53,441 nucleotides of DNA from Candidatus Brocadia sp. GTDB lineage: Bacteria > Planctomycetota > Brocadiia > Brocadiales > Brocadiaceae. This document shows positions 1 through 53,441 of the stretch, piece by piece. Position 1 is the first letter of the stretch. Each line of letters opens with the position of its first letter. Position numbers and translations under genes: made by a program. The notes beneath the pieces are model-generated. The model saw only the letters and a program-made list of their open reading frames with translations. It ran no database searches and was not told the DNA's origin. The stretch covers positions 1-53,441 of the forward strand of contig SOEU01000023.1 in the NCBI GenBank assembly GCA_021646415.1. Reading direction: 5' to 3'.

Positions 1-86
1 CCTGCATGTACCGTTAGTCCCTTCCCATTCATCTCCGTCTTGATTTTCGGTTGTTTTCTTTCCTCGTTTTGTGCTATATTCTTCAT
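1..86 (-). CDS. Transposase, N-terminal fragment cut by window edge
   Basis: An ATG at 84-86 on the minus strand opens a frame that runs off the window after about 28 codons (MKNIAQNEERKQPKIK...). A strong Shine-Dalgarno (AAAAGGAGGTTCACC) lies just upstream, at about 91-105. The basic start followed by MNGKGLTVHAG resembles the beginning of DDE transposases of the IS1380 type, so I read this as the first part of an insertion sequence that continues to the left. Too little is visible to confirm the family or whether the gene is intact. Confidence 0.5.
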   Translation of the reverse strand, partial: MKNIAQNEERKQPKIKTEMNGKGLTVHA

Positions 87-163
87 TGAAAAGGTGAACC
101 TCCTTTTAGGTGTTTTTATTCTCAAAACACCTTGAAATCCCTTGGAGATTCTACCATTTCTGG

Positions 164-206
164 CCTAATCCTGCAACAAGGCTTCGCCTTGTTTGCAGGA
201 TTTAGG
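164..206. terminator. Long perfect-type hairpin upstream of the transposase
   Basis: CCTAATCCTGCAACAAGGC is followed by TTC and then a near-perfect inverted copy (GCCTTGTTTGCAGGATTTAGG), giving a stem of about 19 pairs with one mismatch or bulge. It lies about 80 bases upstream of the transposase start. It could stop read-through into the element or form part of the insertion-sequence end. There is no long T-run on either side, so a Rho-independent terminator is not certain. Confidence 0.5.
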
Positions 207-705
207 TTATATTTAATTTATTCACTATTTCCGAGGGGTATGATGGTGGAAATACTCAAAGCGTTTATATAACTGCTATAACTAAAGAAATCAAGAAAAT
301 TATGTTTCTTAAATATTTCTCAGTAAATAGAACCTCTACCGAGCCCTTTTTTTAACCTCTCTTAATAGGGTCTTGAGGTTTTTAATCTTGCGGTTGAGGA
401 TGTTTTATATCAATCTGCCAACACCGATAGCCTGTAATGAGATGATTTTTCGAACCGGTAATTAAAAGTCATTTAAAGAACAAATAAATTTAAAAATACA
501 TTCAAAGAATTACTGTTTTCTCCGTCCTCTTATTTCACTTACAATATCATACGAAATCTGGTGTCTTCCGGAATTGTTCTGGAATTTGTCCAAATTCCCT
601 ACTGAGATGCTTCTGTTATGCCCTTGATTATACCTCTCATTTCTGTTACATTACCGTTAATTTTCAGGATTTGCCGTATAATATACATGCACATAGGAGT
701 AGTAA
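207..705. other. Intergenic region with no clear gene
   Basis: About 500 bases without a convincing gene. It contains the left copy of the ~115-bp direct repeat (374-490). A short open stretch at about 239-354 could be a gene scrap but has no recognisable start. A TATAAT-like box is at 677-682, 24 bases before the brnT start, without a good -35 partner. Confidence 0.5.
374..490. repeat. Left copy of the direct repeat flanking the BrnTA/nuclease island
   Basis: From TGAGGTTTTTAATCTTGCGG to AAATAAATT, this stretch matches 4780-4897 in the same orientation with scattered substitutions and one 1-base indel. Shared landmarks include GTTGAGGATGTTTTATATCA, ACCGATAG, CTGTAATGAGAT and CGAACCGGTA. Homology stops on both sides. 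The two copies bracket brnT, brnA and the two large downstream genes, so they may be the scar of an insertion or the substrate for loss of the module. Confidence 0.85.
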
Positions 706-1005
706 GTGCGTTATTATTTCGACTGGGACCCTAATAAGGCAAAAATAAACTTAAGAAAGCATAGGATCGGCTTTGAGCAGGCATCTGCTATTTTTCTTGA
801 TCCAAGAATGATAACCGTCTTCGACAGTGAGCATAGCGAATATGAAGACCGATGGGCTACAATTGGAATTGACAGGAATGGTATTTTGTTGGTTGTAGTA
901 CATACTTTCCAGCAGTTGGATGCCGACTGTTGCAAAATTAGAATTATTTCTGCCCGCAAGGCAACCAGAAAAGAATCAAAACAATATCAGGAGGAAAATA
1001 AATGA
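706..1005 (+). CDS. brnT: BrnT family type II toxin (ribonuclease)
   Basis: A 99-residue protein of the BrnT/DUF497 family, RelE-fold ribonucleases that block translation until bound by BrnA. The family signature is visible at the N-terminus: FDWDPNKAKINLRKHRIGFEQA (Asp-x-x-Lys, Asn, Lys-His, Phe). The usual IGIDRNGILLVVVHT core and a C-terminal IRIISARKAT segment follow. The length is normal for the family. The start is GTG at 706 with AGGAG at 695-699. The antitoxin start overlaps the stop by four bases (ATGA), the classic toxin-first order of this pair. No catalytic loss is apparent. It sits inside the direct-repeat-bounded island, where toxin-antitoxin pairs often stabilise accessory DNA. 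Confidence 0.9.
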   Translation: MRYYFDWDPNKAKINLRKHRIGFEQASAIFLDPRMITVFDSEHSEYEDRWATIGIDRNGILLVVVHTFQQLDADCCKIRIISARKATRKESKQYQEENK

Positions 1006-1205
1006 AAAAGGAATACGATTTTTCCAAAGGTGAGCGAGGTAAGTTTTATCGTCAAGATGCAGAATTGTATTTACCTATTTACATCGAGCCTGACATGATG
1101 GAAGTGTTAAGAAAATTCTCAAAAAAAAAAGGCGTCGAGGTTACAACAATAGTAAATGAATGGATAAAAAAAGACATATCCATAGTAGAAACAATAACAA
1201 AATAA
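1002..1205 (+). CDS. brnA: BrnA/CopG-like antitoxin
   Basis: A 67-residue partner of the BrnT toxin. The first part (MKKEYDFSKGERGKFYR) is the sequence common to CopG-like antitoxins found next to BrnT. The second part (IYIEPDMMEVLRKFSKKKG to TTIVNEWIKKDI) fits a ribbon-helix-helix DNA-binding fold. It overlaps brnT by ATGA and has AGGAGG upstream at about 990-995, inside brnT. Antitoxins of this type neutralise the toxin and repress their own promoter, so autoregulation is expected from the family. No operator palindrome was identified. Confidence 0.85.
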   Translation: MKKEYDFSKGERGKFYRQDAELYLPIYIEPDMMEVLRKFSKKKGVEVTTIVNEWIKKDISIVETITK

Positions 1206-1316
1206 CATATGACTAATCACTCCACAAGATGCGGTGATACTGCCGCAGTATCTGTGAGTTCAATCGTCGTATTGAATCATGATGAAAGTTTTATCCTACT
1301 CAAGAAGGCAATTAAA

Positions 1317-2513
1317 ATGAATACTCTGAGAAACGACCTTATTGTTGCCTTCCAAGAGGGCAATTTTCTTCAAGTCGTTTATGAAAAATCATTAAGCGAA
1401 CATGAAAGTGGTAATGATCTAGCAGATGAACTGGTAAGAATGCATAATGATGAGCTGCTTGATGTCGTTGCAGCTTTTAAAGCCTTGCGGAATAAGTCAG
1501 ACGCTGCGTATGACTTTTTTATGACCTGCAGCATTCTCGAAAAAGCTCTTCTACACCTCAATTCTCCTGTGCGACCGGTTATGGACTGTGTTCTTCATTT
1601 AGTGAAGGAGGCAGGCCAAAAGATGGCTGCGGATACACCCTTCGGCCCTTTTATTGACTTTTGTGCAACTGCGCCATCTCGCCCAAAAGAGTCTCTAAAT
1701 CAGATCGAAGCATCCATTGATCAATTTGCTCATTTACTAACACCTACTATTGTTGCCGGGGCTCGCATTGACACTAAATACTATCTCAATGAGGCCATTA
1801 GACTTACAGGGCATAAGAATATCGAGATTCGCAAAAGGGCTATCTTTTCTTTAGGAAGAATTCAATATCCACAGGGCACCAATTTATGTGAACTTGCACT
1901 TACCTGTTTAGAATTGTCTGGGACAAAAGAGACAGACGATCACCTTTTGGGTAATCTCATAAAATCTGCGTTCAGTTTATATAAACACGACAAGTCACAA
2001 GAAGAGCGTATCATTAATCTTATCAACCGTGCTTTGTTACAAGAAGGCGACTACGTTCTGCGCGCGGCGGCAGAATTATTCGGCTTTGATTTTAATGAAC
2101 TCCCCCAGGCCTTGCTGGATGTTCTCCTTGATCATCTACGGCGTGTTAGACCTCAGGACAAAGGCACACTGGATAACATTGACTATGGCTTAAAAAAATT
2201 AATTAAACGAGAAGATCCGACCAAAGGTATTGAGTTTTTAGAAGCCGTGCTAATAGCCAACCCCAATGACATACCAATGGGTATATTCGATAGCGTTATT
2301 CGAGAGCTTTGCAAGAACAACAATATACTTAACAAATTACTGACGAGGTGGTTTCTGCGGGGTGATAGGGTACTTTGCGAAGGTATACAGGAAGTAGTTA
2401 ATAATGCCCATAACCAAATTATGCTATTGAAGATAGATCCGTCTGAACTGGTTCCTATAGACCTAGTGCATATTGTTTTCCTTGCAAGAAAAGCCTCGGC
2501 TATTTATTCTTAA
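1317..2513 (+). CDS. Helical-repeat protein, N-terminal part (frameshifted gene)
   Basis: First part of a gene of unknown function that appears broken into two frames. I prefer the ATG at 1317 (MNTLRNDLIVAFQEG) with AAGG eight bases upstream. An in-frame ATG at 1209 has no ribosome site. The product (398 residues) is almost entirely helical. It has stretches such as IEIRKRAIFSLGRIQYPQGT and VLRAAAELFGFDFNEL that look like HEAT/ARM-type repeats, a protein-interaction scaffold. There is no signal peptide or membrane segment. At the 3' end the frame stops after LARKASAIYS. Adding one A to the run at about 2488-2492 continues the protein as KSLGYLFLKPVSVASIIIS into the next ORF. The intact product would be about 580 residues. 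It precedes a putative nuclease. Confidence 0.7.
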   Translation: MNTLRNDLIVAFQEGNFLQVVYEKSLSEHESGNDLADELVRMHNDELLDVVAAFKALRNKSDAAYDFFMTCSILEKALLHLNSPVRPVMDCVLHLVKEAGQKMAADTPFGPFIDFCATAPSRPKESLNQIEASIDQFAHLLTPTIVAGARIDTKYYLNEAIRLTGHKNIEIRKRAIFSLGRIQYPQGTNLCELALTCLELSGTKETDDHLLGNLIKSAFSLYKHDKSQEERIINLINRALLQEGDYVLRAAAELFGFDFNELPQALLDVLLDHLRRVRPQDKGTLDNIDYGLKKLIKREDPTKGIEFLEAVLIANPNDIPMGIFDSVIRELCKNNNILNKLLTRWFLRGDRVLCEGIQEVVNNAHNQIMLLKIDPSELVPIDLVHIVFLARKASAIYS

Positions 2514-2545
2514 AGCCAGTAAGTGTTGCAAGTATCATCATTTCT

Positions 2546-3058
2546 TTGATTCATCTTACCAACGATGCAGAAATACTGCAGCAGCTTGGCACTCTTTTGT
2601 TTGACCCCCTGCTCCTCAATTTCCCTGGCAAGATAAGAAATTTCCTAATCCAACAAGCGGAAAGTGAATCAGGGAAAACCAAAATAACAATTGAAAAGGC
2701 GCTTAAGATTTTTAATGAATATATGGATGATTTGAAATCAACCGGAGTAATTCCGGAGTTACATCCCTCGCAAGCACAGCGAGATGTACACAGACGGCAC
2801 TTTTCTCGGCTTATGTCAGAGTCATTTAAGGAGGCGAAGAAAAAATCTGTTTTATTGTCAGTGACTTCAAAGTCTGTATTGCTTTACGGCAGAAAGTCGA
2901 TCAATTACATTTACGGTACTGATGGTAAATCCAACAGAGTAGAAATTCCATTGCATAGCCACGGTACTGAAATGAAATTTCCACGATACGAAATTATTGA
3001 TCCTTTCGACTTAGATTATATGCTGAGGCTTTTTCGAGCGGAGAAGATAAAGGCATGA
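2546..3058 (+). CDS. C-terminal part of the frameshifted helical-repeat protein
   Basis: This 170-residue frame has only a TTG start (2546) and no ribosome site. The same frame is open upstream through KSLGYLFLKPVSVASIII, directly continuing the sense of the preceding gene, so it is best read as the other half of one protein. The region is helical at first (GKIRNFLIQQAES, ALKIFNEYMDDL). It ends in a basic and beta-rich stretch (KKKSVLLSVTSKSVLLYGRK, DPFDLDYMLRLFRAEK). The stop overlaps the next ATG (ATGA at 3055-3058), so the two genes are translationally coupled. Function unknown. Either the gene is inactivated, a -1 slip in the A-run restores it, or the read has a base missing. Confidence 0.7.
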   Translation: MIHLTNDAEILQQLGTLLFDPLLLNFPGKIRNFLIQQAESESGKTKITIEKALKIFNEYMDDLKSTGVIPELHPSQAQRDVHRRHFSRLMSESFKEAKKKSVLLSVTSKSVLLYGRKSINYIYGTDGKSNRVEIPLHSHGTEMKFPRYEIIDPFDLDYMLRLFRAEKIKA

Positions 3059-4749
3059 AGCTTATTATCAGACAATACTTGGCCTCACTCAAAGAGCGTG
3101 ATGAACTGGACGCGGTACTTCCAGACTTGTTGAGCCAGCTAGGGCTTAATGTCTATTCTCGTCCCAGAAGAGGAACCCGACAAGACGGAGTTGACGTAGC
3201 TGCTGTGGGCAGCCTTGATGGCGGAACAGAAAAGGTTTACTTGTTCTCAATCAAACCAGGGGATTTAACTCGTAGCTCTTGGGATGGAGATGCGGTTCAA
3301 TCCCTTCGTCCATCTCTCAATGAGATATTGGATGCTTATACTCCTAACCGACTGCCAAATGAACACAGGGATAAAGATATTGTAGTTTGCCTCTGCTTTG
3401 GTGGAGATATTCAAGAGGAGGTAAGGCCTCTCGTCGAAGGATATATAAAACAGATCAACCGGGAAAATCTGACGTTTGAAGAATGGAACGGAGACAAACT
3501 TGCCTCACTTATTTTATCAAACTTTTTACGTGAAGACTTATTGCCACAAAACGCCCGCTCGCAACTGCGCAAGTCGCTCGCGTTACTGGATGAACCTGAA
3601 ACATCCTATCAGCACTTTTCTGCCTTAATCAGATCACTTTCCAGTTCAGAAATTTCGGAAAGCACAAAGGACAAAGACCAGATCACAGCAATCCGTCAAA
3701 TAAATATTTGTCTCTGGATACTGTTTGCCTGGGCTCGTGATGCTGGTAACTTGGAATCGGCCTATCTCTCCAGCGAACTTACATTACTGCATGCCTGGGA
3801 AATTACAAGAAAATACATTGCTAAAACTACTAAAACTGCAAAGTCAGTCCGATCAGCATTCTTTTCTATATTATCCATCTATTGGCAAATTAGCTACGAG
3901 TACCTTGGCAAGAAAATTCTGCCGCATACCCATAAACGACATGCTTTATCGGCTGCAGTTCAAGCCCCGTGTAATTTAGACGTTAATCTGAAGTTATTTG
4001 ATGTATTAGGTCGATTAGCCATAGGCGGCATTTGGGCTTATTGGAAAACGCAGCAAATTGATATCAAAGAGACTGAAACTCTTGGAAAAATATGGAACGA
4101 GGTACACTCCTTTTCATGTGCGGTTAAACAACTAATTACGAATAATCCAACTTTATTCTCACCAATAAAAGATGACCAGGCCATAGACATATCAATTTGT
4201 GTGTTACTGCTAATTATCGACAAGAATAACCATGACTACATTAGAAAATGGCTTTCTGAACTCGTTGAGCGAGCAACCTTCTCTCACCAAATAAATAGCC
4301 AATATCCCTGCAATTTACGGAGCTATGCTGAGTTACTCGAACACCCACAACAAAATAGTGAAAATTATCATCAGGAAGTGACCGGTGGGAGCATCCTGTT
4401 CCCGATGATTGCCTTATATGCAGCACTGCTGGGTGATAATGAACTTTATAAACAAGTTCAGTCCATTAAAGAAAAACACCTAAGCCATTGCAACTTTCAG
4501 TTTTGGTATCCTGATGATAGTTCTGAAGAGTCCTTCTATACCAATAATAATGCACATGGCGCCACATTGTCCCATGCATGTATAGACCGCTGTATGGATG
4601 AGTTCAAAAGCCAGGCCTTTGTCGAATGTGAACACTCACCACACTTTGAAACACTGTCGGCCATTAAAACTGGTTTATGGCCAATTATTCTTGTGGCGTG
4701 TCGGCATTACCGTATCCCTTTACCCGTGCATTTGATGGGGTTTTCGTGA
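3055..4749 (+). CDS. Putative PD-(D/E)XK-like nuclease with helical C-terminus
   Basis: A 564-residue protein that I do not recognise as a named family. Residues 1-130 look like a restriction-endonuclease-type fold. A helix (LDAVLPDLLSQLGLNVYSRP) is followed by RRGTRQDGVDVAAVG, then a strand ending LFSIKPGD. The Asp of DGVDV and the Lys of SIK would be the metal-site residues of a degenerate D-(x)n-xxK motif, with Ser where Glu or Gln is usual. The next segment (DKDIVVCLCFGGDIQEEV) is another alpha/beta element. Residues ~190-564 are mainly helical with several Cys and His near the end. It starts inside the stop of the preceding gene (ATGA), so the two probably act together. Its place in a repeat-bounded island with a toxin-antitoxin pair suggests defence, which is inference. 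Confidence 0.6.
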   Translation: MKLIIRQYLASLKERDELDAVLPDLLSQLGLNVYSRPRRGTRQDGVDVAAVGSLDGGTEKVYLFSIKPGDLTRSSWDGDAVQSLRPSLNEILDAYTPNRLPNEHRDKDIVVCLCFGGDIQEEVRPLVEGYIKQINRENLTFEEWNGDKLASLILSNFLREDLLPQNARSQLRKSLALLDEPETSYQHFSALIRSLSSSEISESTKDKDQITAIRQINICLWILFAWARDAGNLESAYLSSELTLLHAWEITRKYIAKTTKTAKSVRSAFFSILSIYWQISYEYLGKKILPHTHKRHALSAAVQAPCNLDVNLKLFDVLGRLAIGGIWAYWKTQQIDIKETETLGKIWNEVHSFSCAVKQLITNNPTLFSPIKDDQAIDISICVLLLIIDKNNHDYIRKWLSELVERATFSHQINSQYPCNLRSYAELLEHPQQNSENYHQEVTGGSILFPMIALYAALLGDNELYKQVQSIKEKHLSHCNFQFWYPDDSSEESFYTNNNAHGATLSHACIDRCMDEFKSQAFVECEHSPHFETLSAIKTGLWPIILVACRHYRIPLPVHLMGFS

Positions 4750-4779
4750 ATCTGCACAAACATAACGGGGGCTTTCTGG

Positions 4780-4897
4780 TCAGGTTTTTGATGTTGCTGT
4801 TGAGGATGTTTTATATCAATCTACAAGCACCGATAGACTGTAATGAGATAGTTATTTCGAACCGGTAGTTAAAGGTCATTTAAGGAACACATAAATT
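4780..4897. repeat. Right copy of the direct repeat flanking the BrnTA/nuclease island
   Basis: Begins 30 bases after the nuclease stop and matches 374-490 in the same orientation, offset by 4406-4407 bases. The shared core runs from AGGTTTTT through GTTGAGGATGTTTTATATCA and CGAACCGGTA to ATAAATT. Sequences beyond the repeat differ between the two copies. A possible 63-codon frame overlapping it has no support as a gene. Confidence 0.85.
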
Positions 4898-5079
4898 CCC
4901 AACTCTCTCATTCCACGCAGGATTTTTCTTATAGGCAGGTTTACTGAATAAATATGGATAAAAGGATGGATTGTTACTATAATATTTACAAGAATTGATT
5001 TGTTTTAAAGGAATGAAATTGTTCCAAATTTTCATGTAATTTATATTAATATCTCATATCTGATTTCATTCGATATTTT

Positions 5080-7527
5080 ATGCAAAGCAAACAGAACAAA
5101 CATGAATGGCCATACTATGCACGCAGGGTTATTCAATTCCTCTCCTTTTCTATCTTTCTTTATTTACTCCTCTTTTTAGATCCCCTTACCGAAAGAGACC
5201 TTTCGGCCAATATATTTCTCCGGATGAGTCCCCTTTCTGCCATCGGGGCTATGATGGCCGCAAAGGCATTTATTTTGAAGTATTGGCCTGCCATGGTCGT
5301 GCTATTGCTAACAATTCCCTTTGGGCGTTTCTTTTGTGCATGGATTTGTCCATTGGGAACAACAATCGATATTACCGATCGCTGCCTTGCCGGTCTCAGG
5401 AGGAAATCTCAGAAGCATATTTATGACGGGCGTAAGTTTAAGTATTATCTCCTTGCATTCCTTTTGATAAGTCTCTTGTTTACCCGGCAGTATGCCGGAT
5501 GGTTTGATCCTCTATCCATTGCTACCAGTGTATACGCAATAAGTATCCATCCCTATATTATAGATCTTATCGACGGTCTTTTTGGCTATTTTAGCGCTAT
5601 TCCTCTTGCCGGGTATCTTTTCACCTTCATCCATAAATTTATCCAGGACGTACTTTTTGCCCATCATGCGCCCTTCTTCAGGGCACATGGAATCCTCCTC
5701 TCCGTATTTATTGTATTAATCTTTTTTGGCGTGATATTCCGGCGCTACTGGTGCAGGAACATTTGCCCTATGGGGGCCATTCTTGCGCTCTTTTCCGACT
5801 GGTCATTATTCAAAAGGAACGTTTCATCCTCTTGCACAAGCTGTGGTCTGTGCGTTGAGAAGTGCGGGATGGGTGCAATCAGCAGTGATGGACATGGAAC
5901 GAAGGAAGGTGAATGTATCTTGTGTATGACCTGCCAGAAGGTATGCCCGGAGAACAGCATTACCTTTCGCTTGAAACAACCTGCTGAACAAAGATATGCT
6001 GTAAACCTCTCCAAGAGGTCATTTCTCGTGACTGGTTTAACCGGCGCTGTGATGGCACCTTTATTAAAATTAAACTATACAAAGAGGGTTAACAAGGGGA
6101 AGGTCTCTCTTATTCGTCCACCAGGTGCTGTGGACGAAGAGGAGTTTCTTGCACTCTGTGTACGGTGTGGAGAGTGCATGAAGGTCTGTAAGACCAACGG
6201 ACTGCATCCTGCATTGTCGGAGGCTGGTGTTGAAGGTCTCTGGACACCCAAACTCATCCCCAGGATTGGCTACTGCGATTATGGTTGTGTGCTCTGTACG
6301 CGTGTTTGCCCGTCAGGCGCAATCAGACGTTTAGACTTAGAGGAAAAACGAGAAATCGCGTTGGGTAAGGCACGGATAGATCATAACCGGTGTATTCCAT
6401 GGGTGGGTTACGCACGGCTACCAGAATTAGAAAAAAGATGGCAGGATTTCAATTGTGGTGTATGTGAGGAGGTGTGTCCTGTACCCACAAAGGCCATTCA
6501 TTTTAACACCTATGTGGATGCGCAACAACGGGAGATCCGCAGGCCTTTTGTACGGGAGGATGTTTGCACAGGTTGTGGCTTTTGTGAAAAGGTCTGTCCT
6601 GTCCTGGGAACTTCGGCAATTGTTGTAGAAGGAATACAACCTCAAACGAAAATAAGAAGTCTAAAGGAAATTTTGATTATTAATAATTTTCTTCCCGTAG
6701 TTATTGGAGGGTGGAAAAGGGTATTTGGGCCAAACGTTTATGAAGGAAAGGATAAACTTTATGAATACATTAATGGAGGTGCGGAGCCTTATCTGTCATA
6801 TTCTTTTATCCGCGTCTCGAATGCCGAATATCTAAAAGAAGCAGATAAGAAGGTGCTTGTCGATATCTGGGAGTTTGATTCATCAGACGATGCGTTTGGG
6901 GTTTTCACGAAAGACAGGGCAGGTGCTGATATAAAGTTGGGTGATGGAAGCGCTCTATTTCAGAACTGCCTCTATCTCTGGAGCGGGGTGTTCTTTATAA
7001 AGATTGAGCCGAGGGAGGGAGATGTTTTACCTGAGGAAGTTATTTTTATCGGCAAATCCATAGTTGATTTAATGCCTTATAAAAAGGTAGCTTTGCCCAC
7101 GATAATGAATTATCTTCCTGGTCAATATCTTCTTCAGGAAAGTCCAAGATTCTTCCATAAAAAAATTATCCTTGATAATATATATATTTCTGACAATTTT
7201 ATTGAGGAAAATGTGTTTTATTTAAGTGAAAAAACTGATGCTGTTATGGCAGAATATAAACCCAATGCCAACACAGATCCCCTGAAGCTCATGCTTATAC
7301 GATATCCTGACGGAGATACAGCAAGGCGTGCCTTTGACGATGTGGTGAAACTATGGAGGTCGTGGGGTGAAAAGGAATTGTCGGAAGGAATGATTCATAC
7401 CTTTCAGGACAAAGCGTTACGCTATACATCATGTGTGCAAAAAACAAATATTCTTGGCATGACATTCCTTTCTCCAGGCAAGGACGATGCAGAAACACTG
7501 CTTAAACTTATAGCAGAAAAACTATAA
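5080..7527 (+). CDS. NapH/NosR-like membrane polyferredoxin fused to a DUF6599 domain
   Basis: An 815-residue membrane iron-sulfur protein. Residues 1-230 hold several transmembrane helices and the two CxxxCP motifs of the NapH/NosR/CcoG type (CAWICP at 86-91, CRNICP near 226). Cys-rich ferredoxin segments follow: CTSCGLCVEKC, CILCMTCQKVCP, CVRCGECMKVC, CDYGCVLCTRVCP, CGVCEEVCP and CTGCGFCEKVCP. A further basic-hydrophobic segment (LSKRSFLVTGLTGAVMAPLL) looks like an embedded export or anchor signal. The last ~270 residues are a soluble DUF6599-type domain with the typical YEYINGGAEPYLSYSF. Proteins of this class pass electrons from the quinone pool or membrane to periplasmic enzymes. The partner is not visible here and the gene stands alone. 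Confidence 0.85.
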   Translation: MQSKQNKHEWPYYARRVIQFLSFSIFLYLLLFLDPLTERDLSANIFLRMSPLSAIGAMMAAKAFILKYWPAMVVLLLTIPFGRFFCAWICPLGTTIDITDRCLAGLRRKSQKHIYDGRKFKYYLLAFLLISLLFTRQYAGWFDPLSIATSVYAISIHPYIIDLIDGLFGYFSAIPLAGYLFTFIHKFIQDVLFAHHAPFFRAHGILLSVFIVLIFFGVIFRRYWCRNICPMGAILALFSDWSLFKRNVSSSCTSCGLCVEKCGMGAISSDGHGTKEGECILCMTCQKVCPENSITFRLKQPAEQRYAVNLSKRSFLVTGLTGAVMAPLLKLNYTKRVNKGKVSLIRPPGAVDEEEFLALCVRCGECMKVCKTNGLHPALSEAGVEGLWTPKLIPRIGYCDYGCVLCTRVCPSGAIRRLDLEEKREIALGKARIDHNRCIPWVGYARLPELEKRWQDFNCGVCEEVCPVPTKAIHFNTYVDAQQREIRRPFVREDVCTGCGFCEKVCPVLGTSAIVVEGIQPQTKIRSLKEILIINNFLPVVIGGWKRVFGPNVYEGKDKLYEYINGGAEPYLSYSFIRVSNAEYLKEADKKVLVDIWEFDSSDDAFGVFTKDRAGADIKLGDGSALFQNCLYLWSGVFFIKIEPREGDVLPEEVIFIGKSIVDLMPYKKVALPTIMNYLPGQYLLQESPRFFHKKIILDNIYISDNFIEENVFYLSEKTDAVMAEYKPNANTDPLKLMLIRYPDGDTARRAFDDVVKLWRSWGEKELSEGMIHTFQDKALRYTSCVQKTNILGMTFLSPGKDDAETLLKLIAEKL

Positions 7528-7656
7528 CGAACTCTGCGAATAAGATAGTGTTCATTATAATAAGTAACTTCGGGCCAGAAGGGGGAGTATGGCGAAGAGA
7601 AATTTAAATAGATTGCCTGGTTATAAGGTTATAGAATGGTTTGATAAATTTTTTTG

Positions 7657-7686
7657 TTGCAAAAAATAGTGAAGCTTTGCTATATT
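7657..7686 (+). promoter_or_regulatory. Possible promoter of rpsO-pnp
   Basis: TTGCAA at 7657-7662 and TATATT at 7681-7686 are separated by 18 bases, about 110 bases upstream of the rpsO start in an AT-rich leader. The match to the sigma-70 consensus is fair, and AT-rich DNA gives many chance matches. Confidence 0.3.
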
Positions 7687-7793
7687 TGTTAGCTAATAGA
7701 AAAATAAGAACATTAACTATATTTAAAGATAGTTGTATACGTGTTTTTAATCGGTGTTTTTGAATGGCCCATTTTTTGTAAGGAATTGGTGTA

Positions 7794-8060
7794 ATGATAA
7801 GTAAAGAAGTAAAACAAAAGATTATTCAAGATATCAGGGTTCACGAAAATGATACAGGTTCTCCGGAGGTACAGGTAGCGTTGCTTACAGAGCGAATCAA
7901 TCATTTAAGTGACCACTTAAAGGAACATAAAAAAGACCATACTTCCCGCAGGGGATTGTTTCAAATGGTTGGACATAGATCTGCACTACTGAAATATTTA
8001 TCAAACAACGATAACGAAAGGTATAAGAAGCTCATCAGTAAGCTTGGTATAAGGAAATAA
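7794..8060 (+). CDS. rpsO: 30S ribosomal protein S15
   Basis: An 88-residue protein that matches S15 along its whole length. It shows the family motifs [40 protein letters not shown] and LLKYL near the end. S15 binds the central domain of 16S rRNA early in assembly of the small subunit platform. The ATG has AAGGAATTGGTGTA upstream. It lies directly before pnp, the gene order conserved in many bacteria. In Escherichia coli S15 represses its own translation by binding its leader. Whether the long AT-rich leader here does the same cannot be read from the sequence. Confidence 0.97.
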
Positions 8061-8177
8061 AACAAAATTTTAGGAGGAACCTATAGACCTATTGAAAATG
8101 TATAAAAATTTCAAAAAGATCATATCTATTGCTGGTCAAAAACAAGATATGAGAAACAAACGAGCATGAGGTGTTAA

Positions 8178-10292
8178 ATGGCATATTGTAAAGTAGAAAG
8201 ATTGATCGGCAAAAGAATACTCAGTATTGAAACGGGTAAAGTTGCAAAACAGGCCGATGGTGCAGCGTTAGTTCGGTATGGAGATACAATGGTGCTGGCT
8301 ACGGCAGTATCTGCTCCAGAAGAAAATGAAGAAGCTGATTTTTTCCCTCTTACGGTCGATTATAGAGAAAAGACGTATGCAGCCGGTAAATTCCCCGGTG
8401 GTTTCTTTAAGAGAGAAGGTAGACCCACCTTAAAGGAAATATTAACCATGCGGTTAATAGATCGTCCTATCAGACCCCTCTTCCCAGAAACATATCTTCG
8501 CGAAGTTCAGGTCATGTCAATGGTTCTTTCGGCAGATAAAGAAAATGATCCCGATATTTTTGCCATGATAGGCGCGTCTGCGGCTTTATCTGTGTCAAGC
8601 ATTCCTTTCTGTGGGCCTACTGGTTCTGTAAGGGTTGGCCAAATCGATGGAGAATTTGTTATCAACCCCACCCATTCTGAACTTGCTATGAGTACTATAG
8701 ACCTTGTTGTTTCAGGAACAGAAGAAGCCGTTACGATGGTTGAGTCATCCAGCAAGGATGTCCCGGAGGATCGGATGGTGGATGCCATCATGTTTGGGCA
8801 CGCCTTTATCAAAGAAATCGTACAACTTCAAAAGGAACTTTTGGCCAAATGCGGAAAAGAAAAACAGCCAATTCCCCCTGTAAAATTAGATAGGGTTCTT
8901 CTGGAAGAAATTAAAGAGAAATACTACTCACAGATATTAGAAAAGAATCAAACGCCAGGAAAAGAAGCAAGAAAACAGGCCTTAAACGAAATACTCAATC
9001 AGATTATCAATGAATTTTGTACGGAGAAAGAAGGAGCTCCTGCGAAAAAAACGATCAAGACGATCTTTGAAAGGATTGAAACAATTGCAGTTCGTGATCA
9101 AATAGTACAAGAGGGCAGGAGGCCAGATGGACGGGGGTTAAAAGATATCAGAGCTATTTCCTGCGAAGTAGGAATGCTGCCAAGAACCCATGGTTCAGCT
9201 TTATTTACCAGAGGTGAAACGCAGGCTATTGTGGTAACAACTCTGGGTACTACTATGGATGAACAAAAAGTAGACACCCTTGAGGAAGAATATTCAAAGA
9301 AATTTATGCTGGACTATAATTTTCCGCCTTTTTGCGTTGGTGAGGTGAAACCATTACGTGGACCAGGCAGAAGGGAGATCGGACATGGGGCTTTGGCAGA
9401 ACGAGCATTGGAGGCAGTAGTCCCCCCCCCAGATAAGTTTCCCTATACCATTCGGGTGGTCTCTGATATTACGGAATCTAACGGGTCATCCTCTATGGCC
9501 ACAGTTTGCGGTGGAACCCTTTCTATGATGGATGCAGGTATTCCTATCACTGCGCCAGTTGCTGGAATTGCTATGGGTTTAGTGAAAGAAGGGGAAAATG
9601 TGTGCATCCTATCGGATATCTTAGGGACAGAAGACCACCTGGGGGATATGGATTTTAAAGTTGCTGGGACATCAAAGGGTGTTACCGCACTGCAAATGGA
9701 CATCAAAATTGCCGGGATTACAGAAAAAATTATGCGAGATGCTCTGGCGCAAGCCAAAGAAGGAAGGCTTCATATACTCCAGGAACTAGCAAAAGTTATT
9801 GAAAAACCAAAGACGGAAATTTCTGTATACGCGCCGAAATTAGTTCATATAAAGATTAATCCTGAAAAGATTGGCATGGTCATTGGTCCCGGTGGTAAAA
9901 ATATTAAAAAAATACAGGAAGAGACTGGTGCAAAGATAGAGATCCAGGACGATGGTACTGTTATTATTTCTTCTATACTTGCCGAATCATCGCAGAAGGC
10001 TAAAGAATGGATTGAGCGTATGACTGAAGAAGTCTTGGTAGGTAAAATCTACAAGGGAAAAGTTCTTTCTCTAAAAGAGTATGGCGCTTTTGTGGAAATT
10101 ATTCCCGGGCACGATGGCTTGGTACATATTTCTGAATTATCTGATGGCTATGTTGAAAAGGTGGAAGATGTCGTACAGGTAGGCCAGGAGATTATGATAA
10201 AAGTAATTGGAATAGATGATCAAAAAAGGGTTAAATTGAGCAGAAAAGCCGCCCTTAAAGAAAAAGGACAACCCCAACCTTCAAGTGTGTAA
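8178..10292 (+). CDS. pnp: Polyribonucleotide nucleotidyltransferase (PNPase)
   Basis: A 704-residue enzyme that degrades RNA 3' to 5' using phosphate, releasing nucleoside diphosphates. Domain order is standard: first RNase PH domain (from ~10, with GGFFKREGRPTLKEIL), an all-helical linker (~240-320) and the second RNase PH domain (GRRPDGRGLKDIRAIS onward, with MDFKVAGTSKGVTALQMDIK). A KH domain (GPGGKNIKKIQEETGAKIEI, near 575-595) and an S1 domain (GKIYKGKVLSLKEYGAFVEI, near 625-690) follow. The length is usual for the family. The ATG at 8178 follows GAGGTGTTAA. It is probably cotranscribed with rpsO across a 117-base spacer that also holds an unused AGGAGG at 8072-8077. Confidence 0.97.
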   Translation: MAYCKVERLIGKRILSIETGKVAKQADGAALVRYGDTMVLATAVSAPEENEEADFFPLTVDYREKTYAAGKFPGGFFKREGRPTLKEILTMRLIDRPIRPLFPETYLREVQVMSMVLSADKENDPDIFAMIGASAALSVSSIPFCGPTGSVRVGQIDGEFVINPTHSELAMSTIDLVVSGTEEAVTMVESSSKDVPEDRMVDAIMFGHAFIKEIVQLQKELLAKCGKEKQPIPPVKLDRVLLEEIKEKYYSQILEKNQTPGKEARKQALNEILNQIINEFCTEKEGAPAKKTIKTIFERIETIAVRDQIVQEGRRPDGRGLKDIRAISCEVGMLPRTHGSALFTRGETQAIVVTTLGTTMDEQKVDTLEEEYSKKFMLDYNFPPFCVGEVKPLRGPGRREIGHGALAERALEAVVPPPDKFPYTIRVVSDITESNGSSSMATVCGGTLSMMDAGIPITAPVAGIAMGLVKEGENVCILSDILGTEDHLGDMDFKVAGTSKGVTALQMDIKIAGITEKIMRDALAQAKEGRLHILQELAKVIEKPKTEISVYAPKLVHIKINPEKIGMVIGPGGKNIKKIQEETGAKIEIQDDGTVIISSILAESSQKAKEWIERMTEEVLVGKIYKGKVLSLKEYGAFVEIIPGHDGLVHISELSDGYVEKVEDVVQVGQEIMIKVIGIDDQKRVKLSRKAALKEKGQPQPSSV

Positions 10293-10520
10293 AGGGCTGA
10301 AACTTTACAGAACTACCAAAAGCCTTTTTAGTTAAGTGGAATGTTATTTGAAAATATTTACGAAAAGGAGGAGTTGAAGGGAAAAATTATAAAACTTTTG
10401 TCACTTATCTTTCGGTTCTTTTAGGGAGGATAAAGAAGGCATAAAGGATAAAAAACAAGTTTGAATGTTCATGTTTTAACTGTTTTAAGTTGTATTTATT
10501 CACATAGGAGAGCAATATAT

Positions 10521-10727
10521 ATGGCAATAGGTAAAGTTAAATGGTTTGACGCGAAAAAAGGGTTTGGTTTTATTGAACAAGAAGGTGGAGGGGATGTTTT
10601 TGTTCACTATTCAAATATCACAAGTGAAGGATTTAAAACACTGGAAGATGGAGAAAAGGTGGAGTTTGATATCGTTGAAGGGGCAAAAGGCTTGCAAGCT
10701 CAGAAAGTAACCCGCGTTAATTCCTAA
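10521..10727 (+). CDS. Cold-shock domain protein (CspA family)
   Basis: A 68-residue single-domain OB-fold protein with both nucleic-acid-binding motifs: [12 protein letters not shown] (RNP1-like, KGFGFI) and DVFVHYS (RNP2-like). Such proteins bind single-stranded RNA and act as RNA chaperones. I chose the ATG at 10521 because AGGAG lies 11 bases upstream and the family begins MxxGKVKWF. The frame is open further upstream from 10461, but that extension has no family match. The 228-base leader after pnp includes a small hairpin (TGTAAAG/CTTTACA, 10288-10309) overlapping the pnp stop. A strong terminator follows the gene. Confidence 0.95.
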
Positions 10728-10749
10728 AACATATATAAAAACATCATTG

Positions 10750-10795
10750 AGCCAGGAAGAAAGTGAACTAAACCGTCTTCCTGGCTTATTTTTTT
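10750..10795 (+). terminator. Rho-independent terminator after the cold-shock gene
   Basis: AGCCAGGAAGA (10750-10760) pairs perfectly with TCTTCCTGGCT (10776-10786) around a 15-base loop and is followed by TATTTTTTT. It ends the cold-shock transcript just before the histidine kinase gene and overlaps the earliest possible start (TTG 10794) of that gene, which argues for a later start. Confidence 0.9.
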
Positions 10796-10808
10796 GGTTA
10801 CGAGGATT

Positions 10809-11612
10809 GTGAATCAGTATTTGGTTGGTGCGATAACAGCTGTTATCGTTCTTATTCCAATGGCTTTTTTCTCTCTACGAAGGGCTATAGATAAGACAAG
10901 AGAATTAGAGAAAAGAGCGATGCTCTCCGAAAGGTTAGCTTTTGTGGGGACACTGGCAGGAGGACTTGCCCATGAAATTAAAAATCCGTTAAGTACACTC
11001 AATATCAATCTCCAACTCCTGATGGAAGATGTTCAAAGTATGAAAGGAAAAAACAGCAAAAAGGTGCACGTAAAGATAGAGGCCTTGCAGAAAGAAGTAC
11101 AACGGCTGGAGGAGATATTAAATGATTTTCTCAGATTTGCCAGGGGGCAAAAGCTGGAACTGGAAGATCGCGATGTCAACGAGGTTATAGACGAGGTGGT
11201 TGATTTTGTTACCCCAGAAATAAAACAGAAGAATATTGTAATACTAAAAAGTTACGATGCCCATCTCCCTTCCTGTCGTATAGACAGCAACCTCATAAAA
11301 CAGGCGATTTTGAACGTCATCATCAATGCAGAGCAGGCTATAGAAAATGGCGGGGAACTCATGATTCGCACATCCAGAAATAAAAAATATATACAAATAG
11401 ATATAACAGACACGGGGGTTGGTATTCCAAAAGATATTATCGATAAGATATTTCAGGTCTATTTTTCTACCAAAAAGACGGGTACCGGTCTTGGACTTCC
11501 GACAACAAAACGTATTGTCGAAGAACATAAAGGGATTATTTCCGTTCAGAGCGAAGAGGGTAAAGGAACCAATTTCTCTATAAAGTTGCCTATAAATTTA
11601 AATATTTATTAA
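10809..11612 (+). CDS. Membrane-anchored sensor histidine kinase (NtrB/ZraS-like)
   Basis: A kinase of about 267 residues. One N-terminal transmembrane helix (YLVGAITAVIVLIPMAFFSL) is followed by a short linker and the dimerisation/phospho-acceptor helix (FVGTLAGGLAHEIKNPLSTL, His in HEIKNP). The ATP-binding domain has the N box (NVIINAEQAIEN), G1 (DTGVGIP), F box (FQVYFSTK) and G2 (TGTGLGLP). There is no periplasmic sensor domain, so the input is probably the membrane or a partner. The frame is open from TTG 10794, but that lies in the terminator T-run. I prefer GTG 10809 with GAGG just upstream; ATG 10860 is another option. The gene is followed three bases later by an NtrC-type regulator, its likely partner. 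Confidence 0.88.
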   Translation: MNQYLVGAITAVIVLIPMAFFSLRRAIDKTRELEKRAMLSERLAFVGTLAGGLAHEIKNPLSTLNINLQLLMEDVQSMKGKNSKKVHVKIEALQKEVQRLEEILNDFLRFARGQKLELEDRDVNEVIDEVVDFVTPEIKQKNIVILKSYDAHLPSCRIDSNLIKQAILNVIINAEQAIENGGELMIRTSRNKKYIQIDITDTGVGIPKDIIDKIFQVYFSTKKTGTGLGLPTTKRIVEEHKGIISVQSEEGKGTNFSIKLPINLNIY

Positions 11613-11615
11613 GAG

Positions 11616-12974
11616 ATGACAAACCATACCGTTATTCTGGTTATTGACGATAAGGAAGAACATGCAATCGCAACAGCAGAGACATTGCAGAAGGTGGGAT
11701 ATAAATGTCTCGTTGCTACCAGTGGAAAAGAGGGATTAAAGACCATAGAAACAGGCGCGGTGGATATTGTTGTAACTGATTTAATTATGCATGACATCGA
11801 TGGACTGCAAATACTCAAAACAACAAAGGAAAGATTGCCTGAAGCCGAGGTCATTTTAATCACAGGGTATGGTACGGTTGAAACGGCGGTAGATGCCATG
11901 CAGAAGGGAGCTGCCACGTACCTTTTGAAACCTATTAATATTAACCATTTGCGTGCAGAAGTGGGTAAACTCGTTGAGAAACAAGGGCTTGTAAGAAGCA
12001 ACAGGGAACTTCATAAACAACTTGACGAGAGGTTCGGACTCTCTGGCATTATTGGCAATAGCCCAAAGATGCAAAAGGTATTAAACATCGTCAAACAAAT
12101 CTCCGGTACCACTGCTACTGTCCTGATAACCGGCGAAAGCGGTACCGGTAAAGAACTTATTGCGAAGACCATTCACAACAACAGTCCCCGGAAGAATCAT
12201 CCAATGGTTGTTTTAAATTCTGCCGCCATTCCGGAAAATCTTCTTGAAAGTGAACTCTTCGGACACGAAAAAGGCGCTTTTACAGGAGCCCTGTACCAAC
12301 GGAAAGGAAAATTCGAATGTGCTCATCACAGCACGTTATTTTTAGATGAAATTGGCGATATGCCACTCTCTACACAGGTTAAATTGTTACGTGTAATCGA
12401 AGACGGTGTGATTACCCGGATTGGTAGCAACGAATCGATCGAGGTTGATGTCCGTTTGATTGCTGCTACGAATCAAGACCTGGAAAAACTTATAAAAGAA
12501 GGAAAATTCAGGGAAGACCTGTACTTCAGACTGAATGTCGTTTCCATCAAATTACCACCCCTTCGGGAAAGGCTTGAGGATACTGCCTTGCTCATTGATG
12601 CATTTCTCCGGGATTATTCACAGATGCACAATAAAAAAATCTTGTACCTCTCACCCGAGGCAAGAAAAATTTTGTATAAATATTCCTGGCCAGGAAATGT
12701 ACGGGAACTAAAAAATTGTATCGAAAGTATGGTAGTTGTAAGCACGAAAGATATTTTGGGCGTTGAAGACATACCTGACCACATACTTCAGCGAAGTAAT
12801 GAAGTATCTCATTCCCCAACTTTAGTGGCGGGAATGACTGTGGAAGAGGCCGAAAGGGAGCTTATCAAAAACACCTTGACGACAGTCGGAGGGAATAGAG
12901 AGGAAGCGGCAAAGTTGCTTGGTATTGGTGAACGTACCCTTTACCGGAAGCTGGACCGATACGGACTCAAATAA
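11616..12974 (+). CDS. Sigma-54-dependent response regulator (NtrC family)
   Basis: A 452-residue transcription activator. The receiver domain (1-120) keeps the phosphorylated Asp (VVTDLIMHDIDG), acidic pocket (VIDDKEE) and Lys (LLKP). The AAA+ domain (~140-380) shows Walker A GESGTGKE, the sigma-54 contact loop GAFTGA, Walker B TLFLDEIGDMP and the RLNVV sensor region. The C-terminal Fis-type helix-turn-helix is NREEAAKLLGIGERTLYRKL. It is activated by phosphorylation and drives transcription from -24/-12 promoters. It sits right after the histidine kinase, so the pair forms a two-component system. Its targets are not evident, and no convincing sigma-54 promoter was spotted nearby. Confidence 0.95.
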   Translation: MTNHTVILVIDDKEEHAIATAETLQKVGYKCLVATSGKEGLKTIETGAVDIVVTDLIMHDIDGLQILKTTKERLPEAEVILITGYGTVETAVDAMQKGAATYLLKPININHLRAEVGKLVEKQGLVRSNRELHKQLDERFGLSGIIGNSPKMQKVLNIVKQISGTTATVLITGESGTGKELIAKTIHNNSPRKNHPMVVLNSAAIPENLLESELFGHEKGAFTGALYQRKGKFECAHHSTLFLDEIGDMPLSTQVKLLRVIEDGVITRIGSNESIEVDVRLIAATNQDLEKLIKEGKFREDLYFRLNVVSIKLPPLRERLEDTALLIDAFLRDYSQMHNKKILYLSPEARKILYKYSWPGNVRELKNCIESMVVVSTKDILGVEDIPDHILQRSNEVSHSPTLVAGMTVEEAERELIKNTLTTVGGNREEAAKLLGIGERTLYRKLDRYGLK

Positions 12975-13037
12975 AAATATGCGTTGCTCGTGGTGTGACA
13001 ATTTAGCAGAAAGAGATTTATAAAATATTAAATAATT

Positions 13038-13415
13038 ATGTTAGAAATCAAACTCTGTGCTAATTGCAAAAGAAGTCTATCGAAGAATGATATAGACTCT
13101 GGACGCGCGATATATCAGGAAGACGGAAAGCTTTTTTGCAGAGAATGTTTAACCCTGAAAACCAGAAAAGAAAAGGGATACGAAGAAAAAGATTTTGTCC
13201 TGGAGGCTTTGTTAAACGAAGTAAAAAACATAAACCGTACTTTAACCTATGAACCTGCTTCATGGTTAACTATTTTGGCTGCTGTTATTCAATGTTTTGT
13301 TTTCGGCTCGCTCATTTTTGCTTACCTCAATCGCAATAGTGATGTCCATGCGTACCTATTACTTGCTTTAGTCTTTCAGGTAATGGCGTTAACCTTCTTT
13401 GTTATAAAAAAATAA
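13038..13415 (+). CDS. Small membrane protein with N-terminal zinc ribbon
   Basis: A 125-residue hypothetical protein. The first 40 residues carry two Cys pairs (CANCKRSL and CRECL), the spacing of a LIM/zinc-ribbon type metal site. A charged linker (KNINRTLTYEP) follows, then two predicted membrane helices (LTILAAVIQCFVFGSLIFAY and AYLLLALVFQVMALTFFVI). It is separated from the regulator gene by 63 bases on the same strand and may be cotranscribed. The function is unknown. The layout suggests a metal-binding domain held at the inner face of the membrane, perhaps a small sensor or assembly factor. Confidence 0.75.
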   Translation: MLEIKLCANCKRSLSKNDIDSGRAIYQEDGKLFCRECLTLKTRKEKGYEEKDFVLEALLNEVKNINRTLTYEPASWLTILAAVIQCFVFGSLIFAYLNRNSDVHAYLLLALVFQVMALTFFVIKK

Positions 13416-13438
13416 ACAGAAAAGCAAACAAAAATATC

Positions 13439-13466
13439 TTGACAATAATTTGCTTGTTTTTATAAT
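13439..13466 (+). promoter_or_regulatory. Sigma-70 promoter of the peroxiredoxin gene
   Basis: A consensus -35 box TTGACA (13439-13444) and a consensus -10 box TATAAT (13461-13466) are separated by 16 bases. They lie 54 bases upstream of the peroxiredoxin ATG. Both hexamers are perfect, which is the strongest promoter signal seen in the window and points to high constitutive expression. Confidence 0.8.
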
Positions 13467-13519
13467 GAGGATTAATATTTATTTAACAATCATTACATAT
13501 TAAAAGAAAGGAGTACGGC

Positions 13520-14041
13520 ATGAGTGTAAAAGTAGGGCAAAATGCACCTGATTTTACCTTGCAAGGTCTTGTAGATGAAAAATTTCAGGATGTAAACTTA
13601 GATGATTATAAGGGCAAGTGGGTAGTCCTTTTTTTCTATCCGCTGGATTTCACATTTATCTGCCCTACAGAAATCACCGAATTTTCCAAGCGAGACAGTG
13701 AGTTTAAAACATTGAATGCGCAAGTAATCGGGGTAAGTGTTGACAGTGTATTTTCTCACAAGGCATGGTTAAAGGAACTTGGAAAGATTAATTTTCCCTG
13801 GCTCAGTGACATGACAAAAGAAGTTTCGAGAAAGTATGGTGTGCTCATCGAAGAGAAGGGTATTGCCTTAAGAGGCACATTCATCATTGATCCGGAAGGA
13901 AAACTCAAGTATCAATTAGTCCATGATTTGGGTGTTGGCCGAAGTGTCGAAGAAATTCTCAGGGTATTAAAAGCATTACAGACAGGGGAGCTTTGTCCGG
14001 TTGAATGGAAGCCCGGCAAAAAGACCCTAGGCAAGGCATAA
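13520..14041 (+). CDS. Peroxiredoxin, typical 2-Cys (AhpC/TSA family)
   Basis: A 173-residue thiol peroxidase that reduces hydrogen peroxide, organic hydroperoxides and peroxynitrite. The peroxidatic Cys48 lies in FYPLDFTFICPTEI (PxxxTxxC motif). The resolving Cys159 lies in GELCPVEWKPG near the C-terminus, so a typical dimeric 2-Cys enzyme is expected. The ATG follows AAAGGAG with good spacing and the strong promoter at 13439-13466. It is monocistronic, with no reductase gene beside it, so thioredoxin is the likely electron donor. In an organism handling reactive nitrogen intermediates such an enzyme would be protective; that link is inference. Confidence 0.95.
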   Translation: MSVKVGQNAPDFTLQGLVDEKFQDVNLDDYKGKWVVLFFYPLDFTFICPTEITEFSKRDSEFKTLNAQVIGVSVDSVFSHKAWLKELGKINFPWLSDMTKEVSRKYGVLIEEKGIALRGTFIIDPEGKLKYQLVHDLGVGRSVEEILRVLKALQTGELCPVEWKPGKKTLGKA

Positions 14042-14088
14042 TGCTAATATTTAGGTTATAAATTTGCCCAAAAAAGTTTTACAAGGCA

Positions 14089-14510
14089 ATGCCACAAAAG
14101 GTACAATCAATTTTTGACTTTGTTAGCAAAGGAGAGAATCCTGTGCAACAAGCTTGCTCCATAATAAAAAATTCTGGCAATGCAGACGAGCATCCAGCAG
14201 ACGTCTCTAAGTTGGGTCATAAGCCGAAACTACTGGACTGTCTTCGTGAATCTCTTGGTTGATGTCCTCACTTATGTATGGCGCTGGGCTGCGCCTGATG
14301 GAATGTCCGCGCTTGCGGGTTCAGGACATTGACTTTTCCTGCAACGAGATTCTTGGCCACAAAGATGTCAGCACAACGATGATCTACACCCATGTCTTGA
14401 ACAAAGGCGGTCATGGTGTCCGAAGTCCCGTCGACAGGTTGAAGGTCGGTTTATGCAGTCTGTATAAACCGGAACAGGCGATTAGAGAAACATACACAAA
14501 AGCTTTATAA
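14089..14510 (+). pseudogene. Integron-type tyrosine integrase remnant with two internal deletions
   Basis: Two frames carry collinear pieces of an integron integrase (IntI-like). Frame 1, 14089-14262, ends [14 protein letters not shown] and stop, the usual start of the N-terminal arm. Frame 2, from 14259, reads [22 protein letters not shown], which holds the first catalytic Arg and the surrounding box. It then jumps within DFSCNEI to [30 protein letters not shown], which holds the catalytic Tyr. Roughly 75 residues of the core-binding domain and about 120 residues of the catalytic domain are missing, including the middle His-Arg-His elements and the integron-specific insert. The protein cannot be active. 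It sits just upstream of a cassette with an attC-like end. Confidence 0.8.
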
Positions 14511-14529
14511 AAAACAAGTTACAATGCGT

Positions 14530-14556
14530 TATAAGAAGGCACGACAACTTCTTATA
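14530..14556. repeat. Hairpin between integrase remnant and cassette
   Basis: TATAAGAAG (14530-14538) and CTTCTTATA (14548-14556) form a perfect 9-base inverted repeat with a 9-base loop, between the integrase remnant and the cassette boundary. It may be a terminator-like structure or part of a degenerate recombination region. Confidence 0.4.
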
Positions 14557-14632
14557 TATTGAAACAGTCTGTGTTTGCCGTTTTATATAGACTGTATAAT
14601 CAATGTTAGCAGCCGCACTGGTGAGGGCCACA

Positions 14633-14998
14633 ATGCCGGAAATTGGAAAGACCATCAGATTGGAAGTAGTTGCCGAAAACGTAGCGAACAGCGAGGACTT
14701 GAAAGTATTTCTTGATGGAAGTACACGATCCGAAACGAGACTTCATTCCGCAATAATAGGTATTGGCACCTACCAAGCAGGCTGGAGATGGTCACTGCAC
14801 GCCGGGATGCAAACTGCTCGCCCCTCAGAAAATCATGTTGGGTACGTTCTTTCCGGTCGTATGTTGATTCAGGACGCTAATGGAATCGAACGCGAAGTCG
14901 GCCCCGGAGAGGCATTCGAAGTGGGTCCTGGGCACGATGCATGGGTAATTGGCAACGAGCCTTGTGTCGCGCTCGATTTCACCCATTGTGGAAACTAA
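14633..14998 (+). CDS. Cupin-domain protein carried as an integron cassette gene
   Basis: A 121-residue single-domain cupin. Visible signatures are HAGMQTARPSENHVGYVLSGRM (cupin motif 1, with the His and Glu usual for metal binding) and VGPGEAFEVGPGHDAWVIGNEP (motif 2, with GPGHDAW). Small cupins of this type are often metal-binding isomerases, dioxygenase-like proteins or ligand sensors, and the substrate cannot be told. I chose ATG 14633 because GAGG lies six bases upstream. An ATG at 14603 overlaps the GTTAGC cassette junction itself. Base composition is richer in G and C than the neighbours, as expected for acquired DNA. The gene lies between a GTTAGC boundary (14605-14610) and an attC-like site. 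Confidence 0.8.
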   Translation: MPEIGKTIRLEVVAENVANSEDLKVFLDGSTRSETRLHSAIIGIGTYQAGWRWSLHAGMQTARPSENHVGYVLSGRMLIQDANGIEREVGPGEAFEVGPGHDAWVIGNEPCVALDFTHCGN

Positions 14999-15034
14999 AC
15001 ATCGTTGGTCGCTGGGTATGTCAGAACTCTCGAA

Positions 15035-15133
15035 GGCGCTAACAGTGCGACCAACACGGACGCTTGACCGCGTTGCGCCTTCGCTACCACTTCGACCCGC
15101 CGCCGTCAAGTGCCGGTTATCGCAACGTTATGC
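15035..15133 (+). other. attC-like integron recombination site
   Basis: A ~99-base imperfect inverted repeat. The left arm is GGCGCTAACAGTGCGA...GCTTGAC and the right arm GTCAAG...GCAACGTTATGCC. The outer halves pair as TAAC/GTTA with TGCGA/TCGCA next to them, and the inner halves pair as CTTGAC/GTCAAG, with mismatches or bulged bases in one arm as in folded attC sites. The right end ACGTTATGC fits the R' core (GTTRRRY) loosely, with recombination expected between G15127 and T15128. It lies 36 bases after the cupin stop, the normal place for an attC closing a cassette. Confidence 0.65.
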
Positions 15134-15156
15134 CGCTCTCTCGGAGTTAAACGTCC

Positions 15157-15270
15157 ATGAGTTACACACCTCGCTCACTTTTCAGTCTTCTTGAAGGTAT
15201 AGACGCTCATCGCCTGTTATTCCCATATATTCAACGTCCCTTTGTGTGGGAAAGGGAACAGGTAGGGTAG
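15157..15270 (+). pseudogene. Truncated DUF262 (GmrSD/ParB-like) protein fragment
   Basis: Twenty-three bases after the attC-like site, an ATG opens a 37-codon frame. It reads MSYTPRSLFSLLEG and then FPYIQRPFVWEREQV before a TAG. The QRPFVWEREQV stretch is the N-terminal nuclease signature of DUF262 proteins, which include GmrS/GmrD-type restriction factors. The rest of the gene (normally several hundred residues) is gone. The sequence passes instead into a palindrome (GGTAGGCGTCGCCTACC, about 15266-15282). It is best read as the start of a second integron cassette cut off by a later event. Confidence 0.65.
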
Positions 15271-15453
15271 GCGTCGCCTACCATGTATTTCGGATGTATG
15301 CAGGTGATTTGTGGGATGTGGGGTGAATGAAATGAATGGGAATGGTTTGACGTTGAACGGATTATAGCAATGGTGGGGCCATGCTTGTCTTACATCATGT
15401 TGTTACATAAAAATTGAAAAAGAGGAAATTCCTTGTAACTTATTCCAGTTTCT
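15271..15453. other. Intergenic stretch after the integron remnant
   Basis: Contains the palindrome GGTAGGCGTCGCCTACC and otherwise no recognisable gene. It marks the junction between the plus-strand integron remnant and the convergent minus-strand cytochrome region. Confidence 0.5.
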
Positions 15454-16134
15454 TTAATTTGACATTTGAAAAAAGACACAGACCTTTTGTGAGACACAGT
15501 CTTCCCGTCCCCTGTAAAAATGGTCACTATCTTCTATTAATTCCAGGATCTTGGGCGGTGATAGAACTTCAAAACCTCTTATTGTATCCTCCACTGTTGC
15601 TGCAAAGTCATTCCGGCTATAAATAAATAATTTATTCTTTTTGCATCCCTGTAAAAAATTCAGGGTGTATCGGCCAAAAGGCGTCGATATGGAGGCGAAT
15701 GCCCTCACGTTTTTACTTTCTACACCTACCCTCATGCCGGCGACAGCGCCGAATGAATATCCCGCTATAAAAATTCCATGCGTTACGCCAATTTGTGAAA
15801 CCAAAAAATTAAGTGCCGCATGGGTATCCGCAACGGCATCAGTATAGTCTCCGCCATTCAAGGATATATCCCAGTACTGGAACTTCTGGGCTATATCCTT
15901 TACATGACACTCACTATTTCCCACTCCCCGATAGTTAAAACGAAGGGACGCAAATCCCATGTTGGCCGATATCCGCGCAATGCTCGCAATAATATTGTTG
16001 TCCATGTCCCCACCCAGATTGGGATGCGGTGCACATAAGAGGATCGCAGGGGATGACTGCATATCTTCGTTATATGACAGGACTCCTTCTAACTTCAGTT
16101 TACCTGAAAAAAAATGTACGCATTCCTCAATCAT
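15454..16134 (-). CDS. Alpha/beta hydrolase
   Basis: A 226-residue soluble hydrolase. It shows LLCAPHPNLGGDMDN near the start (HPxxGG oxyanion region), LRFNYRGVGNSE and the nucleophile elbow GYSFG with Ser127. A late His sits in EDSDHFYRGRED, and an Asp in the FIYSRNDF region. This layout matches the small 'dienelactone hydrolase-like' proteins that have CPHPxxGGxMxN at the start. The substrate is unknown. There is no signal peptide. The start overlaps the end of the hexahaem cytochrome gene by eight bases, so the two are cotranscribed, but a functional link is not obvious. Confidence 0.85.
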   Translation of the reverse strand: MIEECVHFFSGKLKLEGVLSYNEDMQSSPAILLCAPHPNLGGDMDNNIIASIARISANMGFASLRFNYRGVGNSECHVKDIAQKFQYWDISLNGGDYTDAVADTHAALNFLVSQIGVTHGIFIAGYSFGAVAGMRVGVESKNVRAFASISTPFGRYTLNFLQGCKKNKLFIYSRNDFAATVEDTIRGFEVLSPPKILELIEDSDHFYRGREDCVSQKVCVFFQMSN

Positions 16135-16912
16135 GATTTAAGAGTATTTGTGATAATCGGAAATTGTGTATACCATACGATTGAATCAGCCTTAAAGAAT
16201 CTCGCGTAGTGTTATCATTTCCACAGAATTGTTTGATTTTGCTATCGAGCACTTCTTTCCATGCATCATACAATAATCCGTAATCCTGATTATGGCATTC
16301 TATACAATATTCCCGAACAGGTTTAAATGAATATCCGCCTGATTCCAACTTGTGACAATCTGTACAGGAAACTGCCTGAGACATCCAATCCGGTATCTTT
16401 ATTCCGATGATTTGAATGTCTCCATTTATGTAATCCTTTACATCGGCATGGCAATGTAAACAATCCGTTTTACCCAAAAACCCCTCATCTCCCTTGGATT
16501 CCACTAAAGCCTTGTTTATAAAAGGTTTGCTAATCGGGAAATGAGATGCATTTTCCTTATCCTGCATGAAGAAAGGATTTGAAATTGTTTTGTTGTCTCT
16601 TTTATGATGGCAGACCCAGCAGTCCTTATTCTGTATAATAAGACCACCGTGTGTTTTTGTATGAACGGCATCATTATTGTGGCACTGACTGCACTCCAAT
16701 CCCTGATTGGGGGAATGCGTCTTATGTTGGAATACCTTCCCCTGATATACCGTGTGATAGACCATGTAATTCACATGACACCTGTCAGTGCAGGAACCGG
16801 TAGAAAACGAGGATGTATCTGGTTTTATTGCATAAGTATCGTCTCCCCGGGCTAATGGTTGCAATAAAACAATGAAAATAGAAAAAATCAATCGCAAATA
16901 TATCTTGAGCAT
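16127..16912 (-). CDS. Hexahaem c-type cytochrome with one expanded haem motif
   Basis: A 261-residue exported cytochrome. A signal peptide (LIFSIFIVLLQPLARG) precedes six haem-binding motifs. These are CTDRCH (41-46), CSQCH (74), CWVCH (98), CLHCH (151), CTDCH (183) and CIECH (203). The first has three residues between the Cys pair instead of two. Extra His residues (HKTH, HTKTHGG, HFPIS) could serve as distal ligands. The pattern recalls NapC/NrfH and cytochrome c3-like electron carriers, without the long N-terminal membrane anchor. It acts in the periplasm or the anammoxosome lumen if the host is an anammox bacterium. Downstream of a pentahaem cytochrome on the same strand. Confidence 0.85.
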   Translation of the reverse strand: MLKIYLRLIFSIFIVLLQPLARGDDTYAIKPDTSSFSTGSCTDRCHVNYMVYHTVYQGKVFQHKTHSPNQGLECSQCHNNDAVHTKTHGGLIIQNKDCWVCHHKRDNKTISNPFFMQDKENASHFPISKPFINKALVESKGDEGFLGKTDCLHCHADVKDYINGDIQIIGIKIPDWMSQAVSCTDCHKLESGGYSFKPVREYCIECHNQDYGLLYDAWKEVLDSKIKQFCGNDNTTRDSLRLIQSYGIHNFRLSQILLNHD

Positions 16913-17229
16913 AGTAAATAGTATCAGCGGAAATAATAAGGGAATTAATCCCTCTAAATCCCCCTTAGTCCCCCTTCCCTAAAGGGAGATTAATTTAATT
17001 GTATAAGAATTTTTATTTTATTTAAGCGGTATTTGAATTGGTGTTGGTAGGACAAGCGTCTCGCTTGTCCGGTATCAGTTTGTTTGCTTTTGATTTGGTT
17101 AACCGAGACGGTTGATTTACCAATTTCTTCCAGCTTAAATGTATGTTGAGAAATTTTCCGCTCGTTCCCAAACTCTGTTTGGGAACGCAATAGCTAAGAA
17201 ACTCCGTTTCGAAAAGATATTTCACGTAT
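16913..17229. other. Non-coding spacer built from palindromic repeats
   Basis: No gene. It holds an inverted repeat ATTAATCCCT...AGGGAGATTAAT (16944-16994), a palindrome GGACAAGCG/CGCTTGTCC (17050-17070) and one composite repeat unit (17163-17212). Apparent short reading frames here are repeat sequence. Confidence 0.6.
17163..17212 (+). repeat. Composite palindromic repeat, copy 1
   Basis: Two adjacent hairpins: GTTCCCAAACTCTGTTTGGGAAC (written with its flanking C and G at 17163-17187) and, after eight bases, AAGAAACTCCGTTTCGA. The same pair in the same order is at 45891-45941 and in reverse at 40867-40916. Confidence 0.8.
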
Positions 17230-17440
17230 TTAATATTTATGGACACCGTAGCTGCCATCTTCCCTGATAAGATTATAGTTTACTTCCGCCGCATGAACGA
17301 CCTGGTTTGTGTTAACATTGTGCTGCCTTTTTGCTTTGTCAGCAAGCTCCTCAACAATCACCTGTGTTGTTACAGAACGCATCTGTTCATCCTATATTCT
17401 CTCAAATCCCTTCTCGTGGCAATCCTTTTGTTTAACTTCT
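17230..17440 (-). pseudogene. C-terminal remnant of a multihaem cytochrome
   Basis: Reading the minus strand from about 17440 to the TAA at 17230-17232 gives KDCHEKGFERI, an in-frame stop, then DEQMRSVTTQVIVEELADK and finally NYNLIREDGSYGVHKY. A CH followed by EKG and a C-terminal NxxLxxxDGSxGVH are typical of the last haem and tail of large multihaem cytochromes. Here the first Cys of the haem motif is lost and stops interrupt the frame. It lies directly after the pentahaem cytochrome stop. It is probably the residue of a deleted cytochrome gene between the two intact ones. Confidence 0.55.
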
Positions 17441-17458
17441 TAGACTCCAGCAAATTAT

Positions 17459-18442
17459 TTAAAGTTTATGGATCGTTTCTGACAATAAAATATTTCGGTC
17501 TTTCTGAAAGGATGTTCGGATCACAGTGGCCTTAATTATAGACGAATTCTCACTCCAACCAAAGCAAAAAGGAATGCATTTTTTCCCCTTGTACGGTAAA
17601 GCCGTTTTCAATTCAACGAACAGGCTTTCTTTTTTTAAATCTATAATACGGCCTGTTTTATCCAGCAGTTCGGTCGTTACAATAACCTCCCTGTATCCAT
17701 AATCCCCTGTGGGTACGCTGTGAGGAATGTCTGTATTTTCTAATTCCAACACACCTTCAATCTTTCCTTCCGAACAGGTTACTTGTATGAAGGATAATTT
17801 TAACAGGTTCTCATTTCCATGAGATATAGCCAGAGATGCGAAAAGATGCTGTTTCCCCTCTCTTTTAGGATATATTTTCTGCCATGGGTCATCCTGAATA
17901 AGTTTTCGCTTTATTGCAGGCATATGGCAGTCCTGACAGGTCTTCCTACCCTCTGCAGTACCTGATTCCTGCCATGTCTTAAACGTACCTATATGACATT
18001 TACCACAGAACTCACTTGTCCTGAAAAATGGGTTCTTTTCTGCAATGGGGTGTGGTCCGTGTGCAGGTGCAGGACCACTTAATTTGCAGTCATTCAGGTG
18101 GCAACTGTTGCAATTTACGCCCTCCTCCCGGTTCACACCACGTGGTACAATCTTTTCATTCGTAAAAATGGTTTCAGGGGCGTGACATCCTATACAAAAG
18201 GTAAACTGATATTCATTGGTCTCTTCCCTAAATGCACTATTGGTGAAACTGCTGGCATGGGGTGAGTCCTTCCACTCGGTATAAATATCTCTATGACAAT
18301 CTCCGCACCGTTCGGACCTGGGAGATTTTGACCCTTTTTCCACCAGCTCAGGATAGATGACGCAACTAACCGGAAGGAAACTGAAAATTAAAATGAAAAT
18401 GGGCAGAAATCTTCTGTGCAGTGTTACTGGTTTAAAAAACAT
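17459..18442 (-). CDS. Pentahaem c-type cytochrome (cytochrome c554-like)
   Basis: 327 residues from the ATG at 18442. A longer frame from 18502 has no signal sequence at its start and would overlap the previous gene further. An export signal (FLPIFILIFSFLPVSC27) may be a weak lipoprotein box. Haem motifs are CGDCH, CIGCH, CNSCH, CGKCH and CQDCH, with SERCGDCHRDIYTEW and SPHASS typical of the cytochrome c554 family. The last ~120 residues (from ASLAISHGNEN) carry no haem and look beta-rich. It overlaps the subunit IV-like gene by 19 bases, so the two probably form one redox unit. A periplasmic electron-transfer role is expected. The donor and acceptor are unknown. Confidence 0.85.
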   Translation of the reverse strand: MFFKPVTLHRRFLPIFILIFSFLPVSCVIYPELVEKGSKSPRSERCGDCHRDIYTEWKDSPHASSFTNSAFREETNEYQFTFCIGCHAPETIFTNEKIVPRGVNREEGVNCNSCHLNDCKLSGPAPAHGPHPIAEKNPFFRTSEFCGKCHIGTFKTWQESGTAEGRKTCQDCHMPAIKRKLIQDDPWQKIYPKREGKQHLFASLAISHGNENLLKLSFIQVTCSEGKIEGVLELENTDIPHSVPTGDYGYREVIVTTELLDKTGRIIDLKKESLFVELKTALPYKGKKCIPFCFGWSENSSIIKATVIRTSFQKDRNILLSETIHKL

Positions 18443-18867
18443 AACGTAATCACGAAAACAATAGTAGTAATAACGATCATAAATGGGATGGGCCTTTGCC
18501 ACAGATTGCGGCGCTCTTTGGCATACCGGGCATAACTGCTATTTGTACCTTCCGTACTATTGAAAAATGATACACTATATCTCCTTTCACGTATCAGGAA
18601 TGGCCAGGAAACAAATAGTAAGGCACATAAAACCAGGATAGAAATAAAAAGAGCCTCGTTCTGGATGAGTTGTTTTAGGTTATAAACCGGCAACAACGGC
18701 CAGGGTATGTGATCAGGTTTATTAACTAATTTAGGCAATGGGAAAAAGGCGGCAGCAACCAATTCGATTATAACAAGAAAACACGAAACTATGATATGCC
18801 TGAATAGTTCATTTGGAAAAAAAGGTTCGAGCATCTCTGGGCTTTTGCCTTTTGCATAGTCTTTCAT
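18424..18867 (-). CDS. Cytochrome b/b6 C-terminal domain (subunit IV-like) protein
   Basis: A 147-residue protein with about three membrane helices (HIIVSCFLVIIELVAAAFF, LFISILVLCALLFVSWPFL, FMIVITTIVFVITLCFL). The N-terminal half matches subunit IV/PetD-type sequences: EPFFPNELFRHII, then PDHIPWPLLPVYNL in the place where bc complexes have PEWYFLPVYQL. The Qo-site Glu of PEWY is replaced by Pro here. It carries no haem by itself and normally needs a cytochrome b6 core subunit, which is not encoded nearby. It overlaps the pentahaem cytochrome gene, suggesting a quinone-interacting membrane module paired with a multihaem protein. Confidence 0.65.
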   Translation of the reverse strand: MKDYAKGKSPEMLEPFFPNELFRHIIVSCFLVIIELVAAAFFPLPKLVNKPDHIPWPLLPVYNLKQLIQNEALFISILVLCALLFVSWPFLIRERRYSVSFFNSTEGTNSSYARYAKERRNLWQRPIPFMIVITTIVFVITLCFLNQ

Positions 18868-18996
18868 TCGAAAATCCTTCCTGCGTTAACAAAAGAAGTT
18901 AAGGAGGTAAGTGAGAAAGTTCAATCTATTGCAACTTGCTGTTCTTCCAACTTTATTCTCAGTCTCGATAGTTATTATTTTAGAATATTTCATCTA

Positions 18997-20268
18997 TCAC
19001 AGTATCTCGTCCAAAGCTTCTACCACGCGGTCTATATCATCATGCGTGATCACCAAAGGAGGCTGGAAAGTAAGCACGTTCCGTGATACGCCCGTCTTCC
19101 CTGCTAAAATGCCACGATCTTTTAAATCTTCGAGGATATTGTCTATTTCTTCGGTTGCAGGAATCTTATTTTCTTTGACCAGTTCAACACCCAGCATTAG
19201 TCCTTTTCCGCGCACCTCCCCCATAAGTTTGTGCCTTTGTTGCAGTTCAATCAGTTTGCCTTTAAAATAGTTTCCAAGTTCTTTTGCCCTTTGCACGAGT
19301 TGATATCTTTCAATAACGTCAATCGTCGCCAACGCAGCCGTAGCTGATACGGGATTGCCGCCAGTCGTGGAAGCGCCGGGACGTGTGTAAGATGAAGCAA
19401 TTTTATCATTCGTTATAAAGGCACCGATGGGAGTACCATTGGCCAGGGCCTTGGCCATAGTCATAATGTCAGGCACAACATTCCAATGTTCAATAGCAAA
19501 CATCTCTCCCGTTCGGCCAAATCCTGTCTGCACTTCGTCTGCTATTAAGAGTACATTGTACTTGTCGAGAATTTTCCGAATTATCGTAAAATACTCCGGC
19601 GGGGGTGTAATAATGCCACCGTTGCCCTGAATAGGCTCAATAATAAAGGCTGCAAAATCGCCACTTTTAACAACGTCCTCAAGATACCTTGCGCATTGTA
19701 AATCACAGCGCGGATACATAAGTCCATAAGCACATCGGTAGCAATATGCCCCTGGAATATGAACAATATCACCAAGAGGATTGGGATCGGTTCTCCACAT
19801 CGGAAGTCCTGTAAGATTCATGGTGAGCTTTGTACGGCCATGCAATCCCTGCCGGGTGGCGACAAATTTATTTTTTTTTGTATATAACTGGGCAAGAAGT
19901 GCTGCCCCATCATTGGCCTCTGACCCGCTGGCGCAAAAAAAAGAGCGTTTCAATGAACCAGGGGTAATCTGCGCCAATTTTTCTGCAAGGTCGACCATGG
20001 GCTGGGTGAGATAAATGGCGGTGGTATGCTGAAGCGTTCTGATCTGTTCACAGATCTTTTCCACAACCTCGGGGTTACAGTGTCCTGCGTTCATCACAGA
20101 CACTCCACCATAAAAATCAAGATACTGCTTGCCCGTATGGTCAAACAGATACTGCATCTCCCCCCTGACGATCTGCATCGGCTTTTTATAAAAATGGTAA
20201 ACGCATGGAATAAGATATTCCAGCTTCTTCTGAAGAATGGCATCAGGTCCGATATGGTTCGTTGTCAT
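18997..20268 (-). CDS. Class III pyridoxal-phosphate aminotransferase (AGXT2/ornithine-type)
   Basis: 423 residues from ATG 20268. A TTG at 20301 also opens the frame but is less likely. The fold-type I signatures are clear: YLDFYGGVSVMNAGHCNPEV, SGSEANDGAALLA (PLP phosphate), EPIQGNGGIITPP, LLIADEVQTGFGRTGEMFA (PLP-ring Asp in ADEVQ) and TMAKALANGTPIGAF with the Schiff-base Lys. The best family fit is alanine-glyoxylate / 4-aminobutyrate / acetylornithine-type omega-aminotransferases. An unusual Cys cluster (CYRCAYGLMYPRCDLQC) lies in the middle and could be a metal site. The substrate cannot be read from the sequence. It lies downstream of the phosphoesterase on the same strand. Confidence 0.9.
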   Translation of the reverse strand: MTTNHIGPDAILQKKLEYLIPCVYHFYKKPMQIVRGEMQYLFDHTGKQYLDFYGGVSVMNAGHCNPEVVEKICEQIRTLQHTTAIYLTQPMVDLAEKLAQITPGSLKRSFFCASGSEANDGAALLAQLYTKKNKFVATRQGLHGRTKLTMNLTGLPMWRTDPNPLGDIVHIPGAYCYRCAYGLMYPRCDLQCARYLEDVVKSGDFAAFIIEPIQGNGGIITPPPEYFTIIRKILDKYNVLLIADEVQTGFGRTGEMFAIEHWNVVPDIMTMAKALANGTPIGAFITNDKIASSYTRPGASTTGGNPVSATAALATIDVIERYQLVQRAKELGNYFKGKLIELQQRHKLMGEVRGKGLMLGVELVKENKIPATEEIDNILEDLKDRGILAGKTGVSRNVLTFQPPLVITHDDIDRVVEALDEIL

Positions 20269-20315
20269 GGTTGATACAATATTCCTGCAGCGGAGCTGCA
20301 ATCAGATAATGAAAC

Positions 20316-21362
20316 CTATACAAAAATACGTTTAAAACGTTGACAGATATGTTTAAGCAATGCTATTGAGATTGTCAGTAAAATAATGTTTAAAAAGGAG
20401 GCAGCAAACAAATTGTTCATTAACCAGGGATACATGCCTGCTAATGCAAATCTTTCAATCCTGTCCTGGAGGTCTTCGTCTCTGTTAACAACGAGTATCT
20501 TTTCAGAAACACTGTCTTTTGTCACTCCTAAGACCAATGCATGATGGAAACAGCCGAATTTCTTTTCTTCAAGATGCGCTCCCCCTCCTCCGGTCACTAA
20601 GTATACGGTGTCTTTCCTGGTAATTCTTGCATATCCATGGTAATCACCTGCTATTACGTAGTCCGCATTCAGTTTTTCAATGAGAGAAACAAGCTCTTCA
20701 GAACCTTCAAACGATCTGGCATCGAAGTCTGATGATATTGGAGGCGGGATATGCATAAAAACAAATGTCTTCCTGTAATGGGATGAAGCCTTTTCTGAAA
20801 TTAACTTTTCTAAAAACCGAAGAGTTTCCTTATTCGGGTAAGGGTTGTTCAGGATGCGGAGAACAACAAAGAGACACCCCTGATATTCAAATGAGAAAAT
20901 ACTGGGACCGTAGACTTCTTCGAATCTCGATATTGGGAAATTTTTGCTGTCAACGTCGTGATTTCCTACGACAAAAAACGATGGGAAAGGAAAAGAAAAT
21001 TCGCTTATATACTCAGCTTGAAAATAGTTGTGCTCACCTTCGGTGCCTTTATGAACAAAATCACCCAAAAAAACGATGAAAGACAATGGCTCATTGCGCA
21101 ATTCTTTAGCAATCTTTTCAAATGTCCCGGTGCCTTTAGTGTCTCCCACAATTGCAAAACTGAATTCGTCCCTCTGTTCCTCCTGGCACAATTTTTCTCT
21201 GTTCTGTGGAAAATTGCCGGATAAGTGATTTAAATCTCTCTTGCCTTCAAAATGGTGGACGAGCAAAACGTAGAATTCGAAACAAAAAAAAGACGCCAAA
21301 AGAAGAAGGATTATTATCCTCGTAAAAAATAATGAGAGAATTATTTTCTTATAGCTTAACAT
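20316..21362 (-). CDS. Membrane-anchored calcineurin-like metallophosphoesterase
   Basis: A 348-residue protein with an N-terminal membrane helix (IIILLLLASFFCFEFYVLLV). A metallophosphoesterase domain follows with all metal motifs: GDTKG, GDFVHKG, GNHD, a later His in FMHIPPP and GDYHGY. A second hydrophobic segment near the C-terminus (NNLFAASFLNIILLTISIALL) gives two anchors, with the catalytic domain facing the periplasm. It would hydrolyse a phosphomonoester or diester, perhaps of a lipid or nucleotide, using two metal ions. The ATG lies just after the U32 gene stop region on the same strand, with GGAGGAGA upstream. Confidence 0.9.
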   Translation of the reverse strand: MLSYKKIILSLFFTRIIILLLLASFFCFEFYVLLVHHFEGKRDLNHLSGNFPQNREKLCQEEQRDEFSFAIVGDTKGTGTFEKIAKELRNEPLSFIVFLGDFVHKGTEGEHNYFQAEYISEFSFPFPSFFVVGNHDVDSKNFPISRFEEVYGPSIFSFEYQGCLFVVLRILNNPYPNKETLRFLEKLISEKASSHYRKTFVFMHIPPPISSDFDARSFEGSEELVSLIEKLNADYVIAGDYHGYARITRKDTVYLVTGGGGAHLEEKKFGCFHHALVLGVTKDSVSEKILVVNRDEDLQDRIERFALAGMYPWLMNNLFAASFLNIILLTISIALLKHICQRFKRIFV

Positions 21363-21394
21363 TCTATATTTCTCCTCCGGATATATTTAATTCG

Positions 21395-23443
21395 TTACTG
21401 TTTGATACTTTTCATTACCTCAGCAGTACTTTTTGAGTGGGTTATATCCTGTACATAGCCACCCAGATTAAATCCCCTTGGACTATTTTCAGTTAATATA
21501 TCCCATTCACTCTCCTGTATCGGTAATGAAATACCGGGGTGTTCTGCATATATGCTTAAATATTTATGGTACATGCTAACCAGGGTTTTTACCAAGGAAT
21601 CTTCATAATACTGTCCCTCAATCCGCAACACTTTTATGCCAGCCTGTACAAATGAATGAAGGTATGGCAATACACAGATATCTCTTGCTAACAGGAGATG
21701 AGTCCTGCAGTACTGATCATTTTCGATGGGCCGTACTTCTCCACGCTCGTCCTTGAGTGCGTATCCCATATATTGGCACACCTGTCTGCAATGATCTTTT
21801 TTGTGTGATTTAGAGGTCACCATAGCCGGGATACAGTGTTCGAGTATCATACCGGGAACTGGTCCATGAACGACACATTCCACGGGTAATGACGCTTTGC
21901 CAGAGAATTGTTTCAAATGTTTATATGAACATTCCAGGGCGGCTGTGATTCCGGAAACCCCTGATTCTTCCAGAAGGTTTAAAGCTTGTACGTTAAGGAC
22001 GTTTAACGAATAGTCTCCCAGAATATTTAATCCGAATTTCCTTGCCAGACGTATTGCACCCAGACTATGAACAAGTACATAATCGGCATGGAATGATGCA
22101 GCCTGCTCAAATAGCCATGCCATATCAGCCATCTCACGGGAAGTAGTTATGCGGGGTGTGCCTATTCCAATAGTTTTTCCAGCATCATGGACCCTCTTGC
22201 ATGCCTCCTTATACGATGTCTTTGTCCAAAACTCTTTTTTCAACGGTGAAACTTCTCCACTAATATAGATACGATCTGCACCCTCATCCAACGCCAACTT
22301 CAGGGCGTTCATAGAGCTTATTTTTACTGATAATAGTGGATTATCTCTATTTGAGTTTGCTGTTTGAAAGTTAATTGGTTTTTCTTTTCCGGTATCTTCT
22401 GCGATTTGCAATTCAAAGGGGTCATTATAAATATCCTCTTTTGTAAGAGACGTTTCTTTTGCTGCACGACTTAAGAAGAGGGGTTCTCGACTCCCTGAGA
22501 TATCGACAAGAGATGCAGACGCCGGTGTGAATGCCATTGATGTAGTAAACTCACGTACCCGATGATTGTAAAGTTGTTCATACTCTGTAGAACCCATGTA
22601 ATAAGCAGCAGGATTATCAAGATAGGTGTCTATTGCCTTACGATAGATGCCGACAACTTCTTTAAGAAAATCAGCATGTCTCATGCGCCCCTCAATTTTT
22701 AAGGAGCATACTCCCGCATGGATAAGGTCAGGGATATGTCTTAAGAGGCACATATCCTTCATAGCCAGTAAGTGACCCGAAGGCAGGTCTCCTATGGGTT
22801 GTCCCGAAACACTTTCTACAAGGGTATAATGCCAACGGCACGGTTTCATACACTCGCCGCGATTTGCGCTCTTACTAAAAAGCACGCCGCTGGCATAGCA
22901 TTGCCCGCTCTGGCAAACACACAAGTCGCCATGCACAAAATACTCAACTTCAATTCCGGCCTTTTCCTGTATCTCCTTCACCTGGTCAAGGGAAATGTCC
23001 CGGGATGTAACAATACGGCTTGCTCCCAATTCTTTCAGTGTTAATGCGGATTCAATATTATGGATATTCATCATTGTACTGATATGGACAGGTGTGGGAA
23101 TGCCCATCTTCCTGATCAGATTTAAAACACCCAGATCCTGGATGATAATGGCATCTACCTGAATTTCACTCAAAAAGTTAAGAAAATGCCCCGCTGCGTT
23201 CATCTCATCATTACAGAGAAGATTGTTTACGGTAATGTACAGTTTCGCGTTCTTTGAGTGGGTATATCGTACGGCCTCTACGATTTGTTCGTCTGTAAAA
23301 TTGAAATCTGACCTGTGAAGCCGCATATTAAAGCGCTTACCGCCGATATATACTGCATCGGCACCGGCATCGATTACTGCAGTCAACGCCTCCCAGCGGC
23401 CTGCAGGTGCAAGAAGTTCAATGTTAGTTTCTGATAATTTCAT
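21395..23443 (-). CDS. Peptidase U32 family protein (RlhA/TrhP-like)
   Basis: A 682-residue protein with two U32-type halves. The first half is a TIM-barrel-like domain starting ELLAPAGRWEALTAVIDAGA with AVYIGGKRFNMR. It contains the conserved Cys cluster CVCQSGQCYAS and GECMKPCRWHY, which in RlhA and TrhP-type enzymes holds an iron-sulfur cluster. The second half repeats the pattern from ALKLALDEGADRIYISGE, with CRQVCQYMGYALK and CRTHLLLARDICVL. Despite the family name these proteins are thought to act in hydroxylation of RNA bases using prephenate, not in proteolysis. The length fits the longer members. It stands at the head of a minus-strand run leading to the cytochromes. Confidence 0.88.
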   Translation of the reverse strand: MKLSETNIELLAPAGRWEALTAVIDAGADAVYIGGKRFNMRLHRSDFNFTDEQIVEAVRYTHSKNAKLYITVNNLLCNDEMNAAGHFLNFLSEIQVDAIIIQDLGVLNLIRKMGIPTPVHISTMMNIHNIESALTLKELGASRIVTSRDISLDQVKEIQEKAGIEVEYFVHGDLCVCQSGQCYASGVLFSKSANRGECMKPCRWHYTLVESVSGQPIGDLPSGHLLAMKDMCLLRHIPDLIHAGVCSLKIEGRMRHADFLKEVVGIYRKAIDTYLDNPAAYYMGSTEYEQLYNHRVREFTTSMAFTPASASLVDISGSREPLFLSRAAKETSLTKEDIYNDPFELQIAEDTGKEKPINFQTANSNRDNPLLSVKISSMNALKLALDEGADRIYISGEVSPLKKEFWTKTSYKEACKRVHDAGKTIGIGTPRITTSREMADMAWLFEQAASFHADYVLVHSLGAIRLARKFGLNILGDYSLNVLNVQALNLLEESGVSGITAALECSYKHLKQFSGKASLPVECVVHGPVPGMILEHCIPAMVTSKSHKKDHCRQVCQYMGYALKDERGEVRPIENDQYCRTHLLLARDICVLPYLHSFVQAGIKVLRIEGQYYEDSLVKTLVSMYHKYLSIYAEHPGISLPIQESEWDILTENSPRGFNLGGYVQDITHSKSTAEVMKSIKQ

Positions 23444-23676
23444 AATATCCTTCTTCTAAAAAAATTTATTCATTTGCTGGTTAAATTGTCTTCGATTGAA
23501 CCTAAATAGTTGGTACGTTTTTACAAAGTTTATCTTCCTTTGAATGCCTTTTCCCAACCCGAACGAGTCGGAAGTGAAAAATGCAAATTGCAAAGTTTAT
23601 TTTGCATTTTTCAATTTACACTTTTCATTTTTCATTGAATTTTTGCTAAAAATGTCAAAATTATTTCTGGAAGATA
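23444..23676. repeat. Spacer with dispersed repeat sequence
   Basis: No gene. CCCAACCCGAACGAGTCGG AAGTG (about 23553-23576) is the inverse of CACTTCCGGCTCATTCGGGTTAG at 46664-46686. TTTTTGCTAAAAATGTCAAAATTATT (from about 23639) recurs at about 46207 (TTTTTGCTAAAAATATCAAAATTATC), with the same GGAAGATAC following. The second element extends a few bases into the 3' end of the adenylating enzyme gene. Confidence 0.6.
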
Positions 23677-24891
23677 CTAATACACCCCTACCTTTGCATT
23701 TGCTTCTAATCCGTTTAACAGCGATGGATTTCTGACACCGTCCTGATAAATACCGAGGGACTGTGCATTTTTGGTGGGCGCAATCCGTATAGCCTCATCC
23801 CTTTCAAACATATTGGGGATGAAAAAGGACACGTCAAGCCGATGACACACTACCTGACCCTTTTCACCATAGTTAACCATATGGTCAAGACGATTCCGGT
23901 CAGGATGGATACCGTTTCTTGTTGAAACGATCTGTAACACCATGCGAGGTCCGGGAGGATAATAGTCCAGATTACCATTCAAAGATTCATCAATTTCCAT
24001 ACACAGGCCAAACAGGGTATTCCCATAACCAGCGATGTGGACAGCATATGGAAAAAGTTCACTTCGGAATCTTTTGAGTTGCTCCTGTTCAATGGGAACC
24101 CCGCCATAGTGAATACCGCGAATCTGCATTCTTTGTGCAAAATTCATTTCCTCAGCCAATCTGAGCAGCAGGGGAGGGGTCGAATAAATTACTTCGATGC
24201 GCTGTCGTTTCAGTATATCCAGCGCCTGCTCAAGAATGTGGTTAAGATATCTCTTATATCCCAGAGAATCAGGCTTTAGTTTCTTTACCCATCGCGGATC
24301 CATATCAATAGAAAATGGATCCATACTACCCATACTCTGTGCTACAGGACCAACGGCTTTGCCTATAATGTGAGGGCCACTGGGACCTACCCATAGCCAA
24401 TGAGCGCCCCGGGGAAATCCCCTGTATTCTGCGATATACCGGAACCAATCCACGAATGTAACGTAAAACTCTCTCTTCAAATAGGCCGTTACTTTCGGAA
24501 GGCCGGTTGTTCCTGCCGTTTCCCCTAATATGAGTTGTTCCTTATTTTCAAGATGAATTTTTGGAATGAAACATTCTATCGGGTAACGCCGAAGGTCTTC
24601 TTCCTCCATCGGTCCCAGGATATGCAGATCTTCCAGAGAAGAGATATCCTTCCTCGCATTGATACCTAACTCCTTCTCCTTTTGAAGCCAGTAGAGCGAA
24701 CCAATAACAGGGTCAAAGTGAATTGATACTATCCGTTTTACCCACTCATCTGCCGACACACCAAACCACTCTGCATCCTGAAGAATGGCTTGATCAGGTC
24801 GCCGGTCTAATCTGTTGAATTCACACTTGGTGAAAAGTCCAGGATTTATTGAAGTATTATTTTTATTGGTTTCTATTCCTGTTTGTATCAT
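23677..24891 (-). CDS. AMP-dependent acyl-activating enzyme (PaaK/phenylacetate-CoA ligase-like)
   Basis: 404 residues from ATG 24891, which has AAGG ten bases upstream. An in-frame ATG at 24948 lies against the stop of the exporter gene without a ribosome site. The phosphate loop is GETAGTTGLPKV (family TSGTTGxPK). HYGGVPIEQEQLKRF, IAGYGNTLFGLCME (adenine motif position) and LDYYPPGPRMVLQI follow the order of PaaK-type enzymes. The terminal lid domain seems short. It would activate a carboxylic acid as acyl-AMP, perhaps then as a CoA or carrier thioester. It follows the MMPL exporter gene closely on the same strand, which suggests that an activated lipid or acyl product is exported. The 3' end overlaps a dispersed repeat. 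Confidence 0.82.
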   Translation of the reverse strand: MIQTGIETNKNNTSINPGLFTKCEFNRLDRRPDQAILQDAEWFGVSADEWVKRIVSIHFDPVIGSLYWLQKEKELGINARKDISSLEDLHILGPMEEEDLRRYPIECFIPKIHLENKEQLILGETAGTTGLPKVTAYLKREFYVTFVDWFRYIAEYRGFPRGAHWLWVGPSGPHIIGKAVGPVAQSMGSMDPFSIDMDPRWVKKLKPDSLGYKRYLNHILEQALDILKRQRIEVIYSTPPLLLRLAEEMNFAQRMQIRGIHYGGVPIEQEQLKRFRSELFPYAVHIAGYGNTLFGLCMEIDESLNGNLDYYPPGPRMVLQIVSTRNGIHPDRNRLDHMVNYGEKGQVVCHRLDVSFFIPNMFERDEAIRIAPTKNAQSLGIYQDGVRNPSLLNGLEANAKVGVY

Positions 24892-24952
24892 GGGAAAATT
24901 ACCTTTTTTATAAAATTTGCAGGGGAAGGTTTGAAACCTCCCTTGCATTAGG

Positions 24953-27268
24953 TTAAAACTTCGGTTTAAACAGCATCAGGCAACTCGGAGATATAAATAA
25001 GTCGGATATGATTGCATTTAACATCGTTACACTTGTGAGTATGCCAAAATATTGCACAGGTTTAAAACTTGAAAAAGAAAAAACCATAAACCCAACGGCC
25101 GCTGATAAGGAAGTAAACAGGGCTGTTTTTCCAACCCCTTGTAATGTATGACAAATTGCCTTTGAAGCATTTCCGGAAACAGACACTTCTTTTTTAAAAC
25201 GATAAAAAATGTGGATCGTGTTATCGACAGAAATCCCCAGCGCAATACTGGCAATCATGATCGTTGCCGCATCAAGTTTCATACCTGTAAGTCCCATCAA
25301 ACCCAGTGTTATGGTACTGGGCAACAAATTTGGTATAACACTGATAAGCCCGATTTTTACAGATTTTAGAATGACTGCTGTTGAAATAAAGGTCAGCAAA
25401 AAGGCCAGGGAAAAGGACTGTATCTCACTCCGAAGGATGTTATCCTGAACACTGATCAAAAGGGGAACTATCCCTGTGATATGCCATGTCAGCGCAGTTG
25501 TATCAAGATGTCTGTGAATGTATTCTTTTATCGATTTTATAACTGCCTGATATCGGTTCGAGCCAACCTGCTTCATCCGGACTGATATCCTTGCATCAGT
25601 ATTTCCTTTTGTATACAGACGATTGACATATTTATCACCATATACAGAAGCCAGTTTTACATAATCCATAGACTCTTTTTCTGTATCCGGGATAGAGTAA
25701 TATTGTGGCTTATCATCATTCATGAATTGATGCGTTTTCTGGATGTAATTTGCCACAGATAGTGAACCAGTCACTTCAGGTATTCCGTGAAGATATTTTT
25801 GGAGATCTACCAGATTGTTCAATATGCCTGGCTGAAATATGCTGATACTATTCGTTGCTTCAGCAACGATTTCAACAGGCAGCAAGCCCATGAGATGACT
25901 TTCGATATAGGCATTATCTCTCGCAATCTGACTATTTTTTGGAAAGGAGGCCATAAGGTCGGATTCCACCTGAAGTTTTGAGATACCCCACACAAAGAAT
26001 AAACCCACAACAAGACCACAGAGAAGGACATATCCCTTGTAATTTACGATAAAACGACCTAATCCAGATAGAAGCAGTCCAAAGCCCCGTTCTCTGTCAT
26101 GCCTCTCTGCCAAAGAATTTTCAGATAATACTATATTTTCAGCATCAATAGACCTATACGATGGGACAAAGGAAAGGAGTATAGGTATAAGCGTCATGCC
26201 GATAATAAAGGTAAGCGCTGCACAACCTCCCATGAACAAACCCGTGATGAAAACGGGAGGAATGCTGCTGGTTGTCAGTGAAACGAACCCAATAGCCGTT
26301 GTGATGCTGGTCATAAGAATGGGAATACCAACGTGCCGTAAGGTATTACAAATAGCATCTTCTTTGTGGGTAAAAAATTTACTTTCCTGGTAATAATAAC
26401 TGATCAGATGGATCGAGGCAGAAAGAGCAATAATAAAGGTCAGGGGGAGGAGCATATTTGAAATCATGTTCATTGTCTGGCCAAAGAGCACAAAACATCC
26501 GGTAATCCATGTGATACATACCCCAACGGTCAACATGGGAATTAATACCCCTGAAATTTTTCTAAACAGGCATCCTAATACAATGATCGACATCGCAAAC
26601 ATAAGCGGCGTAAATTTGGTCATGTCTTGCTTTGACATACGATCAAGTTCCGCATTTACAACGGAAGGACCGGCTAAATAATACTTCTGTTTTCTCTTCT
26701 CCGTGTCCGTCGGTCTGACAGTCGCTTCAGAAAGTACTTTTTTGACCTCAGACACTAATTGTTTTCTCGATTCCGGTCCTGCACATTTCACTGTGGCAAT
26801 GATTGCTGTGGTCTTACCGTTTTGAGAAATAATGGTATTTTGATAGAGTGAATCCGTGAGTAGTTGCTGTTTAAAAATGTTCGTCAAAGGACGGCCATGT
26901 TGAACCCTGAGTATTTCTTTAAAAACAGGAGATGTAATTTTGTCTTTCAACACATCTGCTAACGAAATGACCCCTGCAATACCATCCAATCTTTTCAGCT
27001 TTTCTGCAAGGGTGTTAATATATCGGATACGGTTTTTGGTGAATATGTTAACTGCACTGAAGGCTACAACCAAAAACTCCTCATCTCCGAATTTCTTTAA
27101 AAATACCTTGTAATAATCCAGATCCCTGTCATTTTTTGAAAGCCAGATTTCGATAGAATTATCTGTTCTCATTTCTCTGGCATAGTAACCAAAAAATGCT
27201 GTTATAACCAGAATTACAACAAGCATTGCTATTCTATATTTGAGAAGGATTCGAACGTATCTTTTCAA
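24953..27268 (-). CDS. MMPL/RND-family lipid exporter
   Basis: A 771-residue RND-type transporter with two repeated halves. Each half has one leading membrane helix (RIAMLVVILVITAFFGYYA; GYVLLCGLVVGLFFVWGI), a large extracytoplasmic loop and a cluster of about five helices (from FTPLMFAMSIIVLGCL; from IQSFSLAFLLTFISTAVIL). The segments GVPILMTSITTAIGFVSL-like (GIPILMTSITTAIGFVSL) and VGKTALFTSLSAAVGFMVF are the paired helix-4 signatures of MMPL/HpnN and SSD-type proteins. Such proteins move lipids, hopanoids or other hydrophobic molecules using the proton gradient. The gene is followed by an acyl-activating enzyme and preceded by membrane glycosyltransferases. Confidence 0.9.
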   Translation of the reverse strand: MKRYVRILLKYRIAMLVVILVITAFFGYYAREMRTDNSIEIWLSKNDRDLDYYKVFLKKFGDEEFLVVAFSAVNIFTKNRIRYINTLAEKLKRLDGIAGVISLADVLKDKITSPVFKEILRVQHGRPLTNIFKQQLLTDSLYQNTIISQNGKTTAIIATVKCAGPESRKQLVSEVKKVLSEATVRPTDTEKRKQKYYLAGPSVVNAELDRMSKQDMTKFTPLMFAMSIIVLGCLFRKISGVLIPMLTVGVCITWITGCFVLFGQTMNMISNMLLPLTFIIALSASIHLISYYYQESKFFTHKEDAICNTLRHVGIPILMTSITTAIGFVSLTTSSIPPVFITGLFMGGCAALTFIIGMTLIPILLSFVPSYRSIDAENIVLSENSLAERHDRERGFGLLLSGLGRFIVNYKGYVLLCGLVVGLFFVWGISKLQVESDLMASFPKNSQIARDNAYIESHLMGLLPVEIVAEATNSISIFQPGILNNLVDLQKYLHGIPEVTGSLSVANYIQKTHQFMNDDKPQYYSIPDTEKESMDYVKLASVYGDKYVNRLYTKGNTDARISVRMKQVGSNRYQAVIKSIKEYIHRHLDTTALTWHITGIVPLLISVQDNILRSEIQSFSLAFLLTFISTAVILKSVKIGLISVIPNLLPSTITLGLMGLTGMKLDAATIMIASIALGISVDNTIHIFYRFKKEVSVSGNASKAICHTLQGVGKTALFTSLSAAVGFMVFSFSSFKPVQYFGILTSVTMLNAIISDLFISPSCLMLFKPKF

Positions 27269-27332
27269 GATTCATATCCTTTATTACAAAGGTCTCTTTG
27301 AACAAACTTTGAAAAAATCTTTCTGTGCATTA

Positions 27333-28775
27333 TCAAGGTGCACCCGTTGTTTTGCTCTTAAGGCAAAAGAGCATCATGTTTTCATGACCGACTTTACGAT
27401 TGAGAATCAATTCTCCCGAAAGAGGCTCTTTACCTTTAAGAAGAGTCATAAGATCCTGTTCACTAACAAGGTAATACCTTGCCTTATCATTGCATAAGGT
27501 TTTGGTTACAGAGGGGTCGTTTCGATTGATTTCACAGATTCTGTCATAGTCTCGTCCTACCCATGCCAGTACTTCCTTGGTACCAGATACACAGTATATA
27601 CACGAATTTGGCTTAATCACTCCAAGGACTTCTTTTGCAAAAAATATTTTTGAGTTTTTGTATGGTTGCAGAAAAGGCTGAATAGCTACAAAGTAAATGG
27701 GAATTGACGCTATTGAAATTATTATGAGTATCCTTGCAGATCGCCGCACGATACGACTTGTTATCCCATGTCGAACGACTGTGGCGGCAATCCCTAGCGC
27801 CAGAAATGGGTCAAGTGGAAGAAGGTAATGCTGCCGTTTTTTGGAAATACATGAAATAACGATAAACATAGCCCCCGCAATTGCAAGGGGCGCAGAGTAA
27901 CCATATCGCCGCAAATCAACAATAGCAAGAGGAAGGAAAATCGAAAGTGGTACCGTGAGTATGAGCACATACGGAACATACCAAAAAAACGATTTCACGC
28001 TTCCTTCCCTTGTTACATCAAGATCAGGCTGGAATATCACCCCACGGAGATATTCACCACCGTCACGAAGATAAGCAGGAATAGCCCAGATAGCAATGGC
28101 AGTGAGGAGTCCAAGCAAGAAACCAGTCCAACCGAGTCGAGGGCGTGTAAAGTTCAGGTTGCGGAATGGTGCAAAAACTACAAAAAAGATTGGGACGAGA
28201 ATTCCGTAGGGACCCTTCGTTATCACTCCAACACCAGCAAATAGTCCTGCAAGCGTAAAGTAAAACGTTCTTGGAAAATGATTGTATTTTCGCATCCCGA
28301 TTCCGAGGCAAAGGCACGAGAATAAAATCATGGCGCAAAAAATCATGTCGGGCCTGGCATGACGCGCCCAGAGACTATAACCAGGCATACCAAGTAATAC
28401 AATTGCCCCAACCAGCGCCGAACGCCGGTCCAGAAGCAAAAGACCTATGCCATAGGTGGCTAGCACCCCCAGCATGCCGGCAATAGCAGATGGCATGCGT
28501 GCAATAGTCATGCTCGGTTTCCCCACTATGCGCGTAATGAATGCTGCAGGTGCGTGAATAACCGGTGGCTTGTCGTAGTATATCTTACCGAAGAGTCTCG
28601 GCACCAGGTAATCGCCCCGTTCGGCCATTTCGCGAATAATTTCTGCGTGCCGGATCTCGCGGCTCGCAAGATATCGCTCCTGCCCAAGGGCTGGAAATAT
28701 AACCAAACCGGAAACGACAACCAATATGAGTATATCAAAGTAATATTTTTGCCGTTTCCTGGAATTTTCCTGCAT
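27333..28775 (-). CDS. PMT-family (GT39/GT83) membrane glycosyltransferase
   Basis: A 480-residue integral membrane protein with about 10-12 helices. The first periplasmic loop has the family pattern of charged residues: ERYLASREIRHAEIIREMAE then YLVPRLFGKIYYDKPPVIH, equivalent to the DEARYA..M...GDWL.P...G..Y..KPPL region of ArnT-like enzymes. The catalytic acidic residue of that loop appears as Glu. These enzymes transfer a sugar from an undecaprenyl- or dolichyl-phosphate carrier to lipid or protein outside the inner membrane. A soluble C-terminal part (ARYYLVSEQDLMTLL) follows the helices. It lies downstream of a second enzyme of the same family. Confidence 0.9.
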   Translation of the reverse strand: MQENSRKRQKYYFDILILVVVSGLVIFPALGQERYLASREIRHAEIIREMAERGDYLVPRLFGKIYYDKPPVIHAPAAFITRIVGKPSMTIARMPSAIAGMLGVLATYGIGLLLLDRRSALVGAIVLLGMPGYSLWARHARPDMIFCAMILFSCLCLGIGMRKYNHFPRTFYFTLAGLFAGVGVITKGPYGILVPIFFVVFAPFRNLNFTRPRLGWTGFLLGLLTAIAIWAIPAYLRDGGEYLRGVIFQPDLDVTREGSVKSFFWYVPYVLILTVPLSIFLPLAIVDLRRYGYSAPLAIAGAMFIVISCISKKRQHYLLPLDPFLALGIAATVVRHGITSRIVRRSARILIIISIASIPIYFVAIQPFLQPYKNSKIFFAKEVLGVIKPNSCIYCVSGTKEVLAWVGRDYDRICEINRNDPSVTKTLCNDKARYYLVSEQDLMTLLKGKEPLSGELILNRKVGHENMMLFCLKSKTTGAP

Positions 28776-28795
28776 ACAGAAGTTCCTTTGTTAAT

Positions 28796-30430
28796 TCAGT
28801 CTTTTTCTAATATGACATGCGTATTATTCTGACATACGGCATGCAACTTCTTTTTCTGAATCCATGCCCGCTTTTTCTGATAATCATTTCTACTCATAAC
28901 GACATAAAGAGGGCATTCTTGATCAGAAAGAAGTTTTTTCAATCTAGTATCTGCATCTAATTCCAGCACATTTTTTCCACTATAAAAGACAAGGCTTGGC
29001 ATAGGTTTTCCGCAACTCAAAAGCGTATAATTCTTCTTGTCTGAAAGATAGTTTTTCACAATATCCTTTGTGGACCGAACGGTTCCCAATGAATTCGCTG
29101 AATAGGCCATGGTGATGCCGAGGATTAAACAATTCGTGAAACAAAAGACCTTTATTATGTAGGAAAAATGCCTGTTCACGAAGAAAGTATAGAGCGATAC
29201 CACTGTCCCGACGAAAAGAACAATAATGGGAACAACCATATGAATTGCGGATAAACCATGCACAGTTGGCGGCCATTCAAATATGATAAACATGAGCACC
29301 AGGGGCATTGTTGCAGACACGCATAGAACAGGCCACACGATCCATAAGTACCCTTTCCCTAAGAGGTCTTCTGTTTCCCATCGTGAAAGTGACGTGGTTA
29401 GCAGTGCAATGGAAGGAGAAACGGGAAGGATATAGGTCATCAATTTCGAGTGAGACAGAGAAAAAAAGGTCACGGTAAGGATGAACCAGGAACAGGAAAA
29501 ATACACCTGTCTTTTTTCCTTTCCTGGCATACTTTGCCTTTGTTTTAGGGCATGAACAAAAGGAATAAATACAAACAGCGACCAGGGGAAAAATCCCATG
29601 AAAAATACCGGTGCATAATAATAAAAAGGTTGTGGGTGGGCATAACCGCTGACAAATCTGCCAGACATCTCTTGCGAAAGCAATGCAAAGATTTGTTTTG
29701 TGCCCAGGGACAGCCAGAAGGGAATACCCCACGAACAGATAATAGCAAGGAAAACCAGGAACCCCGGTAGATACCAAAGATTCCTGATATACCGAAAGTC
29801 ACGTATCCATAAGAGGAATCCCATGGTAATCAGGATAAACAACAAGATACCTACCGGCCCTTTTATCAGAAAGACCATACTCAGGAGAAAGTAAAGGAAT
29901 AACCGCCTGAGGTTGCTTTTATGAGCTTCCGTATATTCGATGAAGAAAAGGTAAAGGCTGGCACAGACAAAAAAGGTCAGGAGCATATCCGTAATACATA
30001 AACGGGAAATGAGAAAAAACAATGGATTGGACATCAGTATTAAACCAGCCCAAAAACCATTTTTGCAGTCTTCAAGCCTTTTCCCCCACAGATAGACGAT
30101 CAATACTGTGCCCATAGCCGCCAGGGCTGAGGGTAATCGTGCACTGAATTCGTTTATCCCAAAAATTTTATAGGATATGGCAATGGTCCAATAGAAGAGA
30201 GGAGGTTTATTAATGCGTGGAGCGCCATTAAAGTGCGGCACGACCCAATGGTTGTTCAGCACCATATCGCTCGCTGTAGCGGCATAACGAGGTTCATCGG
30301 GATCAATGAGCGGCGTTGCCCAGGTATGCCAGAGAAATAGAGTCAGACCAATTAGGATTAAGCCAGAGAGAAAAGGAATGTCCTTCTTTGTTATCCTTTC
30401 CACAGAATGCTGATTAATATTTGTTTCCAT
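28796..30430 (-). CDS. PMT-family membrane glycosyltransferase (ArnT-like)
   Basis: 544 residues from ATG 30430, which has an AGGTG site seven bases upstream. A longer frame to 30499 lacks one. The periplasmic loop after helix 1 shows the family hallmark WATPLIDPDEPRYAATASDM, then HWVVPHFNGAPRINKPPLFYW, with DPDEPRYA holding the catalytic acidic pair. About eleven helices and a short soluble C-terminus (KKLLSDQECPLYVVMSRNDY) follow. The role is transfer of a polyprenyl-phosphate-linked sugar to an acceptor on the outer face of the membrane. It is probably cotranscribed with the LAB_N and GT2 genes upstream, which would supply the carrier-linked sugar. Confidence 0.92.
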   Translation of the reverse strand: METNINQHSVERITKKDIPFLSGLILIGLTLFLWHTWATPLIDPDEPRYAATASDMVLNNHWVVPHFNGAPRINKPPLFYWTIAISYKIFGINEFSARLPSALAAMGTVLIVYLWGKRLEDCKNGFWAGLILMSNPLFFLISRLCITDMLLTFFVCASLYLFFIEYTEAHKSNLRRLFLYFLLSMVFLIKGPVGILLFILITMGFLLWIRDFRYIRNLWYLPGFLVFLAIICSWGIPFWLSLGTKQIFALLSQEMSGRFVSGYAHPQPFYYYAPVFFMGFFPWSLFVFIPFVHALKQRQSMPGKEKRQVYFSCSWFILTVTFFSLSHSKLMTYILPVSPSIALLTTSLSRWETEDLLGKGYLWIVWPVLCVSATMPLVLMFIIFEWPPTVHGLSAIHMVVPIIVLFVGTVVSLYTFFVNRHFSYIIKVFCFTNCLILGITMAYSANSLGTVRSTKDIVKNYLSDKKNYTLLSCGKPMPSLVFYSGKNVLELDADTRLKKLLSDQECPLYVVMSRNDYQKKRAWIQKKKLHAVCQNNTHVILEKD

Positions 30431-30508
30431 GATACACCTGCTATGCCTTATGCTCCATGGTTTTGGTGTGTTTCCGTTCAGATACAAAATAGGATTCACT
30501 CAGCCCAT

Positions 30509-30838
30509 TTATTCAACAGCAGTATTTAAGGAATTAATCCCTTTGCCGGTTGCCATGTCCAGGAGTCTTTTCTTTTTGTAAATTAACATAATATTGCGAG
30601 CATAGATAAAAATCCCTGCGGATTGTCCCATGATAAAAACAGGGTCACGTCTGAATATCGCATAGGTAAATAATATGACGCTGCCCGCCATGCTTAAATA
30701 CCAGAATACCTCCGGAATAATGCTTTCGCCGCGTTTTTCCGAGACAATCCATTGTATAAAAAATCGGGAACCGAACAAAAGTTGTCCAATAAGACCAAAC
30801 ACAACCCAGAAATTAATATGTGTTATAAGATTTTTCAT
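30509..30838 (-). CDS. LAB_N domain small membrane protein, copy A
   Basis: A 109-residue protein consisting of the domain found at the N-terminus of some lipid-A-disaccharide synthases. It has three membrane helices and the signature GSRFFIQWIVSEKRGESIIPEVFWYLS. It has no enzymatic domain of its own. In many genomes it stands beside a polyprenyl-phosphate glycosyltransferase, as here: it overlaps the GT2 gene upstream by 26 bases and is followed by a PMT-type enzyme. A role in carrier-sugar flipping or in organising the pathway is plausible but unproven. A close paralogue of the same length is at 38317-38646. Confidence 0.92.
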   Translation of the reverse strand: MKNLITHINFWVVFGLIGQLLFGSRFFIQWIVSEKRGESIIPEVFWYLSMAGSVILFTYAIFRRDPVFIMGQSAGIFIYARNIMLIYKKKRLLDMATGKGINSLNTAVE

Positions 30839-31538
30839 TTTCTACCTCATAATGAAGTTTCCTTTTTTTCATCCACCGTACAGCCAACAAATCTATAAAT
30901 GCCCTGAATGCCCTGTTCGATATCCCGTATTTTGATTTTCCAAACTTCCGGGGATAGTGGTTTACAACAATCTCAGCAACGGTAAACCCCTCCATCTTAA
31001 ACAGGGTGGGCAAAAACCGATGCATGCCGTTATATAACCTGATGTGTATGAGACATTCCCTGCGATATGCCTTGAGAGAGCATCCTGTATCCTTAATATC
31101 CTCACTTGAAAGCTTGTTTCTTATATAATTGGCTACTTGAGAAGAAATGCGTTTGATCCACGGGTCGTTCCTCTTCTGTCTCCACCCGCATACCATGTCA
31201 TAAGAATTCAGTTTTTCAAGTAATTTTGGGATATCCAGAGGATCATTTTGCATATCGGCATCCATAGAAACAATATATTTCCCCGCAGCAGATTTAAAGC
31301 CGGCATCCATTGCCGCCGTTTGTCCTGCGTTCCTCTTGAAATGAATGGTACGGAAGTTTTCATGTTTGGTGCACCATGCATTCAGTTTTTCCGTACTGCC
31401 GTCTATACTGCCGTCATTCACGAAGATTACCTCGTAATTTTGTTTCTCCATGGCATGGAGAATAGAATGCCCGAGAGGTTCAATGTTATCTGCCTCGTTG
31501 TATAAGGGAATAACAAGAGAAATATCCGGATTTTTCAT
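30813..31538 (-). CDS. GT2 polyprenyl-phosphate glycosyltransferase, copy A
   Basis: A 241-residue GT-A fold enzyme of the dolichol-phosphate mannosyltransferase / ArnC group. Motifs are ISLVIPLYNEADNIEPL, VIFVNDGSIDGS, the nucleotide-sugar/metal site VSMDADMQNDP (DxD) and KDTGCSLKAYRRE. It lacks the two C-terminal membrane helices of ArnC, so membrane association may come from the adjacent LAB_N protein. It would attach a sugar to a polyprenyl phosphate for use by the neighbouring PMT-type enzymes. The start overlaps the stop of the PMT gene upstream (ATGA), and the end overlaps the LAB_N start. A close paralogue is at 38639-39343. Confidence 0.94.
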   Translation of the reverse strand: MKNPDISLVIPLYNEADNIEPLGHSILHAMEKQNYEVIFVNDGSIDGSTEKLNAWCTKHENFRTIHFKRNAGQTAAMDAGFKSAAGKYIVSMDADMQNDPLDIPKLLEKLNSYDMVCGWRQKRNDPWIKRISSQVANYIRNKLSSEDIKDTGCSLKAYRRECLIHIRLYNGMHRFLPTLFKMEGFTVAEIVVNHYPRKFGKSKYGISNRAFRAFIDLLAVRWMKKRKLHYEVENEKSYNTY

Positions 31539-33181
31539 TGTTGGTAAATCTTTTGTTGATTTTTTTTATAAATAAGCGTTACCTGACGTTTTGTGGTGCA
31601 AACATCTAAGGTATTTAAGGTATCATCAAGTGCATCATCTTTTATTTTTTCAAAAATTTTCTTTCCAACGATGCAGAGTGGTTTGTGGTCAGGGGCATTC
31701 ATAAAGGTCTTTAATTCCTGTATACTTTTGATCATCGGGACATGCATCTTCAGACTCAAATTTACAATATTCCATAAAGATTCCCCTAGTTCATAACCAC
31801 ATATATGGTATGTATTCAGGTCTCCCAAGTTTTTTTCTATCGCATAAGTCAGCTTTGTGCCAAAGGTTTCATTCCGTGAATGGATAGTAAGACAATGCAC
31901 ATATATTCCCCATCCTATGACGGTTATGAGCATACAGATAGCAAAATACACATTGACTAGTCCATTCTTCTGACGGAGAAAGAAAAACACTTTCATCACA
32001 ATGAGAAGCATTATCAAGGAGACGAATATTCCAACCCAGGAATAGTTGAAAAAGTAGGCAGGCACAATAACAAGCAGGATTGCCGTCAGTCCGATCATTG
32101 TGAAAATAATCCAACGTACAGATGAGCGTAACCACGAAGGAAGTATGACCGACCCTTTTAATGTATCATCAATGAGAGCTGCCATTAAGATCGATAATGC
32201 TGGATAAAGGGGGAGCATATACCGCGGGTGTTTTGCCTTGGCTACACAGAGAATTGTAAAAACGAGTACGGCCCAGCAGAAAATGAATGTAATGTATTCA
32301 TCTCCCAAGCGCCATTTTTTATAGGCATAGATGGCGGCTAATGGAATGAATAATGACCACGGGAGGAAATCTGCCCAAATATTCACAAAATAATAATAAA
32401 AAGGTTCGCCGTTATTTACAGGATTATTAATCCGAGTCAAAAATTCTCTCTTTATGGTAGCCATAAAAGGTTCAAGCCCTACCTTTAAGCAATATGCGAT
32501 ACAAATGCCGGCCATTATCATGATGAGGATACTACCCCATTGCCATTTCAGTTCTTTGAAGGCCTTTAAATCCCTTTGAAAAGCCAAAAAAGAGACAATA
32601 ATACTGAGGATAAAGATAATTCCCAGCGGCCCCTTCGTTAAGATGGCAAAGAACATGGAGAGATGCATGCCGATATAAAATTCCTTGTTTTGTTTGTATC
32701 CGAGGTAAAAGGAAAAGAGGGCCAGTGTTATAAAGAGGGTAAAGAGCATATCGGGGAAGGCAGACCGACCGTACCAGAAATATCTTTGAGAAGTAGCAAG
32801 GATAATAGCTGCGATGAAGGCAGCGCGTTGATTAAAGAATTTTTGGGTAAAGTAATAAATCACAAGGATACTTGAAAAGCCGGCAATTGCACCAGGTAAT
32901 CTGGCGGTAAGGGGGGTTACTTGATGCCCGATGGAAGAAAAAAGGGCAATCAACCACATCAGCATGGGGGGTTTGTTCAGATAGATTTCGCCATGTTTAT
33001 GGAGTACTAGCCAGCTACCCCCTTGTATCATCTCTTGTGTAATCACTGCAAACCGACGAGCGTCCTTAATCTCAAAACTTCTGCTGCCTAACTCAAAAAA
33101 GAAAAGAAAGATACTTACACCCACAAGGATACAAAACAAATGATGTTGTTTTATGAATGCAAACAATCGATTCGTTTCCAT
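31535..33181 (-). CDS. PMT-family membrane glycosyltransferase
   Basis: A 548-residue enzyme with about eleven helices. The first loop reads RSFEIKDARRFAVITQEMIQ, then SWLVLHKHGEIYLNKPPMLMW, the ArnT-like pattern with KDARR in place of DEARY. A segment GRSAFPDMLFTLF and the later KAKHPRYMLPLYPALSILMA are also typical of the family. The last ~90 residues form a soluble domain (GDLNTYHICGYELGESLWNI). It would use a polyprenyl-linked sugar made by the GT2 enzyme encoded next. Its stop overlaps that gene by ATGA. It appears to be the first gene of the five-gene minus-strand glycosylation run. Confidence 0.9.
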   Translation of the reverse strand: METNRLFAFIKQHHLFCILVGVSIFLFFFELGSRSFEIKDARRFAVITQEMIQGGSWLVLHKHGEIYLNKPPMLMWLIALFSSIGHQVTPLTARLPGAIAGFSSILVIYYFTQKFFNQRAAFIAAIILATSQRYFWYGRSAFPDMLFTLFITLALFSFYLGYKQNKEFYIGMHLSMFFAILTKGPLGIIFILSIIVSFLAFQRDLKAFKELKWQWGSILIMIMAGICIAYCLKVGLEPFMATIKREFLTRINNPVNNGEPFYYYFVNIWADFLPWSLFIPLAAIYAYKKWRLGDEYITFIFCWAVLVFTILCVAKAKHPRYMLPLYPALSILMAALIDDTLKGSVILPSWLRSSVRWIIFTMIGLTAILLVIVPAYFFNYSWVGIFVSLIMLLIVMKVFFFLRQKNGLVNVYFAICMLITVIGWGIYVHCLTIHSRNETFGTKLTYAIEKNLGDLNTYHICGYELGESLWNIVNLSLKMHVPMIKSIQELKTFMNAPDHKPLCIVGKKIFEKIKDDALDDTLNTLDVCTTKRQVTLIYKKNQQKIYQQ

Positions 33182-33271
33182 CGATAAAGTTTCATCCCTT
33201 AATTTATTATTTCTTACCGAAACTCCATATAACAGACACCAATACGCAATTTCATTTACACTCAGCTTCTT

Positions 33272-33853
33272 TTAAGGCGCAGAAGATGTTTCTGCGGTGG
33301 TGGTATAAATATAATCATCAGTGGCGGCTCCGTCTCCGTTTGCTTCGCACCCTGCTGCATAAAATGTGATTGGATTAGCTGCGTCGCTGGGTGCCTTCCA
33401 CTTAATCTTCCAACTTTTCTTTTTAATGCCGTTGAATGTTTGCTCTATATATTTACCCTTGTCCGCCTGCTCCAACCCACGGGAGTCATTTGGGAGAATA
33501 ACCTGGGTAGTATTTCCTATTTTTTTAAATGTTCCAACCCTGTTGCCATTGGCATCCAGCGCTGTCAACTCAAATCCATGCTTTTTTCCGCTGGAACTAC
33601 GAAAGGAAACCTTCAATTTTACTGTTTTGCCTGGAGTATAAGCGGTGGGGGCAGTGATTGAAAATATTGCGTTACCCGAATCAAGGCTAAAGGAGTTGTG
33701 ACAACCATCCGTATTACATGTGCCGTGGTCATTTGGAGCGCCTGTAGAGTAAGCGACCGGACCTCCTGCTGATGCGAATAAGGTATTCGAGAGAAAACTA
33801 TATAGGGCAACACTCAATCCAATACAAAGTACAGTTTTTTGTAAATATTTCAT
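33272..33853 (-). CDS. Exported Reeler/choice-of-anchor-V-like protein with a CX4CH haem-like motif
   Basis: 193 residues from ATG 33853, which has AAGGA eight bases upstream; the frame extends to 33892. A signal peptide ends near SNTLFASA. It is followed by GGPVAYSTGAPNDHGTCNTDGCHNS. In homologous secreted proteins this position holds CxxCH (GAPG...CxxCH), the single covalent haem site. Here four residues separate the Cys pair (Cys46, Cys51, His52). The rest is a beta-sandwich-like domain (YTPGKTVKLKVSFRSSSG, then GFELTALDANGNRVGTF) of the Reeler/choice-of-anchor V type. A role as a cell-surface or periplasmic redox or adhesion protein is possible. It follows the DUF5666-like gene on the same strand. 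Confidence 0.75.
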   Translation of the reverse strand: MKYLQKTVLCIGLSVALYSFLSNTLFASAGGPVAYSTGAPNDHGTCNTDGCHNSFSLDSGNAIFSITAPTAYTPGKTVKLKVSFRSSSGKKHGFELTALDANGNRVGTFKKIGNTTQVILPNDSRGLEQADKGKYIEQTFNGIKKKSWKIKWKAPSDAANPITFYAAGCEANGDGAATDDYIYTTTAETSSAP

Positions 33854-33899
33854 TGGACCAATCCTTTTTTTAAAATTGTGAAATGAAGTCACTTATCCT

Positions 33900-34469
33900 T
33901 TAGTGGCAGAAGTTACAACTCTCAGAACGTATGATCATTTTCTTGGCAACCAACTGACTATCCTTGGCGATAACATATACATCCACACTGACACCTGAAC
34001 GCATATTATCAAACGAAATCGTTCTTCCACCCATGATAACACTCGGTAGATTTCCAGCATCTACCGGTTGACCCATAATGACAAAGGTATCTTTAGAGGT
34101 GTTCACCTTCTCCGTTTTTCCCGTGATTTTTCCGTCATATTTTTTATTTAGTTTTACAGGATCTTTAATACTTATTGCTTCGATGACACCTGAATCATCG
34201 GCACTGCCCGTAATCTTAATAATGTTACCTTCCTGAATATCCGATAGTGTTGCATTATTAACCCCCTTTACCTTTATCTTTGCATTACTGGCATCCACTT
34301 GCACAAGAGTATCTATTATCGTGATCGCTCCCGTATTTTCATCCAGGCTGCTTACTGCCCCCACGATCTTGTCTTTTGCGGATGCCGCTACCGGGAGGAT
34401 AGCCCCCGTTGTAAATATACCAACAATTAAAGCCCCAGATACAAAACGTTTTTTCACCTGCGTAAACAT
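33900..34469 (-). CDS. Exported DUF5666-like OB-repeat protein ending in CXXCH
   Basis: 189 residues from ATG 34469, preceded by GGGAGG four bases away. A signal peptide (LIVGIFTTGAILPVAASA) leads into two repeats of a small beta-barrel type: IVGAVSSLDENTGAITIID with IQEGNIIKITGSADDSG, then YDGKITGKTEKVNTSKDTF. This is the layout of DUF5666 exported proteins. The protein ends SESCNFCH and stop, so the His of a CXXCH haem motif is the very last residue. Such a terminal haem site is unusual, and whether haem is attached cannot be known from sequence. It lies 47 bases upstream of the Reeler-like protein gene, whose own haem-like motif is also atypical. Confidence 0.75.
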   Translation of the reverse strand: MFTQVKKRFVSGALIVGIFTTGAILPVAASAKDKIVGAVSSLDENTGAITIIDTLVQVDASNAKIKVKGVNNATLSDIQEGNIIKITGSADDSGVIEAISIKDPVKLNKKYDGKITGKTEKVNTSKDTFVIMGQPVDAGNLPSVIMGGRTISFDNMRSGVSVDVYVIAKDSQLVAKKMIIRSESCNFCH

Positions 34470-34610
34470 ACAACCTCCCTTAAAAGAACCAATATCCGTG
34501 CAATTTATCATCATTACAATGGTAAGAGATTTTCGTTGCTTGTAAAATAAGATGTACGAAAGGTGTATCCAAATGTGACATCAGAAAAGGTATTAGCCCT
34601 AATATATTTT

Positions 34611-34880
34611 CTAGGCAGTTTCCCGATCATATTCGTTTTCTCTGTCCTCTTCCTCATAATGGACATTATCATTGTCCCAGTGGTTATCACTTACAAAATA
34701 GCTATAGGAATATTCCTTACCCCGAATTGCACTGTTTTGAAAACTAAAATCATCAATAATTGTGAATGTTTTTAGAAAAAAGTTACCAACCGTCACTACC
34801 GATAATACCAATGAGGTAATTATGGATATTCTTTGCATGGATAAAGGGGTCTTGCCAAATAATAGTAATTTTTGTCTCAT
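34611..34880 (-). CDS. Small exported acidic-tailed protein, unknown function
   Basis: About 89 residues from ATG 34880, which has AAGGAG six bases upstream. One hydrophobic segment (ISIITSLVLSVVTVGNFFL) near the N-terminus acts as anchor or signal. The C-terminal half is rich in Asp, Glu, Tyr and Asn (NHWDNDNVHYEEEDRENEY). No family is recognised. It lies between the SCP2 and DUF5666 genes on the same strand and is separated from the latter by about 140 bases, so it may close one transcript or belong to the whole run. Confidence 0.6.
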   Translation of the reverse strand: MRQKLLLFGKTPLSMQRISIITSLVLSVVTVGNFFLKTFTIIDDFSFQNSAIRGKEYSYSYFVSDNHWDNDNVHYEEEDRENEYDRETA

Positions 34881-34905
34881 ACGACACTCCTTTGCGTAAT
34901 ACATA

Positions 34906-35304
34906 TTACAGGTAATTAACCAGGATATTCATCTTTAGTGCTAATAGAATGTCTCCTTTTATATCAACCGTTCCTTTGAAAAATGCCATTTGTGGGGTTA
35001 TTTCACGCCTGAGAATAGAGAGAAATGTATTGCTGTTCAAGGTAAAGGTACACGTGGGTTTCTCCAGCACCTTCTTTGTTACTTCCTTTACGAAACCGTT
35101 TTCTATCACAATGTTCCAAATCCCGTTTCCATTATCCGTTATCTCGAATTGGATGATAGCATTAAGACTGGATATTTTGGGAATTGTGCAACTATTTACC
35201 CTATCTTTTAACAATCGGTTAAAGTATTCGATATGAGTGATATTTTCCGGGATTTCCGGTCTTTTACCCATTTTGTTTATAGTACTTTCTTGAAGAATTG
35301 TCAT
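34906..35304 (-). CDS. SCP2 sterol-binding domain protein
   Basis: A 132-residue single-domain protein of the SCP2 fold, a hydrophobic pocket that binds lipids or acyl-CoA. Recognisable are NAIIQFEITDNGNGIWNIVI, the turn GFVKEVTKKVLEKPTCTFTL, and FLSILRREITPQMAFFKGTVDIKGD, which matches the family's C-terminal 'G.....G.l.i.Gd' pattern. The frame begins inside the end of the reductase gene (41-base overlap from 35304, or 8 bases if ATG 35271 is used). Neither start has a clear ribosome site. Its tight coupling to an NAD-dependent reductase suggests that it presents or carries the lipid substrate. Confidence 0.88.
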   Translation of the reverse strand: MTILQESTINKMGKRPEIPENITHIEYFNRLLKDRVNSCTIPKISSLNAIIQFEITDNGNGIWNIVIENGFVKEVTKKVLEKPTCTFTLNSNTFLSILRREITPQMAFFKGTVDIKGDILLALKMNILVNYL

Positions 35305-36499
35305 AGAACTTTGGAATTGTTAACTTGCAGACGGTTTGTTTTTTTTTACCCCAATTTGTATCAATAGCATACTGAATAAACAGGTTGATGAGTTCCTGGG
35401 TAATCAAAGGGCACTCGATCCCCGTACCGCTTAACATGATCCTTGTGTTTGTCGAATCAAAATAAGGTTCTCCAAACATATATGGTCGGAAGGCCTCAGT
35501 TCCCTGTAAAAATAATTTTTCCGGTAAGTTGTGTGGCCGAACCTGGAATTCATATATGGGCACAATCTTTATATGATGGATACCTGTTGCAATCGTCATC
35601 CACTCGGCAAGTTCACCGAGTGTGGGTGGGGACGGATTTACGATGTGAAATATCTTGTTTATACTATTTGCCTGTCCGGAGATGGCAACGATTGCATGTG
35701 TGGCGTAATCCACGGGTACAAGGTTTATCGTGGCATGTTTGTCACCGGGAATTCTCAAAGATGGAGGATGGCCGATATCGTTTCTGCTGCTACACTGTGT
35801 ATCTTTGTGATTATTTCGCATTTCATAATTTTTAAGACGGTTCAATCCCTTGCCAAATACATAAATGCTGTCGTAATTACGTGTAAAACCGGTTTTGGAA
35901 TCACCTACGATAATACTCGGTCGATAGATCGTCGTGGGGATATTATATTTGTTCGCAAATTGCCTCAACAATCTCTCGGCATCAAACTTTGATTTTTCGT
36001 AATTATTATTAAACGTCTGTTTTTTCTCCAGTTCATGCTCAAAAACTGTATCACGTCTTGTCCCCGCAACATAAGCCGTACTAATATAATGAAGCCTTTT
36101 TGGTTTGTTTGAGAGACAAAACCATACTATGTGTTCAGTGCCGTAAACATTGGTAGGTACCAGCGTGTTGTCTGATCCATTACAGAATTTTGTTGCTGCA
36201 GCACAGTGAAATACCTCATCAACGGTATCCGATAATCTTGAATAATCCTGTGCATTTAGTCCAAGGCATTTTTGAGAAACATCCCCATCAATTATTTCAA
36301 TACGGCCGGATAGTGTGTCAAGCACAGATTCCGTGTTCCCAACCGGCGGGAACACTTCAGAAATCCTTTCTTTAGCCTGTCCATTCGCTGAATTTCTGAT
36401 AAGAAGTTTGAGGTAAAAACCTGCCTCAAAAAGTTCTCTGGTCAGGTAATTTCCTAAAAATCCTGTTGCGCCTGTTATGAGTATCGTTTTTTGTTTCAT
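35264..36499 (-). CDS. NAD(P)-dependent SDR / thioester-reductase-like protein
   Basis: A 411-residue extended short-chain dehydrogenase. The Rossmann motif ITGATGFLGNYLTREL is at the start. DEVFHCAAATKF, the Tyr-x-x-x-Lys pair in NNYEKSKFDAE and TIYRPSIIVGDS follow in the order of the NAD_binding_4 (male-sterility, carboxylic-acid reductase) group. Those enzymes reduce acyl thioesters to aldehydes or alcohols, or act as sterol-type dehydrogenases. The gene overlaps an SCP2 lipid-binding gene, which supports a lipid substrate. The start has no strong ribosome site but the Rossmann motif begins at residue 7, so little can be missing. Confidence 0.88.
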   Translation of the reverse strand: MKQKTILITGATGFLGNYLTRELFEAGFYLKLLIRNSANGQAKERISEVFPPVGNTESVLDTLSGRIEIIDGDVSQKCLGLNAQDYSRLSDTVDEVFHCAAATKFCNGSDNTLVPTNVYGTEHIVWFCLSNKPKRLHYISTAYVAGTRRDTVFEHELEKKQTFNNNYEKSKFDAERLLRQFANKYNIPTTIYRPSIIVGDSKTGFTRNYDSIYVFGKGLNRLKNYEMRNNHKDTQCSSRNDIGHPPSLRIPGDKHATINLVPVDYATHAIVAISGQANSINKIFHIVNPSPPTLGELAEWMTIATGIHHIKIVPIYEFQVRPHNLPEKLFLQGTEAFRPYMFGEPYFDSTNTRIMLSGTGIECPLITQELINLFIQYAIDTNWGKKKQTVCKLTIPKFYDNSSRKYYKQNG

Positions 36500-36765
36500 T
36501 ATCTATTATCCAGACTGTTCTGTACTTGATGAATGCTTCCGAGCTTTTCATAGCGAGATGTTAAATCAAACGTTGGACACAGCGCAACAGATGTACCGAA
36601 TATTGTGAAAAAACGAAATAAAGATGGGAGTATGCTGTAAGTATTTGAAATGTAATGAGCTTATGGTCAAACAAGTATTTGTCTCTCTTGATGTAATACC
36701 AGCGATGTCTATAAATTTATGTAATATTTACATGTAATAATTGTAATTCTTACAAAAGTATCGAT
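36500..36765. other. AT-rich spacer between reductase and glycosyltransferase genes
   Basis: No gene. The part nearest the glycosyltransferase stop is very AT-rich, with overlapping palindromic stretches around TGTAATATTTACATGTAAT (about 36719-36737). It may hold the promoter of the reductase operon, but no clear -35/-10 pair could be assigned. Confidence 0.4.
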
Positions 36766-38292
36766 CTAGAAATGATGCCCGACCTGTGAATTGGTCAACA
36801 CAGAAAGCTGCAACTCTTCCCTTGTGCTATCGGTGTATGGGTTTCCTTTGAACTTTGTCATAGGTGGGTTTGTTATGCCGAATTGTTTCATTTCTCCCGA
36901 TGTATGAACCATGAGAATATTTTGGGGTTTACCTAATGAACACAATAAGTCACTCTTTAACTCTGTTATATCCCGTACCGTTCTCACGTCCCATTGAGGG
37001 GCATAATAATCAAAAAATCTTTTCTCGTTGCAACAGTAGATTCTTGTAGAAATATTATTAAATTGCCTTTCAATAAATTGGATTAATTGTATTGGCGCCG
37101 GGATATTATTACGATATTTGACAACTAATTTGAACGATATTACTGACATACTAACAATCAGTGTCAATGTAAAAAGCAGAAAAACACCCTTGTAATCCGT
37201 TTCCTGGGCTTTGCATAGTCCGCATGCGATCAGTATCAATATCATAGGTATGATTGGCATTATATGCCTCGGGTTTGCCACGTTTTGCCCAAGAATCACC
37301 CAAAGCAAATAAGGGAACACATATAATACTAAGAACCATCCTCGGCGGTCAAAGTGATAATACTTGAGGAAATAAAAAAGGGAGATTATGATAATCATGG
37401 AGGGGATTAATCTCAAAAACGAGGTATCATACCACCAGCCACCCAGCCCGCACACCCATATTGACTTCACAAGACAGGCGATCCGCGTTAATCCGCAAAA
37501 GGTGAATATCGAGCCGCCCCAATCGGTAAAATGCCCATAGGAAAATAAAAAGCCATTTTGAAAAAAAGAACTACAGCCTATGTGTCCGATTTGTGGGAAA
37601 AGCCAGAAAAAAATACCAGCAACGAGTCCCATGAATCCATACAAAATGACCTGTGTCTTATGGTTCATTCTTTGAACAGCTAAATAGAATAAGACGCCTA
37701 TCAATAATGCAATGAATGGAAAATAAGAAAGTCGCACACCGAGTCCGAGACCTAGGGCCAGACCGCCCCAAAAAAGGCAGTTTTTGTTATTGAAATTCGT
37801 AAGCATCGGGTTAAATGCCCGATACAAGAAATCGGCAGATAATGTTACAAAAAATAAGCCCATAGCATCAGAGGTGGGTCTTTCGGCTTGTAACCAACAC
37901 AATGGATTGATGAGATAAAGAATTGCCGTCAGTGTGGCAACCTTTTCAGAAAATAACTGTCTGGCAAGGGAGAAAAGCGGGTAGACCGTAAGACTACTAA
38001 AAAAAACACCGGGTAATACTAACGCCCAGGCCTCATCAGCGAAGAATCTGAAAAATAGTCGTGAGATAAATATATAAACAGGATAACCAGGAAAGTGTGG
38101 CTGAAGGAGGGAAAGGTCGTAATCTCTGATCCCCAGGGCAAAGTCTATGCTGTCACAGCAGTCAAGATATTTGCCTCTAAAACACAGACGTAATAAAAAA
38201 CAAACAAAAAACAGAAGGCTTACCCTGCATCGAAAATTTATATATTGCACGCTTGTACTAATTTTATTTGTTTTGCCATTTTTTACAGGCAA
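36766..38292 (-). CDS. GT39-type membrane glycosyltransferase
   Basis: A 508-residue integral membrane protein with about ten helices. After helix 1 comes CDSIDFALGIRDYDLSLLQPHFPGYPVYIFISR, the Asp-containing loop of DUF2723/PMT-type transferases. INPLCWLQAERPTSDAMGLFF and GQNVANPRHIMPIIPMILIL further on are also typical. The soluble C-terminal ~90 residues (RIYCCNEKRFFDYYAPQW) are of unknown role. It forms a module with the LAB_N and GT2 genes immediately upstream, parallel to the module at 28796-33181. The acceptor is not known. Confidence 0.88.
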   Translation of the reverse strand: MPVKNGKTNKISTSVQYINFRCRVSLLFFVCFLLRLCFRGKYLDCCDSIDFALGIRDYDLSLLQPHFPGYPVYIFISRLFFRFFADEAWALVLPGVFFSSLTVYPLFSLARQLFSEKVATLTAILYLINPLCWLQAERPTSDAMGLFFVTLSADFLYRAFNPMLTNFNNKNCLFWGGLALGLGLGVRLSYFPFIALLIGVLFYLAVQRMNHKTQVILYGFMGLVAGIFFWLFPQIGHIGCSSFFQNGFLFSYGHFTDWGGSIFTFCGLTRIACLVKSIWVCGLGGWWYDTSFLRLIPSMIIIISLFYFLKYYHFDRRGWFLVLYVFPYLLWVILGQNVANPRHIMPIIPMILILIACGLCKAQETDYKGVFLLFTLTLIVSMSVISFKLVVKYRNNIPAPIQLIQFIERQFNNISTRIYCCNEKRFFDYYAPQWDVRTVRDITELKSDLLCSLGKPQNILMVHTSGEMKQFGITNPPMTKFKGNPYTDSTREELQLSVLTNSQVGHHF

Positions 38293-38316
38293 AATTATAT
38301 ACGTTCGGTAGCGAAG

Positions 38317-38646
38317 TTATTCTGTAAAAGTCTTTCGTAATCCAAATCCCTTACCTGCAGCCGTAGCCAGTATTCTTTTCTTTTTGTAGATTAACATAAT
38401 ATTGCGTACATAGATAAAAAGCCCCGAACATTGTCCCATGATAAAAACAGGATCACGTCGATAAATTGCATACGTTAATAATATTGCACTTCCCGCCATG
38501 CTCAGATACCAGAACACCTCGGGGATGATACTTTCGCCGCGCTTTTCAGAAACAATCCATTGTACGAAAAACCTTGATCCAAACAAAAATTGTCCAATAA
38601 AACCCAGGATAATCCATGCGTTAATATGTGTTGCAAGATTAGTCAT
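38317..38646 (-). CDS. LAB_N domain small membrane protein, copy B
   Basis: A 109-residue three-helix protein nearly identical in plan to copy A at 30509-30838. The central stretch SRFF(V/I)QWIVSEKRGES and the following IIPEVFWYLSMAGS are shared exactly apart from one residue, while the C-terminal 20 residues differ. It overlaps the GT2 copy B gene upstream by eight bases. The likely function is the same as copy A: a partner of a polyprenyl-phosphate glycosyltransferase. Confidence 0.92.
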   Translation of the reverse strand: MTNLATHINAWIILGFIGQFLFGSRFFVQWIVSEKRGESIIPEVFWYLSMAGSAILLTYAIYRRDPVFIMGQCSGLFIYVRNIMLIYKKKRILATAAGKGFGLRKTFTE

Positions 38647-39343
38647 TATTTACCTCATAATTCAGTTTACGTTTTTTCATCCATCGTACGACCAGCAGAT
38701 CTATAAATGCCCTGAATGCCCTGTTCGATATACCATACTTCGATTTTCCAAACTTCCTCGGATAGTGGTTTACCACAATTTCCGCAACCGTAAAACCTTC
38801 CATTTTAAACAGGGTTGGTAAAAACCGATGCATGCCATTATATAACTTGATTCGATTGAAACATTCCTTCCGATATGCCTTCAGGGAACACCCCGTATCT
38901 TTAATATCTTCCTGTGAAAGTTTGTTTCTGATAAAGTTCGCTACTTTGGAAGAGATGCGTTTGATCCACGGGTCGTTCCTCTTCTGTCTCCACCCGCATA
39001 CCATATCATAAGTGTCGAGTTTTTCAAGCAATTTCGGAATATCCGCAGGGTCGTTCTGCATATCTGCATCCATGGAAACCACATATTTCCCTGCTGCATG
39101 TTTAAAGCCGGCGTCCATGGCTGCCGTTTGACCGGCATTCTTCTTGAAATGAATTGTACGGAAGTTTGTATGGCTAGCACACCACGCATTTAATTTCCCC
39201 GTACTACCATCAGTGCTGCCGTCATTCACAAAGATTACTTCATAGTTTTTACCCCGCATTTTATTGATGATAGAACGACCGAGAGGTTCAATGTTATCGA
39301 CCTCGTTATATACGGGAATAACAATGGAAATATCCGGATTCAC
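38639..39343 (-). CDS. GT2 polyprenyl-phosphate glycosyltransferase, copy B
   Basis: A 234-residue enzyme closely paralogous to copy A, with ISIVIPVYNEVDNIEPL, VIFVNDGSTDGS, the DxD site VSMDADMQNDP and KDTGCSLKAYRKE. The start is GTG at 39343. It differs from copy A mostly by conservative changes, so the pair probably arose by duplication of a GT2-LAB_N unit. Expected role: loading a sugar onto polyprenyl phosphate for the membrane glycosyltransferase encoded two genes downstream. It follows the NtrC-type regulator gene by 34 bases on the same strand. Confidence 0.93.
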   Translation of the reverse strand: MNPDISIVIPVYNEVDNIEPLGRSIINKMRGKNYEVIFVNDGSTDGSTGKLNAWCASHTNFRTIHFKKNAGQTAAMDAGFKHAAGKYVVSMDADMQNDPADIPKLLEKLDTYDMVCGWRQKRNDPWIKRISSKVANFIRNKLSQEDIKDTGCSLKAYRKECFNRIKLYNGMHRFLPTLFKMEGFTVAEIVVNHYPRKFGKSKYGISNRAFRAFIDLLVVRWMKKRKLNYEVNND

Positions 39344-39377
39344 CGATTGTATTTTATAGTATTATCAAAAAAATTCA

Positions 39378-40727
39378 TTACAAATCAATATTGTACACTT
39401 TTAATTTATTGTATAACGTTTTCAGAGATATACCAAGGGCTTCTGCGGCAAGGGTTTTATTCCACCGTTTTTCGTGTAGTACCTTAAGTATATACTTCTT
39501 CTCCACATCCGAAAGAGTTCCTTCTGTGCCCTCGATTGCGTTCCGGGAAGAGGATATTCCGCGAATATTTTCTGGTAAATCCTCAATGGCGATGTTCTCG
39601 CCTTCTGCCAGTACTACCAGACGTTCCATGGTGTTTTCTAATTCGCGCACGTTACCTGGCCAGGTGTATTGGGTCATTGCCGTTAATGCTTCGGGAAGTA
39701 TTTTCTTTTTCGGCATATCCCGGCAAAAGTTTTCAAGAAAATAGTTGATTAAAAGGGGGATGTCTTCCCGCCTTTCTCTCAAGGAGGGAAGAGATAGAGT
39801 AATCACGTTTAACCTGAAATAGAGGTCTTCCCTGAATCTTCCATTTTTTACTTCTGTAGCCAGATTTTTATGGGTAGCAGCAATGATACGGGTATCTACA
39901 GTAATTGCTTTATTGTCACCAATGCGCCGGACCTCGCCTGATTGAACAACGCGAAGGAGCTTTGCCTGTGTGTTAACGGTGAGTTCTCCAATCTCGTCCA
40001 GAAACAGCGTACCTCCGTCTGCTGCTTCGAACAGTCCCATCCGTGATTCTGTGGCGCCGGTAAATGCCCCTTTCGTATGTCCAAAAAGTTCACTTTCTAA
40101 TAAAGTTTCCTGCAAGGTGGCACAGTTAACAACCACGAATGGTTTATTTGCCCGTGTACTACGCAGATGGAGTGTCTGAGCAATGAGTTCCTTTCCTGTG
40201 CCACTTTCCCCCTGAATCAAAACAATGGAATCTGATGGAGCCACCTTGTCGATCATTTTATAAACAGCATTCATTGCGATGCTGTTTCCGATCATTACAG
40301 GGGTTTCCCGGACACTTTTTACCAATCTTCTGAGATGTGCATTCTCCCTGTTTAACTGTCTTTTTTCCAATGCTTTTTGCAATAATGCATCAAGTTCGCT
40401 CAAACGGCACTGTTTTGTGAGGTAATCGTACGCACCTAATTTTATAGCTTGAACGGCATTTTCAATAGAACCTTGCCCTGTCAAAACAATCACCTCTGTT
40501 GTAGACTCCATTTCCTTCACCTTTTTCAAGATCTCAATTCCGTTCATCATGGGCATATTCATGTCCAGTATAACCACGTCAAAATCACGCTCCTGCATAT
40601 TCCTTAGAGTCTCTGGCCCGTTAGCACAGCAGGTCACGTTATATCCCATGCGGGTGAGTTCCTTTGCCATAATGTTCCGGAACGTGTCTTCATCGTCTGT
40701 AAATAGGATGTTAGGTCTTTTACTCAT
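39378..40727 (-). CDS. Sigma-54-dependent response regulator (NtrC family)
   Basis: 449 residues. The receiver keeps its acidic pocket (FTDDEDT), phospho-Asp (VVILDMNMPMMNG) and T/S and K positions (VIVLTGQGS, YLTKQ). The AAA+ domain has GESGTGKE, GAFTGA, TLFLDEIGELT and RLNVITLSLPSLRERREDI. The C-terminal Fis-type helix-turn-helix is RWNKTLAAEALGISLKTLYNKL. It is activated by phosphorylation, most likely by the histidine kinase encoded just upstream (40922-42628). It works with sigma-54 RNA polymerase. Its position directly upstream of the GT2/LAB_N/PMT genes suggests envelope glycosylation as a target, which is inference. Confidence 0.95.
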   Translation of the reverse strand: MSKRPNILFTDDEDTFRNIMAKELTRMGYNVTCCANGPETLRNMQERDFDVVILDMNMPMMNGIEILKKVKEMESTTEVIVLTGQGSIENAVQAIKLGAYDYLTKQCRLSELDALLQKALEKRQLNRENAHLRRLVKSVRETPVMIGNSIAMNAVYKMIDKVAPSDSIVLIQGESGTGKELIAQTLHLRSTRANKPFVVVNCATLQETLLESELFGHTKGAFTGATESRMGLFEAADGGTLFLDEIGELTVNTQAKLLRVVQSGEVRRIGDNKAITVDTRIIAATHKNLATEVKNGRFREDLYFRLNVITLSLPSLRERREDIPLLINYFLENFCRDMPKKKILPEALTAMTQYTWPGNVRELENTMERLVVLAEGENIAIEDLPENIRGISSSRNAIEGTEGTLSDVEKKYILKVLHEKRWNKTLAAEALGISLKTLYNKLKVYNIDL

Positions 40728-40866
40728 GATGTTCTTGTGTTCGAAATTGAATATAAAATTTTATATTACAATTACCGTCGGGGAATTTCAAAGGTTACCC
40801 CGCTTGTTCCCAAACTCTGTTTCATGGATATCTGCTTAACTGTCAGAAACTTTATCGATTGATTTC

Positions 40867-40916
40867 TCGAAACAGAGTTTCTTACCCATTGCGTTCCCAA
40901 ACGGAGTTTGGGAACG
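40867..40916 (-). repeat. Composite palindromic repeat, copy 2 (reverse orientation)
   Basis: TCGAAACAGAGTTTCTT, nine bases, then CGTTCCCAAACGGAGTTTGG GAACG: the same two hairpins as at 17163-17212 and 45891-45941 but reversed. It lies in the spacer between the histidine kinase and regulator genes, where it would be transcribed and fold. A partial extra copy (GTTCCCAAACTCTGTTTC) is at 40805-40822. Confidence 0.8.
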
Positions 40917-40921
40917 AATTG

Positions 40922-42628
40922 CTATGTTGCTAAAGGCAATGTTATCGTAAAGCACGCACCCTTACCAGCCCCTTCACTAAAGGCTTCAATTCTTCCACTA
41001 TGGACATCTATAATGCCATAACAGATAGCAAGCCCCAGTCCGGTACCCTTTCCGGTTGGTTTTGTGGTAAAGAAAGGGTCGAATATTTTATCAAGGTGTT
41101 CTGTCTCGATACCGGTACCAGAATCCTGGAAAACTATTTGTACAACGGTCTGTTTTTTACAGGTTGATACAGAGATGTCACCACCACCTTCAGTTGCATG
41201 CAGTGCATTAATAATTAAGTTGAGGAAGACCTGTTTTAACTGTTGCGGATCTCCAATTACAGAGCACGGTTCTTCGGAGAGATTGAGGTTGATGTTTTGA
41301 CTCCTTGATTGGGACTGATACTGGACAACGGAAAGCGTATCATGAATAATACGATTTACCTCGACTTGCTCAAATTTTGGTTCTGTCTGCCTCGAAAAGT
41401 TAAGGAGATTCGAGATAATGGTTTTACACCGATAGGTTTCATCGCAGATAATCTTTAGATATTCAGTAAATATATCTGAATCTATTGTATTATACGGTAA
41501 AGACTGCTTTTCATCAGCAAGTTCTTTTAAGGGGATCAGGGGTCGGGGAACAGGGTTCGGGAGATGCGCTTCTGACCTCTGATCCCTGACCCCTGACCCC
41601 TGATCCCCATTTTGTGACTGGTTAAAGTTATGCTGGGCTAACCTGGGATGGTATTGTTCTTTGCGATCCAATATTATTTTAAGCCGTTCAATCAAGCCTT
41701 CGGCACAACTGGCTACAGAAGCTAGTGGATTATTAATCTCGTGGGCAAGCCCCGTAACGAGTGTGCCGATGCTTGCCAGTTTTTCGGATTGTATTAGTTT
41801 GCGTTGGGTGAGTTGTAATTTTTTATATGCTTCCCGAATTTCCTGAGTCCTTTCCTCTACTTTGAGTTCTAAGGTATAGCGGGCATCAATCAATTGTTTC
41901 GTCCTTATATTGATAATCCTTGCTGCCTTCATGACTATGAGGAAAAGGGCAAAAAATAAAACCCCCATTGCCGAACCTGTCATAACAAGCGCCTTCTCCC
42001 GTGCCTTTGCTATCTGCCTCTTTAATCCGGACATGTCCTGGTAAATCTCCAATACCCCTACCTGGTTTTTTTTGGATCCGTCCTTTTCCATTTCATAAAA
42101 GGGGTAATAACTTTCGAGTAAGGTTTCAACCACAGAGGAGCCTTTCGAATCAGTTGTACCTGCCAGCCTTAATGCAGATGCAGGTTTACCATGAATGGCA
42201 GAATCCAGTTTTTTATTTATGCCGCGATCGAGGGTGAACCCTATATGCTCCGGCACCGTACTGTAAATGATACGACCTTCCAGATCATATAAATACAGTT
42301 TCTTTACTTTTAACCCGTACAAATTCTCACGAACGGTCTTATCCAGCTGTTTAAGTTGTTTGTGGTTGTTTTCGAGATCGATTTCTTTTTCCTTCCGGAG
42401 GGTAGGGAAAAGAAAATCTTTATAGATCTCATAATTCAGATGAACGGTAAAGTATTGTGCGTATTCCTCACTTCGTTTGACTAATTCCTGGCTCTCCATA
42501 CTTGGGAATATCCACCCCACCACCAGACTCAGGATTGCGGTGACTGCAAAGCTGGTGATAGTGTAGTACAATATCAAATTGAATTTTTCAGGGTGGAGAA
42601 TTTTTTGGAATTTTGGCATTTTTAGCAA
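40922..42628 (-). CDS. Sensor histidine kinase with an in-frame palindromic insertion
   Basis: A 568-residue membrane kinase. Two membrane helices (LILYYTITSFAVTAILSLVVGWIF and VMTGSAMGVLFFALFLIVMKAA) enclose an extracytoplasmic sensor of about 170 residues. A coiled-coil (DARYTLELKVEERTQEIREAY) leads to the phospho-acceptor helix with His in TGLAHEINNPLASV. The ATPase domain has NLIINALHAT, DSGTGIE and TGKGTGLGLAICYG. Between the two dimerisation helices the sequence GDQGSGVRDQRSEAHLPNPV is encoded by a 78-base palindromic repeat (41531-41608) with no counterpart in the family. The gene pairs with the NtrC regulator downstream. The 194-base spacer contains palindromic repeats. Confidence 0.93.
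   Translation of the reverse strand: MLKMPKFQKILHPEKFNLILYYTITSFAVTAILSLVVGWIFPSMESQELVKRSEEYAQYFTVHLNYEIYKDFLFPTLRKEKEIDLENNHKQLKQLDKTVRENLYGLKVKKLYLYDLEGRIIYSTVPEHIGFTLDRGINKKLDSAIHGKPASALRLAGTTDSKGSSVVETLLESYYPFYEMEKDGSKKNQVGVLEIYQDMSGLKRQIAKAREKALVMTGSAMGVLFFALFLIVMKAARIINIRTKQLIDARYTLELKVEERTQEIREAYKKLQLTQRKLIQSEKLASIGTLVTGLAHEINNPLASVASCAEGLIERLKIILDRKEQYHPRLAQHNFNQSQNGDQGSGVRDQRSEAHLPNPVPRPLIPLKELADEKQSLPYNTIDSDIFTEYLKIICDETYRCKTIISNLLNFSRQTEPKFEQVEVNRIIHDTLSVVQYQSQSRSQNINLNLSEEPCSVIGDPQQLKQVFLNLIINALHATEGGGDISVSTCKKQTVVQIVFQDSGTGIETEHLDKIFDPFFTTKPTGKGTGLGLAICYGIIDVHSGRIEAFSEGAGKGACFTITLPLAT
41531..41608. repeat. Palindromic repeat inserted in frame in the histidine kinase gene
   Basis: GGGGATCAGGGGTCGGGGAA opens the element and CCCTGACCCCTGATCCCC closes it: imperfect inverted arms around a short centre, with internal tandem CCCTGAC units. 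Its length is 78 bases, exactly 26 codons, so the reading frame is kept. The composition (runs of G or C) is unlike the surrounding gene. It encodes a Pro- and Gly-rich stretch in the kinase. Confidence 0.75.
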
Positions 42629-42774
42629 AAAATAAGTGAAAAATGGAAAATGGATCTCGCAATTTTCATTTTATACTTCAGGCTTGTTCTGGTCAGGAGT
42701 TGTAGAAATTATATGTCAGATACAAAACGTAACATATAATCATAGGTAAATGAAGCTTGGTTGTCAAATGTTGT

Positions 42775-45700
42775 TTAAACGTGGGTATTCATATCAGACT
42801 TGTAGAAGCGATAGGTATTTTTACCATGTTCCTTGGATAGGTACATAGCTATGTCAGCGTTTTTGACCAGGCTTTCCGTCTCCTCTGCATCCAGGGGATA
42901 AAGGCTAATACCTATGCTGGTGGTGATGTTGACTTCATGGCCTTCGAACTGAAAGGGTTGGTATAATGCATCAAGAAATTTCTGTGCAACAGTAGCAGCG
43001 TCCTCTACATGGACAAGATCATAAAGGATGACCGTAAATTCATCGCCGCCAGTACGGGCAACCGTATCACTCTCACGGACACATCGTATCAATCGTTCGG
43101 CAACAGCCCTGAGCAGTAAGTCGCCTACGTGGTGTCCCAGCGTGTCATTGATGGTTTTGAAGTTGTCCAGGTCAAGAACCATAACTGCCGCCATACTTTT
43201 ATTTCGCTTTGCATGGACCACGGCCACTTGAAGTCGGTCTTTCAATAGATTGCGATTGGGCAAGCTGGTGAGGGTATCATGGTAAGCCATGTAAGTAATA
43301 AGAGCCTCCGACCGCTTACGTGCGATTGCGCTTCCTATGATCTCTGACATGATACGGAGCAGGGTTATATCTTCTTCATGCCATGGACCGGCTGTTACGA
43401 CGTTGTCAAAACCAAGAAATCCAGCCAGGTCTGCATCAGCATATACGGGCAAGACCAACAGCGATTTGATACCCTGCTTTTCCAGGAATGCCTTATCAAA
43501 ATCGCGCTCAGGCGGCATTTTCGAGACGTCGGGGATGTGAATTACATTACCAGCACGCAGGTTCTCCATGAACCAGGGAAACATTGAAGTGGGAAGATCC
43601 TGGAGATTCTGGATTTCGGGTGTGACCCCCTCATCGCACCACTCATGGGTGTTATCCATGATTTTCCCGTTATCGCGAAATTGAAAAAGATAGGCTCTCC
43701 CCGCTTTGCTTAATCGGCCTGCATCGGCCAGAGATTTATAAATAGTATTATTAAAATCTGAAAGAATAACAAACCTTGTGGATATACTGGCAATCGTCTT
43801 TTCAAGAAGTATTCTACGCTTGAGAGCATCCTCAATCCATTTTCGCTCAGTGATGTCTGTAAGAGAAACAACTACCCTTGCCCATGTTTGTTCAAACCCA
43901 GGTGATATGGACAATCTCAAAACCATGCAGTTCTTTGAGCCCATAAGCGTGCGGGTGAAAACTTCTGCCTCAAACGAAGTTTTACCTTCCGCAAGAGCGA
44001 TAACTGCCTGCTTGTACACATCGAATAATTCTTTGTCGAAAGACTGAGATAAGCCACGAAGAATCTGTTTTTTATTTTTTGCTTTGTACATATTCAACGT
44101 AGCCTTATTTACATCAATAATCTTTACCTTTGCAGCACATGTATGAATTACTTCTGAATGATTATCAAAATATGTCCTGAAATCTGTGATTCCCGATTCT
44201 CGTAGACTATCAATGCAGGTTTTAACCTCTGACAAATCTTCTTCACAAAGAGAAACTGGAGAATTCTCAAAGAGGTCGCGGTATCGAGCCTCACTTGCAT
44301 ACAGTGCATCTTCTATCATTTTGCGTTCGGCGATTTTTACTTGTAGTTCTTCATTTGCCTTTACTAACTCCTTTGTTCGTTCCTCGATGCGCTTTTCCAA
44401 AGATTCGTTAAGCGCCTTCAGTTCTTCCTCTATTCGCTTGCGTTTAGTGATGTCGATCATAAATCCGCGTAAAATCTTTGGTCCAGCCTCATCACGGACG
44501 ACATTGACTATGTCACGCAACCATACGATTTGCCCATCTGCCGTGAGTGTCCTGTATTCAAATTCATAGTTTTCATGCAGCATGCTCATCTCTGCACAAT
44601 AATTGACTGCCCATTTGCGGTCTTCCGGGTGGATATGCTCGGCCCAGAAATTGGCTGTATACCAGGTTTCCGGCGCATAGCCAAGGATCTCTATAGCCTG
44701 GGGGCCTATATAAGTGAATTTCCATGTCCTGGCGTCTGCTTCCCAGGGGATTAGCCGTACCTTTTCTGCCAGTTTCCCGAATCGCTCTTCGCTCTCCCGA
44801 AGTGCTTCGTCCGCCATCTTGTGCTCAATGATTTTCTTTCTCAAGGCTTCATTGGATTGTGCCATAGCGGTGGTGCGTTCCCTGAGCTGCATTTCTAACT
44901 TTTCCTGCGCATGATGCAGAGCCTCTTCCGCCTGTTTTTGCTTGATGAACTGACCGATCTGGCTACCGATGGTGGTCAGGATCATGAGCAGGTCCTCGTC
45001 CATCTGTTGTATCTCGCGGCTCAGGAACACGAAGACGCCAAGTACTTCGTTTCCAGCCATAATTGGGAAACCCAGAGCCCCACGCAATCCCTCTTTGGCA
45101 GCGATTGCCGCACGATGGAAATTTACATCGTTGACAACATCTGTGATCCAGACAGGTTTCCGGCTGGCGTAAACACTTCCGGGTAATCCACTACCAGGCG
45201 AAAGGACGATCTGCCGTCTCAGTGTCTCAAATGCTGAAACCTTCACTGACGGCTTATGCCAGACTTCAATGAAACGCAGTTTATCTGTTTTGTTGTCCAT
45301 GGTCCAAAACTCACCAAGGGTCCAATCCAGACTTTCGCATATTGTTTGGAGGATTTTTGGAATAGCTTCAAGAAGAGTAGTGGATTCAGCCAATATACGC
45401 ATTGTGGCATGCACTCCACAACATCGTTCAAACCGTTTGAGCAATTCAACCCTCTCTACACTCTCCCTCACTGCCGCAGGAAGAAGGTGTAGATGTTTCT
45501 TATGGATAATATTGCTCAGACCAGACTTCATACCTTCCGCATCAATCTCCTTTCGTTCCGTATGAGTAACCATTATCACTGGTATGTAAGGAAACCGTTC
45601 CTTGATACTCTTGAGAATCCACAACCCATCAGTCCAGCTAAGACAATATTCGGTAATCACCATGTTAAAATCACGCCGGGTAATTGCTTCATCAAAATCC

Positions 45701-45807
45701 CTTTGTTCGATAACATTTGTAAATTTGGAACTATGGAATTCCTTCTGCAATAAACGCATGATGAGTTCTCTATCAGCAGGATTGTCGTCTATAATGAGAA
45801 ATTTCAT
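42775..45807 (-). CDS. Multi-sensor diguanylate cyclase with degenerate receiver
   Basis: 1010 residues from ATG 45807 (MKFLIIDDNPADREL); the frame is open to 45840. Domains in order: a receiver (1-125); a GAF domain (~150-300, with LGEFWTMDNKTDKLRFIEVW); a coiled coil; a PAS/PAC domain (~345-465); a second PAS (~515-645); a second GAF (~670-825, with SLLVLPVYADADLAGFLGFD); and a GGDEF domain (~845-1005). The active site GGDEF is intact (ARTGGDEFTVIL), as is the inhibitory RxxD site five residues before it. It should make cyclic di-GMP. In the receiver the usual phospho-Asp is replaced by Glu53 (VITEYCLSWTDG). No EAL domain is present. Confidence 0.92.
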   Translation of the reverse strand: MKFLIIDDNPADRELIMRLLQKEFHSSKFTNVIEQRDFDEAITRRDFNMVITEYCLSWTDGLWILKSIKERFPYIPVIMVTHTERKEIDAEGMKSGLSNIIHKKHLHLLPAAVRESVERVELLKRFERCCGVHATMRILAESTTLLEAIPKILQTICESLDWTLGEFWTMDNKTDKLRFIEVWHKPSVKVSAFETLRRQIVLSPGSGLPGSVYASRKPVWITDVVNDVNFHRAAIAAKEGLRGALGFPIMAGNEVLGVFVFLSREIQQMDEDLLMILTTIGSQIGQFIKQKQAEEALHHAQEKLEMQLRERTTAMAQSNEALRKKIIEHKMADEALRESEERFGKLAEKVRLIPWEADARTWKFTYIGPQAIEILGYAPETWYTANFWAEHIHPEDRKWAVNYCAEMSMLHENYEFEYRTLTADGQIVWLRDIVNVVRDEAGPKILRGFMIDITKRKRIEEELKALNESLEKRIEERTKELVKANEELQVKIAERKMIEDALYASEARYRDLFENSPVSLCEEDLSEVKTCIDSLRESGITDFRTYFDNHSEVIHTCAAKVKIIDVNKATLNMYKAKNKKQILRGLSQSFDKELFDVYKQAVIALAEGKTSFEAEVFTRTLMGSKNCMVLRLSISPGFEQTWARVVVSLTDITERKWIEDALKRRILLEKTIASISTRFVILSDFNNTIYKSLADAGRLSKAGRAYLFQFRDNGKIMDNTHEWCDEGVTPEIQNLQDLPTSMFPWFMENLRAGNVIHIPDVSKMPPERDFDKAFLEKQGIKSLLVLPVYADADLAGFLGFDNVVTAGPWHEEDITLLRIMSEIIGSAIARKRSEALITYMAYHDTLTSLPNRNLLKDRLQVAVVHAKRNKSMAAVMVLDLDNFKTINDTLGHHVGDLLLRAVAERLIRCVRESDTVARTGGDEFTVILYDLVHVEDAATVAQKFLDALYQPFQFEGHEVNITTSIGISLYPLDAEETESLVKNADIAMYLSKEHGKNTYRFYKSDMNTHV

Positions 45808-45890
45808 AACTTGACTCGATAATGGATTTATGTACTTCATAACTATAGTGACGACTCAAGTTAGGATGCTTTGGCATCGACTCTTTTACT

Positions 45891-45941
45891 CGTTCCCAAA
45901 CTCTGTTTGGGAACGAGTCTGGTTAAGAAACTTTGTTTCGA
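45891..45941 (+). repeat. Composite palindromic repeat, copy 3
   Basis: CGTTCCCAAACTCTGTTTGG GAACG followed after nine bases by AAGAAACTTTGTTTCGA, the same order and orientation as 17163-17212. A lone first hairpin with swapped centre (GTTCCCAAACAGAGTTTGGG AAC) is at 46013-46035. Confidence 0.8.
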
Positions 45942-46159
45942 GTAAAAATATGGGTGTCCTTGAGGTTTGAATACCACAACATAACGACACAGAGGGGTTT
46001 CGTAGCAATTGTGTTCCCAAACAGAGTTTGGGAACAAGCAAAATTAAACACAAACAAACAAGTTTGTTCGTGCCACCCCAAATATCGCTTAAATAAAACG
46101 AAATTCTTCACCCGAACAACTCGGAAAAGACAAAATCCGAAGCACGAAATTCGTGAGTT

Positions 46160-46192
46160 AACCCTGTCAGGGTTCAAAACCCTGACAGGGTT
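46160..46192. repeat. Double palindrome, possible bidirectional terminator
   Basis: AACCCTGTCAGGGTT and AACCCTGACAGGGTT lie three bases apart. Each is itself palindromic and together they form a 15-base-pair hairpin followed by TTTAATTTTA. Structure and T-rich tail could end transcription from either side. Confidence 0.6.
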
Positions 46193-46569
46193 TAATTTTA
46201 CTCATAATTTTTGCTAAAAATATCAAAATTATCTTTGGAAGATACCACGCCTATACAACTAAATTAATCCCCTTAAATCCTCCCAGCCTTAGCAAAAGGG
46301 ATTAAGGGGGATTTGTTTTCTTGAGATGTTGCAACTATTCTACGTTAAAAGGGGCTCCGATTGCTGAAAATTGCTGTGATACTGAACGACTGGAGAAACA
46401 GATTATACACAAAAAATGTTTATATTTATCTTATTATATCGGTATTGTAAACCAATACTTTAGATAAATTTTCCCGAAATCTGTGGAATGGTAAGCACGT
46501 TTGGAAGGGTCAGCCGTAACAGTTCACCACCGAGGTCGCAGAGAACCTAGGGATGCAGAGAGATAAATA

Positions 46570-46652
46570 AGCACTTCGGCAGCTTTTTTATGGCGCACCA
46601 GAGCGAAGAGTCTCTTCGCTTTACAACCACTGCTTTGAAATTCCTTGTCAAG
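46570..46652 (+). repeat. GAGCGAAGAG-type repeat, copy 1
   Basis: A composite element: GCACTTCGGC, a T-rich link, the hairpin GAGCGAAGAGTCTCTTCGCT and then ACAACCACTGCTTTGAAATTCC TTGT. The same order is at 48546-48617 (with GATCGAAGAGACTCTTCGATC) and the last two parts are reversed at 48861-48910. Confidence 0.7.
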
Positions 46653-46691
46653 TTTTCCTTTTACACTTCCGGCTCATTCGGGTTAGAATTT

Positions 46692-47879
46692 TTACCACCT
46701 GAATATGGCCTGGGCAAAAGATTTGCTGTGTATTTCTTCCCCAGGCTCATTCTCAATCTCGTATTCGAATTTAAATTCCAGATGCTCATTAAGATAGTAA
46801 TTTATACCCAGGGCAACCCGGTCTGCCTCCTCCCCATCGGTAACATTACGGTTAGGATCTACGGAATCAAACCTCACGACTCCCTCCAGATATCGTAAAT
46901 AATCTAAATTAAATGGGTATTTATAGGATGTCTGGAGGTAATAACCATTCCGGGAGTAATCGTCGCCATGTATTGTTTTCTGTTCCACATGACTGGTTAT
47001 ATACTCGCCGCGTACTTCCAGATTCCCCCTTTTAAACTGAATATCAGCCCCCAGAAAATCGATATCCAGTTTATTGTCCTCATCATATTTTCCCCGTGAA
47101 TATGAACCTCCTATTTCCAGCCCTGGCAGACACTCATAACCGAGCCTTCCACCAATGGCCTTGTTACGGTTATTATCCCAGAGTTGTTGTACATCTTTTG
47201 GATCCGGTCCTTCAAGACCATTTGTTACGGCTATTTCGTATCTCAGCTTTGTGTCGTAAGGTAACGGCACAGTACCATGAAACATACCACCGATATCGGA
47301 ATATGTTCCCGGTATAATCCTGATCGAGGGAAGGGGGCGGTCTACTAATTTATTGAAAGTTCCGGCTTCCACAAACCGTTCTATTCCCAGCGGAAATTTG
47401 AACTTTCCTATGTGAAATACCAGGAGTTTATCTATGATCTCGTAATCAAACTTAAATATTTCCAGGTCGTATTCTGTAAATCCTTCTTTGATCTCGAGCT
47501 CGGAATCAAACGATAACTTTTTTGATATCCGTTTCCCTGCCCAGAGGGTGAGTTCGTTCTCATCGAGAAATCTTGAGGATGGTTGTTGTGAGTCGTCATC
47601 CCGGCCTTTAACCGGAGAAGTAACACCAAAAAACCCGTGGAAGTCAAATCTTTTCCAGTCTTTTGGTATTTCTGTTTCCATCGAAACAGACTCAATGTTG
47701 AAATAGTAATCTTCAGGTAAAGCAGGCGTTTCTGCTTCCGACACGTTGCTTGAATTGGCTCTATCAGTTGCGGCCTTATTGTCCTGATCCATTGCGTAAC
47801 ACATAAGTGGTAGGAAAAGGATTATATATAAGACAAGCAAATTATATTTCATCAGAAATTTATAGGGAGAAAAGCCCAT
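46692..47879 (-). CDS. Outer-membrane porin (OprO/OprP phosphate-porin family)
   Basis: A 395-residue beta-barrel protein. A signal peptide is seen (YNLLVLYIILFLPLMCYA; ATG 47852 is an alternative start). The sequence then alternates in barrel fashion, with KKLSFDSELEIKEGFTEYDL, FHIGKFKFPLGIERFVEAGT and PGTYSDIGGMFHGTV typical of the OprO/OprP group. It has repeated strands ending in aromatic residues, and the last residue pair is Arg-Trp after FAQAIF, an outer-membrane insertion signal. It forms a channel for small anions or other solutes. The gene follows a small periplasmic protein gene on the same strand, seven bases apart. Confidence 0.88.
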   Translation of the reverse strand: MGFSPYKFLMKYNLLVLYIILFLPLMCYAMDQDNKAATDRANSSNVSEAETPALPEDYYFNIESVSMETEIPKDWKRFDFHGFFGVTSPVKGRDDDSQQPSSRFLDENELTLWAGKRISKKLSFDSELEIKEGFTEYDLEIFKFDYEIIDKLLVFHIGKFKFPLGIERFVEAGTFNKLVDRPLPSIRIIPGTYSDIGGMFHGTVPLPYDTKLRYEIAVTNGLEGPDPKDVQQLWDNNRNKAIGGRLGYECLPGLEIGGSYSRGKYDEDNKLDIDFLGADIQFKRGNLEVRGEYITSHVEQKTIHGDDYSRNGYYLQTSYKYPFNLDYLRYLEGVVRFDSVDPNRNVTDGEEADRVALGINYYLNEHLEFKFEYEIENEPGEEIHSKSFAQAIFRW

Positions 47880-47885
47880 GCCATA

Positions 47886-48524
47886 TCATTGTGCTGGGTC
47901 TGCCTCTCCTGTTTCAAAATAGGGGAACGCCTTTAAGAGCAAACCTTCTATTTCCCTTGTCAACGTGTCAAATTCCTTTGCATCGGGTTTTACCGACCCT
48001 GCTCCTAAAAAGCCCGTGCTTCCCAAAGTGTCCCGTGCCTTTACAAACCTGTTGTAGATACTTTCATGGAAACTGGTTTTGTGCCGAACATCGTAATCCC
48101 TCACGTTTCCTGCGAGCAGGATGGTATAATATTCCTCAGCAATTCTCAGTCTTACTTTGGAACGGACGAAGATTTCTAATTTTTCTTTACGGTTGTAATA
48201 AAACTTTTCACGAATGGCCAGAAAGATAAGGTTAGCCATTTGATTGGCCAGGGTTTGAAAATCCTGTTGTTCAACGGCACGATCGATCCGGGGTTTCAGG
48301 TCTATTTTAAATATCCGGTAAATATCCGTGGTGCGATCACGAATGCTATTGACTTCAGCTGCAACTTTTGGCCAATCGGCCTGTCTTCCATGCAAGATAA
48401 TTGCTTTAAATACCTTGATCAGAGGATCTTCTTCTTTTGCATATCCATAGCCGCAGGTAATATTTTGATTCAGGATCAAGAGACAAAAATAAAAAATCAG
48501 GCAAATACCCGTAATTTTTCTCAT
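47886..48524 (-). CDS. Periplasmic helical protein, unknown function
   Basis: 212 residues with a signal peptide (ITGICLIFYFCLLILNQNITCGYGYA). The mature part is helical and charged (LIKVFKAIILHGRQADWPKVAAE, RIDRAVEQQDFQTLANQMAN, RNRKEKLEIF-like). It includes a region around TSFHESIYNRFVKARDTLGS. No cofactor site is apparent. It lies seven bases upstream of the porin gene and is probably cotranscribed, so it may be a periplasmic partner of that porin. I do not recognise a named family. Confidence 0.75.
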   Translation of the reverse strand: MRKITGICLIFYFCLLILNQNITCGYGYAKEEDPLIKVFKAIILHGRQADWPKVAAEVNSIRDRTTDIYRIFKIDLKPRIDRAVEQQDFQTLANQMANLIFLAIREKFYYNRKEKLEIFVRSKVRLRIAEEYYTILLAGNVRDYDVRHKTSFHESIYNRFVKARDTLGSTGFLGAGSVKPDAKEFDTLTREIEGLLLKAFPYFETGEADPAQ

Positions 48525-48545
48525 CCAGACTTCTTTCTAAATTGG

Positions 48546-48617
48546 GCACTTCGGCTACTTTTTTAGTAGATCGAAGAGACTCTTCGATCTACAAACGCGG
48601 ATTTAAAATCCTTGTAT
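48546..48617 (+). repeat. GAGCGAAGAG-type repeat, copy 2
   Basis: GCACTTCGGCTACTTTTTTA, the hairpin TAGATCGAAGAGACTCTTCG ATCTA, then ACAAACGCGGATTTAAAATCC TTGT. Same architecture as 46570-46652 with compensating changes in both hairpin arms (GAGCGAAG to GATCGAAG), which supports selection for or origin as a folded structure. Confidence 0.7.
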
Positions 48618-48860
48618 AACAGGAGCCGTCTCCTGGCAGGAGTTGGCTCCTACCCGTAATATTGAAATTCTTTTATTTCATTATTAAAACGTTATCTATA
48701 TCATAAATGAAATAAAAGTCAACAATCACCAATTATGTTTGTAAGCTTGACAATGCATGGTAACGCTGTAAAATGGATTCCCAATGTAATGATAACAGTT
48801 GAAAGCAAGATGAAGGGTTGCGCGGACAAACAAGTTTGTCCGTGCTTAACTTTTAACGTT

Positions 48861-48910
48861 TTGGGATTTCAAAGCAGTGGTTATAGAGCGAAGAGGCACT
48901 TCGCTCTACA
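48861..48910 (-). repeat. GAGCGAAGAG-type repeat, copy 3 (reverse orientation)
   Basis: TTGGGATTTCAAAGCAGTGG TTA followed by the hairpin TAGAGCGAAGAGGCACTTCG CTCTA. It is the reverse of the distal half of copies 1 and 2 and ends 40 bases before the radical SAM gene. Confidence 0.7.
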
Positions 48911-48950
48911 TTAAATAAAACGACATTTAAACCAAGAGAAGGCGTAATTT

Positions 48951-50417
48951 ATGAAAATTTTGTTATGTTCCATGCCCGATACCGTTCCCCAGTTTTCTGC
49001 AAAGACGTGGAGGGCGCCAAACCTGGCTATCTCTTCCATAGCTGGAAATATTCCATCGCACCATGAAGTGGCCCTGGCGGATCTGATACTCAAAAGGAAG
49101 ACCTTGCCCTCTTCGGTAAAAAAGGCTATTGAGGACTATCAGCCCGATGTGGTAGGGCTGAGCGCCATGACGTTTCAATTTGACACAGCCCGGAGGATTG
49201 CGGCATTCATAAAAAGCATGCATAAGGAGATCAAAATAGCCATTGGCGGTTACCATGCCACCCTCATGTATGAAGAAATTGCTTCCTCCGACGATGGTGA
49301 TCCTTTTGATTATATCGTCCGCGGAGAGGGTGAAAAAACCTTTGGCGATATGCTGGAGGCCATTGAAGGAAAACGAGAATGGAAAGACATCCCTGGCCTG
49401 TCCTATCGGTGTAATGGCAAATTTTTTCATAATCCCCCAAGACCCCTGGAGCATCTGGATACCTTGCAGCTCCCGCGTCGTGATGCACGCATCTGGGACG
49501 GGTACCTTTTTTCCGGAAAAGGACTGGATATGGTCGAGACATCCCGCGGTTGTACGATGACGTGTAATTTTTGCAGTATGAACCGCATGTATGGACGTAC
49601 GTTCAGAACCTACAATTTTGAAAGGATTATGCATGACCTTGCGAACGCCAAAAAAAATGGTGCACGATACATAGCCTTTGCAGATGATAATATAACCCTG
49701 AATGTAAAAAGGTTTGAGTCCCTATGTGACGCAATAGTAGCAGCGGGTCACAATGATCTGCGTTATATCGTGCAGGCAAGTACGACAGGCGTGGCATCTT
49801 CTCCAACATTGGCCAAAAAAATGGCACGTGCAGGCATCCAAATTGTATTCCTGGGGATTGAAAATGTATCCGAACGGAACTTGAAGTTGATGAATAAGGG
49901 GAACTTGTTGGAAAAGACAAAGTGGGCGATTGAATACCTGCACAATAATAACATATTAATTGTGGGTGGCATGATTCTCGGACATGCAGAAGACAAAGAA
50001 GAAGATATTGCCCAGAATTTTGAATTCTTTGATAAGGCCAATATTGATTTTTATGGCGAGCAGATTATCACACCTTACCCGAAAACCGGCATGCGGGATA
50101 TTTTAATCAAAGAAGGGCTCGTTACAAATACTACTGATTACCGCAAGTACAATGGCTTTTGGGCAAACGTTAAGACAAGGTATCTTTCATCAGAGGACTT
50201 GCAATTTTTGAGATGGAAATACAAACGGAAGTATTCCACATTTTTTAAAACTACGCCTGTGTTTAAGGCCAATTTCGCCATGGTCAACCTTATGCGGGTA
50301 TTCATTCTGAGACCGTATCACCGGATTAAGAATTTTATTATCTCAATCGGAAAGACAGAGCGTGACATATTCGAAAAAGATATGAAAAGATTTGCTGAGA
50401 TGAATAAATTTTTTTGA
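48951..50417 (+). CDS. B12-binding-domain radical SAM protein
   Basis: A 488-residue enzyme of the class B radical SAM type. Residues ~1-150 form a cobalamin-binding-type Rossmann domain (PDVVGLSAMTFQFDTARRIA, IAIGGYHATLM, YIVRGEGEKTF). The radical SAM core follows with the cluster motif CTMTCNFC (in ETSRGCTMTCNFCSM). FADDNITLNVKRFESLC and FLGIENVSERNLKLMNKG are typical of this group. Relatives carry out methylations, ring closures and rearrangements in lipid, hopanoid, bacteriochlorophyll or antibiotic pathways. The C-terminal ~100 residues are basic. It stands between repeat-rich DNA and a 294-base spacer before hutH, so the substrate cannot be read from the context. Confidence 0.93.
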   Translation: MKILLCSMPDTVPQFSAKTWRAPNLAISSIAGNIPSHHEVALADLILKRKTLPSSVKKAIEDYQPDVVGLSAMTFQFDTARRIAAFIKSMHKEIKIAIGGYHATLMYEEIASSDDGDPFDYIVRGEGEKTFGDMLEAIEGKREWKDIPGLSYRCNGKFFHNPPRPLEHLDTLQLPRRDARIWDGYLFSGKGLDMVETSRGCTMTCNFCSMNRMYGRTFRTYNFERIMHDLANAKKNGARYIAFADDNITLNVKRFESLCDAIVAAGHNDLRYIVQASTTGVASSPTLAKKMARAGIQIVFLGIENVSERNLKLMNKGNLLEKTKWAIEYLHNNNILIVGGMILGHAEDKEEDIAQNFEFFDKANIDFYGEQIITPYPKTGMRDILIKEGLVTNTTDYRKYNGFWANVKTRYLSSEDLQFLRWKYKRKYSTFFKTTPVFKANFAMVNLMRVFILRPYHRIKNFIISIGKTERDIFEKDMKRFAEMNKFF

Positions 50418-50711
50418 TCATGATTTCAGGTCAGATACTTCGTTTCGCTCGGCATCAACAATTTCATCACTACTAACACCTATACCCATACATAGTACAA
50501 TACCATCGGCCTGCCTTGCAAACAAAGGTGTTATCTTTGTAACCGTGTACGGCTTTGGTGAAAAACCGCTGGAGGATTTCGCAGTAACCGTTCATAATGG
50601 TTTTGGAAAATAGTATTGGATCGTAATTTGACCCCCATTACCTTGAAAAGTTGTTACCTGATGACAATAATGATACGAAGGAAACACAATATTTAAGAAA
50701 CGGAGTTTTTC
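50418..50711. other. Spacer between radical SAM and hutH genes
   Basis: 294 bases on the plus strand without a supported gene. A short frame ending GFGENPLEDFAVTVHNGFGK (about 50545-50614) has no start and could be a scrap. No clear promoter or terminator hairpin was found. Confidence 0.4.
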
Positions 50712-52241
50712 GTGGAATACATTGTCATGAATGGAGGAAATCTTTCTCTCACCCAATTTATTCAGGGGGTGAGGGGTGGGTACCGGGTGATGCTGAGCGA
50801 GGAGGCCGAGGTAAGGGTGATTAAGGCACGCGAGACTGTACAGCGTGCCTTAAACTCTAAACGGGCTATCTATGGGCTAACTACCGGTTTTGGTGCCCTG
50901 AGTGATGTGGTGATTTCAAAAGAACAGACGAAACAATTGCAAAAGAATATATTGATGAGCCATGCAGCAGGTGTAGGAAATTACCTGGACGAGGAAACTG
51001 CAAGGGCTACTCTGCTTCTCAAGATTAATGATCTGGCGAAGGGTTACGCAGGGATTAAGCCGGAGACATTGAAGATTCTCGTAGAGATGTTTAACAAGGG
51101 TGTGTATCCTCTCATGCCCGAAAAGGGTTCTGTTGGTGCCAGTGGTGACCTTGCACCGCTTGCCCACATGGCTCTGGTTTTGGTTGGACAGGGACATGCC
51201 CTTTTTAAGGGCAGAATTTTCAGCGGGAAGGCTGCAATGGAAAAGGCGGGGATTCAATTAGTCGATCTTGATGCTGGGGAGGGATTGGCCCTCATAAACG
51301 GAACACAGGTCATGACGGCCATAGGTGCCATTACTGTCTGTGATGCCTTGAATTTACTCAGGACAGCAGATATTGCGGCAGGGATGAGTTTAGAGGTTCT
51401 GTTAGCATCGAATGTTGAGCTGGACAAGAAGATTCATGACGTGAGACCTCATCCAGGACAGATTATTAGTGCTGATAATCTTCGACGCATTATCCGGAAC
51501 AGTGAGATTGTTTCGTCGCATAAAGACTGCTCCCGTGTGCAGGATGCCTATTCCATCCGGTGCTCTCCACAGGTACATGGGGCTTCTATCGATGCCCTTC
51601 ATTATGCAAGGCGGGTTCTGGAAATTGAGATGAATGCGGCGACTGACAATCCTTTGATTTTTCCGGAGACAGACCAGATTATATCAGGAGGTAACTTTCA
51701 CGGTCAGCCTGTGGCACTGGCGTTAGATTTTCTTGCCATTGCCCTGTCAGAGATAGCTAATATCTCTGAAAGACGCACCGAACGGCTGGTAAATCCTCAG
51801 TTGAGTGGTTTGCCGGCATTTCTTATAAAAGACGCCGGCCTCAATTCGGGTTTTATGATAGCACAATATACGGCGGCGGCCCTCGTTTCCGAGAACAAGG
51901 TGCTTGCCCATCCCGCCAGTGTTGATTCTATTCCTACGTCAGCCAATAAAGAAGACCATGTAAGCATGGGGACCATTGCCGCAAGAAAATGCCGTGAAGT
52001 GCTGAAAAATGCTGAACAGGTGATTTCCATAGAATTACTATGTGCGGCTCAGGCGATGGATCTGTTTACTAACCTTAAGGCAGGTATGGGAACTATGGAG
52101 GCATACCGTCTTATTCGAGAGCACATTACCCACATGGAACAGGACCGCATCGTGTCCGATGATGTAAATACAATGTACAAACTGATACATGAGGGCAAAA
52201 TTCTCAATGCTGTTGAAAACAAGATTGGCCCGTTGAATTAA
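50712..52241 (+). CDS. hutH: Histidine ammonia-lyase
   Basis: A 509-residue enzyme of the aromatic amino acid ammonia-lyase family. The Ala143-Ser144-Gly145 triad in GSVGASGDLAPLAH cyclises to the MIO electrophile. Tyr54 of YGLTTGFG and later motifs such as NGTQVMTA, QDAYSIRCSPQVHGA and ATDNPL are conserved. Residues 83-84 are Ser-His (MSHAAGVG), the histidine-specific pair, rather than the His-Leu of tyrosine lyases. It converts histidine to urocanate and ammonia. No other hut genes lie nearby, so a complete degradation pathway is not shown and the enzyme may serve another purpose. The start is GTG 50712 with CGGAG six bases upstream. Confidence 0.93.
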   Translation: MEYIVMNGGNLSLTQFIQGVRGGYRVMLSEEAEVRVIKARETVQRALNSKRAIYGLTTGFGALSDVVISKEQTKQLQKNILMSHAAGVGNYLDEETARATLLLKINDLAKGYAGIKPETLKILVEMFNKGVYPLMPEKGSVGASGDLAPLAHMALVLVGQGHALFKGRIFSGKAAMEKAGIQLVDLDAGEGLALINGTQVMTAIGAITVCDALNLLRTADIAAGMSLEVLLASNVELDKKIHDVRPHPGQIISADNLRRIIRNSEIVSSHKDCSRVQDAYSIRCSPQVHGASIDALHYARRVLEIEMNAATDNPLIFPETDQIISGGNFHGQPVALALDFLAIALSEIANISERRTERLVNPQLSGLPAFLIKDAGLNSGFMIAQYTAAALVSENKVLAHPASVDSIPTSANKEDHVSMGTIAARKCREVLKNAEQVISIELLCAAQAMDLFTNLKAGMGTMEAYRLIREHITHMEQDRIVSDDVNTMYKLIHEGKILNAVENKIGPLN

Positions 52242-52333
52242 AGAGCAGAATGATTGAAATGGGACGCAGATGAACGTTGATTAGTTTTTTGAAAAATTGT
52301 AGCTGTGAGATATACAATGAAAATGTCAATTTT

Positions 52334-52380
52334 CATGCCCGAAGGGCTTTCAGTATATAACGGCGGGGGTGAAGCCCCAT
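52334..52380. repeat. Paired small hairpins near the end of the right-hand IS
   Basis: GCCCGAAGGGC and GGGGGTGAAGCCCC are two tight hairpins about 15 bases apart, just after the transposase reading frame ends. They may mark the end of the insertion sequence or stop its transcript. No matching inverted copy is visible because the other end lies outside the window. Confidence 0.4.
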
Positions 52381-52385
52381 AAGCG

Positions 52386-52605
52386 CTAACTTGTTTTGAA
52401 GAACTCGAAGCATTTTGAGATCTGCATCTTTCGGGTTCTTGGATTTTCCGATAAAGAACAAGCAATGTCATTCCAGTACTTAAGAACTTCCTGGAATGAT
52501 AACGCTGGTTCTATAGCCCGTTTTACTTGATGAAGCATAAAAGCAAATTTACGCCATTGGCTTTGAGTCTTCTGGCTGGACCATGATGTATCCCCAGGGG
52601 GAAAA
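52386..52605 (-). pseudogene. C-terminal tail of the IS4-family transposase in a shifted frame
   Basis: Reads PPGDTSWSSQKTQSQWRKFA, then FMLHQVKRAIEPALSFQEVL to a TAA-type end at 52386. This is the expected C-terminal region of the same transposase. It lies in a different frame from the main part, with the switch inside the TTTTTCCCCC run at about 52603-52612. Either the gene is dead or a slip in this run joins the two parts. Confidence 0.6.
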
Positions 52606-53441
52606 AGACTTGGCAAAATCTATGAGTTTTTCTGTTAAAAGAGCAACAAATAATTTGCCATAAAGCCAAGCTTTTGAGCTATCATCGTCGTATTTAGGTA
52701 AGTGTCCAAATTGTGCTATTTGTTTAAATCTCTTAAAGACCAGTTCAATTTGCCATCGAATTCGATACCATTCTAAGATATCAAAAGCGGTAAATCGATT
52801 TTCAGGAAACGTTGTGAATACAATTACGTACTTGGCATAAATAAGGGTCTCCGGTTTCAGTTCAATGCCCTTTTTGCTTGCATGTCTTCTGAGTTTTTTA
52901 TGAGCTATTTTAATAGCTTCTTCTGTTTTGCGTATTACACAAAGGCGCCCTCTGACATATTCGGTATTATCGACGTTTGGAATAAAAACGTTCCATGATT
53001 TTATAGCAAGAGGTCTTTTTAGATGTTGGATTTCTTTCGATAAAGCAAAGGAATTGTTTTCTCCATCGAATATTCGTAGAGATTGCGAATTAACTCTAAC
53101 GCTAAGATAAGCGCCTTTCCTTGTGGCATAATGAATTCCTTGACCAGTACAGTAACCTCTGTCAGCTATAATATAATCATCTTTTTTTATCGGAAACTGA
53201 AAAAAAGATTCTCCTGAACCTTCGCCTTCAGTTTCCGTAAGTTTAAAGAAATCGCAAGATAACGAAGGAACCACAATACTATAGTGAATGCGCCAAAGAC
53301 TTCCTGTTCTTCCAGGTTCCTTTACTGTTGTTGCATCAAATAAGCGAAGATGGAAATTTTTCCGTTCATCAATTTGGAGGCCACGCTCACGGAATAAAGA
53401 TAAACACAATTTATATAACCATTCTTTGCTCTTTTTTAATC
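52549..53441 (-). CDS. IS4-family DDE transposase, partial at window edge
   Basis: Open to the right-hand edge (the frame reads LKKSKEWLYKLCLS before the TTG at 53409), so the N-terminus is missing. The catalytic residues are visible: first Asp in LRLFDATTVKEPG, second Asp in IIADRGYC, and Glu in the signature YRIRWQIELVFKRFK, a perfect Y-x2-R-x3-E-x6-K that defines the IS4 family. After SFSPWG the frame runs on to an unrelated end (YIMVQPEDSKPMA). The true C-terminal sequence continues in another frame downstream, so the gene is frameshifted near 52605. Function: cut-and-paste transposition of its own element. Confidence 0.85.
   Translation of the reverse strand, partial: LKKSKEWLYKLCLSLFRERGLQIDERKNFHLRLFDATTVKEPGRTGSLWRIHYSIVVPSLSCDFFKLTETEGEGSGESFFQFPIKKDDYIIADRGYCTGQGIHYATRKGAYLSVRVNSQSLRIFDGENNSFALSKEIQHLKRPLAIKSWNVFIPNVDNTEYVRGRLCVIRKTEEAIKIAHKKLRRHASKKGIELKPETLIYAKYVIVFTTFPENRFTAFDILEWYRIRWQIELVFKRFKQIAQFGHLPKYDDDSSKAWLYGKLFVALLTEKLIDFAKSFSPWGYIMVQPEDSKPMA

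Follow-up and report, generated by a model that had tools for sequence, protein, structure and literature searches.

We have found that the first 5 kb of a contig from a Candidatus Brocadia genome (G000; the window analysed here is the contig stretch of 53,441 nucleotides) carries what is, by sequence comparison, a known defence system and a known toxin-antitoxin (TA) pair within a defence/TA island, the two lying between directly repeated copies of a sequence that we call R. On our best reading it is R that makes the locus unusual, the module itself appearing ordinary. We favour, with a probability of roughly 55%, the interpretation that R is an old island junction beside which accessory modules would have been gained, exchanged and lost through ordinary homologous recombination, so that R probably marks a slot where defence and TA genes come and go. 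Support comes from the identities of the genes, a related genome with a single R at the same site, a second genome whose R-bordered module lacks the defence system, and the divergence of the repeats themselves.

A TA pair and the Olokun genes between two copies of R

The features of the locus, in order of their starting positions in the window, are as follows.

374..490 (alignable from 376), + strand: R1, the left repeat copy; 88% identical to 4782-4897 and 94% to the copy in genome G003
491..559 (similarity 504-548), - strand: 3'-end remnant of a small antitoxin-like gene; intact as a 65-aa ORF in genome G002
706..1005, + strand: brnT, ribonuclease toxin; PF04365 E 5e-27, above cut-off; PDB 7vd7 toxin E 1.5e-18
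1002..1205, + strand: brnA-like CopG antitoxin; assigned from position and overlap with brnT, with a weak PF12441 match (E 0.013, below cut-off)
1209..2513, likely start ATG 1318, + strand: oloA, N-terminal part; PADLOC OloA E 1e-59, profile 8-413
1267..4762, + strand: Olokun-containing segment missing in G002, whose R-brnTA-R arrangement joins the equivalent of 1266 directly to R
2546..3058, + strand: oloA, C-terminal part, in a different frame; PADLOC OloA E 1.2e-38, profile 440-593
3055..4749, + strand: oloB, full length; PADLOC OloB E 1.6e-203, profile 1-549 of 556
4763..4897 (core 4782-4897), + strand: R2, the right repeat copy; shares 96% identity with the lone R beside the nosR-like gene of genome G005

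A sequence-only reading of this stretch had placed exactly four genes between the repeats, namely a toxin, an antitoxin, a helical-repeat gene and a nuclease-like gene. The toxin, a putative antitoxin and two further genes are indeed there, but they occupy five open frames, oloA being split by a frameshift, and PADLOC identifies the last two as oloA and oloB, with the nuclease activity of OloB unconfirmed. The same reading proposed a defence-type module, which is borne out by the Olokun defence genes and the TA pair between the repeats, and called it uncharacterised, which it is not: its third and fourth genes belong to Olokun, counted among the already described defence systems in PMC10121019. 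It was correct that no transposase or integrase lies inside; no ORF of the module gave a transposase match and the module contains no integrase. Our literature search on OloA and OloB returned nothing relevant.

The TA genes resemble known type II BrnT/BrnA systems in having a brnT family match and an overlapping downstream CopG-like gene, and differ from them in a weak antitoxin match that falls short of the cut-off. As for Olokun, the locus shares with the known anti-phage system both genes, their order and their strand, with a full-length OloB; it differs in its frameshifted oloA, its brnTA neighbour and the flanking copies of R. The oloA reading frame is not intact, a frame check putting the shift near 2490, where an assembly error is possible. 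Since oloA is shifted here and is found intact next to oloB in G015 (a genome of another genus in the same family) and in IMG/VR contigs, we infer that the frameshift has probably cost the copy in the window its Olokun function, barring an error in the assembly.

OloB is rare, being found in two of 294 genomes sampled across the phylum, and Olokun is now placed in an anammox planctomycete, beside a TA pair. When OloB was modelled from four sequences (mean pLDDT 69), no PDB match was significant and most were to helical-repeat proteins; conserved G-V-D and S-x-K positions in the vicinity of the N terminus are only suggestive of a nuclease role. The sequence-only reading had named related strains with the genes but no repeats as a finding that would count against it; oloAB relatives that lack R do occur, in G015 and on IMG/VR contigs. 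The locus in G015 (L056, C3:255000-273000) has oloAB at 35% identity, without R, near large accessory and phage-like genes. On the IMG/VR contigs L147, L148 and L149 the two genes are intact and adjacent beside phage-like genes, which suggests prophages as one carrier of Olokun.

Extent, distribution and age of R

The two repeats (376-490 and 4782-4897) align in the same orientation at 88% identity over 116 columns, with an E value of about 1e-35, in agreement with the earlier description of repeats of about 115 bp that frame the module. Similarity was also said to end at both edges. The R2 block kept in other genomes starts further to the left, at about 4763, 14 bp past the oloB stop codon, and across copies the length of R is 115-135 bases. 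Searching all 42 contigs of the genome (3.81 Mb) returned just these two copies, the next matches being at chance level (E 0.7 or worse), which rules R out as a common dispersed repeat. When 117 genomes were searched with a profile, eight clear copies were found in five of them, all Ca. Brocadia: two each in G000, G002 and G005 and one each in G003 and G006, with a fragment in G008. We found no copy of R on phage, plasmid or viral contigs.

The copies of R lie in several chromosomal contexts and mostly adjoin TA or defence genes. In G003 a HEPN_Swt1 gene is followed after 2 bp by R and then by a DUF433/DUF5615 pair, the DUF433 gene starting 24 bp downstream of R. In G005 one R lies upstream of the same nosR-like gene as R2, the module is absent, and a DUF5677 gene and a short ORF stand on the left. 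The site is thus an imperfect form of the single-copy empty site that had been suggested as something to look for: the single R and the right-hand gene are as expected, the left neighbour is different. A clean empty site was also sought at an ABC-transporter locus, where G007 has the right flank without R and the left sides fail to align. Between the two R copies of G002 are a small antitoxin-like gene, one that is SocA-like and a brnTA remnant, and a phoU-like gene lies on the right. G002 and the window match as far as the point equivalent to 1266, just past brnA, where G002 passes straight into R, so that Olokun in the window sits exactly between homologies that G002 has joined. The sequence to the right of R1 (504-548) is likewise similar to sequence adjoining R in both G002 and G005.

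R2 and its orthologue in G005 are 96% identical, R1 and R2 88%, and R1 and the G003 copy 94%. By this measure the divergence of R1 and R2 is older than the split between G000 and G005, and it would fit either an old R-module-R arrangement lost by G005 or an incoming module that brought its own R. As R1 and R2 are more diverged from each other than R2 is from its G005 orthologue, they are not products of one recent insertion. The sequence-only reading had raised the idea of a target duplication, in which R would have arisen as a long target-site duplication on insertion of the module. The direct orientation of the copies, one at each edge of the module, is what such an event would leave, but the divergence pattern runs against it, G005 being free of the module, and other genomes carry R beside different genes. 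We regard this origin as exceedingly unlikely, and the identities rule out a recent duplication, barring a later replacement of R2.

Possible origins of R

R is non-coding and more than 100 bp of it is conserved in five genomes, and its position upstream of the DUF433 gene in G003 might be that of a conserved regulatory or untranslated region travelling with its neighbour genes. An Rfam search with R gave no match, however, R folded as RNA or as single-stranded DNA showed no structure beyond that of shuffled sequences, and the flanking genes vary in kind and orientation, all of which makes this reading improbable. R as a remnant of a protein-coding gene was considered and rejected, its frames holding stops in several copies when judged by eye.

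A second possibility, suggested earlier as the ends of a non-autonomous element, is that R descends from an IS3-family insertion sequence, as a relic or a MITE-like derivative. Its right half would be a degenerate IS left end, and two such relics would enclose the module in a decayed composite-like unit. Positions 53-99 of the R profile match, in the same place, IS3-type left ends just upstream of orfA in several Brocadiaceae (about 75-80% identity over 33-45 bp), and the G008 fragment retains just the IS-like half of R. Against this, the matching IS copies form one family and so amount to a single observation of modest significance, shuffled R scores equally well at some IS loci, and the left half of R (at least 52 bp) has no IS counterpart. 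R resembles the left terminal region of an IS3-family element at these positions but, unlike such an element, has neither a transposase nor a second end, its other half being unrelated; no transposase was recognised among the ORFs of the module, and R is present in only one or two copies per genome. We consider an IS3 origin, and an element end as the source of the weak resemblance of one half of R to an IS3-family left end, possible but doubtful.

The length of R is like that of an integron attC site and R often begins a few bases past a stop codon, in both of which it is like the sites of integron cassettes; a complete integron integrase is moreover encoded in G000 and its relatives. R lacks the attC-like fold, however. 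As single-stranded DNA it folds no better than shuffles (z +0.4 to +1.6), while an attC-like control site in the window (15025-15135) folds from end to end (z -2.05 for one strand and -0.53 for the other), and no complete integrase was found adjoining R. A strict scan for RYYYAAC/GTTRRRY gave zero hits in R and zero in the attC-like control and, being non-discriminating, was left unused. We rejected R as a convincing attC on the comparison of folds, and find it very unlikely that the module is a cassette. The control site belongs to a decayed integron in the window (14089-15135), which consists of integrase pieces (14089-14510), a cupin-like ORF (14603-14998) and the attC-like site at about 15025-15135. 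The complete integrase gene of G000 lies on another contig (C12:65263-66204; 476 bits, above the curated cut-off) and has relatives in G003, G004, G002 and G005.

On the comparisons made here, R is a genuine island junction sequence, restricted to the genus and of uncertain origin.

The island setting and a proposed turnover beside R

The right flank of R2 is a gene for an Fe-S protein that we name nosR-like, with strong matches in 35 of the 39 genomes searched, G000 included. The window begins at a contig end, and positions 1 to about 212 belong to a multicopy repeat that is probably an IS and ends here; because the contig starts in this repeat, the true left neighbour of R1 lies outside the window. 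The repeat at 1-212 is common to several contig ends of G000 and to many Brocadiaceae genomes. In G003 and G007 a gene that we call aroF-like from its sequence lies to the left of the nosR-like gene. The aroF-like gene of G000 is found close to where contig C5 begins, and this contig is collinear with the island of G005 between the aroF-like and nosR-like genes, the shared content being a TPR-like gene (also named from sequence), a MazE-like antitoxin and an addiction-module antitoxin. Given this collinearity and a contig that starts in a repeat, the module would lie at the right-hand end of a TA-rich island, split in the assembly by the multicopy repeat. In G000 and G005 the MazE-like part of the island is at the nosR-like locus, in G002 it follows priA; islands of this kind are therefore found at more than one position in the chromosome. 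They recall the E. coli defence islands at core-gene hotspots (PMC10121019), where the defence and TA content likewise varies between conserved genes; unlike those islands, the module here is without an integrase and its junction is marked by a genus-specific repeat.

We propose that the accessory unit, a BrnT/BrnA-like TA pair followed by a two-gene Olokun system with a broken oloA, occupies the right-hand end of the TA-rich island between aroF-like and nosR-like genes, and that R would be an old junction of such islands, restricted to Ca. Brocadia, whose left genes and right flanks vary by species. Recombination between copies of R, among them copies on DNA from relatives, could bring in, exchange or remove the modules that R borders, and the BrnTA pair may act as a stabiliser that favours retention of the unit. 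The idea, raised earlier, that R serves as a substrate for recombination is consistent with the comparisons. Because no hybrid R, excised circle or pair of strains with the same flanks was found, we infer recombination at R from the comparisons, which show varying content beside a constant R. The slot model is limited by there being only eight copies of R and by the contig-end repeat that hides the left flank of R1. We also considered that R is an attachment or exchange site of an unrecognised anammox cassette exchange, in which a recombinase encoded elsewhere would insert defence and TA genes directly to the left of R as a dedicated slot; this we think unlikely. Under the junction reading that we prefer, R offers a sequence tag for finding variable defence/TA slots in Ca. 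Brocadia, and exchange at R, if true, would show the turnover of small defence modules that have no recombinase of their own.

We also observed an integrase-bearing element straight after priA in another genome (L168, G001 C84:12700-18700). The 3' end of priA is repeated (about 41 bp) at the far side of the element, the copies lying at 172-214 and 3913-3955 of the locus, and this repeat is a probable att site and insertion hotspot.
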